In this document: positions 1 through 64,000 of the stretch, piece after piece
Numbering within the stretch: position 1 is the stretch's first letter
Layout of the letters: each line of letters begins with the position of its first letter
IMG/VR virus record: IMGVR_UViG_3300037882_003529
Span: 1-64,000 of that record
From: a virus
Length of the DNA: 64,000 bases
Strand: one strand, 5' to 3'
Made by a program: the position numbers and the translations under genes
The notes under the pieces: generated by a model
Seen by the model: only the letters and a program-made list of their open reading frames with translations
Told to the model about the DNA's origin: nothing
Database searches by the model: none

Positions 1-324
1 AAGCGCGAGCGAAAACAAAAGATTGCCGTCGATAACAACACCAGCAGGAATGGCTTTAATGATTTTTCTAGTCATTACGCGCTGTTCTTTTTTACTCACA
101 CTTTCGAACAATTCATCCATGTAATAAGCAAGCCAAGCTGGAGCTCCAAGAAGCTCTGGAAATCTTTGGTGATAGTTTCCGCCAGTGATGCAGCCAATAC
201 TACAAGAAAGAGTTCCTTTTCCTTCGCCGTAAGTTCCACCCTGAAACAAATCAGCTAGTTCGTGCTCTTTGACGTGAGCAAGTAATTGCTTTTTGGTATA
301 TTGTGTGCCGGTAAATGTTTTCAT
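1..324 (-). CDS. Hypothetical protein, incomplete at window edge
   Basis: A minus-strand reading frame opens at an ATG at 322-324 and stays open for 108 codons to the first base of the window, so its C-terminus is missing. It contains a cluster of Gly, Ser and Cys residues near residues 30-48 and no motif I can assign. It lies just downstream of the UvrD-like helicase gene, with nine bases between them, so it is probably in the same operon. Function unknown. Confidence 0.65.
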   Translation of the reverse strand, partial: MKTFTGTQYTKKQLLAHVKEHELADLFQGGTYGEGKGTLSCSIGCITGGNYHQRFPELLGAPAWLAYYMDELFESVSKKEQRVMTRKIIKAIPAGVVIDGNLLFSLAL

Positions 325-332
325 AGTAGTCC

Positions 333-1850
333 TCACTTGGTAGGTGCTTGGACATATACTAAATTGTCCTGAGCTCGAGTTATCGCGACGTAAATTAGAT
401 TGTATTCTTGGGTTAATTCCCAGGCCTGTTTCGCCATCGACAAAGGCATCCAAAGATTTTTGCCGTAAATATAGACATTTGGCCATTCTCGGCCTTTTGC
501 CTTATGAACTGTCGAAAGAGTTACTAGTTGAGCTCGATCACCGTCGTCTTTAAAGATTTCGTTTATCTTTGTTTGGATTTCGTAGAGGTTCGAAGTACCT
601 TCTGCTAAAAACTTTAAGCAATCTATACGATCGTTAAGCAATTCAATAGCTCGATCTTGCTTTGCTGCTTTCAGTTTCTCGATTTGTTTTTTCGACCAAG
701 AATCAAGCTTCTCAAGGAAAGCATAGGTGTATTTCACTTTCCATTTTTTGGTCATTTGGATTAAACCTTGACCGATGTCTCGTCCTTCAACATAACAACC
801 GATTTTTCGGCGAATTAGTTTGAATGCAAGCATGATTAAAGGAGCAGTCTTTCGACAGAGAATTGCATCTCTTCCTGGCTGAAGATCAACCAAATCGAAA
901 TCCTTAGCTTCAATGGTTTTCACAGAACCTTCAGGAGCTCCGGCGGCCGAAGAAATTTCAGGAACATATCGATTAGCTGCCTTTACGACAGAAGTTGGGC
1001 ATCGATAAGATACGGTTAATGGTAACAGAGAGCATCGAAAATCCTTTACGATTTGGTCAACAGCGTCAGAATCTGCTCCAGTAAATCCATAAATCGCTTG
1101 ATGCCGATCACCCACAAAGACTGCTCGGCTAAATCGAGGATCAGTTAATTTTTTTGCCAAGGCCCTTCGAGCAGGATTTGTGTCTTGAGCTTCGTCGACG
1201 AAGACCCAAGCATATGTCCATGCCTTAACATTCTTAAGCACAGGCATGTAGATCATGTCGTCGAAGTCGATCAAATACGAAGAAATCTTAATCGATTCTA
1301 AAAGGACAGATTTTGCTGAATCGATTGCTCTTTCTTTATGAGAAGAATCTTCAAGAAGTTCTTCTAGAGCAAAGTGATCAACAATGTCATTCCAAGCTAA
1401 AAGATCATCAAATTGCTGGAAATGACCAATTGCTCTTTGTTTTGCCAGAGATACTAGTTGCTTCACGAAGGCATGCCATTCAGGAGGCACTTCAGTAAGA
1501 ATTGTATCCCATTTTAGACGATCATCAATTTTGACCGAAGGATAAACTTGCTTCCACATTCGCAGACCGAAAGAGTGGAATGTTCCTGAGTCTACTCTAG
1601 TTCGAATATTACTGCCATTTTCGGCGTCAAATTTAAGAATTTTGGTTGCAATTTCATCAGCGATCTTTTTGTTGTACGCGATGAATGCAATCTTTTGATA
1701 TGGCAGTCGAAATAATGGAACAACCTTCGCACACAACTGAGTTAAAGTTGTTGTTTTACCAGATCCGGCTGTGGCTTCAATGAAAGCATTTCCACTTCCT
1801 TGAATGGCCCATTCAAAAACTTTTTCTTGTTGTGGCGAAGGAGTAAACAT
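333..1850 (-). CDS. UvrD/PcrA-type superfamily 1 DNA helicase
   Basis: 505 residues. An ATP-driven 3'-5' DNA helicase of the SF1A class is inferred from ordered motifs: Walker A (ATAGSGKTT, about residue 27), motif II (VDEAQDTNP, about 218), motif III (GDRHQAIYGFTGA, about 247), motif V-like VHKAKGREW (about 451) and motif VI (YVAITRAQ, about 487). It is shorter than host UvrD (about 720 residues), as expected for a phage version in the role T4 gives to Dda. It heads a block of early genes and lies four bases from the next gene upstream. The motif set is diagnostic for the superfamily; its role in replication or recombination is inferred. Confidence 0.93.
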   Translation of the reverse strand: MFTPSPQQEKVFEWAIQGSGNAFIEATAGSGKTTTLTQLCAKVVPLFRLPYQKIAFIAYNKKIADEIATKILKFDAENGSNIRTRVDSGTFHSFGLRMWKQVYPSVKIDDRLKWDTILTEVPPEWHAFVKQLVSLAKQRAIGHFQQFDDLLAWNDIVDHFALEELLEDSSHKERAIDSAKSVLLESIKISSYLIDFDDMIYMPVLKNVKAWTYAWVFVDEAQDTNPARRALAKKLTDPRFSRAVFVGDRHQAIYGFTGADSDAVDQIVKDFRCSLLPLTVSYRCPTSVVKAANRYVPEISSAAGAPEGSVKTIEAKDFDLVDLQPGRDAILCRKTAPLIMLAFKLIRRKIGCYVEGRDIGQGLIQMTKKWKVKYTYAFLEKLDSWSKKQIEKLKAAKQDRAIELLNDRIDCLKFLAEGTSNLYEIQTKINEIFKDDGDRAQLVTLSTVHKAKGREWPNVYIYGKNLWMPLSMAKQAWELTQEYNLIYVAITRAQDNLVYVQAPTK

Positions 1851-1853
1851 AGA

Positions 1854-2045
1854 TTATCCTGACTTACCGACGTCTTGCGTCGAAATCAATTGTTGTTCAG
1901 GGATTTCGAACTTTGGATTAGAAAGTGCTAACACTTTTCCTGCTAAAGTTATTTGACCATGCATAACGAGGAAAGCAGAGACCTTAGATCTCATTGCTTC
2001 AGCTCCGAGATTGTATGCAGCTTCAGTCGAAATAGATTGATTCAT
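1854..2045 (-). CDS. Hypothetical small protein
   Basis: 63 residues, starting MNQSISTEAAYNLGAEAMRS. Predicted helical N-terminal half, no transmembrane segment and no known motif. It sits between the 80-residue gene upstream (12-bp gap) and the helicase gene (4-bp gap), all downstream of the early promoter at 2330-2358, so the three probably form one early transcript. Confidence 0.6.
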   Translation of the reverse strand: MNQSISTEAAYNLGAEAMRSKVSAFLVMHGQITLAGKVLALSNPKFEIPEQQLISTQDVGKSG

Positions 2046-2056
2046 AAATTTCTCTC

Positions 2057-2299
2057 TTAGTGAGAATGAGGAGCAGGAATTGCAACAAATCGAGCAGCAA
2101 TTAAAGCAGTTGAGGTGATCGCATGCGGCCAGATTTGGGAATAGAATCGAGCTTGATCGTCTGCTGTATAAGCAGAATCATAAACTGTAGCTGCGTTTTC
2201 ATCTTGAACGATAGCAATGTTTGCTGAATCGTCAGAAGCCTTCACAAAACCAAGTGATTCGCCTTGCGAGTCTTGGACTTCAATGATCTGTGAATTCAT
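2057..2299 (-). CDS. Hypothetical small early protein
   Basis: 80 residues, soluble, slightly acidic, no recognised domain. It is the first gene after the T4-type early promoter at 2330-2358 and is preceded by an AG-rich ribosome binding site. Early expression is inferred from the promoter. Many T4 genes in this position are host-takeover proteins, but nothing in this sequence shows that. Confidence 0.6.
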   Translation of the reverse strand: MNSQIIEVQDSQGESLGFVKASDDSANIAIVQDENAATVYDSAYTADDQARFYSQIWPHAITSTALIAARFVAIPAPHSH

Positions 2300-2329
2300 A
2301 TAGTTCTCTCAATGTTAAGTTGTTGATTT

Positions 2330-2358
2330 ATTATAACACAACGAGATCGAAAGTAAAC
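2330..2358 (-). promoter_or_regulatory. T4-type early promoter
   Basis: On the minus strand a GTTTACTTTCG box (GTTTAC at 2358-2353) is followed after 17 bp by TGTTATAAT (TATAAT at 2335-2330). This matches the T4 early-promoter pattern of a GTTTAC -35 and extended -10. It faces the 2057-2299 gene and the helicase operon. The same pattern recurs at six other places in the window. Confidence 0.85.
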
Positions 2359-2418
2359 TGCTGCTCTAAACGATTTACATTCGGTTACATTTGTATTTTG
2401 CTTAGCCTTCGCCTGCTG

Positions 2419-2916
2419 TCATGATATACTCAATGATTCAACATCAATCACCATATCAGACTTTTTCTCCGCTCCTAAAGAAACTTTTCCAAATATTCGA
2501 GTAACGTCACGAATCATAAATTCCTCATGAAGAAAATGACCAATTTCAGTATCATATGGAATCTTTAATTCTAAAACTTCCAAATGATTCCAAGAGGGAA
2601 CAATAATGTTTAGTTCAAGATGATCCGATTCTCGCGCACAAGAGATCACTCGAATTAAAGCTCTGTACATATTTGGTGAGTTTTGCTCAGCTTTCGTTTT
2701 TTGTTTGAACCGATTTTCTGTCGGATTTCTTGCAGATTCGTCAAGAAATCCGACAACATAAAAATCTTCTGGTTTAACGAATTTCCATAGCATTGTGCCG
2801 TCTTGAGAAGAAAGAATAAAAGGACTAATCGAAGCAACAATTGCATATTTGTATTCTTCGCAGCCTGATCGTAAGGAAGAACCGTCAGTTCTTCTGACAA
2901 TATCAAATTTTTGCAT
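2419..2916 (-). CDS. Hypothetical protein, 165 aa
   Basis: 165 residues, mixed alpha/beta composition, no membrane segment. I recognise no motif. A second frame inside it (2655-2906) is a shadow. It lies downstream of several small unknown genes and ends about 60 bp before the early promoter that serves the next operon. Confidence 0.6.
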   Translation of the reverse strand: MQKFDIVRRTDGSSLRSGCEEYKYAIVASISPFILSSQDGTMLWKFVKPEDFYVVGFLDESARNPTENRFKQKTKAEQNSPNMYRALIRVISCARESDHLELNIIVPSWNHLEVLELKIPYDTEIGHFLHEEFMIRDVTRIFGKVSLGAEKKSDMVIDVESLSIS

Positions 2917-2928
2917 TTGGTTATGACT

Positions 2929-3081
2929 CTAGCAGTTTAGAAATAAGTGCTGAATCTTCAACGTTTTCTTCAAATTCTTTCTGATCATTGTTTGAGATAC
3001 ATCAAAATGTATCAGATTTTCAGAGAAAACCATACAGAAAAATAAATGACCTTTATTTCTAATGACATATTTCATGCTCAT
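2929..3081 (-). CDS. Possible small ORF, maybe frameshifted
   Basis: A 50-codon frame starts MSMKYVIRNKG. Its last third is basic and phage-unlike, whereas the +1 frame over the same bases reads a more ordinary acidic tail ending ENVEDSALISKLLES. Either this is a decayed or frameshifted gene, or only the first part is coding. Low confidence. Confidence 0.3.
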   Translation of the reverse strand: MSMKYVIRNKGHLFFCMVFSENLIHFDVSQTMIRKNLKKTLKIQHLFLNC

Positions 3082-3090
3082 ATTATTTCC

Positions 3091-3270
3091 TTAGATTAAT
3101 TTACCGCCAGCCATTCTAAATTGTTCGTCATTATATTTCCATTGATCCGAAGTTTCATAATGAGTTTTACAATTACTACACCACATAACACGAATGTTAA
3201 CTATTATTAAACCCGTCTCTTCAGGAGTAGTTACTTCTTTCGTCGCTTGATCACATACTAAACAATTCAT
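3091..3270 (-). CDS. Small zinc-ribbon protein
   Basis: 59 residues starting MNCLVCDQATKE. Two CxxC pairs (C3/C6 and C31/C34) form a likely single zinc ribbon. Its ATG overlaps the stop of the 154-residue gene upstream (ATGA), the coupling seen throughout this operon. Small zinc ribbons of this kind are common unknowns in large phages; nucleic-acid or protein binding is a guess. Confidence 0.65.
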   Translation of the reverse strand: MNCLVCDQATKEVTTPEETGLIIVNIRVMWCSNCKTHYETSDQWKYNDEQFRMAGGKLI

Positions 3271-3734
3271 TAGTCACGCACCCAGTCAGAACAACAACTA
3301 AGAATGTTAAAGGCTTCTTCTGTTTTTGGTATCCAAAATATCATAGCTCCTCTTCTAACTGAGGATTCGTAAAATGTTCGACAAAAAGCTAATGAATCGA
3401 AAACAAGGCGGCCCATTTCAGTGTAAGTGCCAGCATCACACAAACTGCGGCTAACATGACCAGAATCATCATGAGTTTTTACCTTACGCATTCTTCCATC
3501 AAGCAAAGCTCCATAAAGAGCAGTTTGCTCATCTGGAAAGTCAGTAGTGTATGCTTCAAAAACTTGACCACCAGTAATATTGGCCCAATAGATTTGATTT
3601 TCTTTAGATTCTGCGACTGAAGAACAAGAAGCAAACAATACTTTTGGTGGTCCTAATTTATTTTGTGTGTTTAATACAACTTCGCAGTCGCTTAACTGCC
3701 AACTTTTAAGAATATAGCCAAATCTATGATTCAT
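3270..3734 (-). CDS. Hypothetical protein, 154 aa
   Basis: 154 residues starting MNHRFGYILKSWQLSDCEV, mixed alpha/beta, with several Cys residues but no clear metal motif. Its ATG overlaps the stop codon of the upstream gene (ATGA) and its own stop overlaps the next start, so translation is probably coupled across three genes. Function unknown. Confidence 0.65.
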   Translation of the reverse strand: MNHRFGYILKSWQLSDCEVVLNTQNKLGPPKVLFASCSSVAESKENQIYWANITGGQVFEAYTTDFPDEQTALYGALLDGRMRKVKTHDDSGHVSRSLCDAGTYTEMGRLVFDSLAFCRTFYESSVRRGAMIFWIPKTEEAFNILSCCSDWVRD

Positions 3735-4180
3735 GTCGGTTCTTTGTCAAGAAGATCTCCAATTCGCCAAAATAAATCAACAGAAACTAGCACAGTTGTA
3801 TTTCTTTCGGCAGAATATAAAAGATCATAAATGTCTTTGTATTTTGAAGATCTATGAGGATGTAACGCATGTTCTTGAAGACGACAATTTTCGGCGCATT
3901 TTGATATCGAAATTGAGAAACCTGTCAAATAATTTGCAATTAGCTTTCCGCATTCTTCAGAACTAATAAATTCTTCGGTATACTCTTTAGATTTGAGAGA
4001 TCCAAAGATAATACGGGAAATAGGATTCCATTTCATTTCCTTTCGTAGCTTGTTTCTCTGTTCATCAACTTTTGATTCCCAAGCCTTTAGATTTCTTTTT
4101 TGTTCTTGTTCTAACCAGTCACTTAATGACTTTATTAGTCTGCTTGATTCGACTTGCACATAACCTTTAGGCGCATCCAT
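3731..4180 (-). CDS. Hypothetical protein with basic helical N-terminus
   Basis: About 149 residues. I prefer the ATG at 4180, just after the upstream stop, over the GTG three codons earlier. Residues 15-60 form a long, highly charged helix rich in Lys, Glu and Gln; the C-terminal half is mixed. No domain recognised. Confidence 0.6.
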   Translation of the reverse strand: MDAPKGYVQVESSRLIKSLSDWLEQEQKRNLKAWESKVDEQRNKLRKEMKWNPISRIIFGSLKSKEYTEEFISSEECGKLIANYLTGFSISISKCAENCRLQEHALHPHRSSKYKDIYDLLYSAERNTTVLVSVDLFWRIGDLLDKEPT

Positions 4181-4182
4181 TA

Positions 4183-4365
4183 TCACCACCCACTTTTAGA
4201 TAATTCAATTACTGTAGAAAAGGATTCATTGGTTCGCCTATCCCATCCACCGCCTTCGAGCTGAATTGATTTGATATTTCGCTCTCGAAGTTCAGTTAAA
4301 ACTTGACGGTCAAAATTATTTTCAGGAGTAAAAGTAATTTTATTTTCGCTCATTGAAATTTTCAT
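4183..4365 (-). CDS. Hypothetical small protein, 60 aa
   Basis: 60 residues starting MKISMSENKITFTPENNFD, beta-rich N-terminus then a charged helix. Its start overlaps the stop of the 38-residue gene upstream (ATGA). No function can be assigned. Confidence 0.55.
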   Translation of the reverse strand: MKISMSENKITFTPENNFDRQVLTELRERNIKSIQLEGGGWDRRTNESFSTVIELSKSGW

Positions 4366-4478
4366 TTATTTTTACTCCAATATGGAGATTTTCTATAAAG
4401 TTTCCAAAATTCAAAATATGCTACTTCTTCTTGCTGCGAAGATTCTAACCACGCAAGATATTCAGCGTCATTATTCAT
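4362..4478 (-). CDS. Hypothetical very small protein, 38 aa
   Basis: A 38-codon frame, MNNDAEYLAWLESSQQEEV onward, rich in aromatic and acidic residues. It is supported by the precise ATGA overlap with the next gene and by phage-like codon use. Function unknown. Confidence 0.5.
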   Translation of the reverse strand: MNNDAEYLAWLESSQQEEVAYFEFWKLYRKSPYWSKNK

Positions 4479-4547
4479 GTGAATTCCTGTGCAATCAAGT
4501 AAATGGATATGTGTAACTACATCCAACCAGACTAAGTGTCTTCGCGA

Positions 4548-4850
4548 TCAAACCAGAAACACTGAAGCAATCTTAAAACCATCACCCCAATAACTTAACC
4601 GATCTCTAGCCTTTTCTCTAGTTTTCACGAGAATGACATTGTTTTCTTTTATCGGTCCGCCAGTTGGAATTATAGCCCAGCATACTCTAACATTTGAGCC
4701 TTTTCTTTGAGCTCCAAATTTAATTTGAGTTGGAACTCCGACCTTTTTGGCTTTTTTCTTGCTCGTGAAAAAATAAAATCTAATTTGTCCCAATGACCCT
4801 ATTTTGGGAGATTCGACCAAATAGTAATTTTTGTCTTTCTTTTTTGACAT
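4548..4850 (-). CDS. Hypothetical basic protein, 100 aa
   Basis: About 100 residues when started at the ATG at 4850 (MSKKKDKNYYLVESPK), which has a GAGG ribosome binding site ten bases upstream; the frame can be extended eleven codons further. Strongly basic N-terminal half, possibly nucleic-acid binding. It overlaps the end of the 181-residue gene by 71 bp. A TGTTATAAT box at 4883-4888 lies inside that gene, so this gene may have its own promoter. Confidence 0.55.
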   Translation of the reverse strand: MSKKKDKNYYLVESPKIGSLGQIRFYFFTSKKKAKKVGVPTQIKFGAQRKGSNVRVCWAIIPTGGPIKENNVILVKTREKARDRLSYWGDGFKIASVFLV

Positions 4851-5325
4851 ATTCTTTTGCCTCATAGAATTTCTGATAGGCAATTATAACACACTCAAAT
4901 GTCTGAGCTGACTCCAGAAATTCTTGATAGGCGGCTTCGCCTGCTTCGGTCGAACGAATTGCTAAATCTTGGGCAGTTATAGAAAACCCTTGATTAGGAA
5001 TTATGTCTCTAAGAGTGCCGCAATGTTCTATGATTGGTAGACTGGCATGCTTTCTACCAAACATTCTTTCATATCTTTCAGCTAATTCAAGGCCGTGGGC
5101 ATATAGCCAATCAAAATGCTGTTGAGATTTTCGAACCCACCGCGTCGATGGATGATTTTTGTGACCAGCAGAAAGAGCTTTGTACACAAATTCCGAAGAA
5201 TGGCCGTAGAAACGAACACAATCCGATAAAAGTTGTGCCGTCTCTAAGACCATTTTAGTTGCTGATTTTTGGACTTGCAAATTTGCTGCTATAATTGGAT
5301 CATCGTCCAAAAAGAAAATGTTCAA
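4780..5325 (-). CDS. Conserved phage protein of the MNIF-LD-DP type
   Basis: 181 residues. The N-terminus (MNIFFLDDDP, then KMVLETAQLLSD at about 24-35) and the HKNHPSTRWVRKSQQHFDWLY stretch near 55-75 resemble, from memory, a family of uncharacterised proteins in many large phages. No activity is known to me. The usual C-terminal YxxYY-like end is followed here by an extra basic tail that overlaps the next gene by 71 bp. Starts four bases inside the upstream gene. Confidence 0.7.
   Translation of the reverse strand: MNIFFLDDDPIIAANLQVQKSATKMVLETAQLLSDCVRFYGHSSEFVYKALSAGHKNHPSTRWVRKSQQHFDWLYAHGLELAERYERMFGRKHASLPIIEHCGTLRDIIPNQGFSITAQDLAIRSTEAGEAAYQEFLESAQTFECVIIAYQKFYEAKEYVKKERQKLLFGRISQNRVIGTN
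4883..4888 (-). promoter_or_regulatory. Possible internal extended -10 promoter
   Basis: TGTTATAAT on the minus strand, identical to the -10 part of the early promoters, but without a matching GTTTAC box 17-18 bp upstream. It is about 30 bp before the start of the 4548-4850 gene. Confidence 0.35.
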
Positions 5326-5579
5326 GCTTTACCCGAAGGAGTGGCTGTGTATGTCACATAAGGATGAGCAGAAATTTCAAACTTATAGACATTTTTGCTT
5401 TTGATAGGTCTAACACGAATCATTAATTTTTTACGCGTTATAATCTGCTTAGCAAATTCTGATTCATTGTAATACATTTCAGCAAATGCTTTTGCAGCAT
5501 GTTCCATATTACTTGCAACAACCTCAACTGGAGTATTTGCCGCAGTCCAGACACTAAATTTCTTTCGAATGAAGCTCAT
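5322..5579 (-). CDS. Hypothetical protein, 85 aa
   Basis: 85 residues, basic, beta/alpha mixed, starting MSFIRKKFSVWTAANTPVEV. Coupled on both sides by four-base overlaps. The sequence around AFAEMYYNES suggests a small alpha/beta fold, but no family is recognised. Confidence 0.6.
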   Translation of the reverse strand: MSFIRKKFSVWTAANTPVEVVASNMEHAAKAFAEMYYNESEFAKQIITRKKLMIRVRPIKSKNVYKFEISAHPYVTYTATPSGKA

Positions 5580-6253
5580 AAAATAATTCCTAACAAAACT
5601 CTCATAGATTCTTTCAATGCTTTACGTTGCATTTCTGCACCGGCTTTAGTAAAATGAACATTAGGTCCATAAGATGTTTCAGTCGCAGGATCAATACATG
5701 CATAAAAGTCCTTGATCTGTCCAAACGAAAATCTCCATCTTTCACCTGGTGGGTCTTTTTCAGTTGGATTTGCTGGCCATCGAAATGGCTTATTATTGAC
5801 AATTACGAGAACATCTTCTGGCTTTTTTCTAAAATTAATTTCTTCAGCATTATTCCAATCACCAATAAGCGAAATATCGTTCAAAGTAAAGTCGACCCAT
5901 TTACCATTAATGAGTGTTTCAACTTTATCGCCTAAATTACTGAACCATTGAGGAATGATCAATGACTTAAGGCGTTGATCATCATGTTTTAATCGCAGAA
6001 CAGCTTCACCTTCGGTCAAATACATGCCACCAGCTTCAAATATATTTTCATCAAAATGATTTGATGAATAAAATCTAGAACAACAAATTTGATGGCTACT
6101 TGTCACATACCAATACACCATTCCATCCGATAACTTTGATCGGTCTCTTAATGGCTGAGGAAATTCGATTTTCATATTTGCTTCCTTGTTTTTGTAAAGA
6201 GTGAACAAATCTACTTCGGTTGCTCGACAATATCCTTTTCCAGGACCATTCAT
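5576..6253 (-). CDS. Hypothetical protein, 199-225 aa
   Basis: The frame is open from an ATG at 6253. A second ATG at 6175 (MKIEFPQPLRDRSKL) has a much better AAGGA ribosome binding site seven bases upstream and may be the real start. Contains paired Cys residues (QICCSRF) and many aromatics. No domain recognised; other frames over this gene are shadows. Confidence 0.6.
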   Translation of the reverse strand: MNGPGKGYCRATEVDLFTLYKNKEANMKIEFPQPLRDRSKLSDGMVYWYVTSSHQICCSRFYSSNHFDENIFEAGGMYLTEGEAVLRLKHDDQRLKSLIIPQWFSNLGDKVETLINGKWVDFTLNDISLIGDWNNAEEINFRKKPEDVLVIVNNKPFRWPANPTEKDPPGERWRFSFGQIKDFYACIDPATETSYGPNVHFTKAGAEMQRKALKESMRVLLGIIL

Positions 6254-6262
6254 TTTATTTCC

Positions 6263-6583
6263 CTATTGAGGACAATTTACCTGAAGTAATGTGTCGTTAT
6301 TGCTCTGAACAAATCGACTCAATTCGCAACCATAAAATTCTTGGCCATCAACGATGATTTCCTCGTAGAAAATACCAATACTATATGTGTAGAATGGCTT
6401 CATTGTTGATTGACTTTTACAGCTCGCATAAAGAAAGCTTGTGTCTTCAGGCCCTATTGAATTAAATCCAACAGAGCATGAGTTAAACTGAATGGCTGAA
6501 TTTGGCAGATTCAGTTCGATTGTGGTTGCGGCCATGGATACAGATGAAGCCATGGCCAGTAAAATGATGATAAAAGTTTTCAT
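6263..6583 (-). CDS. Putative exported protein with signal peptide
   Basis: 106 residues. The N-terminus (MKTFIIILLAMASSVSMAATT) is a textbook signal peptide: a Lys, a hydrophobic core of about 12 residues and an A-x-A cleavage site near residue 18. The mature part of about 88 residues has four Cys, consistent with periplasmic disulphides. A periplasmic phage protein could act in superinfection exclusion or lysis control, but that is inference. Confidence 0.7.
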   Translation of the reverse strand: MKTFIIILLAMASSVSMAATTIELNLPNSAIQFNSCSVGFNSIGPEDTSFLYASCKSQSTMKPFYTYSIGIFYEEIIVDGQEFYGCELSRFVQSNNDTLLQVNCPQ

Positions 6584-6879
6584 GAGGTTTTAATCCAACA
6601 GAGTTTGTTTCCATTCCATTTGTTATCTAAACTCTGGTCTGCCCAGTTGTAGAGATCATTCATTTCACAATCAAAATCATCCTCGTCGTCTGAATTGAAA
6701 TTTTCAAATACGTCGATAAAGTTTTCGATGTCTTCGATGAATTCTTTTTCTGTGACTGTTTTGAGAAGATCTTTTAGACGACCTGCGATGCCTTTAGCAT
6801 ATTCGATTGGCGTAATTTCTTCATCTTGAACAGCCTGAGCCAAGTCTACTAGGTTTAGTTCATATTTCCATACTGGCAT
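6580..6879 (-). CDS. Hypothetical acidic protein, 99 aa
   Basis: The frame is open to a TTG at 6954, but the ATG at 6879 (MPVWKYELNLVDLAQ) follows a GGAGAA site at proper spacing, so I place the start there. The middle holds a very acidic segment (DVFENFNSDDEDDFDCE). Coupled to the secreted-protein gene by a four-base overlap. Unknown function. Confidence 0.6.
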   Translation of the reverse strand: MPVWKYELNLVDLAQAVQDEEITPIEYAKGIAGRLKDLLKTVTEKEFIEDIENFIDVFENFNSDDEDDFDCEMNDLYNWADQSLDNKWNGNKLCWIKTS

Positions 6880-6914
6880 TTTAGTTCTCCTTTTCTCTCG
6901 GTGGTGTTGGTCTT

Positions 6915-7241
6915 TTAAGCCCAACGAATAACTGCATTTAAATCTAATTCGCACAAATCAAGAACTTGCGAAACTCTTCCAGAAAGATAACCTTCTGCTC
7001 GACCGCAATGTGTCATATTACCATCAATTACGGTTGATAGAGCTTTATCCTTTCCTTTCACAGATTCTACCATTTTATATCTACGGCATTTGACTGCTAA
7101 TTCATGCGAAGACACAGAACCAACCGTTCCATCAGAAGAATTAGGATTTAGGTCTAATGCTAACCATAAATCTAGAAAATTAGAATTAGAGAGATTAAGA
7201 TCTTGGTTTTGGTTAGCTGAGGTCATGATGGTTACGGACAT
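6915..7241 (-). CDS. Hypothetical protein, 108 aa
   Basis: 108 residues beginning MSVTIMTSANQNQDLNLSN; low-complexity Asn/Ser/Leu-rich N-terminus, then an ordinary globular composition. It has an AGAGAAC ribosome binding site. Part of the early operon that starts at the promoter at 7594-7623. Confidence 0.55.
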   Translation of the reverse strand: MSVTIMTSANQNQDLNLSNSNFLDLWLALDLNPNSSDGTVGSVSSHELAVKCRRYKMVESVKGKDKALSTVIDGNMTHCGRAEGYLSGRVSQVLDLCELDLNAVIRWA

Positions 7242-7255
7242 GTTAGTTCTCTCGA

Positions 7256-7564
7256 TTAGTTTTGTTCGGTTTCGGTTTCTGATTGGCCATGATCGACCAA
7301 TTCATCTAAAGTCGCTTTGATTGCTTTCGCATCAGTTTCATGGTAGATAGCATTAGTAATATCGCCAGAAGAATTTGCGATTGCCCAATGAATGTTGTTA
7401 AGAATTCTTGAAGCCTTAGAATCTGCATTAGACTCAAGTTCAGCTTTACAGGCATCTAATGCTCTTTCAAAATGCTTGATTGCCTGTTCTAAAAATTTGT
7501 TGGCTTCATTTTTAGATTTTTGGAGATTTTGTTGCAATCTTACTTTTCTTCGTACGTTTAACAT
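7256..7564 (-). CDS. Hypothetical helical protein, 102 aa
   Basis: 102 residues, almost entirely predicted helix with coiled-coil character (heptad-like Leu, Ala and Lys from about residue 8 to 50). First gene after the T4-type early promoter, so probably expressed early. No family recognised. Confidence 0.6.
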   Translation of the reverse strand: MLNVRRKVRLQQNLQKSKNEANKFLEQAIKHFERALDACKAELESNADSKASRILNNIHWAIANSSGDITNAIYHETDAKAIKATLDELVDHGQSETETEQN

Positions 7565-7571
7565 GTTAGTT

Positions 7572-7627
7572 CTCTCGATTGGGTTGTTAGTTTATTCTAA
7601 CACAATCTTTATCGAAAGTAAACAGTC
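7572..7627. repeat. 56-bp exact repeat, copy 1
   Basis: Identical over 56 bp to 48643-48698. The repeat contains a complete T4-type early promoter plus the start of the leader, so two distant operons share an identical promoter cassette. Confidence 0.85.
7594..7623 (-). promoter_or_regulatory. T4-type early promoter
   Basis: Minus-strand GTTTACTTTCG (GTTTAC at 7623-7618), an 18-bp spacer, then TGTTAGAAT (TAGAAT at 7599-7594). Lies between the gp32 terminator and the 102-residue gene and faces the 0.3-7.5 kb early genes. Confidence 0.85.
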
Positions 7628-7631
7628 TACG

Positions 7632-7673
7632 AAAAATAAATTTTGAGGGTGCCGAAATCATCGGCACCCTCAA
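7632..7673 (-). terminator. Rho-independent terminator after gp32
   Basis: A perfect 13-bp stem (643-655 pairs with 661-673 within 7600s) with a 5-nt loop, followed on the minus strand by a T-rich run (AATTTATTTTTC). It directly follows the stop codon of the gp32-like gene and separates it from the next early promoter. Confidence 0.9.
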
Positions 7674-7680
7674 TCAGACC

Positions 7681-8622
7681 TTAAAGATCTTCTTCAACTA
7701 AAGATTTGAAGTAGTCAATATCTGAATTCTGCGGTTTAGCAGAAGGAGCAGATGGAACGGCAGCAGAATCGACCTTAGCCTGAATCGAAGCGACTGTTTC
7801 TTTAGGCGTTTCTGATGGAGCAGAAGGAACTGGAGCAGAAGGAACAACAACTTGCGTCGGTTTCTTTCCGATAGCTTTCTCAAACCGAACTTTCAGTTCT
7901 TCTTCAGATTTAAAGATTTTTGGATCGACAAATTCACTTAAGTCGTGACACAGTTTCCAAATTTCTTCGATAGCTTCGTCAGTCTGAGCCAAAGGTCGAC
8001 CAACTTGGTCAAAAGATGAAGAATCGTAATTGACATTACCTTCAACGTCTTTGATTCGGAGGCTAAAATCTGATCCTTTCCAAAGATCAAATACGTGAAC
8101 TGGAGTTTGATCTGCGAATTTAGGCTTTTCAGCTTCCATCAACATATCAAAGATCTTCTGTCCAGATTTGAAAATCTTAACTTTGCCTACATTTTCTGGG
8201 TTTGCAGGATCAGAAAGAATCAAAGCATTATAGTGGAACGTTACTTTACGTGAACGACCTCGAACAATCTCTTGATTTGCTTTAATTCCTGTTTCCCAGA
8301 GTTCTTTGTTTGATTCACAAACAGGACATGGTAACCCGATCGATGTTGGACAATTTTCCCAGAACCAAGAACCATTTGCGCTCTTGAATTTATGGATGAA
8401 CAATTTAGCCCAAGGAAGAACAATTACTCCTGCACCAGCTCGATTGTGCATCGCTTCAGATGCTGGAAGAAATCGAATTTTTCCGCTACCAATCTTTTTT
8501 TCAAGCTTCGGATACCAAAAACGATCGTCTTCTTTTCCTCCGCCAGTTTTGCTACCAATTTCACCAGTAGCCATTTTTGTTTGTAGATCTTCTGTTGCTT
8601 TTTTTAAATCACTTAATCTCAT
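7681..8622 (-). CDS. 32: gp32-like single-stranded DNA-binding protein
   Basis: 313 residues, close to T4 gp32 (301). It coats ssDNA during replication, recombination and repair and recruits helicase and polymerase partners. Visible signs: a basic N-terminal LAST-like region, the zinc subdomain with H and Cys ligands (IHKFKSANGSWFWENCP, then CPVCES around residues 85-105), the aromatic-rich OB core and an acidic C-terminus ending FKSLVEEDL after a Pro/Ala/Ser linker (PSAPVPSAP, residues 265-300). Starts with a good AGGAAA site; has its own promoter at 8689-8715 and its own terminator, as expected for a highly expressed protein. Confidence 0.96.
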   Translation of the reverse strand: MRLSDLKKATEDLQTKMATGEIGSKTGGGKEDDRFWYPKLEKKIGSGKIRFLPASEAMHNRAGAGVIVLPWAKLFIHKFKSANGSWFWENCPTSIGLPCPVCESNKELWETGIKANQEIVRGRSRKVTFHYNALILSDPANPENVGKVKIFKSGQKIFDMLMEAEKPKFADQTPVHVFDLWKGSDFSLRIKDVEGNVNYDSSSFDQVGRPLAQTDEAIEEIWKLCHDLSEFVDPKIFKSEEELKVRFEKAIGKKPTQVVVPSAPVPSAPSETPKETVASIQAKVDSAAVPSAPSAKPQNSDIDYFKSLVEEDL

Positions 8623-8668
8623 TTTTATTTTCCTGTGCTGATGGGATATTCCCTAGATGTACACTTGT

Positions 8669-8685
8669 CTGAATTTATCAGACTT
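8669..8685. other. Hairpin in gp32 leader
   Basis: GTCTGA and TCAGAC are separated by five bases, just downstream of the promoter and about 50 bases before the gp32 start. T4 gp32 is autoregulated through its leader RNA (a pseudoknot); whether this simple hairpin plays that part cannot be told. Confidence 0.4.
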
Positions 8686-8688
8686 CTA

Positions 8689-8715
8689 ATTATATCAACA
8701 CAGGAAAACTTTCAA
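8689..8715 (-). promoter_or_regulatory. Probable promoter of gp32
   Basis: Minus-strand TTGAAA (8715-8710) and TGATATAAT (TATAAT at 8694-8689), spacer 15 bp. It differs from the GTTTAC early promoters and lies inside the very end of the upstream gene region, about 65 bp before the gp32 start. Confidence 0.6.
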
Positions 8716-9182
8716 GGTAAGAGAAATCCTTTCTTTGGATCAATTTTCATAAAGTATTTCTGCTGGTGAGGAAAAAATTGATTCATGTCGTCAATAATCA
8801 GATAACTTTCAGTCGGATTCTTCTTGAAATAATCTTCAATTTCAATTCCTCGTAAAGTATATGGAGAAATAAGTCCATCATATCCTGCAACACCGGTAAT
8901 ACCAACAATATTGATTGGTTCGCGTGTATACAAAGCAAACATCTTTTTGAATGCTTCGACATTATGTTCTAAACGCCAAGTCGATGAAATAACGATTCTG
9001 TAATTTTCAAATCGACTTAAGAATTCAACGAACTGATAGACATTATGAGGACACCAATTTACTCCATTGATCGTTGGTTCACCTTCAAAAAATCCACCAT
9101 ATCCATATTCTTGACCCCAAACCTCGTTATTAAGAACTCCGTCGATGTCTAAAAATATCGTAATTTCTTCAGTAATTTTCAT
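8712..9182 (-). CDS. HAD-like hydrolase of the RNA-repair (Swiss Army knife) type
   Basis: 156 residues. HAD phosphatase motif I (FLDIDGVLNNE, residues 10-20), motif II Ser/Thr (VISSTWR, about 84-90) and a motif IV acid pair (LIIDDMN, about 131-137) are present. The short cap and SSTWR signature resemble the HAD domain found in Swiss-Army-knife RNA repair proteins, which remove phosphates from RNA ends. It overlaps the next gene by four bases. With the RNA ligase at 43606 it could serve tRNA repair; the link is inferred. Confidence 0.75.
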   Translation of the reverse strand: MKITEEITIFLDIDGVLNNEVWGQEYGYGGFFEGEPTINGVNWCPHNVYQFVEFLSRFENYRIVISSTWRLEHNVEAFKKMFALYTREPINIVGITGVAGYDGLISPYTLRGIEIEDYFKKNPTESYLIIDDMNQFFPHQQKYFMKIDPKKGFLLP

Positions 9183-9427
9183 GTGTCACCTTCAATAAAG
9201 AACTCTCGATCTGAAAATTCAATCATATTGCTTGAAAATTGAATGCCAAATTTCTTGTTTAGTGCATGCAATAATTCAGGACTGCCTCGATTTGGACCAA
9301 AAATGTCAGCATCAAGAGTTCGAATTTTTGATCGGAGATTCTTAAAATCTTCACGTGTCATTTCGATCAATTGATTGATGTCAAAATGGACAGTACCTTT
9401 TAATCGAACCTTAACGATGTCTGTCAT
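9179..9427 (-). CDS. Hypothetical protein, 82 aa
   Basis: 82 residues, MTDIVKVRLKGTVHFDINQ onward; alternates beta and alpha. Coupled at both ends by ATGA overlaps (upstream 80-residue gene, downstream HAD gene), so the four genes from PhoH onward form one unit. No recognised domain. Confidence 0.6.
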   Translation of the reverse strand: MTDIVKVRLKGTVHFDINQLIEMTREDFKNLRSKIRTLDADIFGPNRGSPELLHALNKKFGIQFSSNMIEFSDREFFIEGDT

Positions 9428-9666
9428 TCAACAAATGCTCCTAAACCTTCTGATGTTTTTTTGATCTTTACGAGACGAAGACGAATTGCTTCTTCTTTGA
9501 TCAACTTTTTAAGATCTTCAGTCAAATATTCAGCAATTTCGTCTTCTTCAATTCCAAAACTTGGAGCTAATTCGGCCGCAATCTCAATAAGACCACGGCC
9601 TTCAGCAGAAGATCTATCGACCACATTTCTGGAAAACCCAATCATTAGATCTTCTGAATTTTTCAT
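9424..9666 (-). CDS. Hypothetical protein, 80 aa
   Basis: 80 residues, acidic N-terminal helix then a basic C-terminal segment (KLIKEEAIRLRLVKIKKTS). Four-base overlaps on both sides. No motif assigned. Confidence 0.6.
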   Translation of the reverse strand: MKNSEDLMIGFSRNVVDRSSAEGRGLIEIAAELAPSFGIEEDEIAEYLTEDLKKLIKEEAIRLRLVKIKKTSEGLGAFVE

Positions 9667-10463
9667 CTTTGATCTCCATAAAGAGAAAGGACTTGAGCAA
9701 TCAATGGATGACGCACAATGTCTCGAGAAGTTAAATCAACTCGTTCGATGGCAGCACATTTTCCATGATCGATTCGATTGATCAAATCTGAAAGTCCATT
9801 AATCTGTCCTTGAGGTAGAGTTCTTTTCAGATCGGATTGGTATGGATCTCCTGCAATCACCAATTTAGAATCTGGACCAAATCGAGTCAAAAGACATTTC
9901 ATCTGATCGACTGTTGAATTTGACATTTCGTCGGCAAACACAAAGGTTCTGGTGAAAGTAGATCCTCGCATAAAAGCGAATGGCCTAATCGAAATAGCTC
10001 CACTCTCAAACAGCATTTTAGTAGTTCTTCCTCCAACTAATTCAACGCAGCATTCGATGATTGGCATAACGTAAGGAAGCATTTTAGAATCCACTCCTCC
10101 TGGAATAAATCCAAGATTTTCATCAGATTCTACAGCCGGTCGAGTGATCACAATTCGATCGACTGCTCCTTCAGAAAGTCGCTCAAGAGCAACACCCATC
10201 GTCATGAAAGTTTTTCCAGCTCCAGGTGGACCGACAACCATTGTGATCGGAGCTGTCGATCGAAGAGAACTTAGAAGTGGACGTTGACCAGATGTTCTCG
10301 GTTGCAATTTCACTTTCAGATTGAATGAACCTATTTCTGGTGATTCAAAGTATCCCAGATTGTAGCCGGTTTTCTTGGAAATATCGCCTAGATCAGAGGC
10401 TACATTTCGATTTGTTCTTTGTCTGTTGTGTTCAGCATTTTGGGTTGTGCGTCGCTTAGTCAA
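9663..10463 (-). CDS. phoH: PhoH-like ATPase
   Basis: About 266 residues. A P-loop protein of the PhoH family, inferred from Walker A (GPPGAGKTFM, about residue 78), a following VDRIVITRPAVE block, PGGVDSKM and a Walker B-like region (TFVFADEMSNS) and GDPYQSDL. PhoH proteins are common in phages; a role in RNA or phosphate metabolism is proposed but unsettled. No ATG is available: TTG at 10475 begins the frame, but TTG at 10463 has a GGAG site six bases upstream, so I choose it. Begins a four-gene coupled block. Confidence 0.9.
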   Translation of the reverse strand: MTKRRTTQNAEHNRQRTNRNVASDLGDISKKTGYNLGYFESPEIGSFNLKVKLQPRTSGQRPLLSSLRSTAPITMVVGPPGAGKTFMTMGVALERLSEGAVDRIVITRPAVESDENLGFIPGGVDSKMLPYVMPIIECCVELVGGRTTKMLFESGAISIRPFAFMRGSTFTRTFVFADEMSNSTVDQMKCLLTRFGPDSKLVIAGDPYQSDLKRTLPQGQINGLSDLINRIDHGKCAAIERVDLTSRDIVRHPLIAQVLSLYGDQR

Positions 10464-10489
10464 AAGATTCTCCAAGTGATAGTTGACTA

Positions 10490-11146
10490 TTAATTATGTT
10501 GAACTTTCTTCTTCATTTCAGCTAATCTTTTGTAAGCTTCGATGACACAATTGGACTGAACAAAGCAGTCATAGAAAGCATCATGCTTTTCTCGGCCTTC
10601 AAGAATATCAGTCCAAATATGACGACCTTGTGGAGTCCCTCCAAAATTTCCGTCGATATCAAACATTCCACAGACTGTTCGAACATCCATTTCTTGCCAA
10701 AATTTCCAAGGCGCTTCTTTCTGGTAAAACATACCCCAAAGAGCAGAAATTTTAGAACAATCGAAGCTTGGCGACCTTGCCCAAATTTTAGGATTATCAC
10801 AGCTTCTGATGAAAGTTTCAAAGCATTCTTTAAATTCATTAAGCGGAATTTTTGTATTCTTCATCAATTGAAGAAACTTATCACTGTTTTTATTCATCCA
10901 CCAATTTACGGTCTGTGAATTAATATCTGCTCCAGCCGATTCTTGTTCTTCCATCGAAGGATAACAATCAAAAGTCGAAACAAGAGTAGCATTTCCAGTT
11001 TCTACATCAAGATGAAATGCTACCATTGAAACTTGAAGTAGCATTGGTGTTACTGAGACACTTAATGTCTCAAGATCTAGCATGATATTGTTGGCTTTTA
11101 TCGGCGATGATTGCATTGATGGGACTCCATTAAGAAGTCCCATCAT
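10490..11146 (-). CDS. DEDDh 3'-5' exonuclease, DexA/Rv2179c-like
   Basis: 218 residues. Exonuclease motif I (MLDLETLSV, residues 22-30), a middle motif with a conserved Asp (WARSPSFDCSKI, about 137-148) and the final HDAFYDC motif (about 188-194) mark a two-metal DEDDh nuclease of the RNase T/Rv2179c group. In T4 the analogous DexA degrades DNA 3'-5'. Located just upstream of phoH. Confidence 0.85.
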   Translation of the reverse strand: MMGLLNGVPSMQSSPIKANNIMLDLETLSVSVTPMLLQVSMVAFHLDVETGNATLVSTFDCYPSMEEQESAGADINSQTVNWWMNKNSDKFLQLMKNTKIPLNEFKECFETFIRSCDNPKIWARSPSFDCSKISALWGMFYQKEAPWKFWQEMDVRTVCGMFDIDGNFGGTPQGRHIWTDILEGREKHDAFYDCFVQSNCVIEAYKRLAEMKKKVQHN

Positions 11147-11174
11147 ATACCAGATTACTCAAATCTTATCGGGA

Positions 11175-11438
11175 TTAACTATTATCGTAGGTATCAATAA
11201 TGCTTGGAGTTAATTTTTTGATTTTTAGATTATCTCCGGTAATTCCATTGATTGACATACCTTTTTTATAACTCTTAGCATCATCAGCAAGTTGGAAAGT
11301 TTTGATTAATTCTTTACCACGAAATAAACCAACTGTATCATGCGGACCAATTCTTATTTTTTGAATTGGTCCGCTTTCTGATTTAGAAGATTTCTCTATT
11401 TGGCGAACTGATTCCAAAATTAACTTATCAATATTCAT
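11175..11438 (-). CDS. Hypothetical protein, 87 aa
   Basis: 87 residues, basic, starting MNIDKLILESVRQIEKSSK; beta-rich C-terminal part. RBS AAGGAAT. Follows the structural-type gene at 11447. Function unknown. Confidence 0.6.
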   Translation of the reverse strand: MNIDKLILESVRQIEKSSKSESGPIQKIRIGPHDTVGLFRGKELIKTFQLADDAKSYKKGMSINGITGDNLKIKKLTPSIIDTYDNS

Positions 11439-11446
11439 GTTATTCC

Positions 11447-12235
11447 TTATGAGTATGTAGCAGTGATCGCAGGTGAATTTGTTGTCACAATCAACTTAGT
11501 TAAAGCAATATCATCAAGGTTTAATTTTCGACCATTGATGTAATACTCACAATCAACTGCTGCTGAGTTTGATGCTGGCATTACAGCTGGCCCGTTTGTT
11601 CGATGCAGACGACCATTTTCAAAATATCGTAAACGACCATCTGATAACTTCACAGCAGGAAGAGATCCAGCTCGATGAATTTCACCATTGTTGTAATAGT
11701 ATACATCACCAGTAATAGCTCGTGTTGTAAACGTTACTGTTCCTGAAACTGTTGTTGTTGCGCTCACAGGGAATAAAGGCTCTGATGAACCTGATGTTCC
11801 TGCTGTTGTTACGTAATGTTCCCAAACTCCACCTGCATCTTTAGAAATAACAATTTCATTAAGAACATATGCTTTGGTTGCTTGGAAGAAATTACCTTCC
11901 GTAACGATCAATGCAGGACCGTAGTTGTTGTTTGTAACTGTTTCGTCACCGGAAATTGTTGCTGGTGTAGTTGGTGAGTTTGCGACTGTGTATGTAAAAG
12001 TTGTTGTTGTAGGTGCTGCAATAACTAAAAAACGACCGTTGTAATCAGATTCACCAACGCCTGCGACTGTGACTGAATCTCCAGCTACTAATCCGTGAAC
12101 TGTGCTTGTTGTTGCTGTTGCTGTTGTAGAAGAACGAGTAATTCCTGAAATTACAATCGCAGTTCCAGAAGCAGCTCGATGTAAGCGGCCTAATGAATCA
12201 ATGAATTTAATTCCGAATTGGTCACGTGATGGCAT
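11447..12235 (-). CDS. Putative structural protein with Ig-like and ENGRLHR repeats
   Basis: 262 residues, Thr/Ala/Val-rich and beta-rich, few Lys. Residues 25-110 look like an Ig-like beta sandwich (GLVAGDSVTVAGVGE, FLVIAAPTTTTFTYT). The C-terminal third holds three repeats of an NG-x-hydrophobic-HR pattern: YYNNGEIHRAGSLPAV, YFENGRLHRTNGPAV and YYINGRKLN, a MORN-like motif seen in viral surface proteins. Probably a virion decoration or adhesin-type protein, oddly placed among early genes. Function inferred only from composition. Confidence 0.65.
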   Translation of the reverse strand: MPSRDQFGIKFIDSLGRLHRAASGTAIVISGITRSSTTATATTSTVHGLVAGDSVTVAGVGESDYNGRFLVIAAPTTTTFTYTVANSPTTPATISGDETVTNNNYGPALIVTEGNFFQATKAYVLNEIVISKDAGGVWEHYVTTAGTSGSSEPLFPVSATTTVSGTVTFTTRAITGDVYYYNNGEIHRAGSLPAVKLSDGRLRYFENGRLHRTNGPAVMPASNSAAVDCEYYINGRKLNLDDIALTKLIVTTNSPAITATYS

Positions 12236-12286
12236 TTTGAATCCTTAATGTTTGTAAATGTCAAATATGTATACGACAGAAATCAC

Positions 12287-12327
12287 CAAAGAAGAAACAA
12301 GAAAAGGGCCTTGCGGCCCTTTTCTTT
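12287..12327 (-). terminator. Rho-independent terminator after VWA gene
   Basis: Stem GAAAAGGGCC / GGCCCTTTTC around 12301-12324 with a TTGC/GCAA loop, followed on the minus strand by CTTGTTTCTTC. It ends the transcript of the 12347-13624 gene group and insulates the 11447 gene. Confidence 0.85.
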
Positions 12328-12346
12328 CGATATATGATTAGATCAA

Positions 12347-13624
12347 TTACCGAGTTCGAGTTGAATCAAACACTAATACACATGAATTCGCAGGAATCTT
12401 TCGGTTCACTGAAGTGGACTGAATAAACACTTGCCATTGACCGTGTTCGCCTGGTTTCATTTTGATTCGACCAGAAGGAAGACCTAATCGTTGTCGAGCC
12501 GTTGAACCACCAAATACCTTACCAGTACGAGGATCACGAATTGCAATTTGCTTGGTTTCGTGAACTACTTGTTCGCTCTTCACTAATTCGTAGAAAGCAT
12601 TGCCAACAATATAAGGCTTTTTAGTTTCTTGTTCGACCAATCTTCGAATTTCTTGTTCAGCATTCGAATTCAAAATTCGATATTCGGTAATTTCGTGTAG
12701 ATTTTCTTTTGCCTTTTCTACACTAACATCTTCAAGGTCGATTCCAAAATAGTTTGAACTTCTTGTGCCTCCAGCAGATAAAGTAGCAGTACGAGCATAT
12801 TGACTTCTTACTGTTACTGCTGAAGCTGTTTGCAAACCTTCAACTGAAGTAGCATCCCAAACTTTAACATTTCCAGGTTCAATTCCATATGCGCTTTGAA
12901 TGCCTCTTTTAACTCGTTCATCAGGAACCAAAAAAGCAACCGTCAAATTATTTGGACAGTTTCTCATTAAAGTTCTAAATTGCTGAACGTGCGTAAGTCC
13001 TGAAGAGTTTTCTTCTCCGTCGGTCAACACCAAAATCATTTGAATATCATTATTCTTGATTTTCTCATATGCTTCTACAATTGCTCGAAGCATAGGCGTG
13101 CTTCCTGAAGGACTATAATCCTTCATAGCCTCTACAACACCATCAGCGTCTAATTGATCTCTAAAACACAAATCAGATTTATAAAGATCAGGAGTAACAA
13201 CGTGAGCAAAAGACTTGTAGTAACCACCAAATCGCATGATTCCGTAAGTTTGATCAATATTTGCTGAAGCTAAGGAAACCGAAGCGTCTTTCATTTCAGC
13301 AATAGTTCTCTCAATAATTCTTGGAACATGTCGTCCTAAACCAGACATAGAGCCAGATTCATCGATAGCCAAAATGACTGAGCTTGTTTTACGGACTGGC
13401 GGTGGAGATTTGGCTTTTTTCTTCGGAGTTGCTTGAACTTTGAACACTTTAGCCACTGGTTTTTTCGCAGCTAATTTTGGTTTGATAGTAACACTTGCTT
13501 TAGAAACTCGATATTTGTATGCAGTTGTTTCTGAGCAGTTATTTCGAGCTGCGATTTGGCGGGCACTGAATTTGCCTGAATTCCAGTCAGCTTGAATTTG
13601 TTGAATTGAGAATGCCATGTTCAT
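12347..13624 (-). CDS. VWA-domain protein with N-terminal HTH
   Basis: 425 residues. Residues 5-45 resemble a small helix-turn-helix (SARQIAARNNCSETTAYKY). A Lys/Pro linker leads to a von Willebrand A domain with a MIDAS motif (AIDESGSMSG, about residue 87; later TPML and LVLTDGEENSS), implying divalent-metal-dependent protein binding. The C-terminal part (about 300-425) is unassigned. Second ATG two codons in is an equally good start. A second VWA protein lies at 34778-35698. Role unknown. Confidence 0.85.
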   Translation of the reverse strand: MNMAFSIQQIQADWNSGKFSARQIAARNNCSETTAYKYRVSKASVTIKPKLAAKKPVAKVFKVQATPKKKAKSPPPVRKTSSVILAIDESGSMSGLGRHVPRIIERTIAEMKDASVSLASANIDQTYGIMRFGGYYKSFAHVVTPDLYKSDLCFRDQLDADGVVEAMKDYSPSGSTPMLRAIVEAYEKIKNNDIQMILVLTDGEENSSGLTHVQQFRTLMRNCPNNLTVAFLVPDERVKRGIQSAYGIEPGNVKVWDATSVEGLQTASAVTVRSQYARTATLSAGGTRSSNYFGIDLEDVSVEKAKENLHEITEYRILNSNAEQEIRRLVEQETKKPYIVGNAFYELVKSEQVVHETKQIAIRDPRTGKVFGGSTARQRLGLPSGRIKMKPGEHGQWQVFIQSTSVNRKIPANSCVLVFDSTRTR

Positions 13625-13626
13625 CC

Positions 13627-13905
13627 TTAAAGAGTTAATTCAGGGTTTTGCGGATTAATTGTATCACTTTCAGAAATAAATGGTTGAAGCCATACCACTT
13701 CTTGATAAGTTAGTAACAAAGTGCATTGAGGAAGCGTCAGTAGACCTAAAAAGAATTGAACTCGCTCGGTAACTCCTGGTGGGTATAATAAGCCAACACA
13801 TTGCCATCCTTGATTAGAATTCCAAACAAAACTACCTTTATATCTTTCGACAAATTCTGCAATTTTCTCGTAGCCTTGATATTCCCATTTGAATTGAATG
13901 TTCAT
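13627..13905 (-). CDS. Hypothetical protein, 92 aa
   Basis: 92 residues rich in Trp and other aromatics (WEYQGYEKIAEFVERY, WNSNQGWQCV). Overlaps the preceding gene's stop at 13905 by one base. Looks like a small globular protein; no family recognised. Confidence 0.6.
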   Translation of the reverse strand: MNIQFKWEYQGYEKIAEFVERYKGSFVWNSNQGWQCVGLLYPPGVTERVQFFLGLLTLPQCTLLLTYQEVVWLQPFISESDTINPQNPELTL

Positions 13906-14096
13906 TAGTTAACAAACTCCCCAGTTTCTATAATTCCGATAGTTTCATCTCCAGAAATGTGAAGTTCAATGAAAGAACCTGGACTAACGACTGGAGTTTC
14001 CGCTTCTGAAAGTGCGCTTCCTGATTTTCCTGGTCGAGATTTGACGATTTGAACTTTCTTGTTGCCTGAAACAGCAATAATAACTTTTGTGGTCAT
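13905..14096 (-). CDS. Hypothetical small beta-rich protein
   Basis: 63 residues, mostly beta, with the central stretch SRPGKSGSALSEAETPVVSPG predicted loop. Small size and composition suggest a single beta-barrel or binding module. RBS AAGGAAAC at proper spacing. Confidence 0.6.
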   Translation of the reverse strand: MTTKVIIAVSGNKKVQIVKSRPGKSGSALSEAETPVVSPGSFIELHISGDETIGIIETGEFVN

Positions 14097-14104
14097 ATGT
14101 TTCC

Positions 14105-14542
14105 TTAATAGAGATTTTCTGAGAACAGCTTCACGTCATCTCCGCCACAACGTCGAAGAATTTGATCTGCCTCTGTGGCAATTTTATGAGCTTCAACTCT
14201 ATCAACGAATCTGCCTTTATTCGTGATAAATCCTTGTTTTTCTTTTCCGTCTTTTGGAATCATTAACCGTCTAATAATATCATGCATAAGACTGTCAAAA
14301 TGACGAGCTCCAAGAATCGTGATTTCGCCAACTCCAAAATCGTATTTGTTTGCTGCACATACAATTCGTTCTTTATTAGGATCAAATTGTTTAGGAAGAT
14401 TCAGAAGTGTAGACACTTCTTTTAAGAAATTTTCTTTTCCTTTGATTATTGCTTCTGAACTCCATCCATCAAGATTGATTTCTCCTCGAATATGAGAATC
14501 AAATGCGCTTTCGATAAGTCTTAATATAAGGGTTTGGTCCAT
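14105..14542 (-). CDS. Conserved-looking phage protein, 145 aa
   Basis: 145 residues. The motif-like stretch GARHFDSLMHDIIRRL followed by KQGFITNKGRFVDRVEAHKIA strongly resembles a short domain common in phage proteins of unknown function (GFITNKGRFVDREEA pattern). I cannot name an activity. Confidence 0.65.
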   Translation of the reverse strand: MDQTLILRLIESAFDSHIRGEINLDGWSSEAIIKGKENFLKEVSTLLNLPKQFDPNKERIVCAANKYDFGVGEITILGARHFDSLMHDIIRRLMIPKDGKEKQGFITNKGRFVDRVEAHKIATEADQILRRCGGDDVKLFSENLY

Positions 14543-14549
14543 TTTATTC

Positions 14550-15005
14550 TCACTTAGTTAGTAGCAAAGCGTTTATTTGATTGTCGAGATCACGTTCTAT
14601 CTGAATAAGTTTATTGATTTTGTCAGGAACAGAAATGACCAATTTGTATGAATCGTCTTCGAAATAACATACATACCAACTAAGAGTAACCTCGTAGCCG
14701 CTTGCTATCAAACAATCAACTAATTTGTCAGTTAGATCCTTACTAAGATCAGGATGCACAAAATAGGTCGCTGGAAATTTACTGTCTAACAAGAATTTTG
14801 ATAATTTTTCAAATTCTTTTTTGTAAAGTATCAGTCTATTCGCTTCTTGAGTTGCCAATATTTTAGCAGGTCCAGTCAGTTGCGGTGGTGGTGGTGAATT
14901 TGTTGTTGGTTCATCTTTAAATGCTAAGTTCGCACATGAACTAAAAATACACAAAACACCGCCGAACAATCCAACATAAAGAATTATTTCATAAATTATT
15001 TGCAT
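14550..15005 (-). CDS. Putative membrane-anchored or lipoprotein
   Basis: 151 residues. A hydrophobic N-terminal segment (IIYEIILYVGLFGGVLCIF, residues 3-21) ends in FSSC, a weak lipobox, so it may be a lipoprotein or single-span protein with the rest outside the cytoplasm. The Pro-rich stretch SPPPPQL follows. Function unknown. Confidence 0.6.
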   Translation of the reverse strand: MQIIYEIILYVGLFGGVLCIFSSCANLAFKDEPTTNSPPPPQLTGPAKILATQEANRLILYKKEFEKLSKFLLDSKFPATYFVHPDLSKDLTDKLVDCLIASGYEVTLSWYVCYFEDDSYKLVISVPDKINKLIQIERDLDNQINALLLTK

Positions 15006-15032
15006 CTTACAAATCCCTATTCAAATGTAAAA

Positions 15033-15779
15033 TTAAAGATTCGACATCAGCATCATAAAACCGCATGCATTAATCGTATTGATCTCGACGATTTTGATGC
15101 CGTCAGGAGTATCGCAAACATCAAGACAGTAGGCTTCATGAGGCGACCAATTAAAAGGTGCTATGACATAGTTAACGAAACTATCAAATCGTTTATCAAT
15201 GAATTTTCTGCATGAAATTAATTTAGAACCACGACGATACATCGACTTGGCTGCAATTCTATTTCTTACGATCCAATATCGATATTCAGAATAGATTGTT
15301 TTGGGATTAGACACTTGAATCATAGTGTCCATTAATCGATATCCGTAATCTTCTTTAAGATCGACTACAGAATGTCGCCATTTCGCAAACTCTTCAGGTG
15401 TAATTAATTTGCCTCCAAACAGTTTAGAGTCTTCAATCGGCCTGATGAACTTAAGACTATCGACAACAGCATCTTGAAATTTGCAAACGACCGAATCAGA
15501 ATTCAACAACAAATCTGACCAATGTTTCATTTGTTCAACAAAGGTGATTGGTCCTAAATCGTAGACACCAGGAGACCAATTCTTTTGTTTAGCTACATGT
15601 CTCATTGAGTATGAACCAAGACATATAACCGGACCTTCAGGGTTGATGTCTGGCAATATCTCGCCAACAAATGGAATAACTTTGTGGAGTGAATAAGGAA
15701 TGTTATGCTTCTCAAACACTTTAATACAGTCATCAAATACTGGTTCTTTTGATATGTTATTTTGGACAACCCAATGCAT
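15033..15779 (-). CDS. R2K-type ATP-grasp domain protein
   Basis: 248 residues. The layout (ICLGSYSMRHVAK near 52; SEYRYWIVRNRIAAKSMYRRG near 163; CLDVCDTPDGIKIVEINTINACG near 218) fits the short ATP-grasp family found in phages (R2K clade, DUF4343), where E/N near the C-terminus bind Mg-ATP. Such enzymes ligate a carboxylate to an amine; the substrate is unknown. A second member is at 25618-26274. Confidence 0.75.
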   Translation of the reverse strand: MHWVVQNNISKEPVFDDCIKVFEKHNIPYSLHKVIPFVGEILPDINPEGPVICLGSYSMRHVAKQKNWSPGVYDLGPITFVEQMKHWSDLLLNSDSVVCKFQDAVVDSLKFIRPIEDSKLFGGKLITPEEFAKWRHSVVDLKEDYGYRLMDTMIQVSNPKTIYSEYRYWIVRNRIAAKSMYRRGSKLISCRKFIDKRFDSFVNYVIAPFNWSPHEAYCLDVCDTPDGIKIVEINTINACGFMMLMSNL

Positions 15780-15786
15780 ATGATTC

Positions 15787-16275
15787 CTATCCTAAAATCT
15801 CAATTGACCAATGAAGTCTGCCTCTTCGAGCAGGAAAATTTTCCTCTGATTCAGGTTCTTTCATGTCTAATCCGTACCAAAATCTCCGCCAGGACGAATA
15901 GACTTTATGATCCCATTCCCAAATCATAGGACCATATTCAACATCAGCGCTAAACCTAAAATGTTGAGCGATGGTAGGAACTGGGTCATTAAGCTTGTTG
16001 ACGACGTGATTAATGCCAAGTTGATTAAGACTCTCAGAAATGGCCATTGGTCCATTTTTTATTTTCTTGTCGACTGTGGTGGCAACTTGCGCTACAGATA
16101 ATCCAGAAGCGGCAGAAAGAGCCCAACATAAGCTCTGGCCAAATGTTGTATATGATTGAAGTGAATCGTCGATGAAAGCGCCAGAAGTAAGTTTAAAATC
16201 TTTCTTGGCTTTTCTTATACGCTCATTTGTATATGATGATGGATCTAATTTGAGCGTTACTGAACGTAGAATCAT
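15787..16275 (-). CDS. Hypothetical protein, 162 aa
   Basis: 162 residues starting MILRSVTLKLDPSSYTNERI. The C-terminal half is Trp-rich (MIWEWDHKVYSSWRRFWYG). First gene after the promoter at 16303-16332, eight bases before the ATP-grasp gene, so both are probably co-expressed. No domain recognised. Confidence 0.6.
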   Translation of the reverse strand: MILRSVTLKLDPSSYTNERIRKAKKDFKLTSGAFIDDSLQSYTTFGQSLCWALSAASGLSVAQVATTVDKKIKNGPMAISESLNQLGINHVVNKLNDPVPTIAQHFRFSADVEYGPMIWEWDHKVYSSWRRFWYGLDMKEPESEENFPARRGRLHWSIEILG

Positions 16276-16302
16276 AAGCTACCAAAGTTATACGGAGTAA
16301 TA

Positions 16303-16332
16303 ATTCTAACATATTTCAGAAATTAATTAAAC
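16303..16332 (-). promoter_or_regulatory. T4-type early promoter
   Basis: Minus-strand GTTTAA (16332-16327), 18-bp spacer, TGTTAGAAT (TAGAAT at 16308-16303). It lies between the tRNA array and the 15787-16275 gene and faces the latter. Confidence 0.75.
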
Positions 16333-16349
16333 AATAAGTAAAAAGTCAT

Positions 16350-16423
16350 TGGAAGCCTCTGAGAGAATCAAACTCCCTTATTTCGGGTCAGAGCCGAAGA
16401 CATTATCAATATGTTAAGAGGCC
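16350..16423 (-). tRNA. tRNA-Gln (CUG)
   Basis: Cloverleaf on the minus strand ending in an encoded CCA. Acceptor GGCCTCT pairs with AGAGGCT (first pair G-U), anticodon stem TTCGG/CCGAA with loop CTCTGAC, giving anticodon CUG. T arm loop TTTGATT has T for the usual C. Last g gene of the array. Confidence 0.8.
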
Positions 16424-16430
16424 AATCTTA

Positions 16431-16504
16431 TGGTACCCTCTGGCAGAATCGGACTGCCTTTACCAACTTGTAAGGATGGAGTTTTACCATTAAACTAAGA
16501 GGGC
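16431..16504 (-). tRNA. tRNA-Val (UAC)
   Basis: Acceptor GCCCTCT/AGAGGGT, D arm GTTT-AAAC, anticodon loop CTTACAA (UAC), T arm GGCAG-TCCGATT-CTGCC, encoded CCA with A discriminator. One U-U mismatch in the anticodon stem. Confidence 0.75.
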
Positions 16505-16510
16505 ACAAGA

Positions 16511-16603
16511 TTGAAGAGGAAAAAACAAATTCAGCGTCCGCTATGAATGGTTTCCCATTCTTAGGAATTGAACCTAAGTAACTGAATTTTACGCCATCTT
16601 CAA
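16511..16603 (-). ncRNA. Two-helix hairpin element E1 with reduced permuted tRNA-like insert
   Basis: Minus-strand RNA with outer helix TTGAAGA/TCTTCAA, internal loop TGGCGTA opposite GTTTTTTCC, inner helix AAATTCAG/CTGAATTT, then ACTT. The apical part holds a T arm (TTAGG-TTCAATT-CCTAA) directly followed by a stem GAATGG-GAAA-CCATTC and TA, the order expected of a permuted tRNA that has lost its D and anticodon arms. One of seven related elements in the array. Confidence 0.65.
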
Positions 16604-16606
16604 AAG

Positions 16607-16683
16607 TGGTACCGATAGCGAGACTCGAACTCGCAAAATTTAGCGTCTAAAGCTAACACGTCTTCCAATTCCATCATACCGGC
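16607..16683 (-). tRNA. tRNA-Leu (UAG)
   Basis: Acceptor GCCGGTA/TATCGGT region, Leu-like D arm (GATGGAATTGG), anticodon stem TTAGC/GCTAA with loop TTTAGAC giving UAG, T arm GCGAG-TTCGAGT-CTCGC, encoded CCA. It lacks the long variable arm usual for bacterial tRNA-Leu (about 77 nt in total). Confidence 0.85.
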
Positions 16684-16686
16684 ATA

Positions 16687-17100
16687 TTATAAAGAAAAAT
16701 GAATTAAAAAATCACCATTTTCTAGTTCGTCAGCATAACCTCGTTTTACAAGCCCAATCATTTGTTTTTTTCCTTCTTTAGAAAAAACTTTTGATGTTCT
16801 AATAGGACCCACGTCTAAAACCGCTCGACGCATTAATTCAAATGCTAATCCTCTTCCTCGAAAATTTTCATCGACATCAATTTGCATGCCGACCCAAATA
16901 TCTGATATTTTTTTAAGAGATAATTTACCAACAGGAATTTCATAGTCTGTTTTGATTGAATTTTTCTTATAGAAATCATAAGCAATATACTCTTTTCTAT
17001 CATTTCTATCGACTTCTAATTCAATCTTAATTTTAGAAAATTTCGAAGTTACAATCTCTACAAATAATTTAAAGAATTTAAAATTATTTACCTCTTTCAT
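16687..17100 (-). CDS. GNAT-like acetyltransferase
   Basis: 137 residues. The segment IWVGMQIDVDENFRGRGLAFELMRRAV (about 74-100) contains the acetyl-CoA-binding R-G-x-G-x-A pattern of GNAT enzymes, preceded by the expected beta strands. Substrate unknown. The gene lies inside the tRNA array, on the same strand, in a spacer poor in G+C, so it may have been acquired separately. Confidence 0.75.
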   Translation of the reverse strand: MKEVNNFKFFKLFVEIVTSKFSKIKIELEVDRNDRKEYIAYDFYKKNSIKTDYEIPVGKLSLKKISDIWVGMQIDVDENFRGRGLAFELMRRAVLDVGPIRTSKVFSKEGKKQMIGLVKRGYADELENGDFLIHFSL

Positions 17101-17128
17101 ATTAAATTTTATATGGAAAAATTATTTA

Positions 17129-17148
17129 TGAGAATCGAACTCGCAAAA
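17129..17148 (-). other. Isolated T-arm, remnant of a tRNA 3' end
   Basis: A T arm (GCGAG, loop TTCGATT, CTCAT) with no acceptor stem, CCA or 5' half around it. It looks like the decayed end of a tRNA gene, possibly displaced when the GNAT gene entered the array. Confidence 0.5.
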
Positions 17149-17155
17149 ATTGGTT

Positions 17156-17288
17156 ACAATACTTCGTGTGTATTTGGTAGCAATTCAAATACATTTTTCA
17201 CGTATTTCTCGTGACTTCGACCATACACGTACGCCGATTGATTATGCTAGCCTTAAAGAGGATAAACAACACCAAAAGGAAGTATTGC
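17156..17288 (-). ncRNA. Structured RNA of unknown type
   Basis: Closing helix CAATACTTC/GAAGTATTG encloses about 115 nt. Inside are TCACG-AGAAATA-CGTGA and TGTATTTG/CAAATACA stems. It sits between tRNA-Gln and the GNAT gene, has no credible reading frame on either strand, and is probably processed from the array transcript. It does not fit the two-helix family. Confidence 0.45.
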
Positions 17289-17292
17289 AAAA

Positions 17293-17363
17293 TGGCAGAC
17301 TAGGTGAGAATCGAACTCACTCTCGGTGGGTCAAAGCCACGTCGGATCCCTGATCTCTAGCCA
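17293..17363 (-). tRNA. tRNA-Gln (UUG)
   Basis: Anticodon loop CTTTGAC (UUG) on a GTGG/CCAC stem, T arm GTGAG-TTCGATT-CTCAC, encoded CCA with G discriminator. The first base (U1) does not pair with U72, in line with the weak 1-72 pair preferred by GlnRS. The D arm is unusually short (total about 71 nt). Confidence 0.75.
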
Positions 17364-17373
17364 ATTGAAAAGG

Positions 17374-17509
17374 TTTCAACGGAAAATTGAATTCAGTATT
17401 TTTCGGGTTTTGCCATTAAACTACGATTCCATAGAATGCGGAATCGGGTGGAGTCGAACCACCATCACGTCATTAACAGTGAAGGAACTGAAATCTGCAC
17501 CAGTTGAAA
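17374..17509 (-). ncRNA. Element E2: circularly permuted tRNA-Asn-like RNA
   Basis: Outer helix TTTCAAC/GTTGAAA, loop TGGTGCA opposite AATTTTCC, inner helix GATTTCAGT/ACTGAATTC (one mismatch), then CCTTC. Along the RNA the order is anticodon loop CTGTTAA (GUU, complement at 17473-17479), T arm GGTGG-TTCGACT-CCACC, acceptor 3' strand CGATTCC, a nine-base linker, acceptor 5' strand GGAATCG, TA, D arm GTTTAATGGCAAAAC. The two acceptor strands pair over all 7 bp. So the 3' half precedes the 5' half. A normal tRNA-Asn lies next to it at 17513. Confidence 0.75.
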
Positions 17510-17512
17510 AAG

Positions 17513-17586
17513 TGGAGGGTCCAGAAGGAGTTGAACCTTCGTTCGCAGTTTAACAGACTGCCGTTCTTCCGTTGAACTATAGACCC
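17513..17586 (-). tRNA. tRNA-Asn (GUU)
   Basis: Canonical cloverleaf: acceptor GGGTCTA with near-complementary 3' strand, D arm GTTC-GAAC, anticodon GCAGT-CTGTTAA-ACTGC (GUU), T arm GAAGG-TTCAACT-CCTTC, encoded CCA. Confidence 0.9.
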
Positions 17587-17593
17587 TAAAATA

Positions 17594-17668
17594 TGGTAGC
17601 GGAGGAGGGAATCGAACCCACAACCTTGAGCTTATGAGACTCACAATCTTCCATTGATCTACTCCGCT
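17594..17668 (-). tRNA. tRNA with CAU anticodon (Met, or Ile2)
   Basis: Acceptor AGCGGAG/CTCCGCT, anticodon loop CTCATAA (CAU) on GAGT/GCTC, T arm loop TTCGATT, encoded CCA. Sequence alone does not separate elongator Met from an Ile2 tRNA that would be modified at C34; a second CAU tRNA is at 43138. Confidence 0.85.
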
Positions 17669-17669
17669 G

Positions 17670-17712
17670 CTTTTGGACCGCTTAGCAATATCATTGCTTA
17701 TAAGCGATAATA
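17670..17712 (-). other. Spacer hairpin
   Basis: A long hairpin on the minus strand: CGCTTA/TAAGCG extended by AGCAAT-GAT-ATTGCT. No T-run follows, so a processing or spacer hairpin between two tRNAs is likelier than a terminator. Confidence 0.5.
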
Positions 17713-17788
17713 TGGTACACTATGAGAGAATCGAACTCTCTTCTTCAGAGTGAAAATCTGAGATCCTTAACCATTAGACGAATAGTGC
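17713..17788 (-). tRNA. tRNA-Glu (UUC)
   Basis: Acceptor GCACTAT/ATAGTGT, D arm of Glu type (GTCTAATGG), anticodon TCAGA-TTTTCAC-TCTGA (UUC), T arm GAGAG-TTCGATT-CTCTC, CCA encoded. It lies directly downstream of the endonuclease gene, which in turn is preceded by a second, truncated tRNA-Glu 5' half. Confidence 0.9.
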
Positions 17789-17789
17789 A

Positions 17790-18440
17790 TTAATTTCTAC
17801 CTCTAGTGAAACCAATAGGAATCTCACTGTCGGCCTTTATTCTTGTATTCATAGAACCATTAGTTATCCAAATTTGCTTATATTTACGCTTATAAGGAAT
17901 TACTGGTCTATTCATAAGAGATTTTGATATCTTTCGAGAATTTTCCACTCGGTTAAGAGTAGCAGTTCCTAAAAGGGAACATCTTTTACTACAATAAATT
18001 AATTTATTTTTTCTTTTGGAGTCAGAAGAAAATTCACTACTACAATTACAGCACACATAATTATATTTTGGCTTATATCCATCATATAATTCATAAATGT
18101 TTTTGTATTGGTAGTTACTTTTGACCCAGTCAAATTCGACTTTTAAGTCTTGTTGATACAATACTTTGGTTTTATATCCGGCTTGAAGAGCAGCATTAAT
18201 TTTGATATCCACTAAAGGTGTGTAATACCCCTTTATTTCAATCAAACAACCAAATTCATCAACAAAATCCGGAAAATACTTACTGTTTAGAGTTTTAATG
18301 AATCCTTCGAATCGTTTCACGAATAAATTATGATCTAATCTAAAAAGAACATAAACTAACTCATAAGTCGACGCACAATAAATTCCTCTAAAATATCCAC
18401 TTTTGGATCTACCTGATCCTTTTCTGATTCCGCCTCTCAT
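17790..18440 (-). CDS. Putative homing endonuclease inserted in the tRNA array
   Basis: 216 residues. The N-terminal half has the pattern of a PD-(D/E)XK-type nuclease: ASTYELVYVLFRLD, then YFPDFVDEFGCLIEIKGYY (PDF...EIKG, residues 55-73). It is followed by paired Cys (CCNCSSEF, YCSKRC) that may bind zinc, and by a C-terminal W-x-N-G-x-N-x-x-I...IPIGFTRGR module typical of phage homing endonucleases. It lies between a tRNA-Glu 5' half (18450-18475) and an intact tRNA-Glu, and short AATTAATG sequences occur at both ends, consistent with mobile insertion. Confidence 0.75.
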   Translation of the reverse strand: MRGGIRKGSGRSKSGYFRGIYCASTYELVYVLFRLDHNLFVKRFEGFIKTLNSKYFPDFVDEFGCLIEIKGYYTPLVDIKINAALQAGYKTKVLYQQDLKVEFDWVKSNYQYKNIYELYDGYKPKYNYVCCNCSSEFSSDSKRKNKLIYCSKRCSLLGTATLNRVENSRKISKSLMNRPVIPYKRKYKQIWITNGSMNTRIKADSEIPIGFTRGRN

Positions 18441-18449
18441 TAATTATCA

Positions 18450-18475
18450 CGTCCTAGCCACTAGACTACAGGTGC
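18450..18475 (-). pseudogene. Truncated tRNA-Glu-like 5' half
   Basis: Minus-strand GCACCTG, TA and a complete D arm (GTCTAGTGGCTAGGAC) of tRNA-Glu type, which stops just where the anticodon arm should begin; the endonuclease gene follows. Its acceptor strand differs from the intact tRNA-Glu, so it is not a simple duplicate of it. Probably the part of the tRNA gene left upstream of an endonuclease insertion. Confidence 0.6.
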
Positions 18476-18484
18476 AAAAATGAA

Positions 18485-18783
18485 TAAGTTGATATAGTGT
18501 GCTGTTACGCTTAAGTCTCTACGGATCTTGCATTGCATTAGCAGAACGGGTTTGTACACACCCTATGGCCCTTCGTCTTTTACCACTGCTTTAAGTAACA
18601 GGCTTCGCCCAAATACGTTCAACCTCAAGTTTTGAATTCTGAAACCCGAATAGTCGATAACAATGCAAACTGTACTTGTCCTTCTCCGTCGAACACCTTC
18701 CGAAAGGTTGACTAATCTCTCGGTTCGTCGATTTGACACTCATTAAAGATGGCTGCTTCTAAGCCTACTTCTACATCAACTTA
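18485..18783 (-). ncRNA. RNA mimicking the 23S rRNA GTPase-associated centre (L11 site)
   Basis: About 299 nt closed by a helix AAGTTGAT/ATCAACTT. The 5' part (complement of 18741-18768) contains GGCTTAGAAGCAGCCATC, identical over 18 nt to the bacterial 23S rRNA sequence near E. coli 1062-1079. The 3' part (complement of 18488-18513) has AAGCGTAACAGC-ACACT, matching AAGCGTAATAGC-TCACT near 1089-1106. Together with the closing helix this is the complete 58-nt domain that binds L11 and elongation-factor GTPases, with about 230 nt inserted where helix 44 begins. No open frame. Comparison is with the rRNA sequence as I know it. Confidence 0.8.
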
Positions 18784-18786
18784 AAT

Positions 18787-18862
18787 TGGGGTAACTAGAG
18801 AGAATCGAACTCTCGACAATGCATTCACAGTGCATTCATTTACCATTAATTGTATAGCTACC
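18787..18862 (-). tRNA. tRNA-His (GUG)
   Basis: Acceptor GTAGCTA/TAGTTAC, C73 discriminator and a G at position -1, both hallmarks of tRNA-His; anticodon ATGCA-CTGTGAA-TGCAT (GUG); T arm GAGAG-TTCGATT-CTCTC; CCA encoded. Confidence 0.9.
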
Positions 18863-18870
18863 ATTGAATT

Positions 18871-18957
18871 TGGCGGCGACTTGAGTATTCGAAACCCTGG
18901 CCTTGCGACCCGAATCGCTTTCCAAGCGATCTCAGTACCCTGACTGATTAAGACGCC
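18871..18957 (-). tRNA. tRNA-Ser (GGA)
   Basis: Class II tRNA with long variable arm; anticodon ATCGC-TTGGAAA-GCGAT (GGA), acceptor GGCG..CT with 3' strand AGTCGCC (one mismatch), G discriminator, CCA encoded. Confidence 0.85.
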
Positions 18958-18963
18958 GATAAT

Positions 18964-19039
18964 TGGTATAGAGTATCAGAATCGAACTGATTTCCATGGC
19001 TCTTCAGGCCAGTGCAATAACCATACTTGCTCACTCTAT
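18964..19039 (-). tRNA. tRNA-Phe (GAA)
   Basis: Acceptor ATAGAGT/ACTCTAT, anticodon CTGGC-CTGAAGA-GCCAT (GAA), T arm ATCAG-TTCGATT-CTGAT, A73 and CCA encoded. Confidence 0.9.
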
Positions 19040-19045
19040 ATTATT

Positions 19046-19136
19046 TGGCGGGTGATTAAATAGTCGAAATCCAACCGCTTTCACGATCAATCTGCTTTCA
19101 AGGCAGTTCCGGCATCGCCTGTCCGGTTAATCACCC
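19046..19136 (-). tRNA. tRNA-Ser (UGA)
   Basis: Class II tRNA with extended variable arm; anticodon CTGC-CTTGAAA-GCAG (UGA), acceptor GGGTGAT paired to ATCACCC, G73, CCA encoded. T arm is somewhat irregular. Confidence 0.85.
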
Positions 19137-19145
19137 ATTTAAAAC

Positions 19146-19220
19146 TGGAGCTCCGACAAGGACTCGAACCCTGCTCGATGGAGTACAAAACCATTGCCTC
19201 GCCATCTAGGCTTCCGGAGC
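19146..19220 (-). tRNA. tRNA-Thr (UGU)
   Basis: Acceptor GCTCCGG/TCGGAGC, D arm GCCT-AGGC, anticodon stem ATGG/CCAT with loop containing TTTGTAC (UGU; the innermost pair is U-U), T arm loop TTCGAGT, CCA encoded. Confidence 0.82.
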
Positions 19221-19227
19221 AAAAAAG

Positions 19228-19284
19228 AACTTTGAAATCTACTAGCAGAGGCATTGTAATTTCTTCATAGATGATTTCAAAGTT
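19228..19284 (-). terminator. Long-stem hairpin with T-run
   Basis: Perfect 12-bp stem AACTTTGAAATC/GATTTCAAAGTT with a 33-nt loop, followed on the minus strand by CTTTTTTG. It directly follows the structured RNA at 19289-19464 and could be an internal terminator or processing signal; the tRNAs beyond it would then rely on read-through or processing. Confidence 0.5.
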
Positions 19285-19288
19285 TAAA

Positions 19289-19464
19289 GGAGAACCATGC
19301 AGTTTCGACCTGCAACATCCAATTAAGGAGAGCGGAATCTAAGGCAAATAGCGCCAACTCCGGGTACACTTAATTGGTCGGGTAGTCAAAGCAACTACTA
19401 ATAGGGTGCGAATAAAAACTTACCCGAGAAACATCCGCTTGCTATTTTCGTTCTTTATGGTTCA
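19289..19464 (-). ncRNA. tRNA-like, pseudoknotted RNA of unknown type
   Basis: About 176 nt. The ends pair like an acceptor stem (GAACCA with TGGTTC) and a T arm (TGCAG-GTCGAAA-CTGCA) lies just before the 3' strand, as in tRNA or tmRNA. Inside, GCGGAT/ATTCGC and TCGGGTA/TACCCGA are interleaved, an H-type pseudoknot, followed by a 9-bp helix CCAATTAAG/CTTAATTGG. There is no D or anticodon arm and no recognisable tag reading frame or tmRNA 5' consensus, so I do not call it tmRNA. Confidence 0.55.
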
Positions 19465-19471
19465 TTGAAAC

Positions 19472-19547
19472 TGGAGCCCTATAGAGGAATTGAACCCCTG
19501 ACCTGTTGGTTCGAAGCCAACTGCTCTATCCACTGAGCTAATAAGGC
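19472..19547 (-). tRNA. tRNA-Arg (UCG)
   Basis: Acceptor GCCTTAT/ATAGGGC, D arm GCTC-GAGC, anticodon GTTGG-CTTCGAA-CCAAC (UCG), T arm AGGGG-TTCAATT-CCTCT, CCA encoded. Confidence 0.9.
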
Positions 19548-19704
19548 AATATTAGGTTTCCATCCGCAGAGGCGATAGATTTCTAATCTACCGGAACCTT
19601 CACTTTTCTACAATAATTAAATCCTACGTAATTAATGTAAAACGCAAATAAACTGTCCAAAATTGCTATCCATTGGATTCAATAAATCTGACGGCATGGA
19701 AATA
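19548..19704 (-). ncRNA. Non-coding spacer with several helices, type unknown
   Basis: A 157-nt stretch without tRNA or reading frame. Visible helices on the minus strand: TTGAATCC/GGATTTAA enclosing about 55 nt, TCCAA/TTGGA, and GGTAGATT-AGA-AATCTATC inside GGTTCC/GGAAACC. The last hairpin resembles a Ser-type anticodon arm but no cloverleaf forms around it. Could be a decayed tRNA or a structured RNA. Confidence 0.35.
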
Positions 19705-19778
19705 TGGTCCTCAGAGAAAGAATCGAACTTTCGTCAATGGATTATCGGTCCATCGTTTTACCATTAAACTATCCGAGG
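19705..19778 (-). tRNA. tRNA-Ile (GAU), C33 variant
   Basis: Acceptor CCTCGGA/TCTGAGG, D arm GTTT-AAAC, anticodon ATGGA-CCGATAA-TCCAT, read as GAU but with C instead of the nearly universal U at position 33. T arm GAAAG-TTCGATT-CTTTC, CCA encoded. Identity is likely but the C33 is odd. Confidence 0.7.
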
Positions 19779-19782
19779 AAAC

Positions 19783-19858
19783 TGGAGTCTTCGCTTAGGG
19801 ACCCTAATCCCTGATTCTGATATCAAGAATCTGCTCTTTCCTGGGGAGCTACGAAGAC
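19783..19858 (-). tRNA. tRNA-like gene, Ile(GAU)-like, irregular
   Basis: Acceptor GTCTTCG/CGAAGAC is perfect and CCA is encoded, and D arm GCTC-GAGC is present. The anticodon arm GATTC-TTGATATCA-GAATC has a nine-base loop (or 6 bp and 7 bases lacking U33), the variable loop is missing and the T loop reads TTAGGG instead of TTCRANT. GAU is the only plausible anticodon. It may be a decayed or highly divergent tRNA. Confidence 0.5.
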
Positions 19859-19863
19859 ATAAT

Positions 19864-19938
19864 TGGCAGGTCATAGAGGATTCGAACCTCTGCCGCAAGG
19901 TTTTGGAGACCTGCATGCTGCCGTTACACTAACGACCT
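19864..19938 (-). tRNA. tRNA-Trp (CCA)
   Basis: Canonical order: acceptor AGGTCGT/ATGACCT, anticodon AGGT-CTCCAAA-ACCT (CCA), T arm AGAGG-TTCGAAT-CCTCT, G73 and CCA encoded. Compare the permuted Trp-like element at 21632-21767. Confidence 0.92.
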
Positions 19939-19944
19939 ATTAAT

Positions 19945-20018
19945 TGGAGCAGATAATCGGAATCAAACCGATTTCGCCTGGTTGGAAGCCAGGGGCACAA
20001 TCAATATACCATACCTGC
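19945..20018 (-). tRNA. tRNA-Gly (UCC)
   Basis: Acceptor GCAGGTA/TATCTGC, anticodon CCTGG-CTTCCAA-CCAGG (UCC), T arm ATCGG-TTTGATT-CCGAT, CCA encoded. Confidence 0.9.
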
Positions 20019-20025
20019 ATAAAAT

Positions 20026-20100
20026 TGGCGTTCTCTGATGGAATCTAACCACCGACCTCGCAACCGCAGTTACGTGCTCTATCCACTGAGCTAAGAGAAC
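20026..20100 (-). tRNA. tRNA-Arg-like (GCG) with six-base anticodon loop
   Basis: Acceptor GTTCTCT/AGAGAAC and D arm GCTC-GAGC are good. The anticodon stem CGTAA/TTGCG closes a loop of only six bases (CTGCGG), read as GCG if position 38 is missing. The T loop is TTAGATT (A for the invariant C56). Same T-loop change as in the next odd tRNA at 20447. Confidence 0.65.
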
Positions 20101-20104
20101 AAAA

Positions 20105-20179
20105 TGGTGGGACCGCAGAGAATCGAACTCTGATCGACCGGTTAAAAGCCGGCTGCTCTAGCCGTTGAGCTACGATCCC
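20105..20179 (-). tRNA. tRNA-Lys (UUU)
   Basis: Acceptor GGGATCG with 3' strand CGGTCCC, D arm GCTC-GAGC, anticodon CCGG-CTTTTAA-CCGG (UUU), T arm CAGAG-TTCGATT-CTCTG, A73 and CCA encoded. Lys(UUU) is the classic target of phage-induced anticodon nucleases. Confidence 0.9.
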
Positions 20180-20184
20180 GAAAT

Positions 20185-20260
20185 TGGTACCGATACCGGG
20201 ACTCGAACCCGGAAAATTCAGATTTTAAGTCTGACACGTATACCTTTCCATCATACCGGC
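20185..20260 (-). tRNA. tRNA-Leu (UAA)
   Basis: Acceptor GCCGGTA as in the Leu(UAG) gene at 16607, anticodon CAGA-CTTAAAA-TCTG (UAA), T arm CCGGG-TTCGAGT-CCCGG, CCA encoded. Short variable loop, again unlike normal class II Leu. The two Leu genes are clearly paralogues. Confidence 0.88.
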
Positions 20261-20265
20261 ATAAA

Positions 20266-20340
20266 AGGGCTGGGGAGCTCGTGATTTACCACTTTCTTCT
20301 AGATTGATCATTTCTAGGAGCCTTTTAATAAGGCGCAACC
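20266..20340 (-). ncRNA. Small cloverleaf-like RNA without anticodon
   Basis: Closing helix GGGTTG/CAGCCC with three hairpins inside: GCCTT/AAGGC, CTAGA/TCTAG and GTG/CAC. The three-arm form and size are tRNA-like, but there is no T-loop, anticodon or CCA. It has no reading frame. Unknown. Confidence 0.4.
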
Positions 20341-20356
20341 CATTGAGATCATTAAT

Positions 20357-20440
20357 TGGTGGGTACCCAGAGAATCGAACTCTGTCGGCCGAAGCATCGC
20401 ATTTACAGTGCGACCCATGTCCATAATGGTCTATGTACCC
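20357..20440 (-). tRNA. tRNA-Tyr (GUA)
   Basis: Class II tRNA with variable arm; anticodon TCGCA-CTGTAAA-TGCGA (GUA), T arm CAGAG-TTCGATT-CTCTG, acceptor GGGTAC/GGTACCC, A73 and CCA encoded. Confidence 0.9.
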
Positions 20441-20446
20441 CCAAAT

Positions 20447-20563
20447 TGGCGCTTCTCGATGGATTCTAACCACCGTTCTCCTATTCAGAGTTTAAGCTCT
20501 ACAAGGCGCATTTGCTGACACTAATAAGGCGACCGCCAGTCAGACTACAAAATGCTAAGAAGC
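20447..20563 (-). tRNA. Oversized tRNA-like gene, Leu(UAA)-like
   Basis: Acceptor GCTTCTT/GAGAAGC and encoded CCA. The D-arm region is replaced by a long extension of about 50 nt: GCATTT/AAATGC enclosing CTGAC/GTCAG and GGCG/CGCC. The anticodon stem TAGAG/CTCTG closes a six-base loop CTTAAA (UAA if read normally). T loop TTAGAAT has A for C56, as at 20026. A functional tRNA is doubtful; it may be a structured derivative. Confidence 0.5.
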
Positions 20564-20568
20564 AAAAA

Positions 20569-20705
20569 TGGTGTCTCTCTAAGGATTTAAACCTTAGATT
20601 TCTTCCTTTCGGGGAAGCGTCGTTAATCAAACACTGCGGCTAGCACCGCTGCTTGAGAACTTGCTAGAATTCTCATATTTGATTTTAATCATTGGACCAA
20701 GAGAC
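20569..20705 (-). tRNA. Oversized tRNA-like gene, Ser(GCU)-like
   Basis: About 137 nt with acceptor GTCTCT/AGAGAC, T arm CTAAGG-TTTAAAT-CCTTAG, and CCA. A GCGG/CCGC stem closes loop TGCTAG (GCU, six bases). The D-arm side carries two extra hairpins (TGATT/AATCA and GAGAA/TTCTC) and the variable side a CTTCC/GGAAG hairpin. A normal Ser(GCU) gene follows at 20710. Probably a tRNA-derived RNA rather than a standard tRNA. Confidence 0.5.
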
Positions 20706-20709
20706 AAAT

Positions 20710-20799
20710 TGGCGGAATCTAAGAGATTCGAACTCTTACTCCCTTTCGAGAGGCTGGTTTAGCAAACCAGTGCGACTGCACCGTCTTCGCGGAGATTCC
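20710..20799 (-). tRNA. tRNA-Ser (GCU)
   Basis: Class II tRNA: acceptor GGAATCT/AGATTCC, anticodon CTGGT-TTGCTAA-ACCAG (GCU), variable arm CCTCTCGAAAGGGAG, T arm AAGAG-TTCGAAT-CTCTT, G73 and CCA encoded. Confidence 0.92.
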
Positions 20800-20805
20800 A
20801 TAAAT

Positions 20806-20880
20806 TGGAGGCTAGGGTCGGAATCAAACCGACTTGAAATGGATTTGCAATCCACTGCATAATCATTCTGCCACCTAGCC
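20806..20880 (-). tRNA. tRNA-Cys (GCA)
   Basis: Acceptor GGCTAGG/CCTAGCC, anticodon GTGGA-TTGCAAA-TCCAT (GCA), T arm GTCGG-TTTGATT-CCGAC, CCA encoded. Confidence 0.9.
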
Positions 20881-20889
20881 AAAAGAAAA

Positions 20890-20978
20890 TCTCGAAAGAA
20901 TAAATGAATTCAAAGGACAGTCCAATAGGCGGACCGTATCAGTCTCAATGAAGTATTTGAACTCTACACTATTCGAGA
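20890..20978 (-). ncRNA. Two-helix hairpin element E3
   Basis: Outer helix TCTCGAA/TTCGAGA, loop TAGTGTA opposite ATTTATTCT, inner helix GAGTTCAAA/TTTGAATTC, then TACTTC. The apical part contains a 7-bp stem with a seven-base loop (ACGGTCC-GCCTATT-GGACTGT), which looks like an acceptor stem closed on itself, without T or D arm. Family member, see E2 and E7. Confidence 0.65.
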
Positions 20979-20982
20979 AAAC

Positions 20983-21069
20983 TGGCGCTCTTTTGAGGAC
21001 TCGAACCTCAATTGTGATTATTTTTAACCTGCGCATCAGAATAATCATGCTTGCCGTAAGCTAAAGAGC
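20983..21069 (-). tRNA. tRNA-like gene with enlarged anticodon arm (possibly Asn GUU)
   Basis: Acceptor GCTCTTT/AAAGAGC, D arm, T arm TGAGG-TTCGAGT-CCTCA, G73 and CCA are normal. The anticodon stem is 8 bp (TGATTATT/AATAATCA) and the loop about 17 bases, containing GTTAA. Removing nine bases would give CTGTTAA, an Asn loop, but nothing shows that such processing happens. Identity uncertain. Confidence 0.55.
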
Positions 21070-21079
21070 AATAAAAATG

Positions 21080-21147
21080 TAAGGAAGGAAAAAATGAACT
21101 CAGAGTTTTTCTCACATTGAAGTATCTGAATTCTACGCCATTCCTTA
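21080..21147 (-). ncRNA. Two-helix hairpin element E4 (minimal)
   Basis: Outer helix TAAGGAA/TTCCTTA, loop TGGCGTA opposite ATTTTTTCC, inner helix GAATTCAGA/TCTGAGTTC, apical loop TACTTCAATGTGAGAAAAAC. No tRNA part. The cleanest example of the shared core (68 nt). Confidence 0.7.
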
Positions 21148-21151
21148 AAAC

Positions 21152-21226
21152 TGGTGGACCAGAGGGGAATCGAACCCCTAACATCAACTTGCAAGGCTGA
21201 CATTTTCCCAATTAAACTACAGGCCC
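21152..21226 (-). tRNA. tRNA-Ala (UGC)
   Basis: Acceptor GGGCCTG/CTGGTCC region, anticodon TCAGC-CTTGCAA-GTTGA (UGC), T arm AGGGG-TTCGATT-CCCCT, A73 and CCA encoded. The G3-U70 identity pair of tRNA-Ala is not clearly present. Confidence 0.85.
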
Positions 21227-21233
21227 ATTAAAA

Positions 21234-21310
21234 TGGTCGACTAGATGAGATTTGAACTCATAACCCCTCGGTCCCAAACCGAGTGCTCTACCAAGTTGAG
21301 CTTCTAATCG
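21234..21310 (-). tRNA. tRNA-Pro (UGG)
   Basis: Acceptor CGATTAG/CTAGTCG with the C1-G72 pair typical of Pro, anticodon CTCGG-TTTGGGA-CCGAG (UGG), T arm ATGAG-TTCAAAT-CTCAT, A73 and CCA encoded. Confidence 0.9.
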
Positions 21311-21330
21311 TTAATTTCTTCTATCAAATA

Positions 21331-21405
21331 TGGCGACTCGTACGAGATTCGAACTCGTGTATCCTAATAGACAGTCAGGAATCGTTACCACTAGATCAAC
21401 GAGCC
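21331..21405 (-). tRNA. tRNA-Asp (GUC)
   Basis: Acceptor GGCTCGT/ACGAGTC, anticodon CCTGA-CTGTCTA-TTAGG (GUC), T arm ACGAG-TTCGAAT-CTCGT, G73 as expected for Asp, CCA encoded. Confidence 0.9.
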
Positions 21406-21413
21406 AAGTAAGG

Positions 21414-21483
21414 TCTTAGAGGAAAAATTGATTTCGGATTGGCACTTTTCAAAAGAAGTAACCGAAATCTTCACCATCTAAGA
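21414..21483 (-). ncRNA. Two-helix hairpin element E5 (minimal)
   Basis: Outer helix TCTTAGA/TCTAAGA, loop TGGTGAA opposite AATTTTTCC, inner helix GATTTCGG/CCGAAATC, apical loop beginning TTACTTC. No tRNA part. Helix sequences differ from E4 but pairing is kept. Confidence 0.65.
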
Positions 21484-21489
21484 AAAAGG

Positions 21490-21623
21490 TTTCAGCAGAA
21501 AAACGAACTCAGAGTTTGGCGACGGACTCGAACCTTTAATCTCCTAGTTTCCTAGGTGTTTTAACCAGTTAAACTACGCTTCCGAATGGTGGAAGAAGTA
21601 TCTGAACTCTGCACTAGCTGAAA
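21490..21623 (-). ncRNA. Element E6: hairpin with rearranged tRNA-like insert
   Basis: Outer helix TTTCAGC/GCTGAAA, loop TAGTGCA opposite GTTTTTCT, inner helix GAGTTCAGA/TCTGAGTTC, then TACTTC. The insert starts with an acceptor-like stem closed on itself (CTTCC-ACCATTC-GGAAG), then TA, a D arm (GTTTAACTGGTTAAAAC), a CCTAG-GAAA-CTAGG hairpin where an anticodon arm should be, and a T-loop-like GGTTCGAGTCC. Partly permuted and partly normal in order, with no usable anticodon. Confidence 0.6.
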
Positions 21624-21631
21624 TAAAAAGT

Positions 21632-21767
21632 TGAAGAGGAATTATGCGAATCCAAAATCTTGGAGCCCTGGTTCTACCGTTAAACTACAAGTCTATTCAG
21701 ACTCGGAGGGATTCGAACCACTCATTGAGGGCTTGGAATGAAGTATTTGAATTCTACGCCATCTTCA
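21632..21767 (-). ncRNA. Element E7: circularly permuted tRNA-Trp-like RNA
   Basis: Outer helix TGAAGA/TCTTCA, loop TGGCGTA opposite GCATAATTCC, inner helix GAATTCAAA/TTTGGATTC, then TACTTC. Along the RNA: TTCCAAG-CCCT (3' side of a Trp anticodon arm), T arm GAGTGG-TTCGAAT-CCCTC (bulged T), acceptor 3' strand CGAGTCT, a four-base loop GAAT, acceptor 5' strand AGACTTG, TA, D arm GTTTAACGGTAGAAC, AGGG-CTCCAAG (5' side of the anticodon arm). The acceptor pairs over 7 bp, AGGG pairs with CCCT, and the anticodon CCA appears on both sides of the break. First element of the array transcript. Confidence 0.8.
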
Positions 21768-21821
21768 CCCAAATACACTCGAAAATTTATTTGGGTGAAG
21801 ATTCCCTAAAGGGAATCTTCA
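21766..21821. other. Two inverted repeats at the array leader
   Basis: TCACCCAAATA pairs with TATTTGGGTGA (21766-21799) and GAAGATTCCC with GGGAATCTTC (about 21798-21820). They lie between the array promoter and the first element. Either could be a processing stem or an attenuator. Confidence 0.5.
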
Positions 21822-21829
21822 AATGACTT

Positions 21830-21953
21830 TTTACAAATTGTGAAGGAACTTTGCAACTCCACTGATTCTATCGAATCTAAGGAGAGTGCATTTCGCTTCT
21901 CTCCGTGGTCTTATGTACTCATCTGCTTATGTTTTAGCAGATTTGATGGAGTG
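21830..21953. other. Leader of the RNA array, no gene seen
   Basis: The roughly 120 bases between the inverted repeats and the promoter hold no tRNA-like shape or reading frame on the minus strand that I can support. Confidence 0.4.
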
Positions 21954-21983
21954 ATTCTATACTGACTCCATGAGTTTGTAAAC
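21954..21983 (-). promoter_or_regulatory. Early-type promoter of the tRNA/RNA array
   Basis: Minus-strand GTTTAC (21983-21978), 18-bp spacer, TAGAAT (21959-21954) overlapping TATAGA. Same geometry as the other early promoters. It faces the whole array, so the tRNAs and structured RNAs are probably made from one early precursor. Confidence 0.7.
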
Positions 21984-22097
21984 AGCTTTTTTGTTGTTTT
22001 CATGAATTATTTATCTGCAGAAATCTTCAACTGTCAGTTTGATCTGGAGTCACTTTTTACTGCTAGACATATGAAACTACACCACATCAGTTCAGAT

Positions 22098-22664
22098 TCA
22101 ACCAGTGGTTGCCTGTTTCAATGCCGCTTCGCGCGTGACGTGTCTGAGGGTTTTACCTTTTTCTGTATCTGCCAGAAGTTCCTTCATGGTGACGTCATGA
22201 TCCAAAAGATGATAGCCAACACAGAAACTTCTATCTTCAAAAGTCAACACACAAACAACAATATGTCGAAGCAAATGACCAGAAGGAATCGGAAGTTGAA
22301 ATTCGTATGTTGGAAAATTTACTTCTCCAAGAACGAAGAACCATTCTGTTAGAATTTTCATTCGTTCATTTCGTGGATTCATAGCTTTATAGTGTTCATA
22401 GTAAGAATCTAACCAAGCATCTAATAGACGCCAACCTTCTTCTCTGTCCTTTTTTAAAGGACAACCAAGCAATTCTTGATATAGAGCAACAATACTACCC
22501 TTTTCTTTGAATGCACTGCTTTGATAAACACAATAAGACCAAATGTCATCTATCTCAAGTTTCTTACAAAGAGAATCAAGTTCAATTTTAGCCCGATCTC
22601 TAAAAAACGCAGCTCTTTCAAACCAAGCCAAAAATTCAAAATCAAATTTCATATCGATATCCAC
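22098..22664 (-). CDS. Hypothetical protein, 188 aa
   Basis: 188 residues, rich in aromatics and Leu, mostly helical by composition, starting MDIDMKFDFEFLAWFERAA. The stretch DAWLDSYYEHYKAMNPRNERMKIL is highly helical. No family recognised. It ends about 115 bp before the array promoter. Plus-strand frames over it are shadows. Confidence 0.6.
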   Translation of the reverse strand: MDIDMKFDFEFLAWFERAAFFRDRAKIELDSLCKKLEIDDIWSYCVYQSSAFKEKGSIVALYQELLGCPLKKDREEGWRLLDAWLDSYYEHYKAMNPRNERMKILTEWFFVLGEVNFPTYEFQLPIPSGHLLRHIVVCVLTFEDRSFCVGYHLLDHDVTMKELLADTEKGKTLRHVTREAALKQATTG

Positions 22665-22675
22665 CCAGAGGTTAC

Positions 22676-22706
22676 AAAGAAAGCCGACAATATGTCGGCT
22701 TTCTGA
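22676..22706 (-). terminator. Probable terminator hairpin
   Basis: Perfect 12-bp stem AGAAAGCCGACA/TGTCGGCTTTCT (22678-22704) with a 3-base loop, between the 22728 gene and the 22664 gene. The following T-run is short (TTG), so termination may be partial. Confidence 0.65.
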
Positions 22707-22727
22707 TTCAATAGTTCAAAATTTCAA

Positions 22728-23198
22728 TTAGTCAGCGCGATGATCGCTCATTTTCAAACCAGCTCGAGGATTTTCTGCAATATGACTATAGTTCTTCGTA
22801 ATCCAAGATTTGAAAACCTTTTCAGCATCTTCGTATGTTGGATAATTGGAAGGAGCTAATGGATAAACTAGTGGAGCCAGAACACCAGTTTTACCTAATT
22901 TCAAATCTTGGATAGCTTGGAAATAAGTCCGACGAGCTTTGCTTCGACCATATCGACGGGAAAAACTATCTTTTGGATATTTTACCGCAGCAGACGCCTT
23001 CCATTCACCAGTAGAAGTTTCAAGCCGAAAGAAGACTGTACCCTCTCGACCAAGAACCCGTGGCGCTCGAATATGGAAGAAAATTTCAACATGAGTTGTG
23101 CTTCGATGTAATCGTGCATCTAAAGGATTTTGCGGTAGAATTTTGACTGGTGTTGCTACTGCATTAGCGACTAGATTTTCTGGGACTGGTGTTCCCAT
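22728..23198 (-). CDS. Hypothetical protein, 156 aa
   Basis: The frame is open to 23231, but the ATG at 23198 (MGTPVPENLVANAVATPV) has a GGAG site eight bases upstream. Basic central region (FSRRYGRSKARRTYFQ). It follows the SPFH gene by 40 bp and ends in the hairpin at 22676. No domain recognised. Confidence 0.6.
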   Translation of the reverse strand: MGTPVPENLVANAVATPVKILPQNPLDARLHRSTTHVEIFFHIRAPRVLGREGTVFFRLETSTGEWKASAAVKYPKDSFSRRYGRSKARRTYFQAIQDLKLGKTGVLAPLVYPLAPSNYPTYEDAEKVFKSWITKNYSHIAENPRAGLKMSDHRAD

Positions 23199-23237
23199 GT
23201 TACTCTCCTCTTTTGAGTGGATTGCTGCCATTAAATG

Positions 23238-24593
23238 TTACAAGATGGACTTCTTTTCTACATTAACATCTGCAGCCAGGTCTCGAGCTGATTTTGCTAA
23301 CATAATCGACATGAAAGATGAAATTTCAGACTGACGACCTACTCCACCTTCACCTGCTCCAAAGAAAACTGAAGGAACTGGTGCATTTTTAGCCGCTTCT
23401 GCCCAATGTTGGTTGATTGCTACCAAAGCATCAAGTTTTGCTTGTAGACCATTGTCGGATTTAATTGCTTGTTCTTTTGCAAAAGATTCAGCTTCTGCAA
23501 GAATTTTCTTAGATTGTGCATCAATTTCAGCTTTTTCGAATAAAAGTTGCGCAGTTTGTTTGTCTAATTCAGCTTGCTCTTTGCGTTGATTTGCTGCGGT
23601 GATAGCCAATTGTTTTGTGGTTTCGGCGTTTGTGGTTTGAACGGCTTGTTCCATCAAGGCACCTTGTCGCTTTTCTTCGCGCTCTCGTTCACCATTTGCA
23701 ATTGTAAAGAGCTTCAATTCTTCTTGTTTTAGACGGTCTTGGCGAGCAATGGCAAGTCCTGCCATACCTTCTTGGACTTTTTTCATACGAGCTAAAAAGT
23801 CTGCGTTTGGTACAATATTCGTCACGCGAGCTTCGATAAGTGTGATTCCATAATTTGTGTACGTCTGCTTCTTAACTAATGGTACACCTTTTGTGTCGGT
23901 GATTTTTTCAATTTTAAACGAACTACGGGTGTTATCACCATATTGGCCTTGTTCTGTCCCTTGTTGAGCAATAGCTGTCTTTGAGGCAAGATGCCCAGCG
24001 TCGTCTTGGCGCTCTTCTACACGACGAACTACAAAACTACCATTACGCATTTGGGTTTCAAAATCATTCGAAAACTGACTGCGTCCACCGCCGTAATAAT
24101 CATCTGCAGTCATCAAAGATCCAGTAGACTGAATCGTGTCTTTAAGGGCTGGAACCAGAGCCGTAGATAATAAATTTGCCGGAGTTCGATATTCTCTGAC
24201 AAATTTCAAGAAAGCAACTTCGTCTTCAGGAATTCGAAATCGAGATGTAACTTCGACCTTAGCATCCACATTTCCTAAGAATACGATCGATACTCCATCA
24301 ATTGTTCGAGAAGACGATTCATCTTCGGTCTCGGCTTCTGGGTCTTTGGCGATGACAGTCTGAACAGTAATTGCCTTTTTCCATTCCGTTACTCGACCAA
24401 ACCATTTACCAGCATAGCCTGTATCATTAACCATTTTCTCTGTTCCAGTTAATGTTCGAACGTGATAGAGATATCCCGGTTCGGCATAGAAGAAACACAT
24501 TGTGAACAAAATATAAATTAGGATAGATGCAATTACTCCTAAAAGAATTTTTGTTTGATTCGTAAGTTCGCTGAACATAGTATTGTTTTCCAT
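23238..24593 (-). CDS. SPFH/Band 7 (prohibitin-like) membrane protein
   Basis: 451 residues. One N-terminal membrane span (ILLGVIASILIYILFTMCFF, residues 15-34), then a Band 7-like domain of alternating strands (about 60-230) ending with VRRVEERQ, then a long Ala/Glu/Lys/Gln-rich coiled coil (about 270-390, AAETTKQLAITAANQRKEQ type). This is the layout of prohibitin/flotillin scaffold proteins, which oligomerise at membranes and often regulate proteases such as FtsH. A phage copy may remodel or protect the membrane; that is inference. Confidence 0.85.
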   Translation of the reverse strand: MENNTMFSELTNQTKILLGVIASILIYILFTMCFFYAEPGYLYHVRTLTGTEKMVNDTGYAGKWFGRVTEWKKAITVQTVIAKDPEAETEDESSSRTIDGVSIVFLGNVDAKVEVTSRFRIPEDEVAFLKFVREYRTPANLLSTALVPALKDTIQSTGSLMTADDYYGGGRSQFSNDFETQMRNGSFVVRRVEERQDDAGHLASKTAIAQQGTEQGQYGDNTRSSFKIEKITDTKGVPLVKKQTYTNYGITLIEARVTNIVPNADFLARMKKVQEGMAGLAIARQDRLKQEELKLFTIANGEREREEKRQGALMEQAVQTTNAETTKQLAITAANQRKEQAELDKQTAQLLFEKAEIDAQSKKILAEAESFAKEQAIKSDNGLQAKLDALVAINQHWAEAAKNAPVPSVFFGAGEGGVGRQSEISSFMSIMLAKSARDLAADVNVEKKSIL

Positions 24594-24630
24594 TTAATTG
24601 TTCTGTTGATGGGCTGGGTTGGTGCGAGAA

Positions 24631-24771
24631 TTAGTCGACGCAGTAAGAAGGAACATCAACCTTCTGACATGCTGCATAACGTGTTGGAGAAGTCATCCAA
24701 TAAAGAATCAAAAGAGTAATGGATAGAGAAACAGCTACAATTTTGAATCTATTCAACGATTGAGTGTTCAT
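24631..24771 (-). CDS. Small single-span membrane protein
   Basis: 46 residues; residues 9-27 (FKIVAVSLSITLLILYWMT) form a membrane helix, followed by a short tail with two Cys. ATGA overlap with the upstream phosphoesterase-like gene supports it as real. Function unknown. Confidence 0.55.
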   Translation of the reverse strand: MNTQSLNRFKIVAVSLSITLLILYWMTSPTRYAACQKVDVPSYCVD

Positions 24772-25283
24772 AATGGAACAATAATTCCTTTATAGTTTGC
24801 CGAAAAGAACTGACCTCGATTTTCTGACCAGTCCACTGAAAGTCTTTTGCTTGCTGCAGAATGAAGATCAGTTTCAACTGGTTTACCAGAATGAAGATGC
24901 CAAGATCCAAATCTTTGCATATCCCATCGAACCAATGGCCAAAAATGCATGATCACTTTGTCCTTAGTTCCAGCATGATGACCCGCAAGAGTGTAGTAAG
25001 GACCGAGAATTTTTAGCTTCTCTGGATTAGTGAGTCGCTTAACAATTCCGCTAAGCTGAGTTCTTAAATCCTGAGGTCCAAAAACTAATCGAATTTGTCC
25101 ATTTAGGCGATGAAGAACTTTGATAAACTCGCCAGGGTCTGAATCCAAATTAAATCCGCCTACCACGTAGATTGTATCTGTAGGCTGAGCTTGGTGATTC
25201 CACTTGTTGATTGTTTCTTCAAAATCATCATCAGTCATTGTCTGAAGCTGAATATTTGAAGTGAATAAAGGATTTCGTTTCAT
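24768..25283 (-). CDS. Degenerate calcineurin-like phosphoesterase
   Basis: 171 residues, aligned by eye with the intact phage phosphoesterase at 38577. The metal-binding motifs are altered: a normal DxH start is replaced by FTSNIQLQ, GDF by GGFN (residue 43), GNHD by GPQD (about 72), and GHSH by LHSGKP. The fold is probably kept but metal catalysis is unlikely, so it may be a binding protein. Gene order: downstream of the 96-residue gene, upstream of a small membrane protein. Confidence 0.65.
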   Translation of the reverse strand: MKRNPLFTSNIQLQTMTDDDFEETINKWNHQAQPTDTIYVVGGFNLDSDPGEFIKVLHRLNGQIRLVFGPQDLRTQLSGIVKRLTNPEKLKILGPYYTLAGHHAGTKDKVIMHFWPLVRWDMQRFGSWHLHSGKPVETDLHSAASKRLSVDWSENRGQFFSANYKGIIVPL

Positions 25284-25574
25284 TTAAATTCTCTCAATTT
25301 CCCAAAGGAGTAACTGCGTAAGATCGCTCGTAATGCTATTGATTTCAACTTGATGTTTAAGGATTTCATCTCGAAGTTGTTTGTGACTAAAAGTGTTCTT
25401 TTTCTCTGCTGTCCAAGATTGGAGATTGTGTCTTTCGTAAGCACCAATTATAATTCTGGTGAGTTCTTTTATAGCGATATTGAATTTCGGTGTTGAAGTT
25501 GCAACATGGTTGATAATAGCATGTAGATCCTTTTTAGCTACTACAGAACTTTTGCGAATCTTCTTAGGTACCAT
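25284..25574 (-). CDS. Hypothetical helical protein, 96 aa
   Basis: 96 residues, basic N-terminus (VPKKIRKSSVVAKKD) and helical remainder. It is the first gene after the early promoter at 25604-25632. No domain recognised. Confidence 0.6.
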   Translation of the reverse strand: MVPKKIRKSSVVAKKDLHAIINHVATSTPKFNIAIKELTRIIIGAYERHNLQSWTAEKKNTFSHKQLRDEILKHQVEINSITSDLTQLLLWEIERI

Positions 25575-25603
25575 TTTCTTCTCTCGGTTGTTGTTCTTGG
25601 TTA

Positions 25604-25632
25604 ATTATAACACGATTCTACCGAAAGTAAAC
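25604..25632 (-). promoter_or_regulatory. T4-type early promoter
   Basis: Minus-strand GTTTACTTTCG (GTTTAC at 25632-25627), 17-bp spacer, TGTTATAAT (TATAAT at 25609-25604). It begins inside the C-terminal codons of the ATP-grasp gene upstream. Confidence 0.85.
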
Positions 25633-26274
25633 AATTTCTTTCCATCGAGTTTCGAGCATTTGGGCATATAGTTTTGAGTCCATTCCTTTATAGAATCCTA
25701 AAGCCCAAGCATCAGTAAGCTCTACAATCGCTAAACCAACTCCCTCGATCCAACCTACGTCAATTGCATAAGCCGAAGGTTTATTTTTCCAAGCTTCGAT
25801 GACTTGTTGACAGAAGGATTCTATTTCATTTTTAGAAATATCTTCTTCGTCTAAATCATCATATCGACCCATGCCAAGAATGCTATTGCCTTGACAATAA
25901 ACTCGCCATTCTTGAGAAAAGTTAACTACGTCAGAATAGATGTACTTCTGGTCGTAGAATTTGCATCGTTTTGCTATGTGTGTATCGAATGCCTTATAAA
26001 CCCATGGCTTAAAGAAATACTTTTTAGGCGACCATGGATCAAAACCAGCAGGTAAACCCCAATGAACCACTCCGACATTTCTTTTGTAAAATGTCGAATG
26101 ATCTAAACCGACACCTAAACCTAAAGGCTCTGGAATTTGAATTTGATTCTTATCCCAAATTCCTTTAATCCATTTGATAGAACCTACATGAAGCGGAAGA
26201 GTTTCTTGTCGAATAGGCTCAAATGCAAAAGTTTCAATTGTGCCATAACCAGGTTCAATTACAGCTTTAATCAT
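25618..26274 (-). CDS. R2K-type ATP-grasp domain protein
   Basis: 218 residues. The pattern SQEWRVYCQGNSILGMGRYDD (about 119-139) followed by AYAIDVGWIEGVGLAIVELTDAWALGFY (about 168-195) matches the phage ATP-grasp (DUF4343/R2K) family; E and D residues in VELTD would hold Mg-ATP. Substrate unknown. Second member in the window after 15033. Its last codons overlap the early promoter for the next operon. Confidence 0.8.
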   Translation of the reverse strand: MIKAVIEPGYGTIETFAFEPIRQETLPLHVGSIKWIKGIWDKNQIQIPEPLGLGVGLDHSTFYKRNVGVVHWGLPAGFDPWSPKKYFFKPWVYKAFDTHIAKRCKFYDQKYIYSDVVNFSQEWRVYCQGNSILGMGRYDDLDEEDISKNEIESFCQQVIEAWKNKPSAYAIDVGWIEGVGLAIVELTDAWALGFYKGMDSKLYAQMLETRWKEIVYFR

Positions 26275-26471
26275 TTTGATTTTTCTAATTGCTTATTTCT
26301 GGTGGTCAATTCGTAATTGACTTCTTCAAGAACTTTTTTCTCGCTTTTAAGTTCTTCGATCTGTTTTTTATTGTTTTCGATTATCTTGTTGATCGTTTTA
26401 TTCTTTGGATTCCATTCAATTACCACCAAAACAAAGAAACAAACGAAACCAAGCAAAAATAATAAACTCAT
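26271..26471 (-). CDS. Small membrane protein with coiled-coil tail
   Basis: 66 residues: one N-terminal membrane helix (LLFLLGFVCFFVLVVIEW, residues 3-20), then a charged helix with heptads (KIIENNKKQIEELKSEKK...). ATGA overlaps on both sides. The topology resembles Rz/spanin-like or small phage membrane proteins, but no lysis role is shown. Confidence 0.6.
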   Translation of the reverse strand: MSLLFLLGFVCFFVLVVIEWNPKNKTINKIIENNKKQIEELKSEKKVLEEVNYELTTRNKQLEKSK

Positions 26472-26755
26472 TTTTTAGGTCCTTCTAATCCTAAAACTCT
26501 TCTTTCAAATTCTTTCATTTCTTCTATTCGAAGAGTTTTCTTTCGAATTCTTTCATTTTCCGAATCTCTAAAATTTTTAAAAGCAATTTTCATTTCTTCT
26601 TGAGCAATTTTAGATTTTTGTTTGTATGAATCAATCCTTTTAGACTGAAGTCCGTAGGCCATCACAGCGTTCAATAATCTTAATTGAGCATTAAGAAAAT
26701 CAACTCCTGTTTTATAAGCAATTCTTTTTAGTTCAGCATTTTTAGTCGTAGCCAT
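26468..26755 (-). CDS. Hypothetical basic coiled-coil protein
   Basis: 95 residues, almost all helix, very rich in Lys, Arg and Glu (NERIRKKTLRIEEMKEFER). Four-base coupling to the membrane protein gene downstream. No family recognised. Confidence 0.55.
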   Translation of the reverse strand: MATTKNAELKRIAYKTGVDFLNAQLRLLNAVMAYGLQSKRIDSYKQKSKIAQEEMKIAFKNFRDSENERIRKKTLRIEEMKEFERRVLGLEGPKK

Positions 26756-26759
26756 TTGA

Positions 26760-27557
26760 TTATACTAAGTCGATTACGTATTGAACTGCTGCTTCCCACA
26801 ATTGACGATTTATATCAATTAATTGAGCAACTCCGGTGATTGGTTTTACTTTGACGGTTTTTCTTCGACGAATCGATTCATCCATACGAACAACCATTCC
26901 GCCTTTCATGACATTTTCTTGAAGGCGATTGAAAACATACCATAAATCATCGCCTTCGTCTTCTGCTCTTCGATGAGCTAAAAGTAAAGAAGAATTTACA
27001 GCTTTACCTAATTCACTCAAATTTCCAAATCTAATTTTATGAGCAATTGAGCTCAAGTCTTCTTTCTCAGATTCAGAAAGTCTCCTATTCATCATTAGTT
27101 TGATTGTTTTTCCTGCATTTTCCGAATGCTTGATTATTCGGTGAGCGGCTTCTACAGCATCAGCCATTGCAGTTCGTCGACTATGCCGAATGGTTTCTTG
27201 ACCAAAAGAAGCTGTCGCAATGATCAATCCATTCTCACAAACGGTTCGATAAAGACCAGACATCAAATTAACTGAAGATGATCCATCGTGAGCATTAATC
27301 AAAATAACTTCTGGATAAACTGAACCGACGATTTCAATTTGACGAGATCGACGGAACCGGATCATATGTCGAGCATAAAGTCGTTTTTCTTCAAGGCGCG
27401 ACACTCTTTGCTTCGCCCAAACTGGAACTAATCCACTTTCAATAAATTGATGAATCAATTCTGTCGTCTGGACAACCGAATAGTTCTTTCCACGAATTGG
27501 AGATTTTTGATTCGTGAAAATAGATGGTGTAGAGTCTTGATTATATGCCGGTTCCAT
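26760..27557 (-). CDS. DUF932-like protein
   Basis: 265 residues. The stretch YPEVILINAHDGSSSVNLMSGLYRTVCENGLII (about 81-113) is the core signature of DUF932, a family encoded by phages and plasmids and of unknown biochemical role, often near replication or defence genes. The rest is helical and basic. Confidence 0.8.
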   Translation of the reverse strand: MEPAYNQDSTPSIFTNQKSPIRGKNYSVVQTTELIHQFIESGLVPVWAKQRVSRLEEKRLYARHMIRFRRSRQIEIVGSVYPEVILINAHDGSSSVNLMSGLYRTVCENGLIIATASFGQETIRHSRRTAMADAVEAAHRIIKHSENAGKTIKLMMNRRLSESEKEDLSSIAHKIRFGNLSELGKAVNSSLLLAHRRAEDEGDDLWYVFNRLQENVMKGGMVVRMDESIRRRKTVKVKPITGVAQLIDINRQLWEAAVQYVIDLV

Positions 27558-27565
27558 AAATTTCC

Positions 27566-27967
27566 TTAAGTTAAATCAATTACCAATCCCATAGCACGTT
27601 CGATCGTTTCAGCCGTAAGCGATGGATCGCCGAGCTTAGCAATAATAGCACTAGTGATAAGATTTTTTTCTTTGATTAATTCTTCTCCAACCGCTTTTTT
27701 CGCAATGTTTAAAAGCTCTGGATTACTCTTAAGACATTCGAACATTTCAGGATTTGATTCTTTATAGAAATTCAAAATGTGAGTATCGCTTCCTGAAATT
27801 TTCAGAATTCTTTCTTCTGCGGGCTTCATTATGCTATCCAAATAATCATGAAGCTCATCATCTGTTGTTTTTGTTCGCTCAAGATAAGAACTAATTGCGG
27901 TTTCAAAAGCAATTAAAGCACTACGAGATTTAAGTTGATTAACTAACGCTTCTATTGACATGATCAT
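27566..27967 (-). CDS. Hypothetical helical protein, 133 aa
   Basis: 133 residues, helical, acidic, starting MIMSIEALVNQLKSRS (a second ATG two codons later is equally likely). Lies between the topoisomerase subunit gene and the DUF932 gene. No motif recognised. Confidence 0.6.
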   Translation of the reverse strand: MIMSIEALVNQLKSRSALIAFETAISSYLERTKTTDDELHDYLDSIMKPAEERILKISGSDTHILNFYKESNPEMFECLKSNPELLNIAKKAVGEELIKEKNLITSAIIAKLGDPSLTAETIERAMGLVIDLT

Positions 27968-27971
27968 TTTC

Positions 27972-29345
27972 CTAAAGAGATTTTAGTTCTTTCTCAAACA
28001 TTTTTGAGGGTTCGGTCGTACTCCAAGTTTCGATATCTTTCTCGAGACCTTGAATTTCTTTCATTGTATCATTAATCCATGAATCACTGAAATGCCAAAT
28101 TCGCATTTCAACTAATTCATCAATATGTTTAGAAGGATATCCTCGATTAATCAGTTCGGATTTAAGAAGCGATTTCGATTCTCGAAATTCAGCAAGAATG
28201 AAATCCAAATCTAAAACAGATTGAACAAACGTCAGTTTTGATTTTAGGAGATCAAGACGATCTTGATCTCGAGAAATCCAAGCTTTTAGACGACGAGGAT
28301 AAATCGATAAACGATATCGACAAAATTCGATCAACAATTCATTAGCGGTCGAAAATGTTCTTAAAGATCCATTTTCGTTAATTACTCTAATGGTTTCTCC
28401 TAAACCACTATCAAGCTTCAACAATTTGATGATAGCTTCATCATTTTTTTGAGCGACGCCTGGAATCTTTACAGTGAAATCAAAGTTGCCTTTAGAACAT
28501 TGCTCACTGTAGTCGGAGATTTTTTCTTCCGATAATAACTTTTGAAGAAAAGCGATATATTTTTCTCGCTCAATTCCAATCGGAAGTTCTGTGATTCGAA
28601 CTGAAATTCGACCTTCACGATTAAATTTACCTCGGCATCTCCATCTACCATTTGGATCTTTGTAGACTTTACCAGTGAAGTCAGCAAAATATGGAGGTAA
28701 ATCCATATTCAAAATTTCTTCTTCAGTCTTTCTGCCTGAAATAAAATCAGCACACACTGAAGCCAGTAATTTAGGATCTCTTGGTAAAATGTCAGTTGCG
28801 TAACCAATAGCTACACCTGAAGCTCCATTTACCAAAACCCATGGAATAAGCGGAAGAAGAAATTTTGGCTCTTTGTCTTCAGGATCAGGCGATTCTTCAA
28901 GAACATCCGAATCTACGAAGTATTTGTCATATTGAGGAGACAATTTAACAAACGTGTAACGAGGAGCTGAGGCTTCATTCACTACACGCGATCCAAAATT
29001 TCCTTCACCGTCAAGAATTGGCAAATTATTTCGCCATGTTCCGGCCATTAAGGTTGCGGCATCACTAAGACTTCCATCTCCATGATGGAATCCAGCATAA
29101 AGAACAGTTGCGCCTGCTAATGCGGCAGTTTTGATCTTTTTTGTCTTTGCGAGATTTGACGCGACCCAAACGAGTTTTCTTTGACTTGGCTTAAAGCCAT
29201 CGATCATCGAAGGAATAGCACGAGAATACAAAACGTATAAAGCGTAATCTCGATACGCCGTATTCAAAAAATCTGAAACAGAAATTTCAGAATCTTTGAT
29301 TTGCGGCTTTAACTCTTCAGTCCCAAAAAATTCTTTAATACTCAC
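27972..29345 (-). CDS. 52: Type II DNA topoisomerase, A-type subunit (gp52-like)
   Basis: 457 residues, about the size of T4 gp52 (442). It breaks and rejoins DNA. The winged-helix and tower features of GyrA/ParC are visible: YALYVLYSRAIPSMIDGFKPSQRK (about 33-56), HHGDGSLSDAATLMA (about 89-103), and the catalytic Tyr in EASAPRYTFVKLS (about 125-137). The beta-pinwheel C-terminal domain of GyrA is absent, as in T4. Partner subunit at 30379. Ends four bases before the next gene. Confidence 0.95.
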   Translation of the reverse strand: MSIKEFFGTEELKPQIKDSEISVSDFLNTAYRDYALYVLYSRAIPSMIDGFKPSQRKLVWVASNLAKTKKIKTAALAGATVLYAGFHHGDGSLSDAATLMAGTWRNNLPILDGEGNFGSRVVNEASAPRYTFVKLSPQYDKYFVDSDVLEESPDPEDKEPKFLLPLIPWVLVNGASGVAIGYATDILPRDPKLLASVCADFISGRKTEEEILNMDLPPYFADFTGKVYKDPNGRWRCRGKFNREGRISVRITELPIGIEREKYIAFLQKLLSEEKISDYSEQCSKGNFDFTVKIPGVAQKNDEAIIKLLKLDSGLGETIRVINENGSLRTFSTANELLIEFCRYRLSIYPRRLKAWISRDQDRLDLLKSKLTFVQSVLDLDFILAEFRESKSLLKSELINRGYPSKHIDELVEMRIWHFSDSWINDTMKEIQGLEKDIETWSTTEPSKMFEKELKSL

Positions 29346-29452
29346 AAAAATGGCTCGAAGAAAAGAATAAGCAATGTAAATCCTACAATCAAACCAATAA
29401 ATGTAATCGTTAACCGAAAGAACAAACCTTGTCTACCGTCATCTTCGCACAT
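29342..29452 (-). CDS. Small single-span membrane protein, 36 aa
   Basis: MCEDDGRQGLFFRLTI, then a hydrophobic stretch (FIGLIVGFTLLILFF) to the C-terminus. Four-base overlap with the gp52-like gene and placement just behind the early promoter at 29476 support it. Function unknown. Confidence 0.55.
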   Translation of the reverse strand: MCEDDGRQGLFFRLTITFIGLIVGFTLLILFFEPFL

Positions 29453-29475
29453 ATGGATCCTTTTGTATGATTTCG

Positions 29476-29504
29476 ATTATAACAACCAGGAACAGAAAGT
29501 AAAC
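29476..29504 (-). promoter_or_regulatory. T4-type early promoter inside a small gene
   Basis: Minus-strand GTTTACTTTC (GTTTAC at 29504-29499) and TGTTATAAT (TATAAT at 29481-29476), spacer 17 bp. The promoter is contained in the last codons and the stop of the 41-residue gene 29477-29602, and faces the gp52-like gene. Confidence 0.8.
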
Positions 29505-29602
29505 AGGACTATCACAGAAATAACAAGAACAAGCCATTTGGCTAAATCTTGATAATGCTCCGTATACAATTGTTCTTCTTCAGGTTCTTCATTGTTTTCC
29601 AT
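29477..29602 (-). CDS. Small membrane protein, 41 aa, carrying an embedded promoter
   Basis: Acidic N-terminus (MENNEEPEEEQLYTEHYQ) and a C-terminal membrane helix (WLVLVISVIVLFTFCSWLL). The bases for the last ten residues and stop double as the downstream promoter. Tail-anchor-like topology; function unknown. Confidence 0.55.
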   Translation of the reverse strand: MENNEEPEEEQLYTEHYQDLAKWLVLVISVIVLFTFCSWLL

Positions 29603-29605
29603 ACG

Positions 29606-29749
29606 TTATTCAGCTGTTTGTGATGGAAAAGGCTGTCTTGCGTTGATCTCGTACTCTCTAACACGATCTTCAACTTCTTTTTGAGTTGGAGCTTTCCCAG
29701 GAGGAGGAAGATAGACCACTCTTCCGTCTGTTAATGTAATCGCTATCAT
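29606..29749 (-). CDS. Hypothetical very small protein, 47 aa
   Basis: MIAITLTDGRVVYLPPPGK onward, ending SQTAE; one beta hairpin and one charged helix by composition. It has an AAGGAAAT site upstream and fits exactly between its neighbours. Confidence 0.5.
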   Translation of the reverse strand: MIAITLTDGRVVYLPPPGKAPTQKEVEDRVREYEINARQPFPSQTAE

Positions 29750-29761
29750 TGCGTAATTTCC

Positions 29762-30382
29762 TTACATGTAGTTGTCGACAAGTTCTTGTTCAGTCATGAT
29801 TCTAAATTCTACTTTTTGGCGCCAAAAATCAGCTGCTCTAATAACTGCTTGATGATCAGTTTCGCCACCTTTCACATCACAAATTACAAAAGGATTTCCA
29901 TTCTCTATTCCATAGACAGTTCTTGTAGGAGAGCTCAAGAATAATGGATCGCAAATCTCAAGAGTTTTATTCGTATTATAAAGATAGAGAGTCGTATTAA
30001 TTTTACTAAAAGCTTTCAGGATTTCTTTACGAACTTCATGATATCGAAGTTTTCCTAGACCGCAACCAAGAGCTGGAATTGCAATACTTTGAATTCCCAT
30101 AAACTCTACTTTGTCTCTAAGAGAAACTAAACCTTTTTTGATCCATATAATGCTCGAAGACGATTCCCAATGATTCTTTGTAGGAAAATTAAAAATCAAC
30201 TTTGAATCAAAGAAAGAATGGACAACACCCATATACAGTTGATTTTCTAAACAGAATTTTCGATAGCTATGATAATTTTTAGGAAATCGTTCTTTGAATT
30301 CTTTTGCTAATCCTGCTCCTGAGACTCCTTTGCAATTCACAGGATTTACTAAAGCTTCTGCTGGTGATTCAAATATGCTCAT
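29762..30382 (-). CDS. DarG-like macro domain protein
   Basis: 206 residues. The macro-domain signature is clear: ALVNPVNCKGVSGAGLAKEFKERFP (about 9-33), then SIAIPALGCGLGKLRYHEV (about 92-110). This form is close to the DarG/TARG1-type macro domain, which removes ADP-ribose from DNA or proteins and neutralises the DarT toxin. The C-terminal 70 residues are a separate unassigned region. It overlaps the topoisomerase B gene by four bases. A counter-defence role against ADP-ribosylating toxins is inferred; see also the NADAR protein at 36980. Confidence 0.85.
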   Translation of the reverse strand: MSIFESPAEALVNPVNCKGVSGAGLAKEFKERFPKNYHSYRKFCLENQLYMGVVHSFFDSKLIFNFPTKNHWESSSSIIWIKKGLVSLRDKVEFMGIQSIAIPALGCGLGKLRYHEVRKEILKAFSKINTTLYLYNTNKTLEICDPLFLSSPTRTVYGIENGNPFVICDVKGGETDHQAVIRAADFWRQKVEFRIMTEQELVDNYM

Positions 30383-32253
30383 AAAGCTTCTTTGTATAAA
30401 TTTGCTGCGTCAGAGAGCCAATCTTTTCGAAGATCAGCATCGTCGCCAAAAATGAGTTCCAATGAATTTTTCCAAGCCATATCGGCTCGAACTACTTGAA
30501 CCACAGGTTCATTAATCATTGCGCTGTATTCTGATTGAGTAAGAGAGCCCAACCCTTTAAGATAGGTGATTTCTGCGCCAGAAGGAATGGATTTCTGAGA
30601 CGACATGTAATCATCCATCGTATAGAACAAACCTTTCTTTTTGCCTTTTTCCCATTTGACGATTGGACTCTTCCAAATCACTACTCGTCCAGACTCAATT
30701 AAATTCGGCCAAAGAGAGAAAATGTTGATCAATAATCCAACAATAGAACTTCCGTCATGGTCAGCATCGGCCATCAAAGCAATGATACCGTAATTTAGAG
30801 CTCCTAAATCTGCTGGTTGTCCAGGCTGAAGTCCAATAATGTCAATCAAAGCTGAAATCTCAGGATTCGCCAGAATTTCAGACCATTTCAAACCATGAAT
30901 GTTTCGACATTTTCCTCTAAGAGGATATCCACCATGCAAATCTGCGTTTCGAACATCAGCTAAAGCGCCAATTGCTGACATCCCTTCAGCCAAAAATAAA
31001 ATTGTTTTAGATCGGTCACGAGAGTTCGCAGGCATGTGAGCTGGAACTGTCTTTTTACCTCTCTTTCGACTTGAAATTGCTGATCTTTCTTTTGCTTCTT
31101 CTTTAAGTCGATATGCTTCAATGATCGGATCTACTAGACCTGGAGTTGAAGAAATCGACTTAGCAATTTTTTCTGCGTCGATGCCTTCGAAGAATGGAGA
31201 CAATGAAGACGCTGAGTTTGTAAGATATTCTTTTGCTTGGCTTCTAAATTTAACATTGGTTACACCATTAAGCATAACCACAAAGCCAAGTTTATTGCGA
31301 GCATCTTTTGGTTTGATTTCCAGCTTGTGTTGCTTCTTAATTCTTTCTACTAAATGCTGAACCACAAGCTCTCGAATGTAATCAACATGGCCGCCACCTT
31401 CGTAGGTGTCGATGCCATTCACAAATGAAATTTGCTTTGGCTCTTCAGAAGAAAATATAGCAACTCGAGTTCCAGTCTTTTGAGAAATTTGAATTTCAAC
31501 ATCTCTGCCTGGAGAATGAGATCGAGCATATGACGCAAAATCTCGACCTTTAATTTCGGTACCATTGAAAGTAAAAATGATTTGAGGTAGAGCAACAGAC
31601 AGATCGATCACCCGTTTCATCATCAGGTCACTATGATCTTGGTCAATAGAATCTACATCTTTAAACAAAGACCAATCTGGTGTGAAACCGATTGATGTTC
31701 CTGATTCAACTAGAGCTGATGCTCTTTTTCTTTTTTCTGTTACACCTTTCGATGACTCTAACCAAAATTGGTTTTGGCCATCAAAAGTAATGAGAACAAA
31801 TTGAGAGGAAAGCATATTGACTAAAGCTGCCCCTAATCCATGAGTTCCCATCGACGCATAATCTTTTTCTTTGAAATTAGAACCAGTTCTTAAGCATGTA
31901 ACAGCAGCTTCAGCTTGAAGCATATCTGGATCATCGGCCATAGGAATCTGAGGAATTCCTCTGCCATTATCAGCTACGCTAATAAGATCCTGTTTCAAGT
32001 CGACATTGATTCGAAATTGTCGACCTTTTGTTGTTAGATGATTTGTTCTAAACGATTCGTCGATCGAGTTTGAAATAATTTCATCAAACATTTTTAGGAT
32101 CGCTGGAGAAAAATCAACTTTCTTTTCTACAAATCCTTGAGGAGAAACCGTCCAACGAGTATGAGATTCTCGTTCAGTGGATCCAACATACATGCCAGGT
32201 TTTTGTCTAACATGTTCGATTTCGCTAAGTCTCTCGATTACATTGTTTGTCAT
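30379..32253 (-). CDS. 39: Type II DNA topoisomerase, ATPase and TOPRIM subunit (gp39/gp60-like)
   Basis: About 624 residues from the ATG at 32253 (MTNNVIERLSEIEHVRQKP); the frame extends 30 codons further but without homologous character. GHKL ATPase motifs: EIISNSIDES (about 60), VADNGRGIP, MGTHGLGAALVN. TOPRIM motifs: LFLAEGMSA (about 420) and MADADHDGSSIVGLL (about 500). In T4 these functions are split between gp39 and gp60; here they are one continuous chain. Supplies the ATPase for the 27972 subunit. A TGTTATAAT box at 32345-32350 may be its promoter. Confidence 0.94.
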   Translation of the reverse strand: MTNNVIERLSEIEHVRQKPGMYVGSTERESHTRWTVSPQGFVEKKVDFSPAILKMFDEIISNSIDESFRTNHLTTKGRQFRINVDLKQDLISVADNGRGIPQIPMADDPDMLQAEAAVTCLRTGSNFKEKDYASMGTHGLGAALVNMLSSQFVLITFDGQNQFWLESSKGVTEKRKRASALVESGTSIGFTPDWSLFKDVDSIDQDHSDLMMKRVIDLSVALPQIIFTFNGTEIKGRDFASYARSHSPGRDVEIQISQKTGTRVAIFSSEEPKQISFVNGIDTYEGGGHVDYIRELVVQHLVERIKKQHKLEIKPKDARNKLGFVVMLNGVTNVKFRSQAKEYLTNSASSLSPFFEGIDAEKIAKSISSTPGLVDPIIEAYRLKEEAKERSAISSRKRGKKTVPAHMPANSRDRSKTILFLAEGMSAIGALADVRNADLHGGYPLRGKCRNIHGLKWSEILANPEISALIDIIGLQPGQPADLGALNYGIIALMADADHDGSSIVGLLINIFSLWPNLIESGRVVIWKSPIVKWEKGKKKGLFYTMDDYMSSQKSIPSGAEITYLKGLGSLTQSEYSAMINEPVVQVVRADMAWKNSLELIFGDDADLRKDWLSDAANLYKEAL

Positions 32254-32459
32254 TCTGAAACCTTTTCTGCTGTCTGAGGAATAGGATGTTGTGGAGAACA
32301 ACTTGAGACCATTTGCCAGACTATCGAAGCAACCGCAATCCAAAAGAAAATTATAACACTAGAAGCAATTCGGCTAATAAATTGGTTTGCTTCAGCTTCA
32401 TTCAATGTGGCGCCAGATGGTTCATCAAGCCAATGTTTTTTATTTTCGCATTCGCACAT
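32250..32459 (-). CDS. Small membrane protein, 69 aa
   Basis: Cys/acidic N-terminus (MCECENKKHWLDEPSGAT) then one membrane helix (ASSVIIFFWIAVASIVWQMV, about 31-50). Its stop overlaps the start of the topoisomerase B gene. No function assigned. Confidence 0.55.
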   Translation of the reverse strand: MCECENKKHWLDEPSGATLNEAEANQFISRIASSVIIFFWIAVASIVWQMVSSCSPQHPIPQTAEKVSE

Positions 32460-32473
32460 ATCAACAACTCCAG

Positions 32474-32839
32474 TTAAGGTTGTAGTTTTGAATCATAATC
32501 GCCATCAAATTGTACCCCAAAATAGCCTGATCCGGTATATCCAGTTAAATCTTGAGAAAGTTGAACGCGGTCACCGAATAAATCTGATTGAATCATACTT
32601 AAAATTTCGTTTTCTTCCTCAAGATATGGTTCAATTCCACAAGCGACAATGTGACAATTTTTCTTAAACTGTTCATGCTCATCTGAAGAAATCGTAATTT
32701 CATCGTGAAAGCCGATATTTTTGTTTTCTAGCAAAGGTCGAAAAATCTTGTGAATTCTTCTTAGCTTCACTTGCCCATTACCCAATCTTTTGAATTGCAT
32801 TGTTTCATAAGCACGTATTGCCCAACTTGGCGCACTCAT
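32474..32839 (-). CDS. Hypothetical protein, 121 aa
   Basis: 121 residues starting MSAPSWAIRAYETMQFKRL, basic N-terminal half and acidic C-terminal half. Lies just behind the promoter-like sequence at 32865-32891. No domain recognised. Confidence 0.55.
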   Translation of the reverse strand: MSAPSWAIRAYETMQFKRLGNGQVKLRRIHKIFRPLLENKNIGFHDEITISSDEHEQFKKNCHIVACGIEPYLEEENEILSMIQSDLFGDRVQLSQDLTGYTGSGYFGVQFDGDYDSKLQP

Positions 32840-32864
32840 AAATGGACTCCATATTTTCAGATAT

Positions 32865-32891
32865 CATATACTATTCTGGGCTGTAGTAAAC
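32865..32891 (-). promoter_or_regulatory. Possible early-type promoter overlapping a hairpin
   Basis: Minus-strand GTTTAC (32891-32886) and TATATG (32870-32865), spacer 15 bp, weaker than the others. Confidence 0.45.
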
Positions 32892-32905
32892 TTTCTACAG
32901 CCCAG
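32874..32905 (-). terminator. Hairpin after the 103-residue gene
   Basis: Perfect stem CTGGGCTGTAG/CTACAGCCCAG with an eight-base loop right after the 32912 gene. No T-run follows. The loop contains the GTTTAC box of the putative promoter, so the same bases may end one transcript and start another. Confidence 0.5.
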
Positions 32906-32911
32906 TAAGTC

Positions 32912-33223
32912 TTATTTCTCGTCGTGTAATTTGTCTATGGCTTGACGAGTAGAAAGTTCAGTGTCAGTAATGCTATCGCTTTCGATACGACGGCCATTCA
33001 ACTTATCTCTCATATTTGGCGACATCATATCAATAAGAGATTTATTTGTTTCACGTAAAGGATTAGGTCTTTCTGTGTTTAGTTGATCTGCGGCTTTTGC
33101 GATCACCGGATCAGTTCTAAATTTCAAATACAACCTAATAGAAAGAACAACAACAAATAAAAAAACAATTAAGACCGAAACCCAATCAAAGGTAAAAAAC
33201 CAAATCAACCAATCATTCATCAT
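32912..33223 (-). CDS. Small membrane protein, 103 aa
   Basis: N-terminal membrane helix (WVSVLIVFLFVVVLSIRLYL, about 14-33) and a charged cytoplasmic tail. Overlaps the 107-residue gene by 11 bp. Function unknown. Confidence 0.6.
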   Translation of the reverse strand: MMNDWLIWFFTFDWVSVLIVFLFVVVLSIRLYLKFRTDPVIAKAADQLNTERPNPLRETNKSLIDMMSPNMRDKLNGRRIESDSITDTELSTRQAIDKLHDEK

Positions 33224-33536
33224 CTGAGCTATCCTGGGAAATGTTCTCGTGTGGAACGATCGATCCTGGGAAAAGACTTTCTACAGCAGTCTGATAAGTT
33301 TCCGAAGCTGCTGCTCGTTTTCTTACCTCATCTCTAAACCGATCTTTTGCGATCAAATAAGATAGACTTTTTGGCATTTCATATTTTTCTTCAAGATCTT
33401 CACGAATTGCCTTAATATGATCTTGCTGTCCTGCAATAAGAGTAAGAGCATTCACGATTTCTTCGATTGCTCCTGCGATTTTCTTTTTATCTTCAGGACT
33501 ACTTGGAGCTACCCAATCTGGATCTACTGATGACAT
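33213..33536 (-). CDS. Hypothetical helical protein, 107 aa
   Basis: 107 residues, helical, acidic at both ends (ends QDSSDDE). Starts nine bases after the PurA-like gene, so co-expressed with it. No motif recognised. Confidence 0.6.
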   Translation of the reverse strand: MSSVDPDWVAPSSPEDKKKIAGAIEEIVNALTLIAGQQDHIKAIREDLEEKYEMPKSLSYLIAKDRFRDEVRKRAAASETYQTAVESLFPGSIVPHENISQDSSDDE

Positions 33537-33545
33537 ACACTTTCC

Positions 33546-34778
33546 TTATATTGATGAAACTGTTGATCGTCTTTCGGCTACCGATTGACGAGTTTTTCCA
33601 GTCGAAATATATCGAATAGGAATTGATATTTTATCTCCTGGAAAGTTAAAATCTTGGGAATCAGCCCATGTTACTGCTAAAACAGGATCCCAATATGTTT
33701 GTTTTTGGGACATGGTCGTAAAAAGGTCACTGCAAATTCGAATTCGCATATCACCTAGATCAAGTTTGCCTCGCCTTTGATCTCCTTGCCATTGATTTGG
33801 TTTATTTGTGTCATCATCGAACTTAACCCAATCTTGGCTCTGGCTTGAATACATTTGACCTGTTCCGTGACGAGTCAAATAAGTTCTAGTCACATAGATC
33901 GGCTGAATTTCGACCGATTTAGTAAGATTTCCTTTAAAAATCTCACCAGAAAGATCATTAATTGCTTCGGAAGCTGACTCTATTCCAGGATCAGAAGGAG
34001 TTAAATGCGGACTCCAAGTGGGCTGACCGATTAATTTTTCAGAAAGGCCAAGTCCTTGTGCACCTTCAACGATGATTTGAAAATGTTCGCCTAATAATAC
34101 CTTTTGATGCTCAGAAATTGAATTGTCGTTAAATTCTTTTACTTTGTATAGTGATTCAGTAAAAAGTGACAATAATTCAGATGAACAATATAAAGAAACA
34201 TCAAATAATCCTTTTGACTTCTCGTTTAGATTTTCTAAACCATAGTTTCGATGTTTAGCTATACGAGTAGGATTAATGTATTTTAATCGAAGTGCTTCTT
34301 CTTTGAATGATTTAGATCTTTTGAAACATTCAAAAATTCCGTGGCCACAAGATCCATGCCGGCCACTACCTCGATTTGTTTCATGGATTTGATTTGTTGC
34401 CATATCCCAAGGCGTAACAATTCGACAAGATGGTGATATCATAATAATTGGAGTCCATCCAAAAAAATCCTTGAACTTTTCCAATTCTTTGAGAAGAGCT
34501 AAAGGATTTAGATAGAAGTTAGAACCCAAATATCCAATTACATTACGGCCAACACCACATCCAGAAGGAATTGAATTAAAGACGAAAGATCTACCATCTG
34601 GATAATTCACTGTATGTCCAGCTTGAGCGCCTCCATTATGACGAATACATATCACATAATGGAGATTTCTGTTCGTTTCGACATCATATTGAAGCGCTTT
34701 GTTAGTAAGATAATCGGTCATTAAACCTTTACCTTCGTCGCCGAAATTTGCTCCAATCACAACTGGAATGGTTATCAT
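33546..34778 (-). CDS. Adenylosuccinate synthetase-like protein (PurA/PurZ family)
   Basis: 410 residues. The PurA fold is clear: the IMP/GTP loop GANFGDEGKGLMTDYL (residues 8-23), HNGGAQAGHTVNY (about 48-60), PSGCGVGRNVIGYLG, RGSGRHGSCGHGIFECFKRS, EGAQGLGLS (about 238) and VTRTYLTRHGTG. PurA joins Asp to IMP with GTP. Phage PurZ relatives use dGMP to make 2-aminoadenine, and there the catalytic Asp of GDEGKG is usually replaced; here Asp is retained, so adenylosuccinate-type chemistry is likelier. The chain lacks about 20 residues of cellular PurA. A MazG-like hydrolase is at 42586. Confidence 0.85.
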   Translation of the reverse strand: MITIPVVIGANFGDEGKGLMTDYLTNKALQYDVETNRNLHYVICIRHNGGAQAGHTVNYPDGRSFVFNSIPSGCGVGRNVIGYLGSNFYLNPLALLKELEKFKDFFGWTPIIMISPSCRIVTPWDMATNQIHETNRGSGRHGSCGHGIFECFKRSKSFKEEALRLKYINPTRIAKHRNYGLENLNEKSKGLFDVSLYCSSELLSLFTESLYKVKEFNDNSISEHQKVLLGEHFQIIVEGAQGLGLSEKLIGQPTWSPHLTPSDPGIESASEAINDLSGEIFKGNLTKSVEIQPIYVTRTYLTRHGTGQMYSSQSQDWVKFDDDTNKPNQWQGDQRRGKLDLGDMRIRICSDLFTTMSQKQTYWDPVLAVTWADSQDFNFPGDKISIPIRYISTGKTRQSVAERRSTVSSI

Positions 34779-35698
34779 TATTTTACTCGAGTCATTCCAG
34801 AGTTTTTAGGAGCGACCGTCAAACCTTGAAGAGCATTTGCAATCACTAAAGATTTGTCTCCAGACCAGCTTGCCGCTACTGAGGCAACTGAAGAACCTTC
34901 GACCACTTGGATGGTCGATACAACCAACTCAGAAAGACTTTCTGAATTAGACAATCGAAGATAGCGTTGACCTAATAAAGCTTTCCAAGATTTGTCGACC
35001 TCCTGGCCATAATATCGATAATGGCTTCCTTCTTCAACAGCAATATGAAAAACTTCATATTGACTTTGGGCTAAAGCTAATAAATCTTCAGCTGAATAAT
35101 CTACCTCAGAATCAATACCCAAAAATTCTTTAGCTCTATTTTTTGGTATGCCTGCTGGAGCTTGCTCATCACCAACCGTAAAGAGATATCCTTTTTTGCC
35201 TCGTTTAGAAAAAGAATCAGTTTTGGTCATTAATCCTGCGACAGCCCAAGCGGCGTCGTAAGATTCTGTTAAATTACCACCACCGCCACCTTCGATATAA
35301 ATCTTATGAAGCTGTTCAACGATTGAATTATTGGCCTCAAATTGGCTAACTTGAATTGGAGCTCTGTCGCAGCGAACATCACCAATAGCAATAAACATCA
35401 AATGAGGATTAGTGACTGGTTTTCGGTCAAGGATTTCTTGGAACAAAATTCCAAGTCCTTTAATTGCCATACTTTGAGCAAGAGAACCCATTGAACCGGT
35501 AACATCGAGTGCCACAATGATTGGAGTTGACAAAGGATTATCAGGAGAATCTACTGATTCGCGAATTCCATTTGTAAAATTTAGAGGATCTAGAGAAGGA
35601 TCTAGATAAACAGATGTAAAATTTTCGTGAATCGGTTTGGTTGCAGCTACTGCCGCTGAAGCCAAATATGCTGATGGATTAAATGCACCATGTCCCAT
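34778..35698 (-). CDS. VWA-domain protein
   Basis: 306 residues. MIDAS motif VALDVTGSMGSLAQSMA (about 59-75), TESYDAAWAV (T in the MIDAS second motif, about 142) and a following KGYLFTVGDEQAPAG acidic motif. The C-terminal region is unassigned. It starts eleven bases after the J-domain gene and its end touches the PurA-like gene, so the three are co-expressed. VWA proteins usually bind other proteins through a metal ion; the partner may be the J-domain/kinase-like protein. Confidence 0.85.
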   Translation of the reverse strand: MGHGAFNPSAYLASAAVAATKPIHENFTSVYLDPSLDPLNFTNGIRESVDSPDNPLSTPIIVALDVTGSMGSLAQSMAIKGLGILFQEILDRKPVTNPHLMFIAIGDVRCDRAPIQVSQFEANNSIVEQLHKIYIEGGGGGNLTESYDAAWAVAGLMTKTDSFSKRGKKGYLFTVGDEQAPAGIPKNRAKEFLGIDSEVDYSAEDLLALAQSQYEVFHIAVEEGSHYRYYGQEVDKSWKALLGQRYLRLSNSESLSELVVSTIQVVEGSSVASVAASWSGDKSLVIANALQGLTVAPKNSGMTRVK

Positions 35699-35709
35699 GG
35701 TAGTTCTCC

Positions 35710-36762
35710 TTACGTTGATGATGGATATACTTGATCGAAAGTTAAGGGTGTTTCCGTAAATCTGATTTCGCCAAATTCTTTCTTGACGCCATCATACCAT
35801 ATCCGGAGATCATCTATTGCTGTTGATTGATGTTTAGAAAACCAAGGCAATAAATTCTTCGGAATTTTAGGATAGAACAACTTTAGAGCTATTGTTCTGG
35901 CTTGAAGGCGATGTAAATCAAATCCAGCTTTATCAGAAGATTTTCCTAGTCGATTTGGAGGAAATTCAATTTCTTTCGGAAACAAATCGACTTTATTGCC
36001 TAAAGAATACAGACATTCATTGCCGCCTAAGCAAAACACATCATGTGTTTTAGGATCTATAAATGACGAAGAAATTAATGAAAGATTAACTAAATCTACC
36101 GTCTCTAATGTACAAATCATGGTCAAAATTCTTGTGATAATCCAAGCTTTAGTTTTTGGATCAAAAGAATTAAGCAGATTATAGGAGTCAGTTAGCTTAA
36201 CAATATCTTTTGGCTTATCAAATAAGAGAATGAATCCGTCATCTGGTGCAGCCCAACAAGTATGATGAAATTTAAAAGCCCATAAAGCTTTTGCTACATC
36301 TTCGTTTGGGAATTTTTTCTTGTTTGTCGTAATTCGATTTTTGAGGAGCTTATCGGCATTCTCAATACGATCACCAAGATCATTCCAGTCTTTTGAAAAT
36401 TCGAGCCATCGATATTTTGGAGTGATATGCTCTATGATTCCTTCACAAATCAATCGAGAAATTCTAACATTTTCGATGATGATTCGACTGTTTGAAGTTT
36501 TAATTACGACAGAATTTGATTTGGTAGCTTCTCCATTCCAAACCTTAGTCAAATGAACAAAAACATCACTCGAACCATTTGGTTTATCAGGGTGCCATTT
36601 TCTTCGAAGTCGATCAAATTCTTTCTGATCGTTGTTAAACAAAATACTCCGATCACTGATTGATAAAATTTCTTTTGAAGAAAGATCGCTCATATATTCA
36701 TTGCTTTTTGAGATGACGTCTGTAACCGATAGACTTAGAAACGGGGTGCCTATTTCTAGCAT
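35710..36762 (-). CDS. J-domain protein with a possible kinase-like C-terminal region
   Basis: About 350 residues from the ATG at 36762 (a GTG five codons earlier is possible). Residues 40-75 contain FDRLRRKWHPDKPNGSS, the HPD loop of a DnaJ-type J domain, which stimulates DnaK ATPase. The remaining 270 residues have features loosely like a protein-kinase fold (LISSSFIDPKTHDVFCLGG in the place of the catalytic loop/DFG area) but no clear catalytic residues. Its start lies inside the 66-residue gene upstream. Neighbour of the VWA gene. Confidence 0.65.
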   Translation of the reverse strand: MLEIGTPFLSLSVTDVISKSNEYMSDLSSKEILSISDRSILFNNDQKEFDRLRRKWHPDKPNGSSDVFVHLTKVWNGEATKSNSVVIKTSNSRIIIENVRISRLICEGIIEHITPKYRWLEFSKDWNDLGDRIENADKLLKNRITTNKKKFPNEDVAKALWAFKFHHTCWAAPDDGFILLFDKPKDIVKLTDSYNLLNSFDPKTKAWIITRILTMICTLETVDLVNLSLISSSFIDPKTHDVFCLGGNECLYSLGNKVDLFPKEIEFPPNRLGKSSDKAGFDLHRLQARTIALKLFYPKIPKNLLPWFSKHQSTAIDDLRIWYDGVKKEFGEIRFTETPLTFDQVYPSST

Positions 36763-36898
36763 GATAGTGTCGTACACTGTACGCGGAATTTTCGTCTAGA
36801 GTTTCGGCAATTACTCTACCAGCAAAGCTTACTTGCCAAATTCCATCGACTTCTTCAATTTTGTATTCTCGATATTTTTCTTCAATGCCGGCGATCAT
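36698..36898 (-). CDS. Hypothetical small protein, 66 aa
   Basis: 66 residues starting MIAGIEEKYREYKIEEVDG; beta-rich then basic. It overlaps the start of the J-domain gene by 65 bp, long for this genome, so either this frame or the J-domain start needs correction. Confidence 0.45.
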   Translation of the reverse strand: MIAGIEEKYREYKIEEVDGIWQVSFAGRVIAETLDENSAYSVRHYHARNRHPVSKSIGYRRHLKKQ

Positions 36899-36979
36899 CG
36901 TATTTGTCCTTGTATCCCAAGAATCGTTTCAAATGATACCACCAAGCCATATGAATAGGCTGAAGTTGTCATATATTTC

Positions 36980-37417
36980 CTAAACGTGTTTTAGAATTTC
37001 TCTTTGGGTCATTAGTAATTTCCCAAGATGATTAAGTCCGGTTCCATTGCAAACTCCCCAAAAGGTATCATTCCACCAGTTTCCTTCAATCAATTCTTCG
37101 TCTCCAGTTTTTAGAAGACGGTCTGCAAGTTCAGTGCCAAAAGAAAATTTGATCTCGATGATTTCTTGCATGACACTTAATTTCTTAAGATCCCAACCAG
37201 CTATTGGAGTAACTCGACGGCCTCGTGATTTTGCGAATGCCGGAGTAGGTGCTCGTCGAATATGATCGTGATCCTTAATGTCTAAAGCTTTGGCTGCTTG
37301 ATAGGCATGTTCGGCGCTTGCGTAATTGTACGTTTGAGCACCTATGGATCGAACGATATTACAGAGATAGAAATTGCTAAGAAATCCATACTCTCCTTTA
37401 AAGCTATTGATTGCCAT
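36980..37417 (-). CDS. NADAR (YbiA-like) family protein
   Basis: 145 residues. Diagnostic motifs: FKGEYGFLSNFY (residues 5-16), YASAEHAYQAAKA (about 32-44), GRRVTPIAGWDLKKLSVM and a C-terminal WWNDTFWGVCNGTGLNHLGKLLM. NADAR proteins cleave N-glycosidic or ADP-ribosyl bonds; a NADAR protein in a T4-like phage has been shown to counter the DarT DNA ADP-ribosyltransferase. It is the gene served by no nearby strong promoter, 80 bp upstream of the 66-residue gene. Counter-defence or NAD/riboflavin-intermediate clean-up are both possible. Confidence 0.9.
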   Translation of the reverse strand: MAINSFKGEYGFLSNFYLCNIVRSIGAQTYNYASAEHAYQAAKALDIKDHDHIRRAPTPAFAKSRGRRVTPIAGWDLKKLSVMQEIIEIKFSFGTELADRLLKTGDEELIEGNWWNDTFWGVCNGTGLNHLGKLLMTQREILKHV

Positions 37418-37443
37418 AATGAATCCATATAAGTCGTAATAAC

Positions 37444-37473
37444 ATTATAACATATTCATTACCCGAAGTAAAT
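37444..37473 (-). promoter_or_regulatory. T4-type early promoter
   Basis: Minus-strand ATTTAC (37473-37468) with CTTCGGG, 18-bp spacer, TGTTATAAT (TATAAT at 37449-37444). Slightly weaker -35 than the others. It serves the NADAR gene and overlaps the end of the zinc-binding 53-residue gene. Confidence 0.75.
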
Positions 37474-37620
37474 TAATGAATAGCCACATCCTAAACACTT
37501 CATCACTTCAACTAATTTACTAACAGGAGCTACAGCAGGAATGTCTATTGGTGTTATGGCTATAATAGGAACAAAAGCTATGCCAGAAGTAAGTTCTATT
37601 GCACAACGAGGGCAAATCAT
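37459..37620 (-). CDS. Small zinc-ribbon protein, 53 aa
   Basis: MICPRCAIELTSG with CPRC near the start and CLGC near residue 42-45, spanning a Pro/Ile-rich middle: a four-Cys zinc site. ATGA overlap with the 40-residue zinc protein upstream. Function unknown. Confidence 0.55.
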   Translation of the reverse strand: MICPRCAIELTSGIAFVPIIAITPIDIPAVAPVSKLVEVMKCLGCGYSLIYFG

Positions 37621-37739
37621 TTATCTTCTTCAAGATCTTCAAAATCTTCAAGATAACACCAACATACCTCGCAATATAATTCACCCAACTTAATGGTGTT
37701 ATTGCAATGCCAACAAGTTTCGGTTTTAGTTTCGGTCAT
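37617..37739 (-). CDS. Small zinc-ribbon protein, 40 aa
   Basis: MTETKTETCWHCNNTIK with CxxC at 9-12 and again at 23-26 (CEVC), then an acidic tail. Two tiny zinc ribbons encoded in tandem with this spacing are unusual; they may act as a pair. Confidence 0.55.
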   Translation of the reverse strand: MTETKTETCWHCNNTIKLGELYCEVCWCYLEDFEDLEEDK

Positions 37740-38056
37740 CGAAAGTAATCCTCTTCATCTTCGTCGTCATCTTCAAAATCTAAATAACGAGAACCTGTTC
37801 CAAAGTTTCCTCCAGGAAAGAGAGTAGTCAAAACTTCAACTTGAGTGTCATTAAGTTCGATATATTTAGCCAGACGACTAAAGTCATCTGATGAATACTG
37901 TATAAACTCATTAGCGCCAAAATAAATTTCTTTATTTTCGAGCTTTTTAGCTTTTTTGGTCAAACTTTCTTTAAGAGATTCTATAGAATCTGCTTCGAAA
38001 ATTCTGAACATTTCGCAATCAAATTCATCTTTGTTTAACTTGACTAAAATTTTCAT
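37736..38056 (-). CDS. Hypothetical acidic protein, 106 aa
   Basis: 106 residues with a strongly acidic C-terminus (DFEDDDEDEEDYF). Four-base overlap with the zinc protein gene. Such tails are common in DNA mimics and chaperone-like proteins, but nothing more can be said. Confidence 0.6.
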   Translation of the reverse strand: MKILVKLNKDEFDCEMFRIFEADSIESLKESLTKKAKKLENKEIYFGANEFIQYSSDDFSRLAKYIELNDTQVEVLTTLFPGGNFGTGSRYLDFEDDDEDEEDYFR

Positions 38057-38074
38057 TGTTTTCTCCTATGAATT

Positions 38075-38380
38075 CTAGTATGAAATGAAACGCAATGGAC
38101 TAAACATAACCGATAGCCAACCAAATAAAGCACTTTCAAAACTGTTAGTGCCGCCGGCGTACCTATACCTGATCTCAAAGAGATCTTCTTCTCCTGGGAA
38201 GTGCAGCCACCAATTGTTATTGGAGTCTAATACCCAATCCTCGTCACTTCCTTGATTTTGCATATAAGGTACAAAGCCTGAAGCCGGATCAGCTTCTATA
38301 ATGGCCGACAACTTAGCTGCAAATCTTGCTCGTAAAGAACGGTCAGTTGTAAATTTAGCATGTAATAACTGTAGCTTCAT
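38075..38380 (-). CDS. Hypothetical protein, 101 aa
   Basis: 101 residues starting MKLQLLHAKFTTDRSLRAR; Trp-containing middle (DEDWVLDSNNNWWLHFPGEED). ATGA coupling upstream. No domain recognised. Confidence 0.55.
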   Translation of the reverse strand: MKLQLLHAKFTTDRSLRARFAAKLSAIIEADPASGFVPYMQNQGSDEDWVLDSNNNWWLHFPGEEDLFEIRYRYAGGTNSFESALFGWLSVMFSPLRFISY

Positions 38381-38580
38381 AGTTTTCCTCGATTCTCATA
38401 AGGTTTCTCCGTTTCTTTTTGTTTTGGAGGTTCAAAGCTCATTAATGAAATTCCAACAGTAATTCCTAAACAAAAAATAATAATACATGCTGCAGTCATA
38501 TGAACATAGTCTTCTTTTTCTGAAAAATGAATAGCAGCATAAATTGATATTGCTGTCGCAATTAATGCAATTGGTATCAT
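38377..38580 (-). CDS. Small membrane protein with two spans
   Basis: 67 residues; spans IALIATAISIYAAIHF and HMTAACIIIFCLGITVGISL, short basic C-terminal tail. Overlaps neighbours by four bases on each side. Function unknown. Confidence 0.6.
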   Translation of the reverse strand: MIPIALIATAISIYAAIHFSEKEDYVHMTAACIIIFCLGITVGISLMSFEPPKQKETEKPYENRGKL

Positions 38581-39149
38581 TCTCTTTCCTTATGACCATC
38601 TGAATAAGAAATCGATTGCTTGTCCATAAAAGATTTTATTTCATCGAAGGAAAACGGTCGATATTCTGCTTTGCCTGTTATCCAAGTAGAATCAACTCCT
38701 ACATCAACACTTTTTCCGTGTGGCGGCAATGAAGAATGGCTATGACCGTAAAGCAACCAAGATCCTCGATGCGATTTGTTCCACACTCGACAGCCGTAAT
38801 GAAACAAGCATATAGTTTCATTTTGGTATTTGACTTCTTCGTAGGTACTAATCGATTTCACCGAAGGAACATTCGACAAAATTCGTTTAGAGTATTTTTT
38901 GATCTCTTTGCAATGATTGCCTAATAACAAAATTTTAGTACCATTGAGTCGAGTAAGAATCTTCTCAATTTTGTCAACACGACAGAAAGCAAAATCGCCT
39001 AAAGAATAGCAAGTATCTGTAGGCTTTACGACAGCATTCCAATTTGCTATTAGAGTTTCGTTCATTTCATCAGCAGATGAAAACGGTCTATGAGAATATT
39101 TGATTACATTCGCATGGTCAAAATGAATGTCTGAAGTGAAGTGAATCAT
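38577..39149 (-). CDS. Calcineurin-like metallophosphoesterase
   Basis: 190 residues with intact motifs: DIHFDHAN (residues 6-13), GDFAF (about 50), GNHC (about 76, usually GNHD), FHYG and GHSHSSLP (about 133-140). The family hydrolyses phosphoesters or cyclic phosphates with two metals; in phages, related proteins are of unknown substrate. Cys in place of Asp in the GNH motif is a small deviation. Compare the degenerate homologue at 24768. Confidence 0.88.
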   Translation of the reverse strand: MIHFTSDIHFDHANVIKYSHRPFSSADEMNETLIANWNAVVKPTDTCYSLGDFAFCRVDKIEKILTRLNGTKILLLGNHCKEIKKYSKRILSNVPSVKSISTYEEVKYQNETICLFHYGCRVWNKSHRGSWLLYGHSHSSLPPHGKSVDVGVDSTWITGKAEYRPFSFDEIKSFMDKQSISYSDGHKERE

Positions 39150-39251
39150 TAGGATTCCTGGGTTATCGCTGGTTGAATGAGAAACAAAGATGATGTTTCA
39201 TACATTATCACAAATAAAGTTCCTTGAAACCAATCAGGATAACCAGAATTG

Positions 39252-39386
39252 TTAAGCTGTCCATGCGTGTATAAATGGCTTAATCCATTCCCAAATCCAT
39301 GGAATAACAACGTAAATAATTCCACCTCCTACAATAGACAAAAACGCAACCATTCCTACCCAATCATACCATTCCGTGTCAAACAT
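39252..39386 (-). CDS. Small single-span membrane protein, 44 aa
   Basis: MFDTEWYDWVGMVAFLSIV followed by a Gly/Ile-rich span and a Trp-rich end (IWEWIKPFIHAW). Twelve bp before it is the 136-residue gene. Holin-like features are lacking. Unknown. Confidence 0.5.
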   Translation of the reverse strand: MFDTEWYDWVGMVAFLSIVGGGIIYVVIPWIWEWIKPFIHAWTA

Positions 39387-39387
39387 C

Positions 39388-39798
39388 TTAAGGCTCCTTT
39401 GGAGGCGGATTTACAGGTTTATCTTTAGTCGATTCTTTTGGATAACGATAGACAGTTTTTGTCTTTGTTTTCCAAGTGTAGTCAGGAAGTGAAGGCGTCC
39501 ACGACGGAGATTTAAAGTCTGATTTTCGAAACAAAATCAATGCCAATAAAGAAAAATATCCAATGATAATGAGAAAAAGAAGAATATCTTGCGATGATTT
39601 TTCTAAAGGAGGACACTGATATGAATAGTTAGATGGCGTACCAGAACCAGTGCTTCCTCCACTTTCTGGATAAGACGCGCTTCCTCCATTCTCTACGGAA
39701 AATGCAGTTCCGCCACCGCTAGAAGGTGTTGCAACTCCAAAATTATGTCCACCTAAAGAGCTTGGATCAATTCGACCTTGATCTATATTATTATCCAT
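39388..39798 (-). CDS. Putative single-span membrane protein
   Basis: 136 residues. Low-complexity Gly/Ser N-terminus (GGTAFSVENGGSASYPESGG), one span (ILLFLIIIGYFSLLALILF, about 70-88), then a Lys/Thr/Pro-rich tail. Overlaps the upstream stop by one base. No family recognised. Confidence 0.6.
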   Translation of the reverse strand: MDNNIDQGRIDPSSLGGHNFGVATPSSGGGTAFSVENGGSASYPESGGSTGSGTPSNYSYQCPPLEKSSQDILLFLIIIGYFSLLALILFRKSDFKSPSWTPSLPDYTWKTKTKTVYRYPKESTKDKPVNPPPKEP

Positions 39799-40322
39799 TA
39801 CGCTTTATCCAGTATAAATTGAGACCGTCTTTGCGCTGCTGTTTGTGGCGTTGGTTTGATTCTGTATTTCAATAGCGCTTCAGCTCCATCACAAGCTTTA
39901 ATTTGACAACCCAAAGTGGTCAAATATGCAACTGCTTTACCAACTCCCCAAGCATGAACAGAAGTTTCGTCTTTAGTGACATCATCTTCTGTAATGATGG
40001 TTCTTATGTTAGTTTTAGACCAATCGATTGAGATTACTCTCTTTCGCCATCCGATAACAATTGGTCCTGCGAGAGTGAAAACTAACCACCAAGAATTTTC
40101 AACACAAAGCTGAAAATATGTTCGAGGCCAATATTGGTTTGCCAATTCATAAATTTCAATTGGCTCAATTTGAGAAAGTTTTAATAAAGCGTCAAGAGTC
40201 TCGCGATCAATAGTATCATCGTTATTGTAATAAGCAGTTTCAAGGATTTCACGAACGCCGTCTGGAAGTGTCGAACCCTCTAAGACGGCGTAAACAGCTT
40301 TTCTTAAGGTACTATCATTCAT
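39798..40322 (-). CDS. Hypothetical protein, 174 aa
   Basis: 174 residues; N-terminal helical third resembling nothing I know, then Trp/aromatic-rich beta region. Directly coupled to the thyA gene (four-base overlap). Confidence 0.6.
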   Translation of the reverse strand: MNDSTLRKAVYAVLEGSTLPDGVREILETAYYNNDDTIDRETLDALLKLSQIEPIEIYELANQYWPRTYFQLCVENSWWLVFTLAGPIVIGWRKRVISIDWSKTNIRTIITEDDVTKDETSVHAWGVGKAVAYLTTLGCQIKACDGAEALLKYRIKPTPQTAAQRRSQFILDKA

Positions 40323-41215
40323 ACCGCAACCTCGCCTTTGATGTGTGGATGTGGATCATATTGTGTAAGCTTAATCACTGAATGATCATATTGTTCAATG
40401 TCTCTTTTTTGAGTGATTTCTAATTTAGGAAGAGTTAGTTTTGGATCTCTTCCTAATTGAGTCACAACTTGTAGAATATGATTTGAATAGATGTGAGCAT
40501 CACCTAAAGAAATGATCAAATCACCAACCTGCAGATCACAAGTTTTTGCGACCAAATGAGTCAATAAAGCGTATGAAGCGATATTGAAAGGAACACCAAG
40601 AAAACAGTCTGCAGACCGTTGGTACATATGACAGGATAATCGACCATCTTCTACATAAAATTGGTAGAGAATGTGACATGGCATTAATGCCATATACGGA
40701 AGATCAGCTACGTTCCATGCGCTTACGACAATTCTTCGACTTGTCGGATCAGTTTTGATTAATCGAATCGCTTCTTGGAGCTGATTTGTTGATTTACCAT
40801 TTCTGGTTTCCCATTTCATCCATTGATGACCATAGATTGGACCTAATGAACCATCCATTCTTGTCCATTCATCCCAAATAGTACAACCATGGTCATGAAG
40901 AAATTTTACGTCGGTATCACCTCTAATGAACCAAAGCAATTCAGTAATAACTGATTTAAAGGCAACCTTTTTTGTCGTAATTAAAGGAAATGACTCACTT
41001 AGATCAAATCGCAACTGGTGACCAAAAATTCCGATTGTGCCTACTCCAGTTCGATCCTGGCGAGGTTTACCTTCAGAAAGAATTTTCGCCAACAGATTTC
41101 CATAGACATAATCAGTTGCTGTAGGAAAAACTTTACAAACTTCTTTAAAATGAGCAGCAAATTGTTGAATGCTCTCAACTAATGATTTATTTTCTGTAAA
41201 CATGCAAGATCTCAC
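40319..41215 (-). CDS. thyA: Thymidylate synthase family (ThyA)
   Basis: 298 residues. Catalytic MPCHILYQFYV with the active-site Cys (about 180), RQDRTGVGT near 52, WNVADLP, RSADCFLGVPFNIASYALL (Asn that selects dUMP kept), and GDAHIYSNH. Makes dTMP from dUMP using methylene-THF. A dUMP hydroxymethylase of similar sequence cannot be ruled out by eye, which matters because a possible thymidine-hypermodification gene is at 59680. The frame starts at GTG overlapping the previous stop; an ATG four codons later (41203) is an alternative. Confidence 0.93.
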   Translation of the reverse strand: MRSCMFTENKSLVESIQQFAAHFKEVCKVFPTATDYVYGNLLAKILSEGKPRQDRTGVGTIGIFGHQLRFDLSESFPLITTKKVAFKSVITELLWFIRGDTDVKFLHDHGCTIWDEWTRMDGSLGPIYGHQWMKWETRNGKSTNQLQEAIRLIKTDPTSRRIVVSAWNVADLPYMALMPCHILYQFYVEDGRLSCHMYQRSADCFLGVPFNIASYALLTHLVAKTCDLQVGDLIISLGDAHIYSNHILQVVTQLGRDPKLTLPKLEITQKRDIEQYDHSVIKLTQYDPHPHIKGEVAV

Positions 41216-41424
41216 TTATAAAGATTTTTGTGGAATGATTTAAACCAGTTGTGTTCCAGATATTCATACCACTCTTTTCTAGTTAACATTTCTACAAGAG
41301 TGGTCACTATAGTCGCAGGAATTATAAAGACTAACAAGAATCCGACCAAAAAAGTGAATAGAAAATTATTAATAGAAGAAAAACTTGCTAAAAATCCTGC
41401 GTACATTCGATTCATAATGGTCAT
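41212..41424 (-). CDS. Small membrane protein, 70 aa
   Basis: One or two hydrophobic stretches (FLFTFLVGFLLVFIIPATIVTTLV, about 19-42), then a basic, Trp/His-containing tail. A TGATATAAT box at 41440-41445 lies just upstream. Function unknown. Confidence 0.6.
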   Translation of the reverse strand: MTIMNRMYAGFLASFSSINNFLFTFLVGFLLVFIIPATIVTTLVEMLTRKEWYEYLEHNWFKSFHKNLYK

Positions 41425-41439
41425 CCTTATCGGAATTAC

Positions 41440-41445
41440 ATTATA
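41440..41445 (-). promoter_or_regulatory. Possible extended -10 promoter
   Basis: Minus-strand TGATATAAT about 16 bp before the membrane protein gene; no clear -35. Confidence 0.35.
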
Positions 41446-42147
41446 TCACTTTTGCATTTCCCAGTATTGTCTCACTCGAGCTCTTGCTTTCATTTTGATT
41501 CCTTCAGAAAAAGGAATCACCTCGCATCCCGAAGATTTTTCTGATCCGTAGATAACGCATAATTGCTCTACACCTTCAACTTGATCGGACAGAGAATAAA
41601 GAGCACATTGAATGAAGGCAGAATCAAGATCTTCAATCGATTTCTGTCGACCGTAAGATTTGAAATCAATGAGTGTAGTTTTTCCTCTAAATTTTGCGAG
41701 GCAATCAAGAGTCCCAGCATACTTAAGTCTTTTAGAGAATACAGCAGATTCTAGCATTTGAACTTCAGAAATCTCTTCAAGATATTTCCAAGTAGCTAAG
41801 AAAGAAAACCAAGCTGCTCCGACACATGGGTCAAATTTTTCGCCCATCAGATAAGAAGCACAAAGAGTATGAAAATTTGTTCCACGTAATGAAGCTTGCA
41901 ATCCGATTTTATCGGCTTCTTCTTTGCCTACACGATTAACCCAAGAATCAAGCCAATCTGAATTTGAAGTGAGGCCTAAAACAGATGTTACAGACGGAAA
42001 ATGTCCAGCTTCAGTTGCGTAAAATCTTCCTCGATCAGTTTCGACACGAGGAAGATTGAAATTGCATATTGCGTTTAGAGCTAATCGAGATTCACATTGA
42101 ATCTCTCTGGTTAATGGAGAATAACTAAGACGATTTCGACAGATCAC
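41446..42147 (-). CDS. PD-(D/E)XK exonuclease-like protein
   Basis: 233 residues. Nuclease core: GTNFHTLCASYL (about 89-100), YAGTLDCLAKFRGKTTLIDFKSY (about 144-166, the D...DxK motif) and QCALYSLSD. This arrangement occurs in RecB/Cas4-like and MGME1-like exonucleases of phages. The start is a GTG overlapping the previous stop (GTGA), which fits translational coupling. Confidence 0.85.
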   Translation of the reverse strand: MICRNRLSYSPLTREIQCESRLALNAICNFNLPRVETDRGRFYATEAGHFPSVTSVLGLTSNSDWLDSWVNRVGKEEADKIGLQASLRGTNFHTLCASYLMGEKFDPCVGAAWFSFLATWKYLEEISEVQMLESAVFSKRLKYAGTLDCLAKFRGKTTLIDFKSYGRQKSIEDLDSAFIQCALYSLSDQVEGVEQLCVIYGSEKSSGCEVIPFSEGIKMKARARVRQYWEMQK

Positions 42148-42371
42148 AAATTGTTTCTATTGTCTTCAGATTGAATTTCATATTCCATCTCCTCAATAAC
42201 AATATTCTCTAATGTCCAAGCATCTTCACGCTCAAAATTAGCTCTTACTTCGTCACGATTCTTACCACCAAAAGAGCTTAAAGATTTACCAAGACGATCT
42301 AAACGATCGAATGCTCTCATTGCTCGATCTACCAGTTCAGGACTTGGTTTATTTTCTGGTTCTCTTGACAT
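42144..42371 (-). CDS. Hypothetical protein, 75 aa
   Basis: 75 residues, charged, helical, beginning MSREPENKPSPELVDRAMR. Coupled to the nuclease gene by a GTGA overlap. Function unknown. Confidence 0.55.
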   Translation of the reverse strand: MSREPENKPSPELVDRAMRAFDRLDRLGKSLSSFGGKNRDEVRANFEREDAWTLENIVIEEMEYEIQSEDNRNNL

Positions 42372-42380
42372 ATGAATATC

Positions 42381-42593
42381 CTAAGGCGGTTTCGGTAAAT
42401 CACGTAAAATTTTCCAAACCTCTGGTCCAATTAATATTGAAGATTTTTGGATTTGAAGTAATTGATCTAATTTTTCTTCGATTCTGTCCAGTTGAACCTT
42501 CGAAGGTTCAACTGGACATTCTTCTTTGGTAGAATTAAAGAATTTCATTAGCAGTTCTGGTGGAGCTGAAGAGTGATGAGAAAATTTAGACAA
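42381..42593 (-). CDS. Hypothetical small protein with a palindromic segment
   Basis: 70 residues, starting with TTG that overlaps the MazG-like gene's stop. The bases for CPVEPSKVQLD form a perfect 34-bp palindrome (42485-42518), so the same peptide is encoded on both strands. Otherwise unremarkable helical protein. Confidence 0.45.
   Translation of the reverse strand: MSKFSHHSSAPPELLMKFFNSTKEECPVEPSKVQLDRIEEKLDQLLQIQKSSILIGPEVWKILRDLPKPP
42485..42518. repeat. Perfect 34-bp palindrome
   Basis: TGTCCAGTTGAACCTTC is followed immediately by its reverse complement, with no spacer. No T-run on either side in the minus direction. It could form a strong hairpin or cruciform, or be a dimeric protein site. 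Confidence 0.8.
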
Positions 42594-43080
42594 ATTCTTT
42601 ATCGATCACCGATTTAACATCAGCTCGCTTCCAGCCTGGTGGCTTAACGACATCTAAAGTTGACCCTCTTTTGCTTTGATCAGAAGATGTAGCTCTAACT
42701 TTTGACATATTTGCTCGTTGGACTTCATCCCAAACTTTACCAATTGGAATGCCCATTTGATATGCTGTTCCAAATGCAATATAAAGAACATCGCATAATT
42801 CGTGTGCAGCCTTTACGATATCGCCTTGATCCACAGCTTCATTGAATTCATCAACTTCTTCTTGAAGAAATTTCTTTCGAAATTCTGCCAATTCTGGACT
42901 CAGAAATCCTGGCTTTTCATTACCAATAAGTCCAAATTTTTCATGGAATGCTTTAATATCAGCTTGATAATCAGGATTTAATTCAGCAGCTTCAACAACA
43001 GCGTCAATAAGTTCTTTAAAATAATCAGGATCAATTGATGGATGTCTTAAATTATTAAACATTAATTCAGATAGTTTGCT
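42586..43080 (-). CDS. MazG-like nucleotide pyrophosphohydrolase
   Basis: About 164 residues from the ATG at 43080 (MSKLSELMFNNLR); the frame extends upstream only through a TTG. All-alpha NTP pyrophosphatase motifs: EEVDEFNEAVDQGD (about 91-104) and HELCDVLYIAFGTA (about 109-122), with the E-x-x-E...D-x-x-D metal site. The family hydrolyses (d)NTPs to monophosphates. In phages such enzymes alter dNTP pools, ppGpp levels, or supply a modified-base pathway. Confidence 0.85.
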   Translation of the reverse strand, partial: SKLSELMFNNLRHPSIDPDYFKELIDAVVEAAELNPDYQADIKAFHEKFGLIGNEKPGFLSPELAEFRKKFLQEEVDEFNEAVDQGDIVKAAHELCDVLYIAFGTAYQMGIPIGKVWDEVQRANMSKVRATSSDQSKRGSTLDVVKPPGWKRADVKSVIDKEFV

Positions 43081-43137
43081 CATATGATAAGTTTTGTTGA
43101 TAGAAACAATTACTATATCATTATTAAACAACCAATC

Positions 43138-43212
43138 TGGTAGGCCTGCTAGGAATCGAACCTAGACCGATGGATTATGAGTCCACTGCTCTTACCAATG
43201 AGCTACAGGCCC
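43138..43212 (-). tRNA. tRNA with CAU anticodon (Met or Ile2)
   Basis: Acceptor GGGCCTG/CAGGCCT, D arm GCTC-GAGC, anticodon GTGGA-CTCATAA-TCCAT, T arm CTAGG-TTCGATT-CCTAG, A73 and encoded CCA. It lies alone, outside the main array. Its first 21 bases are also the last codons of the SLOG-like gene 43192-43602. Confidence 0.88.
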
Positions 43213-43602
43213 TAAAAGAATTGATTGATAATACACAATAGTTAATCCGATTGGAATCTTTTTAGCTTGATTAATCATATCAGCAGTTCCTCTAGATTTA
43301 CCATCCCAAAACACAATGCAATGATCAGCTACCTTTGCCATTTCGCGATTTCTGATAAATCCAGCTGATTTTCCGTATTTATTCCAATCGGCAGGCATCA
43401 AAAGTAATTTATGGCCATTTTCTCCAGCATATGTTTCTCCAAGCGAATCAGCTCCAGGAGCGGTACCAGAAATAATGGTCAAATCATCATCAAAAGGTAA
43501 TTCTCTTTTTAATAAATCAACTTCATGCTTCAGGACAGTGTAATCAAAGAAATCTCTCGAACCAGCGATAATCAATTTCTTTAATTTCTTCTGCCCTTGC
43601 AT
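43192..43602 (-). CDS. YspA/DUF2493 (SLOG-superfamily) protein ending inside a tRNA gene
   Basis: 136 residues. IIAGSRDFFDY (11-21), ISGTAPGADSLGETYA (about 44-59), FIRNREMAKVADHCIVFWDGKSRGT (about 82-106) are the conserved features of DUF2493, a Rossmann-like nucleotide-binding domain thought to bind NAD or nucleotide signals. The last seven codons and the stop lie within the tRNA at 43138-43212, so the C-terminal GPVAHW is dictated by tRNA sequence. Confidence 0.85.
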   Translation of the reverse strand: MQGQKKLKKLIIAGSRDFFDYTVLKHEVDLLKRELPFDDDLTIISGTAPGADSLGETYAGENGHKLLLMPADWNKYGKSAGFIRNREMAKVADHCIVFWDGKSRGTADMINQAKKIPIGLTIVYYQSILLGPVAHW

Positions 43603-43605
43603 TGA

Positions 43606-44562
43606 TTAACCTTTGAAATTTAGAGAAATGACTTTGAATGACCAACTTTGATCTTTAGCCCTAAACACAACACCTTCAGCTTGTTTTCCATTTTTATATC
43701 TTACATTGTCTGCGATATCTCTCAAATCATCAACAGATTCTGGTTTTGGAACATAAACAAAATCAACAAGCGGAAGAGAAGTTTCTTCAGAGAAACGAAG
43801 CAATTCACTCAAAGGTTGTTTTTCCCAAACATTTCTGCGACCTTCAGCTTTCTTTAGAAGAGTAAAAATTTTGATCGATTTTTCACGTAATCCAGATTGA
43901 TTATCATGGATTCCAGGACCAATGATTTCATATTGAATACCAAATCCATCAGGAATCAACTTCTCTAAATTAAACTTTTTAGCCAATTGAGTATAAAAAT
44001 TATCAGCATCTGGCTTTACGGTTAATGTTCGAGAACAAATAGTCAGCTTTCCGTCTTCTTTGAACGCAGTAGAAGAAGTTCCATCTTCTTTCACTGTGAC
44101 ATAATATGGTTCTTCTAATTTCTCGACCCATCTTGGAAACATTTGATAGTTGAGTTCAGAAGTTTTCGAAATGAAATGAGGAAATCCTGCGATGAAATCA
44201 TCGGTATTTTCGATCGATTTCTCGTATTTTGCTACTCGATAAAATCCAGTAAGATCTTCACCGATAAACTTTAATGACTCCTCAATAGATTCCAAAGGAA
44301 TAATCAAGCATTCAGAAGGAGACCCTTTAAATCGACAGAGTTTAATCCGATAAGAGTGCTTTTCCATGAAAGCAAAACGCTGAATTGCAGGCAAAATCGC
44401 ATCTGGAAGAAAAACGGCAACATCATCAAGAAGATTAATCGTTTTTTGAATAACTCCGGTCCAAATTCCTGCTTCGCCACAATCAACTGTCGCTTCTTGA
44501 ATAAAATCAGCGCCTATGATCGATCTAATCGAAACAACCTTTCCTTTTGTAGCTAAAATCAT
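43606..44562 (-). CDS. ATP-dependent RNA ligase (Rnl5/DraRnl-like)
   Basis: 318 residues. Nucleotidyltransferase motifs in order: motif I VKEDGTSSTAF with the adenylated Lys (about residue 157), motif III FGIQYEIIGPG (about 208), motif IV AEGVVFRAK (about 293) and motif V SFKVIS. About 140 residues before motif I fit an N-terminal OB-like domain, as in Deinococcus RNA ligase (342 residues), rather than T4 Rnl1 or Rnl2. It would seal RNA nicks or broken tRNAs. The permuted tRNA-like RNAs in the array would need ligation, so this enzyme is a natural candidate. Ends three bases before the SLOG gene. Confidence 0.85.
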   Translation of the reverse strand: MILATKGKVVSIRSIIGADFIQEATVDCGEAGIWTGVIQKTINLLDDVAVFLPDAILPAIQRFAFMEKHSYRIKLCRFKGSPSECLIIPLESIEESLKFIGEDLTGFYRVAKYEKSIENTDDFIAGFPHFISKTSELNYQMFPRWVEKLEEPYYVTVKEDGTSSTAFKEDGKLTICSRTLTVKPDADNFYTQLAKKFNLEKLIPDGFGIQYEIIGPGIHDNQSGLREKSIKIFTLLKKAEGRRNVWEKQPLSELLRFSEETSLPLVDFVYVPKPESVDDLRDIADNVRYKNGKQAEGVVFRAKDQSWSFKVISLNFKG

Positions 44563-44777
44563 TTTTGGATCTCTGGTTTAATGCATGTAAAGCGGTTTAA
44601 GGTATATTCAACCCATTGGCTGCCAGATTGAACACATTTAATGGCAGCTTGTTCAGCTGATTTTTCATTATCTTCTACTGCGTTTAGGAGCATAAGAAAC
44701 ATCAATAGAACACAGAAAGTTAAAACAAGAAAAAGTACTATTTTGACAATCGGAAAATTTCCCACATTATACTCCAT
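44559..44777 (-). CDS. Small membrane protein starting at a tRNA 3' end
   Basis: 72 residues with one span (IVKIVLFLVLTFCVLLMFLMLL, about 10-31) and a short tail with two Cys. The ATG shares its A with the terminal CCA of the tRNA upstream (CC-ATG) and there is no Shine-Dalgarno sequence outside the tRNA, so translation may depend on tRNA processing or read-through. Four-base overlap with the RNA ligase gene. Confidence 0.55.
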   Translation of the reverse strand: MEYNVGNFPIVKIVLFLVLTFCVLLMFLMLLNAVEDNEKSAEQAAIKCVQSGSQWVEYTLNRFTCIKPEIQK

Positions 44778-44860
44778 GGTCGTCGTTTAGGAATCGAACC
44801 TAATCTTTAAGAGAAAAATTACCCAACCCATTCTCAAATATGCCCATACATCAAACGACG
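44777..44860 (-). tRNA. tRNA-Pro-like gene with enlarged anticodon loop
   Basis: Acceptor CGTCGTT/AACGACG with the Pro-typical C1-G72 pair, T arm TTAGG-TTCGATT-CCTAA, A73 and encoded CCA. The anticodon arm GAGAA/TTCTC encloses about 15 bases (TGGGTTGGGTAATTT), so UGG or GGG can be read only if part of the loop is removed. Isolated from the main array. Confidence 0.6.
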
Positions 44861-44944
44861 AATACAAGAAACAACCAAATTATTAGGAGAAATATGCCAA
44901 TCAAAATTGCTGGCATAAAAACCCTAATCAAAGCGTAAAATAAA

Positions 44945-46294
44945 TTAAAGATCAACTCGCAATTCAACAAATACTGGAAGATAGAGAGAACGTTTTGTGC
45001 CAGAAGAAATGACACAGTTATACTGAACGGTAATGATCTTTCCAATCAATTCACTTTGTCGCTTCCAATAATCTTCACGTTGAGCATCAGAAAAACCAGA
45101 TCCTACTTCAAATTCGATGTCTCTCTGGTCTGCAACTCGACATTTAAATCCACCAAGCATTCCAACATATTTTCCATTGCCTTCGTAGCTCGAAATAATT
45201 TCAGCTTCGGTGTTAACTTCGGCTTTCAGTTTAAGACAATAATTTTGGCGACCATTTCTCCAAGCACCATTCAAAGATTTAAGAACAGCTCCTTCCATAT
45301 TTTCTGCTAATCGGTCTTGAAAATATGTTTTGGCTGAATCAGTGCTGTAGACCAATTCAGTTTTGATTAAACGAATTTTCTCAAGCCACTTTAGTGATTG
45401 AAACGCAACTCGCAAACTAGCCAATCGATTATCATAAACGATTGGAGAATAACCTTTCCAGAAATCATCCAAAGAAATAACATCCCAACAGGTAAATCGA
45501 ACTCGATTAATTTCAAATATGTCTGCCGTTCCCCGAATTAATCGAGTTAAAATTCCATTTCCAACTTTTCTTTCTTCGTCAGTTCCATCTTCTTTTGCGA
45601 CAGTTAATTCACCATCTAGTGCAACTGATCCACCAGCAAAATGCTTTGCAATATTAGAACATTCAGTTGATAATTCAGTAGGACAATCAAATGAATTTCC
45701 GTTTCGAAGAAAAAGATCAACAGCACCGGTTTTGGAATTGATCGTAATAGTACATCGCATTCCATCCATTTTTGGCTGAATCAATGCAGGAAACGAGAAG
45801 TTTTGAAGAGCCTTTTCATCGAAGGCTGCACACAACTGAACCGGAAATACTGGAATCAAGTTTGGAGAAACTTTATTGATTGTGCTAACCGAAACTCCAC
45901 AGTCTAAATCTCGATTAATGACCAACTCAACAAAACGAGCAGTCATTTCATCGCTACTTTCCAGCAAATTCTTCAAATATTGAATTGCTGCATTTCCAGT
46001 GACTTCACGTTGATATAAAGGCCGCAAAAGATCAATAACTTTATGAGGACTATATGCACTTGCACGAATTGGAGTATACTCAGGAATCTTACGAATAAAA
46101 AACTTAATTCGAGGGTTGTAGCACAGATTAACGCCGGCATAAAATGCGTCATTTTCAAGTGCTCGACGCATCACATCAGTTTTATCATTTCGCCCATCAA
46201 ATGATCGTAGCTCTTTAACAATTTCTAAAGGATTACGTTTTTTATAAGAAAGGTGAGCAATTTTGGAAAGATCAATGTTGTCTTCGATTGGCAT
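44945..46294 (-). CDS. 30: ATP-dependent DNA ligase (gp30-like)
   Basis: 449 residues, similar to T4 gp30 (487). It seals nicks during lagging-strand synthesis and repair. Motif I IQPKMDGMRCTI (Lys at about 173), motif Ia/III GGSVALDGEL (about 224-233), motif IV ENMEGAVLKSLN (about 334-345) and motif V WRNGRQNYCLKLKAE (about 348-362), followed by an OB-fold C-terminus. Nine bases from the RNase H gene. Confidence 0.95.
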   Translation of the reverse strand: MPIEDNIDLSKIAHLSYKKRNPLEIVKELRSFDGRNDKTDVMRRALENDAFYAGVNLCYNPRIKFFIRKIPEYTPIRASAYSPHKVIDLLRPLYQREVTGNAAIQYLKNLLESSDEMTARFVELVINRDLDCGVSVSTINKVSPNLIPVFPVQLCAAFDEKALQNFSFPALIQPKMDGMRCTITINSKTGAVDLFLRNGNSFDCPTELSTECSNIAKHFAGGSVALDGELTVAKEDGTDEERKVGNGILTRLIRGTADIFEINRVRFTCWDVISLDDFWKGYSPIVYDNRLASLRVAFQSLKWLEKIRLIKTELVYSTDSAKTYFQDRLAENMEGAVLKSLNGAWRNGRQNYCLKLKAEVNTEAEIISSYEGNGKYVGMLGGFKCRVADQRDIEFEVGSGFSDAQREDYWKRQSELIGKIITVQYNCVISSGTKRSLYLPVFVELRVDL

Positions 46295-46302
46295 ATGAAT
46301 CC

Positions 46303-47268
46303 TTAGAATAAGTGAGCTCGTCCAAGAAGATGTTTTAATCCTTTGGACATCAGGTACGAAACAAATTTATTAGATGCCATTGTATCACTTCTAGTCAATT
46401 TGTTATTCAGTTCAGAAATAATAGCAGATTCAACAATTTCAGGAATTTCTGCTAAGTCAATCATTTTTAGATTTCGTTTGTATCTGGACAAAGTCTTTTC
46501 ATCCATGACCGATGACAAAGAGGTTCGAGAATTCCACCAAGTGTTAATCATTTTAGAAGAAATTGCTTTTTGACGAATCTTTACTGGCCAAAAAGTTTCA
46601 TTCGGAGACAGAATGTTTGGGACTCCATCGCCTCCATCTCCTCTACAGATCTTTTCAAAAAGATCTCTTTCCTTTTCGATTTGAGGAGGAACTTGATAGA
46701 ATCCTCCTTTCGGAGGAATAGAAGGAGAAAATAGTTGGATGCTTCGCTGAGGCGTAAAAGTAGTGAGTTGTTGAAAATCTCTGTCAGCAGAAACAATGAT
46801 CGCCTTTTTACTTTCTTTGACGACAATAGCAATCACGTCATCAGCTTCTGCTCCAGCAACACAAATACACGGATACGGAAGATTCTCAATCAATTCATCA
46901 CGAATTTTAGAGAACGCTTCCATAACCTGTTTTCCTTGAGCTGCCACCATTTCAGCTTCTTCAGGATTATCAATTTTTTCGAGTTTAAGAGAGATGTCAC
47001 GATTTTTCTTGTATTCTTTAAATTCTTTTCGACGCCAAAGTTCAGGACCGTCAAAAGCACAAACAAGATATGGATAATCTTCTCGTGCAAATTTAGTTCG
47101 ATATTTTAGAACCTGAGATACTGCCAAATGGCGAAACATTTCTTCGCTCGTATCGTCTCGGTTAGCATCAGCATATAGAGCTCGAAATATCAGATTTGAC
47201 ATGTCAAGGACAATGGTTCCCGCTGGAGCAGGTCCAATTTGTCCATCGCAAAAATTAAGAAGGCTCAT
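46303..47268 (-). CDS. rnh: T4 RNase H-like 5'-3' exonuclease (FEN family)
   Basis: 321 residues (T4 RNase H: 305). Removes RNA primers and flaps. Motifs: IVLDMSNLIFRALYAD (19-34), YLVCAFDGPELWRRKEFKEYKKNRD (about 66-90), VAGAEADDVIAIVVK (about 135-149) and SADRDFQQL (about 158-166), which supply the acidic metal ligands. Encoded next to the DNA ligase that completes the same reaction series; four-base overlap with the hydrolase gene upstream. Confidence 0.93.
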   Translation of the reverse strand: MSLLNFCDGQIGPAPAGTIVLDMSNLIFRALYADANRDDTSEEMFRHLAVSQVLKYRTKFAREDYPYLVCAFDGPELWRRKEFKEYKKNRDISLKLEKIDNPEEAEMVAAQGKQVMEAFSKIRDELIENLPYPCICVAGAEADDVIAIVVKESKKAIIVSADRDFQQLTTFTPQRSIQLFSPSIPPKGGFYQVPPQIEKERDLFEKICRGDGGDGVPNILSPNETFWPVKIRQKAISSKMINTWWNSRTSLSSVMDEKTLSRYKRNLKMIDLAEIPEIVESAIISELNNKLTRSDTMASNKFVSYLMSKGLKHLLGRAHLF

Positions 47269-47849
47269 TTATAGTATTTGTGGTGTTGGATGACGATTGT
47301 TTGATTATACACAGAAGCCCAACTCGGATTCACGCGAACATTATGAAAAAACACTGCGCCATTCGTTAGATCTGGAACTTTAATTTGTCCTGAAGAAAAT
47401 TCTTTTGCAATTTTTTGAATTTTCGACATTGCAATCTGGTCTGCTTTATTTCGAATTACGGGCTGATCAGATTTTCCGTCGCAATACCACGAAAACTCAC
47501 AGTATTTTTCTTTCGTTTCTTTTACCACACCACAAATGGTAGTTGGGAATCTACCATCGGTCATTCTATTTTTTACTACCCAAGCCACTGCGTACATTTC
47601 TTTTAGTTGAGTTCCTCGAGCCTCAAACCAAAGATTTTGAACCATACATTCATACTCTTTAGCTTCTGCTTCTTTTCTAAGATTTTTTTCTCGTAAAATT
47701 TCTTCAGTTCGATCGATCACTTCTTCCTTGTTAGTTGGGTCTACAGATGCTTGAATTGGCTCGAAAGAAGTTGAAAAAAGAACCGTCATTTCTAGAGTGA
47801 ATACACAACCTGCCAGAAAATAGAAAATTTTGGTTAACCCAGATGTCAT
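47265..47849 (-). CDS. SleB-type cell wall hydrolase with N-terminal anchor
   Basis: About 194 residues from the ATG at 47849 (MTSGLTKIFYFLAGCVF), which has a GGAG site eight bases upstream; an earlier ATG at 47882 also exists. N-terminal hydrophobic signal or anchor (6-24), a charged linker, then a Hydrolase_2/SleB domain: QNLWFEARGTQLKEMYAVAWVVKNRM (Glu in WFEAR is the likely catalytic acid) and the ending YCEFSWYCDG. Probable lytic transglycosylase or amidase used in lysis; the signal-anchor suggests a SAR-type endolysin. Confidence 0.82.
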   Translation of the reverse strand: MTSGLTKIFYFLAGCVFTLEMTVLFSTSFEPIQASVDPTNKEEVIDRTEEILREKNLRKEAEAKEYECMVQNLWFEARGTQLKEMYAVAWVVKNRMTDGRFPTTICGVVKETKEKYCEFSWYCDGKSDQPVIRNKADQIAMSKIQKIAKEFSSGQIKVPDLTNGAVFFHNVRVNPSWASVYNQTIVIQHHKYYK

Positions 47850-47931
47850 AGGAGACACTCCATGTTGTTGTTGATATAACATATATCTCTGGAGTTCTGA
47901 TTTAACCTAAGTCAAGCCAGAACACCAGAAA

Positions 47932-48141
47932 TTATGCCCAGCGCCAACCAATCTTCAGCATGTTATCAGGAATGCTACCATGCTGAAGTGAATCAATGTT
48001 TTTAAAAATGATTTTGGCTACTCTTGAAGTTGATAGCATTAATTTACCATCTTTAGTTCGAGTAATGGTGTCCAACATTCCATGTTCATCCCACTTTAAT
48101 GAATAAACGTCTTCATTTTTATGTTTGATGGTTTTTGTCAT
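47932..48141 (-). CDS. Hypothetical protein, 69 aa
   Basis: The frame starts with TTG at 48159, but the ATG at 48141 (MTKTIKHKNEDVYSLKW) is more convincing. Small, basic, beta-rich. Early-operon member; unknown function. Confidence 0.55.
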   Translation of the reverse strand: MTKTIKHKNEDVYSLKWDEHGMLDTITRTKDGKLMLSTSRVAKIIFKNIDSLQHGSIPDNMLKIGWRWA

Positions 48142-48148
48142 AGTTCGC

Positions 48149-48391
48149 TCAGAGTTCAACTGCGAAAAATCGATGCGTACGAAGATCGATTGATGATGAA
48201 ATCGGTGTGGTTATACGACGACGAATGATTCGTTCGTTTAAATCTGCTGCTAAGTCTTCAGCTATATCTGGATTGCTGTATTGACTTGCAGCTAATTTTT
48301 CAGTAAGACAAAGAGATCGATCTCTCTGAACTGAAATGTATGCAACTGGTAATCCATGTGAATTTTTAAGTTCAACAGCATATTCGCCCAT
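48149..48391 (-). CDS. Hypothetical protein, 80 aa
   Basis: 80 residues, MGEYAVELKNSHGLPVAYIS onward; its start resembles the 2057-2299 early protein (both begin with a short strand, S-x-G and a second strand), possibly a small early family. RBS GGAGTAAG. Confidence 0.55.
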   Translation of the reverse strand: MGEYAVELKNSHGLPVAYISVQRDRSLCLTEKLAASQYSNPDIAEDLAADLNERIIRRRITTPISSSIDLRTHRFFAVEL

Positions 48392-48403
48392 GATGCTTAC
48401 TCC

Positions 48404-48628
48404 TTAATTAACTTCTGGATAAACAGAATCGATTTCATCTTGATCCCAGCCACCCCAGTCAAGCATCCAAGCTTTGAGTTTGGCTTTGTGTGCAGGATCA
48501 GTGATGTCGACAACAATTTCATCATCAAGATCTGGATTTTCTTTAACATCCAAACCTTCAGATCGTAGATGAGCGATACAAATTTCAGTCTCTATAACTT
48601 GAATACTAACAAATGTTGCGGTGTTCAT
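48404..48628 (-). CDS. Hypothetical acidic protein, 74 aa
   Basis: 74 residues, acidic, ending GGWDQDEIDSVYPEVN. First gene after the early promoter at 48665-48694, so presumably expressed very early. No domain recognised. Confidence 0.6.
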   Translation of the reverse strand: MNTATFVSIQVIETEICIAHLRSEGLDVKENPDLDDEIVVDITDPAHKAKLKAWMLDWGGWDQDEIDSVYPEVN

Positions 48629-48642
48629 ACTATTCTCCTTCG

Positions 48643-48698
48643 CTCTCGATTGGGTTGTTAGTTTATTCTAACACAATCTTTATCGAAAGTAAACAGTC
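48643..48698. repeat. 56-bp exact repeat, copy 2
   Basis: Identical to 7572-7627, including the complete early promoter. See that entry. Confidence 0.85.
48665..48694 (-). promoter_or_regulatory. T4-type early promoter
   Basis: GTTTAC at 48694-48689 and TAGAAT at 48670-48665 on the minus strand, 18-bp spacer, in the exact repeat. Serves the three small genes 47932-48628. The 105 bp upstream, up to the resolvase gene, shows no gene. Confidence 0.85.
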
Positions 48699-48804
48699 AT
48701 CAAAACAATAACGCCGCCGACATGGTCAAACCGATGTGATAGTTTCTAGGAACCCCTCCCAGTGGTGCCAAAAACACAGTAGCCGGCCAGGAAACTTTAT
48801 TGTT

Positions 48805-49326
48805 TCAGAGAGATTCGGTTTGAGATTTTAGCCATTTAGCTGTCCAATATGCATCAGCGATATCGGTATATGGCGAAGTAAGAGGAAGAAGCTTGCATCC
48901 AATAGCATTACAGAAAGCCTCAAGCATTTGAGCTTTGTCAGCATTTCCTTTATCAGTCGCAAATTTCTTTATTTGAGCAGGACTTGGTCGCTCGATTTTA
49001 GATTGGTAGTTTAGAATTTTAGAAATCAAAATTCCAGTGTTTTCGCCGATTTGGAATACTCGACCTTTTGCGCCAAAAGCGTAACCTTCAATAGCAACTG
49101 CAGTTGCCTCTTTAGAGAGTTTAGAAAAAATCTCTGCAATTGCCATATATCGTGGAATGTCTTTAAGACCAGGATCAGAAAAGCAGATTAATTTGATGTT
49201 TGGGATTGTGTCATTCCAAAAATTCAAAATCTTTTGAGGCTTTTTAGACAAGCAATAAGCTGTTGAGTTCTCCAGATTAAATGCTGCTGGAGAACTCATT
49301 GAATAATCGTAGCCTATGCAACTCAT
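48805..49326 (-). CDS. RuvC-like Holliday junction resolvase
   Basis: 173 residues. RNase H-fold with acidic residues in the RuvC order: GYDYSMSSPAAF (first Asp, residues 5-16), AIEGYAFGAKGRVFQIGENTGIL (Glu, about 78-100), KKFATDKGNADKAQML (about 119-134) and DIADAYWTAKWL (final Asp pair, about 155). It would resolve branched DNA before packaging, the role of T4 gp49. ATGA overlap with the 55-residue gene upstream. Confidence 0.85.
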   Translation of the reverse strand: MSCIGYDYSMSSPAAFNLENSTAYCLSKKPQKILNFWNDTIPNIKLICFSDPGLKDIPRYMAIAEIFSKLSKEATAVAIEGYAFGAKGRVFQIGENTGILISKILNYQSKIERPSPAQIKKFATDKGNADKAQMLEAFCNAIGCKLLPLTSPYTDIADAYWTAKWLKSQTESL

Positions 49327-49490
49327 TCAGATTCTTCGTCTTCTTCTGCACCACAAATCAAATCAATCGCTTCTTCGATGATCTCGTCTAAAGGAGGAGT
49401 AGGCGGTTCTGGAAATTTCGCAGGTGCCGATAATTCGTTTCTTTTACGAGCATGTCGAAAATGAGTAGTTGATTTTCTTTTTGAAGACAT
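49323..49490 (-). CDS. Hypothetical small protein, 55 aa
   Basis: MSSKRKSTTHFRHARKRNE (very basic) then PPTPPLDEIIEEAIDLI and an acidic end. Possibly DNA-binding. Coupled to the resolvase gene. Confidence 0.55.
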   Translation of the reverse strand: MSSKRKSTTHFRHARKRNELSAPAKFPEPPTPPLDEIIEEAIDLICGAEEDEESE

Positions 49491-49499
49491 AAAAACCTT

Positions 49500-49958
49500 T
49501 TATTGAGAAACGATCCAATCAAATACTTCAGAAGCATGCTTATCAGTTGGCATAGCTGAAATACCAGAAGGACGAATACCAAATTCTGAAATTCCATTAT
49601 AGCCTCGTGGATCCTTTAATTCCGGTCTTTCAGAATTATTCTTGAAGGCTAATTTGACTTGTAATTGGTTTTTGGTTATTGTGATAAAAGGCGAAATACC
49701 ATTGGCTTTCAGTTTTGTTAGCCCTTTCACTAACAAATTTAGATCTTTTTGTGCTTTATCATTAAGCTCAACTGCATTCTTAAGAGTAAAACTTGGCTTT
49801 TTCTGATCTCCGCCAAAATCAGCTGCCCCAGTATAAGTTTTTCCGTTTGGGCCATCTTTAACTTTTAGAGGTTTCCCAAATGTACCAAAAACTCCTGGAA
49901 CATATTCAATTTCTTCTGGTTTGTTAGCTTCGGATTTAAGATATTTGAGAAATGACAT
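49500..49958 (-). CDS. Hypothetical protein, 152 aa
   Basis: 152 residues, MSFLKYLKSEANKPEEIEY onward. The beginning is similar to N-termini of some phage early proteins; the rest is beta/alpha with no motif. Divergent from the plus-strand block that starts at 50029. Confidence 0.6.
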   Translation of the reverse strand: MSFLKYLKSEANKPEEIEYVPGVFGTFGKPLKVKDGPNGKTYTGAADFGGDQKKPSFTLKNAVELNDKAQKDLNLLVKGLTKLKANGISPFITITKNQLQVKLAFKNNSERPELKDPRGYNGISEFGIRPSGISAMPTDKHASEVFDWIVSQ

Positions 49959-50028
49959 TTGTTTGTTTCCGTATGAATTGTCTATTTAATGACTTCCAGA
50001 ATAGATAATGAATTAAAGGAGAAGAAAT

Positions 50029-50139
50029 ATGATCACATTCGTGTTTGGAGTTATCGTTGGATGGACTCTTATTCCGCAACCAGAATCAATTGGTGGTTCT
50101 TTGCGAGCATTATGGAACAAAATTAAACCGAAAGGATAA
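50029..50139 (+). CDS. Small membrane protein, plus strand, 36 aa
   Basis: MITFVFGVIVGWTLIPQPE onward; one short membrane-like helix and a basic tail. A strong AAGGAG site lies upstream. First gene of a plus-strand block likely transcribed late. Confidence 0.65.
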   Translation: MITFVFGVIVGWTLIPQPESIGGSLRALWNKIKPKG

Positions 50140-50142
50140 AAT

Positions 50143-50583
50143 ATGGATGAAACCGGATTAGTGATTGAAAATGTTCGAAGAGGTGATACTCTTCGCAGAA
50201 CATTTATTTTCATCGATAAAGTAACAAAGTTAAGAATTCCTATTCAAGACAAATTGTTTCAATGGACATTCAAAACAAATAAAAGCTTAGACGATGAACA
50301 TCCAAGTGTTATCAAACTTGTAGTTGATCTAAGTCAGCCTGATCCTCTTGGAATAAAATATCATGACCTAAATTCAGCTTTAGGTAAAGTGACATTGCGT
50401 CTTTCACCAGAATTAACCAAGAAATTCACAGAAGTTGAATACTTCTGGGATCTTCAAGAAGTTATTCCTCTATATGACGGCGAAGATTTAAAAGATCATG
50501 ATGTTATTTCACATCTTTCAGGTGTTTGTTATCCTGTGCTGGATGTAACAAAGAATTATTCACAAGGGACTTTAGTTCCGTAA
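50143..50583 (+). CDS. Putative virion structural protein, 146 aa
   Basis: 146 residues, beta-rich. VIENVRRGDTLRRTFIFIDK and the following LFQWTFKTNKS resemble the N-terminal module of baseplate/tail-fibre connector proteins that store short beta segments, but this is a weak resemblance. Plus-strand location with two other small beta-rich genes supports a virion role. Confidence 0.6.
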   Translation: MDETGLVIENVRRGDTLRRTFIFIDKVTKLRIPIQDKLFQWTFKTNKSLDDEHPSVIKLVVDLSQPDPLGIKYHDLNSALGKVTLRLSPELTKKFTEVEYFWDLQEVIPLYDGEDLKDHDVISHLSGVCYPVLDVTKNYSQGTLVP

Positions 50584-50602
50584 TCGATCATAAAGGAAAA
50601 TC

Positions 50603-51268
50603 ATGGCTAAATATCTACAAGGTGCTTCTTCTACAGCACCAAACGCTTTTCTATCAAGCACCGTTAATGCTATATCGGTAAATGGAGATTCTTTAGAAAC
50701 TAGCGAAGAAGTTCAACGTATTGTTGTTTCTTATCCATTTCCTGACGGAGAAGGAGGAGTAGGAGTTCAAGACATTACACCAGAAGGTGTAGTCTGGTCA
50801 GTGAATATTCGAATGAATGGAGATGATGTCAGTCCTAGTAATCCAGTGCCAACTGAAATAACATTTAGAACTGAATTCAATGGATCGACTTTTTATCCAA
50901 TTTCTTACGATACTCCTTTACCAACACTTCCAGTTTCTGCTTTATCTGCAAATCAAAGCGCAGAACAAGACATTTCTGTGATAACTGGCAATCATAGATT
51001 AGCGTATTTTGGTGGAGTTAACCAAGATCCTAGACGTGATTATTCTTATTTAGAAGCGCTAATAAAAAACGACACTGATTCTGAGGTTATAATTCGACTA
51101 GACAATTGGACTTTTGGGTTCTCAAATCCAGTAGTTTTATCAGAATACTTAATTCCAGCCGGAAATTCTGAGTTTATTAGAACTAGAATAGCTCGTGGTG
51201 CTCATGAATTACTTCTTACATCTTACGGTTCAAGCGGAACTTTACGCTATTCAGTGTATTTGAGTTAA
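50603..51268 (+). CDS. Putative virion structural protein, 221 aa
   Basis: 221 residues starting MAKYLQGASSTAPNAFLSS, Ser/Thr/Asn/Gly-rich and poor in Lys and Cys, typical of tail or head decoration proteins. RBS AAAGGAAA. No named family. Transcribed with the genes on either side. Confidence 0.6.
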   Translation: MAKYLQGASSTAPNAFLSSTVNAISVNGDSLETSEEVQRIVVSYPFPDGEGGVGVQDITPEGVVWSVNIRMNGDDVSPSNPVPTEITFRTEFNGSTFYPISYDTPLPTLPVSALSANQSAEQDISVITGNHRLAYFGGVNQDPRRDYSYLEALIKNDTDSEVIIRLDNWTFGFSNPVVLSEYLIPAGNSEFIRTRIARGAHELLLTSYGSSGTLRYSVYLS

Positions 51269-51269
51269 G

Positions 51270-51449
51270 ATGCTGCATCATTTCGCCACCACAACTCCTC
51301 CATATGTACCGGAAAATCAAGTAGCAAAGATATATCCTACGATTTTTGTTACAGTGGAAACTGTTTCTACAATTGAAGTTTACGTTAATCCGACTTCAGT
51401 TATAGAAATTCAAGTGCCCTCAGTTCCGGTGTCTTTCGTTCAACTTTAA
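51270..51449 (+). CDS. Hypothetical protein, plus strand, 59 aa
   Basis: MLHHFATTTPPYVPENQVA onward; Val/Pro/Thr-rich, all beta by composition. It starts one base after the stop of the 221-residue gene (TAAGATG) and ends just before the shared terminator. Probably structural. Confidence 0.6.
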   Translation: MLHHFATTTPPYVPENQVAKIYPTIFVTVETVSTIEVYVNPTSVIEIQVPSVPVSFVQL

Positions 51450-51450
51450 T

Positions 51451-51480
51451 TTCAGAGGAGACAATGTCTCCTCTGAACCT
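51451..51480. terminator. Bidirectional terminator between convergent operons
   Basis: Stem TTCAGAGGAGAC/GTCTCCTCTGAA (51451-51477) followed by CCTTTT on the plus strand; the reverse strand reads into AATTAAAG after the stem. It lies between the plus-strand structural genes and the minus-strand RNR gene. Confidence 0.8.
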
Positions 51481-51485
51481 TTTAG

Positions 51486-53393
51486 TTATAGAATTTCGCA
51501 AACATCTCCACTACACGCCATTGTTTGTGTAGCTACAGTTTGATCTACTCCATTTTCATAAAGTCCTAATTTACTCCAATCAGAGTTTTTAGGCATTTTA
51601 GCTTCAAGTTCAATCAATTCAGCTTCAGTCACTTCTTGATAAGGAGCTTGACGATATGAATGATCACTATGTGGTAAGAAACTTACTCCACCAATTTGAT
51701 CAAAATGATCATAAACCCATGCACCAACAGACAACCACTCATGTTCTTTAACGTATACAGTGATTGATGGATTGTGTTCACACCAGTTTTCTTTAAAGAT
51801 CAAATAGTGTTCAAGTTGATCTATCGCAGAAATATCATTTCTAAAAACAGAGGTTGCAGGAGCTCTAATTGGAAATGAGAACACATACGTCATATCTGGC
51901 TTCATGACGTCGTCTTCATGAGGAAATCCTTCATCGACCATCAGTAAAGCAAGTGGATCTTTTTTGTCTGCTCGAACTGTTCGAATATAGAATTTAGAGT
52001 ATCGTGGATGTATACCAGAAGCAGAATCTACAAGAGTGGAAACTGTTCCGCTTGGTTTTACTGTCGTGATCGCTGCAGAAGGATTAATTCCGAGTTTATT
52101 AGCCCATTCTTCGTTGGTTTCTACAGTCAATTCTCTTAATGATGTAAGAATTGTAGACAAACCAGATTCATAAGAATCTTCACGTCCTGAAAGGATAGGG
52201 TGATCCATAATTCCAGTCATCGAAACACCAAGCAATCTTTCTTCTTCGGCGTTTTTCTTCCATATCGGTCTAAGATATTTGAAGTTAGTTAATGTAGATT
52301 GGAATGTGCCCATAATAGAAGCAATTCGAACCTTTCGCTTTAAATCTTCCAAGGTATCAGTTGATCTTACGACTGCTTCAGTAAGATTACAAAATCCATT
52401 CGGTCGTAAAATGATTTCACCGCATGGATTTGTACCATATTCGAAATTAGGATTTCTACGACCGTATTCTTTTGCTTTTTTAACTGCACTTAATCTTGAG
52501 AAAATGCCACGCTCTCCAGACTTTGACTCATAAAGAGAAAGCCATTCTTTCATGAAGATACCAATTTCAGGTCGATCAGCATAAACGGCAGAATTATTCG
52601 CAAGAGCTCGTTGAGCGTTGGTTTCCCACCATTGTCCTGATTTTGCTGTTCGCATTCGATCATCACTCAAATTAGAGAGACTAATCAGAGCAGAACGACG
52701 AACTCCACCTACAACAACAATATCACCGATTTTGCAAACAATATCATGACATTCAATGCTTTTTAATTTTCGACCTACAGCGCCTTCGAAAGTTTTAATT
52801 GTGAATTGGAATAAATCGACCAACGGTTCAGGACCTGACGCTCGACCTCCAAAAACTTTTAAGCGAGCTCCTTTTGGACGGACTTTTGAAACATCCCATT
52901 TAGGAATTTTTCCACTCCAAAGAAGACTTAACAATTCACGATATGCTGAAGCCCATCCAATTTTAGAATCAGCAACAACAATCGTTGTATCAGATCGATG
53001 TAATTCTTCAGGAACTTCAGGTAATTTAGCAATATTCTGTCGCTCAACAGAAAAACCAACTCCAGTTCCTAACATCAGAATATAGAGAATTTCGTCAAAT
53101 GCTCGAGGATGATCGATTGGAGTATAAGAACAATTATATCCTGCTACTTCATCTCGGTCTAAAGCTTGTCCTGCAACCATCAAACATCTCATTGATGGCA
53201 TCACATCACAATTTAAGATTGCTGTTCTAATCTCTTCTTTTGGATATGTGTCTGGAAATCTTCCAGCGAAAAAGTTGACATATCGATCAACAGTTTCTTC
53301 CCAATTTTCACGACGTCCTAGATCATCTCTCCATCTAGCATAACGGCTTGCGTGAACATATCTTTGTAATTCAGTGCTTAATACTTCTGACAT
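51486..53393 (-). CDS. nrdJ: Class II (B12-dependent) ribonucleotide reductase
   Basis: 635 residues. A single-chain, adenosylcobalamin-dependent reductase: VMPSMRCLMVAG near 48, GYNCSYTPIDHPRAFDEILY (first redox Cys, about 83), EYGTNPCGEIILR (active-site Cys, about 318), FCNLTEAVV, VKPSGTVSTLVDSASGIHPRYS (about 450), and the C-terminal redox pair CSGDVCEIL. Length and C-terminus match the monomeric RTPR type (Lactobacillus-like) rather than NrdAB, and no small subunit is encoded nearby. It makes deoxynucleotides without oxygen but needs cobalamin from the host. Confidence 0.93.
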   Translation of the reverse strand: MSEVLSTELQRYVHASRYARWRDDLGRRENWEETVDRYVNFFAGRFPDTYPKEEIRTAILNCDVMPSMRCLMVAGQALDRDEVAGYNCSYTPIDHPRAFDEILYILMLGTGVGFSVERQNIAKLPEVPEELHRSDTTIVVADSKIGWASAYRELLSLLWSGKIPKWDVSKVRPKGARLKVFGGRASGPEPLVDLFQFTIKTFEGAVGRKLKSIECHDIVCKIGDIVVVGGVRRSALISLSNLSDDRMRTAKSGQWWETNAQRALANNSAVYADRPEIGIFMKEWLSLYESKSGERGIFSRLSAVKKAKEYGRRNPNFEYGTNPCGEIILRPNGFCNLTEAVVRSTDTLEDLKRKVRIASIMGTFQSTLTNFKYLRPIWKKNAEEERLLGVSMTGIMDHPILSGREDSYESGLSTILTSLRELTVETNEEWANKLGINPSAAITTVKPSGTVSTLVDSASGIHPRYSKFYIRTVRADKKDPLALLMVDEGFPHEDDVMKPDMTYVFSFPIRAPATSVFRNDISAIDQLEHYLIFKENWCEHNPSITVYVKEHEWLSVGAWVYDHFDQIGGVSFLPHSDHSYRQAPYQEVTEAELIELEAKMPKNSDWSKLGLYENGVDQTVATQTMACSGDVCEIL

Positions 53394-53406
53394 CTATTGC
53401 TCCTAG

Positions 53407-54426
53407 TTAACGACATCTTTTCCACTCTGTTAATTTTAAAAGGGCTCCCATGCCTTGATATGAATGGCGTATAGCCAATGCTGTAATTTCTGAACGGCTT
53501 AGTTTTAATTCAAGGTTAAGTTCATTGGGATCTTTTTCTTGGTACTTCTCTGGCATCAATGTAACTCGTGCTCCGGATTCGGCGAGTGCTTTGATTTTTC
53601 TGACCACTTGTGGATTTCTTGGCTCTTGGTCAAGATACCATATACAATTTGTGAAATCTTTTTCTGAGGCGTTTTGGGCTCCACAGATTGCAATTGAATT
53701 TTCGACAAAAAAGGTATCAAATGGACCTTCCAAAATAACTACAGGATGGTCTGTAATTATGTTGTCTCGGCCGAATATCATTTTTCCTGGCTTAAATTGA
53801 ATTGTTGCATATCGAAGCTTAGATTTATTGATTGCTCGACCTTGAACTCCGATTATTCCATTAATTGGATCAATTAATGGAATAATAATTCTTCCTTCTT
53901 TTTGTTTGACTTCAATTGGTGCCATGGACAAAGTTTTACAAGTTGTCCAAAAATCTTCTGACCACCAGAGTCTATTCAACATTTCTTCTGGAATTCCGCG
54001 ATTATCGCAGTAAATTCGAGCTGGATGAGACCAATGAATTACAGATAAAGGTTCGAAATGATCAGACAGTTTAAGAACTTTCTTGAATTCTGGTCGATCA
54101 TAGAATGTCTTTTTGTTATTCCAAAAATCAACATCAATTTCTTTTGGAGCTTTTCCAGAGAATTTTTCGAAAATGTATTTTCGATATGTGTCAGGAAAAT
54201 GATCTTTTAGTAACGTAGAAAAAAGACAATGCTTTCCACAATTGAAACAGCGATAAGAAAGCTCACCGGGGTTCTTTATAGATCTCTTAAGGTTTCCTCT
54301 TGCTTTAGTTTTGTCTTTATCAGAATCTCCGCAATAAGGACACCGAAAATTGTATCGGTCTGGTCCTGGTCTTGAAAATCTGAGCAGACTCGACGAAATT
54401 TCGAAAACGTAATGAGAATCAATCAA
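53407..54426 (-). CDS. 61: gp61-like DNA primase
   Basis: 339 residues (T4 gp61: 342). Synthesises RNA primers with the gp41 helicase. N-terminal zinc ribbon FRCPYCGDS...YRCFNCGKH (about 28-66), TOPRIM motif VVILEGPFDTFFV (about 223-235) and CIWYLDQEPR (about 256-265, the D-x-E/D motif). The frame begins with TTG (no ATG is near); the start overlaps head-to-head with the plus-strand gene at 54412 by 15 bp. Confidence 0.93.
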   Translation of the reverse strand: MIDSHYVFEISSSLLRFSRPGPDRYNFRCPYCGDSDKDKTKARGNLKRSIKNPGELSYRCFNCGKHCLFSTLLKDHFPDTYRKYIFEKFSGKAPKEIDVDFWNNKKTFYDRPEFKKVLKLSDHFEPLSVIHWSHPARIYCDNRGIPEEMLNRLWWSEDFWTTCKTLSMAPIEVKQKEGRIIIPLIDPINGIIGVQGRAINKSKLRYATIQFKPGKMIFGRDNIITDHPVVILEGPFDTFFVENSIAICGAQNASEKDFTNCIWYLDQEPRNPQVVRKIKALAESGARVTLMPEKYQEKDPNELNLELKLSRSEITALAIRHSYQGMGALLKLTEWKRCR

Positions 54427-54819
54427 GTGAAATTTACCGTACTAACAAAACAAAATTTCTTAATGTATGCAATTAAAGCATATGAATGCCCAACCGCAAA
54501 ATCAAACGACGATTTCAAAAAAGACATGAAAGCTTTTCCTTATATTGGAAAATTCTTAAATCGAATGAAACGTCTAGACAATGATGAACCCAAATGGAGA
54601 TTGTTGATTAACCATATCATAAATCTGCTTAATATCTTCAGACCTGTTGCTACAACTAGAATGCTATTATTCTATTTCCCGAAATTAGAAGACCGAGCAA
54701 TCATATTGGCAATTCTAGATGGATTGAAAAGTACACCAGCTCCTGAAAAAATCAAGGAAGTCGATATTCTTGAAATTAAACGGGATAAGCGGGTCGAAAT
54801 TTATATGCGCAGTCTCTGA
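54412..54819 (+). CDS. Conserved phage protein, plus strand, 135 aa
   Basis: 135 residues, helical. FTVLTKQNFLMYAIKAYECP, then FLNRM and LINHIINLLNIFRPVATTRMLLFYFP resemble a family of uncharacterised proteins found near late genes in T4-like phages (TVL-x-NF-x-YA...NHI-x-LYNVFG pattern). Function unknown. Divergently overlaps the primase start. Confidence 0.7.
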   Translation: MRINQVKFTVLTKQNFLMYAIKAYECPTAKSNDDFKKDMKAFPYIGKFLNRMKRLDNDEPKWRLLINHIINLLNIFRPVATTRMLLFYFPKLEDRAIILAILDGLKSTPAPEKIKEVDILEIKRDKRVEIYMRSL

Positions 54820-54852
54820 TAGATAATCCATCATAAATCTTGAGACAATGCT

Positions 54853-54984
54853 ATGAAACCAACAAAGCCTTTAAGCGGCCTATCAAGAAAACGTGAGGCA
54901 ACTACAACAGCAAACATTCCTTCTGTTCCAGTTCCAGTGTTTAAGAAACCAATGTCCAATCCTCCACCAAAGAGGAAGAAGTAA
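54853..54984 (+). CDS. Hypothetical small basic protein, 43 aa
   Basis: MKPTKPLSGLSRKREATTT onward, Pro/Lys-rich and probably disordered, ending PPPKRKK. Its stop overlaps the next start (TAATG), supporting it as a coupled gene. Confidence 0.55.
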   Translation: MKPTKPLSGLSRKREATTTANIPSVPVPVFKKPMSNPPPKRKK

Positions 54985-55574
54985 TGCCAATTGCGATGGG
55001 GGAAGCTGTAATCATTGCAGCTTTAATAGGATTGTTTGGTTCAATTTTGATCTTTTTTCTAAATGCTTGGAAAGAAAGACGTAAATTGAAATTATCAAAC
55101 GACGTAATTGAAGGCATGAGAAAAAGCCAGATTATCTACTCAATTGTAGAAGAAATTGTTTCGACTTCTTCCACAGAAAGAGGAATAATTTTTGCTGGTC
55201 ATAATTCAGGCGGAATTCCACGACCAAGTTCTTCTTTTTGGGTTTCTTCGATTTATTGGCATGCTAGAACACCTCAACAAGAGAAACAATTATCAGAATA
55301 TCAAAAACTTGAAGTTGATTCTCATTACATTTCAAATTTGTTAGATTGCGAACGAAGAGGTATGGTAGTTCTTTCTACAGAAAAAATGCCTTCATGTCTT
55401 TTGAAGAGATATTACGAAGCTGAAGGCGTTCAGCATTCTATTGTTTTCTTTTTGAAAATCGTTGAAAACAAATTTTTGTATCTGTCGGTCGCTAAATATG
55501 ATGCAACGCCATACGACGAAAAAGAAATCACAAAGATCGACATGAAAGTCGGAATGATTCGTTCTCTAATTTGA
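54984..55574 (+). CDS. Membrane-anchored protein with GAF-like domain
   Basis: 196 residues. N-terminal span (AVIIAALIGLFGSILIFFL, about 8-26), basic stretch (KERRKLK), then a cytoplasmic domain beginning IVEEIVSTSSTERGIIFAGHNSGG with the look of a small GAF-type sensor domain. Similar membrane proteins occur in T4-like phages without known roles. Confidence 0.6.
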   Translation: MPIAMGEAVIIAALIGLFGSILIFFLNAWKERRKLKLSNDVIEGMRKSQIIYSIVEEIVSTSSTERGIIFAGHNSGGIPRPSSSFWVSSIYWHARTPQQEKQLSEYQKLEVDSHYISNLLDCERRGMVVLSTEKMPSCLLKRYYEAEGVQHSIVFFLKIVENKFLYLSVAKYDATPYDEKEITKIDMKVGMIRSLI

Positions 55575-55577
55575 CAA

Positions 55578-56393
55578 CTAAACCATTTTCTTAAAATTCA
55601 GAGATTTTGAACTACTCTGAATAAATCCTTCTTCTACAGATTTGCCTTTCTCGATAGAATAAACTAACTTGAGATTAGATGGCAAATCTGTAGGGGTAAG
55701 AGAAACCCAATCGAATTTAATTTCAATACCAATCTTAGGATCGTAGTGAAATCCTCTAAATTTGATTGCTGTGACATCTCTCATTAGATTTTTAGCTAAA
55801 GCATCTGTTACTGTAGCATTTGTAGATTCTCTAAATTTTCCTTTGTAATCCACATACTTAAATCCAGTGGATTTTATTTTGGATTTAAGCCGATCAATGA
55901 ATTCTTTTGGTGGCGAAAATCGAAGATAAGGTTCTAAATTAGAAAGAATCTGAACTGAAGTCGAATTGACCCACAAATATTTGACTCCTTGCTCAACCGA
56001 GACTGAAACGTTATTGACATTATTGATGTTGTCGATTCGTTTAGTTCGGTTCACTCCTGTTATCAACAGGGAACAAGAACCAAGAGACATTATAGTTACA
56101 TCAATCAAGTTCTTGATGTACTCTGTGGTGTCTCTGGTGATCACGGGTGCCTTGAATTTTTCAGCAACCAAGGTGACTGTATGACCTTGAATTTGAATTT
56201 CATACAGTGGTCTAAATTTATTTCTATCGACTGCTTTGGCAGTTGGATCTATTTGTCGAACTTGATCTAAAACTTCCAACAAAGTTTTCTTTGCTGAATG
56301 ATCTGATACAATCACAATGATTCGATTTGATCGATCAATGGCAGCGTCTAATTTGATTCGAAGTAAAGAGGTCAGTAATTCTTTAGAAGTCAT
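55578..56393 (-). CDS. Hypothetical protein, 271 aa
   Basis: About 271 residues from the ATG at 56393, which overlaps the helicase stop (TGATG); a TTG four codons earlier is possible. Alpha/beta, basic C-terminal half. Lies between helicase and the convergent plus-strand genes; a replication role is possible by position only. Confidence 0.6.
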   Translation of the reverse strand: MTSKELLTSLLRIKLDAAIDRSNRIIVIVSDHSAKKTLLEVLDQVRQIDPTAKAVDRNKFRPLYEIQIQGHTVTLVAEKFKAPVITRDTTEYIKNLIDVTIMSLGSCSLLITGVNRTKRIDNINNVNNVSVSVEQGVKYLWVNSTSVQILSNLEPYLRFSPPKEFIDRLKSKIKSTGFKYVDYKGKFRESTNATVTDALAKNLMRDVTAIKFRGFHYDPKIGIEIKFDWVSLTPTDLPSNLKLVYSIEKGKSVEEGFIQSSSKSLNFKKMV

Positions 56394-57790
56394 CAAAATT
56401 TCCAAGTATCAAATGATTTTTCAGGAGGCTTTTCGTGAGTTAATTTCTTCACGGCTTCAGCCTTCTCTCTATTTTCTTTGAATTGCTCTCTTGGGTCTTC
56501 AGTCGACAAATCATGAAGTCTCATCTGAGCTTTATGAATACCCATTGGAAATTTGATATTCTTTTCAGTGATTGGGCCATATCGATTTTTAAGTTGTTTG
56601 AACATAATCAAACCACGAGCATCCATTTCTACGCTTGTAATAATCCCAAGGAATAAATCAAGAGAATTTGGCAAACCAAAAGATTCAGAAGTGTCATCAA
56701 TATTGATGTCTTCTCCGCTAGAAAAACCACCTCTATTAGACTGGGTAGACGACCACATCACTGCATTCCATTCAACAGCAAGTCCTCTTAATTCTTCGCC
56801 GATAGCTTTAATTAAGAAGAATGATCCAGCATCGGATTTCAGTCTTTGACTTGCGCAGATATTCACATAATCGACAATGATGACGTCAGGAACAAATCCA
56901 TCCTGAGCTTTCCATTGCTTTAACAAGAATCTCATGTGACCAACATGAGTACTTGAAGTTGGGAACTGCTTGATCTTCAGATTCCCATGAGTTAATTCTT
57001 TGAGCTTTGAAATTCTAGAAAGATAAGCATCTTTCGGTAAACTTTCTAGATTATCGATATCGATTTTAAGAAGATTTGCATCAATTCGTTCTCGAATTTT
57101 CTGTTCGCTCATTTCCATACTGAAGTAGGCAACATTTTTGCCTGCCATCAGATAGTTTGCCGACATATGGCATTTCGTTCCAGTTTTAAATCCACCAGTC
57201 TGAGTAGACATGAAAATGTTAAAAGTTCCTCGAGATGGACCACCTTTGGTGATCAAATCGAACATTTTTATTCCAGTGGGAAGTCTTACTTCATCAGAAT
57301 GATAATACTCATATTGTTCTTCGGCATCTCTAAAATAATCGTGACCAATCGATTGGTCAAGAGATACACTTAGAGAATTTTCAAACAACTGCGGCAATGA
57401 ATCAATTGTTTGCTTCTTGTCATGGCCTTCTAGAATAAAAATGGCATCTTTAACGGCCATAAACACTGATCGATTTTTTAACCAAGCTTGAGTTGAATCG
57501 ATCAGCCACTCAGAATCTACTTCAAATCTTTGTTCTCTCAAATGTTCTAATTTGTCATTGATTTGTTTGTTGACTTCTTCAGAAACGTGCAAAGCTGCCG
57601 CTTCAACAAACAAAGAATCCCATGTAGGTTTTCTACTAAATCGAGCCCAATGATTTTTGATCAATTGACAAATTCGTCTTTCATCTTCGCCTGAAAAGAA
57701 TCTTTCTTGTATGACTTCGATAGCTCTATTTGAATATGTCTCGTCAGTGATCAACTTTTCAAGAATCATATCCTCCATTCGTTCTGACAT
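56393..57790 (-). CDS. 41: gp41-like replicative DNA helicase (DnaB family)
   Basis: 465 residues (T4 gp41: 475). Walker A variant MSTQTGGFKTGTK (about 194-206), Walker B VIIVDYVNIC (about 307), then SSTQSNRGGFSSGEDINIDDTSESFGL (H3/H4 region, about 349-375) and a C-terminal LKNRYGP. Hexameric 5'-3' helicase that unwinds the fork and activates the primase encoded two genes away. Its start touches the end of the 149-residue gene. Confidence 0.93.
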   Translation of the reverse strand: MSERMEDMILEKLITDETYSNRAIEVIQERFFSGEDERRICQLIKNHWARFSRKPTWDSLFVEAAALHVSEEVNKQINDKLEHLREQRFEVDSEWLIDSTQAWLKNRSVFMAVKDAIFILEGHDKKQTIDSLPQLFENSLSVSLDQSIGHDYFRDAEEQYEYYHSDEVRLPTGIKMFDLITKGGPSRGTFNIFMSTQTGGFKTGTKCHMSANYLMAGKNVAYFSMEMSEQKIRERIDANLLKIDIDNLESLPKDAYLSRISKLKELTHGNLKIKQFPTSSTHVGHMRFLLKQWKAQDGFVPDVIIVDYVNICASQRLKSDAGSFFLIKAIGEELRGLAVEWNAVMWSSTQSNRGGFSSGEDINIDDTSESFGLPNSLDLFLGIITSVEMDARGLIMFKQLKNRYGPITEKNIKFPMGIHKAQMRLHDLSTEDPREQFKENREKAEAVKKLTHEKPPEKSFDTWKF

Positions 57791-58239
57791 TAGTTTAGAG
57801 CCTTTTTTGCTTTTTCTTTTTGAAATCGAATTTCCATTTCTTTTAGCTTGAACGCTGCCACTACATGCATAGCAAGATTTTCAAGATATTCAGAGACGGG
57901 TTTATCATATTTTAATAGACATCTTTTGATTTTTGCTGGCATATAAGGAGATTCACCTCCAACTATATCGCCTAATTCAACAGAATTGACTATTAAAAAT
58001 AATGGATTTCCTACAATATCAAGCCGATAAATCTCGATTCTCGGTTCATATTGAACAACTAATTTAGAAGCAGATTGAAGTCTAGCAACGTCTAATTCTT
58101 TAGGAGTTATATTGCCTGACCATTCTACATGGTAAAATTTTTCTAGAATCATGAACTCCAAAATGTCAGAAAAATCTGATGGGCTATGAGTATGACCAGC
58201 AATAAGATTTTGAATTTGATGTAGATGAATTGATGACAT
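57790..58239 (-). CDS. Hypothetical protein between uvsX and gene 41
   Basis: 149 residues. In T4 this position is held by gene 40; the sequence here is longer and I see no similarity. N-terminal His-rich helix (SIHLHQIQNLIAGHTHS), a central beta region and a basic coiled-coil C-terminus. Function unknown; a helicase-loading or assembly role is conjecture. Confidence 0.6.
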   Translation of the reverse strand: MSSIHLHQIQNLIAGHTHSPSDFSDILEFMILEKFYHVEWSGNITPKELDVARLQSASKLVVQYEPRIEIYRLDIVGNPLFLIVNSVELGDIVGGESPYMPAKIKRCLLKYDKPVSEYLENLAMHVVAAFKLKEMEIRFQKEKAKKALN

Positions 58240-58259
58240 ACATGCTCCTTAAATGAGAA

Positions 58260-58278
58260 ATCCTGGATATTCCAGGAT
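58260..58278 (-). other. Short hairpin after uvsX
   Basis: TCCTGGATATTCCAGGA forms a small 6-bp stem between uvsX and the next gene, followed by a mixed sequence; a weak terminator or mRNA-stability hairpin. Confidence 0.4.
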
Positions 58279-58303
58279 TTCTTGATCTACCAAAAGAAAA
58301 TTA

Positions 58304-59419
58304 TTATTCTTCTTCCACTTTAACTCCTTCTTCTGCATCAAGTTCAGCATCAATAGCCTCTAATTCAGGAATTGGGAGTGGTTTTTCTCCAACTTGATAC
58401 AAGAATAATTTTCCACAAGCTTTATCGATCGCATCTAGAAGTTCTTTCGTGTAAAAAGCCTCAGGAGTCGCCTTGATTTTTGCTTCGATTCGATTCGAAA
58501 ATTCCTTAGTACCATCAGGTAATTTCCATTTTATTCCTTCTTTTACGAATACTCCGCATCGACATCCAATTTCAAAGAGACCAGCATAACGATCAAGACC
58601 ATTGTCGAAATTCAAAACAGTTTCGACAACTTGCTGCTCTTTAGTAAATCGAGCTTTTGCAGTCTTAACAGAGATGATCGCACCAGTTACGCCATTTTCG
58701 TCTTTTTCTCTTTTCTTTGTCAAATCAAGAATAGTCGTACACGCATAAATTAAGCCACCACCGCCAGAAGATGTAGTGGTTGGACCATACCCACCAGTTC
58801 CCGTATAGATGTGATTGGTAATGAGCATCGGAACATTGTTGATTCCTTGAGCAATGTTGAGAACACGAAATGCGCCACGAATTAGCTTCGCTTTAGTCAT
58901 ATCGTTCTTGTCATTGCCATCAGTGATGTCAGTAGTTTCCTTAATAGTAGACAATTGACCCAATGAATCTAATCCCAGAAACAATCTGGGTGTTTTCCTC
59001 TGCTCTGGTGTAGTAGACTCAGCATAACCATTAATGATTTGAATCGCTAAAGTTCTGAATTGTTCAACAGTAGAAACAGCTAAAAACGATACTCGAGAAA
59101 TATCAATGCCTCTTGATTTTAGAGTATCGGTGGTGATTGCTGTTTCGGCATCAAAAATCACAGCAACATTTTCTGGATGAGCTTTAATGAAATACTCTAA
59201 AGCTTGAAGTAAGTACCAGGTCTTACCAACTCCTGATGCTCCATTTAAGCCGGTAATTTTATTTGAATGAAATCCACCATAGATAGATCCAGACAATAAA
59301 GCATTCATGGCATATGAACCAGTGTCGATATAACCCGTCAAATCACCAACACATCCAACTTTTTCTACTGTGGGCAGCTTAAGCTTTGCTGCAGTAGCAA
59401 TCGCTGAAAGCAAACTCAT
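58304..59419 (-). CDS. uvsX: UvsX/RecA-like recombinase
   Basis: 371 residues (T4 UvsX: 391). Walker A NGASGVGKTWYLL (about 59-71), Walker B RLFLGLDSLGQL (about 147), the L2-like loop GGYGPTTTSSGGGGLIYA (about 209-226) and an acidic C-terminal tail (ELEAIDAELDAEEGV). Catalyses strand exchange for recombination-dependent replication. One-base overlap with the 76-residue gene upstream; terminator-like repeat (TCCTGGATATTCCAGGA, about 58260-58276) lies downstream. Confidence 0.94.
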   Translation of the reverse strand: MSLLSAIATAAKLKLPTVEKVGCVGDLTGYIDTGSYAMNALLSGSIYGGFHSNKITGLNGASGVGKTWYLLQALEYFIKAHPENVAVIFDAETAITTDTLKSRGIDISRVSFLAVSTVEQFRTLAIQIINGYAESTTPEQRKTPRLFLGLDSLGQLSTIKETTDITDGNDKNDMTKAKLIRGAFRVLNIAQGINNVPMLITNHIYTGTGGYGPTTTSSGGGGLIYACTTILDLTKKREKDENGVTGAIISVKTAKARFTKEQQVVETVLNFDNGLDRYAGLFEIGCRCGVFVKEGIKWKLPDGTKEFSNRIEAKIKATPEAFYTKELLDAIDKACGKLFLYQVGEKPLPIPELEAIDAELDAEEGVKVEEE

Positions 59420-59649
59420 TAGACTCTCTTCTTAACAAAAGAATCTACAATATCATAGATTCGCCCATCAAAAGATATTTCAAGAGTACCATCAGGAAGA
59501 GGGACACATTCAACATCACCTAAATTTGATCCGTCAATAAATTGACTTGCGGTTTCAGCAGTCTCTAAAGAAACAGCTGTATTGCCAGAGGATTCCCAAG
59601 AAGATCCTGCTTGACATGATTCGTAAACAGTTTGAACTTGTTTATTCAT
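59419..59649 (-). CDS. Hypothetical protein, 76 aa
   Basis: 76 residues, acidic, Ser-rich, ending IYDIVDSFVKKRV. Coupled to uvsX by a one-base overlap. No motif recognised. Confidence 0.55.
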   Translation of the reverse strand: MNKQVQTVYESCQAGSSWESSGNTAVSLETAETASQFIDGSNLGDVECVPLPDGTLEISFDGRIYDIVDSFVKKRV

Positions 59650-59679
59650 TTATTACTCCTTAAATTAAGTTAAATTCTA

Positions 59680-60708
59680 TCATGAAAAGAATTGAGCCAA
59701 TCCCGATTTATCGGATTCTTTTTCTTTGATTAATCGAGGATCAAGAATTTTTCTTTTTGATATTAATCCCGGATTTGAAACAAATCTCTGAAATACAGAA
59801 AATTGACAACAAGCAATTTCAACACCAAATGTGGTTAATCGATATGCGTCAGGATCTGGATTTAGCTTATTCTTTTCAAATGCTGGGATCCATTTAACAT
59901 CATATTCCAGCAGTGATTCTTGGTCTTTCTTGATCTCTAAAATAGCATCCATGTATTTTTTAGGAGAAAGACCAGGATATAATTGACCTAACGTTTGGCA
60001 TGCTCCTGGACCAGGTACACAAAAATCTTCATTTTCATCCATTTGAAGATCTTCGCATCGAGACAAATTACATGTAAAGTGATAGCCGTAATAAGCACCA
60101 ATCCCAGGTCGCTTGGTTAATTCTCGATACGATTCTTCAATTGTCGGTTGATTTTGAAAAAATTCGATTAATCCTTTGTCTTCAAAAGAAGAAACCCAAG
60201 ACAAAATATCAGAAGCATGCATCTTTCGATTCATATCTCCTGTTTGATATCTCATATAGTTTCGAGCAGCAGTTTGGAGAGAAGTTCGTAATTCTGTTTT
60301 ACCCCAAATAGATTTCTTCGTTGTATTCAGATTATGAAGACATCTTTCTCTATAATCTGAATCGACGCGAAATTTCATGAAATCTACGTATGAATCTTTT
60401 TGGCCAGCTGCAACTTCAACAGCTTCTGATGGACCATAAAACTTCACGACAGCAGAATTTAAGACTTTGTCTCGAAATTCAACTCTATCATTAAAGACTA
60501 CACGATTTAACCACATCACTTCATCATGATGTGATCGATTTGGATGCCAATACATCACTTCAATATCAAGAGCTCGCTTTTCATCTTCGTTAAAATGATC
60601 AGCAGGGACATAAGAATATCCTTTTCCCTGCTGTTTAAGAAGCTCACGCTCATTTATTGCATTAACGAATCTACCAAATTCTTTAAGAACAGATTCGTTA
60701 ATCGGCAT
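59680..60708 (-). CDS. Putative thymidine-hypermodification enzyme (aGPT-PPlase family)
   Basis: 342 residues. The segment ELTKRPGIGAYYGYHFTCNLSRC (about 194-216) is a helix-hairpin-helix of DNA-glycosylase type, followed by ENEDFCVPGPGACQTLGQLYPG (about 224-245). The D/E-x-F-x-V-P-G-P-G-A motif together with that HhH is, as I recall, the signature of the alpha-glutamyl/putrescinyl-thymidine pyrophosphorylase family, which attaches groups to pyrophosphorylated hydroxymethyl-uracil in DNA. A matching base kinase is not in the window. Function inferred from motif similarity. Confidence 0.65.
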   Translation of the reverse strand: MPINESVLKEFGRFVNAINERELLKQQGKGYSYVPADHFNEDEKRALDIEVMYWHPNRSHHDEVMWLNRVVFNDRVEFRDKVLNSAVVKFYGPSEAVEVAAGQKDSYVDFMKFRVDSDYRERCLHNLNTTKKSIWGKTELRTSLQTAARNYMRYQTGDMNRKMHASDILSWVSSFEDKGLIEFFQNQPTIEESYRELTKRPGIGAYYGYHFTCNLSRCEDLQMDENEDFCVPGPGACQTLGQLYPGLSPKKYMDAILEIKKDQESLLEYDVKWIPAFEKNKLNPDPDAYRLTTFGVEIACCQFSVFQRFVSNPGLISKRKILDPRLIKEKESDKSGLAQFFS

Positions 60709-61057
60709 TATTGAATCTCAATGTTAATCTTGTCTGTTCGATGCGATTAAGTTCCTGTTCCCACATAGAAGGATCTATATTGTCATGCAACTCCTGAAGC
60801 GATGATATAAATTCAGAATAAGCTTCAGGTACAAACTCTTCTCCAACAAGATCAAGCCAACTAAGTTCCATGAATGGCTGATATTCACTATCTGCAATTA
60901 GACAACCTGCTGCACATTTTAGTCCATTGATTCCACGATATAAACAACGATCTCCAGAACGATCTTTAGATCGTTCTTTTTGTTTAAGTAAATGAGCTTT
61001 GACTTGCTCAAACACTTCTCTTTCTGTTGCATTAGCTAATGTGCTAAGAGTAATCAT
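60698..61057 (-). CDS. Hypothetical protein, 119 aa
   Basis: Start chosen at the ATG at 61057, two bases after the upstream stop; the frame extends seven codons further to a GTG. The stretch CLYRGINGLKCAAGCLIADSEY (about 39-60) resembles a Cys-containing motif found in unnamed phage proteins (K-CA-G-L-I-D-E-Y). Possibly metal-binding. Function unknown. Confidence 0.62.
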   Translation of the reverse strand: MITLSTLANATEREVFEQVKAHLLKQKERSKDRSGDRCLYRGINGLKCAAGCLIADSEYQPFMELSWLDLVGEEFVPEAYSEFISSLQELHDNIDPSMWEQELNRIEQTRLTLRFNNAD

Positions 61058-61058
61058 G

Positions 61059-61796
61059 TCATTCTCGAGAAAATACACCAGAACAGCAACCTAATCGATT
61101 AGAATCAATTACTCGATTAGCCATCATGAATTTATCGCCACTTACTACTTTAAACCCTTGGGCATAAAGTAATGGCATGAAAGTTTCTTGAATCCATGAT
61201 TTTGGATTATCTTTTGTCCAATGTACTTCCATGCCAAGCTGTTTTACTTGAGGTGGTAAATTAGACAATTCATCAACCATAGTCCATTCTCCTCCTTCAA
61301 TATCGACCTTGAGGTAGGTAGGATTAAATTGATCAAGCAAATCTTTCAACTTAACTGTTTGTACGGTTACTGAAGATCTTCCTCGACGAGGAACCAATGA
61401 GCCTTGACCGTGACCCTTTAATCCATGCCGAGGTGTGAGCCAAAATTCAACAAACGAAGGAATAATTTCGCCACCCATAGCAGCAGCATTAAACAACACT
61501 GATCGATCGGTGTTTCCGTCTTTTTCTAGACGATGCTCAACATTTCTTTTTAGGTATTGGAAGTTATCAGATGCAGCTTCTACTGAAATGACTTTTTTCG
61601 CTCCTTGGTCTAAGGCCCAACAAGTCAACCCTCCTGTATGAGCACCAAGATCAAGGACAACTTGATCTTTCAGGTTGCTACCTCGATATTCTGACTTTGG
61701 CCCATATCCTTGGCCAAATGTTCCTAAATGATCTCTATCTGGATCATGATAGACACCGTTAAATTTTTCGCTGAATTTCATTGGATATTCTGACAT
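61059..61796 (-). CDS. FkbM-type SAM-dependent methyltransferase
   Basis: 245 residues. SAM motif I VVLDLGAHTGGLTCWAL (about 46-62), VISVEAASDNFQYLKRNV (about 69-86) and YLKVDIEGGEWTMVDEL (about 160-176), the FkbM pattern. The family usually methylates sugars or other small groups. Neighbour of the inositol-phosphate synthase gene, so a joint role in a sugar or cyclitol decoration can be imagined. Confidence 0.85.
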   Translation of the reverse strand: MSEYPMKFSEKFNGVYHDPDRDHLGTFGQGYGPKSEYRGSNLKDQVVLDLGAHTGGLTCWALDQGAKKVISVEAASDNFQYLKRNVEHRLEKDGNTDRSVLFNAAAMGGEIIPSFVEFWLTPRHGLKGHGQGSLVPRRGRSSVTVQTVKLKDLLDQFNPTYLKVDIEGGEWTMVDELSNLPPQVKQLGMEVHWTKDNPKSWIQETFMPLLYAQGFKVVSGDKFMMANRVIDSNRLGCCSGVFSRE

Positions 61797-61808
61797 GTTA
61801 ACTCCTTA

Positions 61809-63086
61809 TTAATTTTTAATTCCGTCGTTTAATTCATGAACATCGAAAGCGTAGTATCTGGATACTTCACCATCAGTATGATCTATATCAAGAACTTCAC
61901 GATAATATCCTGGTATTCCTCTTTTAGCTAAAACCAAGCATTCTTTTCGAGCTGTATCGGTTGGAAGATCATATGGTGGAGTTTTCTGAGTCCAAGCTGA
62001 TGGTCCAATTAGTGGTCCAATCAATTTAAGCTCACGAGCAACCTTAAGAAGTCTAATTGCATCGCATACTACGCCAGCAGAATTTGGCGAATCTTCTACA
62101 GACAGATCAGCAGTAAATTCGATAGGTGCTCCTCCCCAAGCTTTTGCTTTGATTAACCAGTGAGCTCGTTTATTATCTTTAAGAGCAGGAAAATAAGCAG
62201 CTGGTCCAGCTTTCACGGAGTTTGGTTTGACTTCATTGCCAGCAAGTAAAATCTGATTTTTGATCACATTTTCTTTAGACTGTTTCTTAGATTTCAGTCT
62301 ATCTGGATTTTGCATATTAGAAAAGTCTGTATTTCCTCCAATATTGTCCTGATAATGCATGAGAACATCACATCCTCGAGCTTGAAAAAGCTCTTGAAGA
62401 ACTGCCGACACGATGCTTGCACCAAGTGCTGATCGCATATCATCTCCGATCATCGCAATTCGCTTATCTACGAATTTTTGGGCCCATTCTGGATCAGATC
62501 CAATGAACACAGGAATACAATTAAGAAAACTAATTCCAGTTTGAAGACAAATATCTGCCCAAAATTCAGTAGCAATTTGAGAACCTACTGGCAAATAGTT
62601 GATAATGATGTCAACCTTTTTTTCCTTTAGGTATTTGATGATTTCAGTCTTTGAAATGCTTCTTTCGATATGTGCAAGCTGATCACTATCGATTAATCCT
62701 CGTTCATATGCCCAACGATAATCTCTAAATGATTCATCATGCGGATAATCATACATGTGCTTAGAAACTCCGTCCATAATAGGAGCGGGCTGAACTATTG
62801 GGTTGTTCAAAAGTTCTTCTTTCAGTGTATCTTGATCGATAAATTGAAGAGTGCAGTTTGGGTTTTCGAAAATTGCTTCAGATAATGGCTTAAAGATTTT
62901 TCGATAATCGATGTCATATGCAGCAACAACTTCAATGTCTGTAGCATAATATCCACCGATATTCTTTTCCATAATTCCTGGAATACCAGAATCAGAATTA
63001 CTTTCTTGTTTGTAATAACCAAATCCTTGAACTAGCGACGAAGCGCAGTTTCCAATTCCAACGATTGCGACTTTAATAAGTTCCAT
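61809..63086 (-). CDS. Inositol-1-phosphate synthase (Ino1-like)
   Basis: 425 residues. N-terminal NAD-binding IVGIGNCASSLVQGFGYYK (9-27), DIEVVAAYDIDYRK, INYLPVGSQIATEFWAD (about 161-177), SALGASIVSAVLQELF, HYQDNIGGNTDFSNM (about 242-256) and KAGPAAYFPALKDNKRAHW match bacterial/archaeal-type inositol-3-phosphate synthases, which isomerise glucose-6-phosphate to inositol phosphate. Such a gene is unusual in a phage. The expected lysines (KSK, K-N-S-V-K) of the active site appear conserved. It may supply inositol for host-lipid change or for glycosylation. Confidence 0.88.
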   Translation of the reverse strand: MELIKVAIVGIGNCASSLVQGFGYYKQESNSDSGIPGIMEKNIGGYYATDIEVVAAYDIDYRKIFKPLSEAIFENPNCTLQFIDQDTLKEELLNNPIVQPAPIMDGVSKHMYDYPHDESFRDYRWAYERGLIDSDQLAHIERSISKTEIIKYLKEKKVDIIINYLPVGSQIATEFWADICLQTGISFLNCIPVFIGSDPEWAQKFVDKRIAMIGDDMRSALGASIVSAVLQELFQARGCDVLMHYQDNIGGNTDFSNMQNPDRLKSKKQSKENVIKNQILLAGNEVKPNSVKAGPAAYFPALKDNKRAHWLIKAKAWGGAPIEFTADLSVEDSPNSAGVVCDAIRLLKVARELKLIGPLIGPSAWTQKTPPYDLPTDTARKECLVLAKRGIPGYYREVLDIDHTDGEVSRYYAFDVHELNDGIKN

Positions 63087-63136
63087 TTTGTTCCTTGATT
63101 GTGGAGTGTACCGTAGATATACAAGCTGATTTTACA

Positions 63137-63589
63137 TCATTTGTCTTGTCTATATGTCAACACTGGTACGATATGAAATTCTTTTAGGATTTCTAATTCG
63201 GTTTTTTCGTCTTCGGACAAAGATTCATTTGAATTGAGCTGCTTTTTTCTTTCTTCGATAATGTCTAAAATCGTACTAATCTGAAGAGGATCATCTTCAA
63301 AATGATTCCAGAGTTTTACGCCTTTCTTTATCAAAGAGAGTATAACTTTTGCTTTATGTTCACCTGAGTCTTCTCTTGTTCGACCCATTTTCTTAGTTTT
63401 TGCGTTCAAACAAATAACTGGATCCACAATTCCTAATCTATTGCAGACAGAACGAACTAGCTCTTCTTCATCGACTCCACGACCGGTAATGATTATGTCT
63501 TGTGCTCTTGGAATTAAACCAACAGTAATAACTCCATCGAAGTCGTAGCTATTAACATAATCAGGTTTTATGACGTTTGGATTACCCAA
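63137..63589 (-). CDS. HAD-like hydrolase, TTG start
   Basis: About 150 residues. The frame opens at 63715, but a TTG at 63589 (LGNPNVIKPDYVNSYDFDG) overlaps the upstream stop and has an AAGGA site seven bases before it, so I prefer it. HAD motif I SYDFDGVITVG, motif II Thr in IIITGRGVDEE, and motif IV LWNHFEDDPLQI. A small HAD phosphatase or nucleotidase; substrate unknown. Confidence 0.7.
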   Translation of the reverse strand: MGNPNVIKPDYVNSYDFDGVITVGLIPRAQDIIITGRGVDEEELVRSVCNRLGIVDPVICLNAKTKKMGRTREDSGEHKAKVILSLIKKGVKLWNHFEDDPLQISTILDIIEERKKQLNSNESLSEDEKTELEILKEFHIVPVLTYRQDK

Positions 63590-63887
63590 TTGATGTTCCT
63601 TTTTGAGATAAATCAACCAAAGGGCAGATTGAAACGGTTGAAAGGAAAAAGGTTGATGTAGCGATAGAATTGAATGTAAAAATTGTTTGATAAACAAAAA
63701 TTTCAGAGCTACCAACTAATCGATATTCTACTACGTGTTCATCATTTTGTCCTTTTTTGGTGACGAAATAAAGAACACCTTTTTCTCCTAAATCATCAAG
63801 CAATGGCTTGATTAATTCATTTGGTACTTTAATCCAATCTGTTGTGACTAAAGCATTGGCATGCTGAACTGGAGAATGCAACATCAT
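63582..63887 (-). CDS. Hypothetical protein, 101 aa
   Basis: 101 residues starting MMLHSPVQHANALVTTDWI; mixed alpha/beta with a hydrophobic C-terminal part. Its stop overlaps the TTG start of the HAD gene. No domain recognised. Confidence 0.6.
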   Translation of the reverse strand: MMLHSPVQHANALVTTDWIKVPNELIKPLLDDLGEKGVLYFVTKKGQNDEHVVEYRLVGSSEIFVYQTIFTFNSIATSTFFLSTVSICPLVDLSQKGTSIG

Positions 63888-63889
63888 GA

Positions 63890-64000
63890 TTATTCGTCCT
63901 TCGAAAGTTTGATTTCTTCTAATTCTATACCAGGAAAATTATCTCTGGCGTAGTCTCTACCTTTTCCTTTTGCGACCTCAAATTTCAATGAAGGATTTTC
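63890..64000 (-). CDS. C-terminal end of a gene entering from the right edge
   Basis: The minus strand is open from the window edge to a TAA at 63890-63892, giving the last 36 residues (ending GIELEEIKLSKDE). The start lies beyond 64000. No motif visible. Confidence 0.5.
   Translation of the reverse strand, partial: ENPSLKFEVAKGKGRDYARDNFPGIELEEIKLSKDE

What the first reader, a model, noticed from the sequence alone, without database searches (positions are those of the whole stretch)
21632..21767. Circularly permuted tRNA-Trp-like gene in a phage
On the minus strand the T arm and acceptor 3' strand come first, then a 4-base loop, then the acceptor 5' strand, TA and D arm. The 7-bp acceptor (CGAGTCT/AGACTTG) and the anticodon stem (CCCT with AGGG) only pair if the two pieces are joined, and the Trp anticodon CCA sits on both sides of the break. 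Permuted tRNA genes are known from red and green algae and some archaea; I know of none as an established class in phages. Those cases use a bulge-helix-bulge endonuclease, which bacteria lack, so processing must differ. A normal tRNA-Trp is also encoded at 19864, so the permuted copy may have a special role (decoy, nuclease-resistant spare) or be a relic.
Basis: partly seen in the sequence, partly recalled or inferred. Interest (0 to 1): 0.95.

Follow-up and report, generated by a model that had tools for sequence, protein, structure and literature searches.

The report
Phage Y RNA with tRNA-shaped head
The 'back-to-front tRNA gene' is one of seven copies in this phage of a bacterial-type Y RNA, a known small RNA that partners the ring protein Ro60 and carries a circularly permuted tRNA fold; so it is a known kind of molecule in an unusual setting, not a permuted tRNA gene that must be spliced.

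Summary
On the minus strand at 21768-21631 the T arm, a 7-bp acceptor hairpin and the D arm follow each other in circularly permuted tRNA order, with Trp-like anticodon-loop sequence on both sides.

A covariance model built only from RNAs beside Ro60/Rsr (TROVE) genes, none from this window, finds the element end to end (63 bits, E=3e-14) and a second tRNA-shaped copy (81.6 bits, E=5e-19). All seven copies score above 33 bits; the best other match is 21 bits. This makes it a YrlA-type Y RNA. That YrlA is a circularly permuted tRNA mimic is already published from its crystal structure, and Y RNAs are reported in phages.

No splicing or ligation need be invoked. The likely role, inferred, is to tether a Ro60 ring to an enzyme that recognises tRNA shape.

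Still unusual: seven dispersed Y RNAs without a TROVE gene in the 68-kb record; a module closest to the phage's own tRNA-Trp; different break points in different Y RNAs; and, in crAss-like phages, normal-order tRNAs with a Y stem in the anticodon loop.

The parts
21631..21768 (-). E1: YrlA-type Y RNA that contains the reported permuted tRNA-Trp-like module
   Evidence: R1 model 63.0 bits, E=3.2e-14, positions 1-134/134; descriptor hit
21746..21768 (-). E1 5' side of the basal (Ro60-binding type) stem: P1 GTGAAGA, bulged T, GG, CGTA, P2 GAATTCAAA
   Evidence: covarying helices in alignment A2
21740..21745 (-). E1 conserved TACTTC after P2
21728..21738 (-). E1 anticodon-loop remnant TTCCAAG and 3' strand of anticodon stem CCCT
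21706..21723 (-). E1 T arm (5 bp with one bulged T, loop TTCGAAT)
21688..21705 (-). E1 acceptor hairpin CGAGTCT-GAAT-AGACTTG
21671..21687 (-). E1 TA + D arm (GTTT AACGGTA GAAC)
21659..21669 (-). E1 5' strand of anticodon stem AGGG and second copy of the loop CTCCAAG
21631..21656 (-). E1 3' side of basal stem: P2' TTTGGATTC, T-rich linker, CC, P1' TCTTCAA
21490..21623 (-). E2: Y RNA with a tRNA-like insert broken near the acceptor stem; anticodon stem closed by GAAA (CCTAG-GAAA-CTAGG); weak T stem
   Evidence: 33.3 bits, E=1.4e-6; same arrangement in L146 2069
21414..21483 (-). E7: Y RNA stem with short loop, no tRNA module
   Evidence: 50.0 bits, E=7e-11
21080..21147 (-). E3: Y RNA stem with short loop, no tRNA module
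   Evidence: 40.3 bits, E=2e-8
20890..20978 (-). E4: Y RNA stem with a simple hairpin insert
   Evidence: 34.3 bits, E=7e-8, filters off; descriptor
17374..17509 (-). E6: second YrlA with permuted tRNA-like module (T arm GGTGG-TTCGACT-CCACC, acceptor CGATTCC/GGAATCG, D arm; Asn-like loop CTGTTAA)
   Evidence: 81.6 bits, E=4.9e-19
16511..16603 (-). E5: Y RNA stem with a T-arm-like and a second hairpin, no D arm
   Evidence: 41.1 bits, E=1.3e-8
19864..19938 (-). ordinary tRNA-Trp (CCA), closest window relative of the E1 module
   Evidence: 74% identity

Best explanation
Shown: the element is a phage-encoded bacterial-type Y RNA (YrlA clade), one of seven in a tRNA array of a T4-related phage. 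Its two ends pair into a conserved basal stem, and its loop holds a circularly permuted tRNA fold whose acceptor end is closed by a 4-nt loop and whose anticodon arm is fused to the stem. Inferred: the basal stem binds a Ro60/Rsr ring protein, encoded in the missing part of the genome or by the host. The tRNA-shaped module is recognised by an enzyme that sees tRNA elbows, such as PNPase as described for YrlA, or possibly a tRNA repair or tRNA-cleaving enzyme. The RNA thus tethers, gates or decoys that enzyme during infection. It acts as transcribed; it is not cut and ligated into a translating tRNA. Confidence 0.9 is for the identity as a YrlA-type Y RNA; the tethering role is about 0.5.
For: (1) A descriptor from the window stem gives 155 hits in 705 kb (window plus mostly TROVE-bearing loci), nearly all just upstream of TROVE on the same strand, against 47 in 6.4 Mb shuffled. 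(2) Model R1, from 24 YrlA beside TROVE genes, has 97% of cells paired and 27 of 35 pairs with two-sided changes, 0/500 shuffles. In the window it finds E6 (E=5e-19) and E1 (E=3e-14) end to end, and all seven copies at >=33 bits. (3) The same permuted order occurs in 73 Y RNAs, 0.03 expected in shuffles. (4) Loci fetched by RNA pattern alone: 64 of 79 carry a TROVE gene, median distance 974 bases. (5) Literature: YrlA has a paired basal stem binding Rsr plus D, T and acceptor arms binding PNPase (PMC8394870); 6CU1 superposes on tRNA as a circular permutation (PMC11472068).
Against: No TROVE gene in the 68,461-base record, whereas phage Y RNAs normally lie about 1 kb from one; the record is a linear fragment, so this is not decisive. 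E1's T stem has a bulged T. No expression or binding data. PNPase tethering is extrapolated from the literature. I could not compare with the sequences of experimentally verified Y RNAs (papers not held).
Confidence: 0.9

Rival explanations
1. A permuted tRNA-Trp gene: the transcript is cut in both anticodon-loop copies and at the acceptor loop and ligated (a T4-type RNA ligase is encoded at 43606-44562) to give a decoding tRNA.
For: Both halves carry CCAAG; joining them gives the loop CUCCAAG; 74% identity to the phage's tRNA-Trp; an RNA ligase gene is present.
Against: The flanks are the conserved Y RNA stem found in 7 copies, several without any tRNA module. No 3-nt bulge/4-bp helix/3-nt bulge at the junction. 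The acceptor loop GAAT leaves no CCA. An ordinary tRNA-Trp is encoded. The same order occurs widely in Rsr-linked RNAs of bacteria.
Confidence: 0.03
2. A relic: a tandem tRNA-Trp pair whose outer halves were deleted.
For: tRNA arrays in phages are dynamic, and the repeated CCAAG on both sides looks like the remains of two copies.
Against: Intact 7-bp acceptor, D stem and anticodon stem; flanking P1/P2 stem is unexplained; a model trained elsewhere fits end to end. As a route of origin of the Y module (capture from a tRNA gene) it may be partly right.
Confidence: 0.04
3. A Y RNA used mainly as a decoy or competitive inhibitor of a host anticodon nuclease, rather than as a tether of a degradation enzyme.
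For: E1 displays Trp anticodon sequence; this idea was raised for Salmonella YrlA (PMC7790460); RNA-repair-type genes are present (RNA ligase, HAD_SAK_2).
Against: The copies without a tRNA module (E3, E4, E7) would not serve; most YrlA keep only half of the anticodon loop. Salmonella YrlA was not cut by the nuclease there, so it is only a candidate inhibitor.
Confidence: 0.2

Closest known systems
Bacterial YrlA Y RNA (Salmonella Typhimurium YrlA, PDB 6CU1, and Rsr-linked relatives)
   Same: Paired basal stem, then T arm, acceptor hairpin and D arm in circularly permuted tRNA order; model match end to end (PMC11472068, PMC8394870).
   Different: E1 keeps a 4-bp anticodon stem and anticodon-loop sequence on both sides, has a bulged T stem, and lies in a phage tRNA array with no TROVE gene in the record.
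Phage Y RNAs with phage Rsr (mycobacteriophages; Listeria phage CKA15 candidate; here Caulobacter, Brevundimonas, Xanthomonas, Rhizobium, crAss-like phages)
   Same: Y RNAs next to or within phage tRNA clusters.
   Different: Those lie about 1 kb from a TROVE gene; here seven copies are spread over 5.3 kb without one.
Circularly permuted tRNA genes of red/green algae and archaea
   Same: Order of tRNA halves is swapped.
   Different: Those use a bulge-helix-bulge junction and yield a decoding tRNA; here there is a long conserved Y stem, no BHB, closed acceptor loop.
tmRNA and split/permuted tmRNA
   Same: tRNA mimic with acceptor and T arm.
   Different: No mRNA-like part, no Ala acceptor; no Rfam tmRNA match to these elements.

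Membership tests
YrlA-type Y RNA | 5' and 3' ends pair in a long basal stem with conserved internal loop | tested here: met
   All seven copies; covariation in A2
YrlA-type Y RNA | Sequence/structure profile of Rsr-linked YrlA | tested here: met
   R1 built without window sequences: E1 63 bits E=3e-14, E6 81.6 bits E=5e-19
YrlA-type Y RNA | tRNA-like domain with D, T and acceptor arms (circularly permuted) | tested here: met
   E1 and E6; E2 in a different permutation; E3, E4, E5, E7 lack a full module
YrlA-type Y RNA | Gene lies near a Ro60/Rsr (TROVE) gene (usual, not strictly required) | tested here: inconclusive
   None in the 68-kb record, which is a fragment; true for the relatives
YrlA-type Y RNA | Binds Rsr; modified by TruB/DusA; tethers PNPase | not testable with these tools
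   Needs biochemistry
Circularly permuted tRNA gene | Bulge-helix-bulge at the junction of leader/trailer | tested here: not met
   Predicted fold shows P2, a large asymmetric loop and the anticodon stem, no 3-4-3 BHB
Circularly permuted tRNA gene | Matures to an aminoacylated decoding tRNA | not testable with these tools
   Needs RNA-seq and charging assay
tmRNA | Match to the tmRNA model | tested here: not met
   No Rfam tmRNA match to the element at E<=1; one 17-nt match at 17304-17320 is below threshold

The most novel reading that the evidence does not exclude
Y RNA tRNA-modules are repeatedly re-captured from tRNA genes and the tRNA/Y-stem chimera can be opened at different points. Break points seen are the anticodon loop (E1, E6 and most YrlA), the acceptor stem (E2, L146), the D loop (L021, L048), or none at all: normal-order tRNAs with the Ro60-type stem in the anticodon loop in crAss001, cr106_1, L008 and L136. 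In phages these RNAs would serve as tRNA decoys or tethers in defence against tRNA cleavage.
Probability: 0.3. Interest if true: 0.65.

Novelty: new member of a known kind. Interest (0 to 1): 0.38.

Why it matters
It removes an apparent paradox (a permuted tRNA gene in a phage without the splicing endonuclease) and adds a T4-related phage with seven Y RNAs in its tRNA array to a little-studied class. It also gives a working search model for Y RNAs, which annotation pipelines call as tRNAs or miss. The modules keep recognisable anticodon loops of many tRNA types, and normal-order versions exist in crAss-like phages. Both make the origin of tRNA mimicry in Y RNAs, and what phages use them for, directly testable.

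Tried and rejected
Rfam at gathering and at E<=1: no family covers the elements apart from a sub-threshold tRNA match to E2. Near or distant DNA match of the locus in INPHARED: none. A TROVE gene in the record: none; the vWA-domain ORF 12347-13624 was considered as a divergent Rsr and rejected: vWA near the N-terminus, hhalign probability 9%, own PHROG family. Integron attC site and self-cleaving ribozyme were considered for the recurring stem and dropped once the TROVE linkage was seen. Relatives of this phage by the 188-aa ORF next to the array: none; by topoisomerase: one distant 153-kb contig without Y RNA or TROVE. A strict script for the D-loop-break class found none at first; a relaxed one found two, so class counts are lower bounds. 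Promoter scan: no excess over chance. L010 from the pattern search looks like a chance match: the descriptor and the model find no Y RNA in it.

Full report
What was claimed and what is there. The reported arrangement is exact. On the minus strand the T arm and the acceptor 3' strand come first, a GAAT loop follows, then the acceptor 5' strand, TA, the D arm and the 5' side of the anticodon stem. CCAAG stands on both sides. ARAGORN and Rfam list 20 or more ordinary tRNAs around it, all on the minus strand, but not this element.

The element is larger than reported. The two ends of the region pair into a long stem: 7 bp (P1), a bulged T, GG with CC, the internal loop CGTA against a T-rich strand, 9 bp (P2), then TACTTC. 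The same stem occurs seven times between 16.5 and 21.8 kb on the minus strand. The stem sequences differ between copies but the pairing is kept. Some copies (E3, E7) have only a short loop, E4 and E5 carry other small hairpins, E1 and E6 carry permuted tRNA-like modules, and E2 a third kind.

Identification. A pattern from the stem (GYGTAGARTTCARNTACTTC) found four IMG/VR contigs. In three of them it lay next to a gene for a TROVE-domain protein, the Ro60/Rsr family. That pointed to bacterial Y RNAs. To test this independently, 67 bacterial TROVE loci and seven phage TROVE loci were fetched by protein. The stem descriptor gave 155 hits in 705 kb, nearly all on the same strand and just upstream of the TROVE gene, against 47 in 6.4 Mb of shuffled sequence.

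Twenty-four of these RNAs with a full tRNA-like module were aligned, and the structure was counted: 97% of cells paired, 27 of 35 pairs with changes on both sides, none of 500 shuffles as high. A covariance model built from them alone was run on the window. It found E6 (81.6 bits, E=5e-19) and E1 (63.0 bits, E=3e-14), both from first to last model position, and all seven stems at 33 bits or more. The next best matches in the window are ordinary tRNAs near 20 bits.

The converse test also holds. Of 79 new viral loci fetched by an RNA pattern alone, 64 contain a TROVE gene, at a median distance of 974 bases from the Y RNA.

The permuted tRNA fold is the known effector module. In bacterial YrlA the insert has the same order as E1: an anticodon-loop remnant, T arm, 7-bp acceptor hairpin closed by 2-15 nt, TAGCTCAG..., D arm. 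A strict classifier finds this order in 73 Y RNAs including E1 and E6, with 0.03 expected from shuffled inserts. Rejoined in tRNA order, 39 of 52 modules are called as tRNAs by ARAGORN; for E1 its anticodon call is TCC rather than CCA, so the Trp label rests on the loop TTCCAAG/CTCCAAG and the similarity to tRNA-Trp. The literature describes YrlA as a basal stem that binds Rsr plus a domain like the D, T and acceptor arms of tRNA, modified by DusA and TruB and bound by PNPase (PMC8394870). Superposition of the crystal structure 6CU1 on tRNAs is a circular permutation (PMC11472068). Y RNAs are reported for mycobacteriophages and suggested for a Listeria phage (PMC12282133), and TROVE proteins for jumbo phages (PMC7824862).

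How it most likely works. Shown: anatomy and family. Inferred from the family: the basal stem binds an Rsr ring and the tRNA-shaped module holds an enzyme that recognises tRNA shape. In this phage that enzyme could be host PNPase or part of a tRNA repair system. The phage encodes a T4-type RNA ligase, a HAD_SAK_2 protein, a Macro-domain protein and R2K ATP-grasp proteins. Nothing requires cutting and ligation. The rejoined E1 is closest to the phage's own tRNA-Trp (74%; the next tRNA scores clearly lower), which suggests capture from a tRNA-Trp gene.

What is unusual here. First, there is no TROVE gene in the 68,461-base record, although phage Y RNAs usually lie about 1 kb from one; the record is a fragment of a T4-related phage, so the gene may lie outside. 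Second, E2 is broken in or near the acceptor stem and its anticodon stem is closed by GAAA; L146 has the same layout, and by eye so does Rhizobium phage RHph_Y65, about 4390-4520 of L083. Third, two bacterial Y RNAs are broken in the D loop. Fourth, in crAss001, cr106_1, L008 and L136 the tRNA is in normal order and the Y stem sits in its anticodon loop; five distinct cases, none in shuffled controls. Across YrlA the anticodon-loop remnants match many tRNA types.

Limits. The 2014 primary paper on YrlA and the 2020 review are not held and the 2018 structure paper was read only through others, so it is not known whether the alternative break points and the normal-order forms have been described. 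Experimental Y RNA sequences were not compared. There are no expression data.

Verdict.

Noticed in passing
L084 6157 and 6397 (crAss001), L082 6690 (cr106_1), L008 minus 4406, L136 13178: Normal-order tRNAs (7-bp acceptor, T arm, D arm) whose anticodon loop is replaced by a Y RNA stem: the inverse circular permutation of YrlA. Not annotated in crAss001.
   Followed up: partly
L081 4766-4840 and L079 4173-4240: INPHARED records annotate tRNA-Ser (phage Kikimora) and tRNA-Gln (CcrColossus) inside YrlA hits of 107 bits: Y RNAs misannotated as tRNAs.
   Followed up: no
L083 3722-4848: Rhizobium phage RHph_Y65 carries at least five unannotated Y RNAs next to its TROVE gene in a tRNA array.
   Followed up: partly
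window 20570-20705 and 20448-20563 (minus): Two odd tRNA-like genes with extra hairpins: one seems to have two hairpins with complementary loops (ctagc/gctag) in place of the anticodon arm, the other an extended D arm.
   Followed up: no
window 21761-21802 (minus): A perfect 15-bp inverted repeat (ATCTTCACCCAAATA/TATTTGGGTGAAGAT) just upstream of E1 includes the 5' strand of P1 and would compete with the Y stem.
   Followed up: partly
window 18470-18780 (minus): About 300 bases between tRNAs without an obvious ORF that look structured; no Rfam match.
   Followed up: no
window 8712-9182, 29762-30382, 43606-44562, 15033-15779, 25618-26274: RNA-repair-type genes in the same phage: HAD_SAK_2, Macro domain, RNA ligase, two R2K ATP-grasp proteins.
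   Followed up: partly
window 12347-13624 (minus): vWA-domain protein of PHROG 26613, unknown function; not a TROVE protein.
   Followed up: yes
L045 3804-3933 (Cellvibrio): Bacterial YrlA with the same Trp-like remnant (TACTTCATTCCAAGCC) as E1.
   Followed up: no
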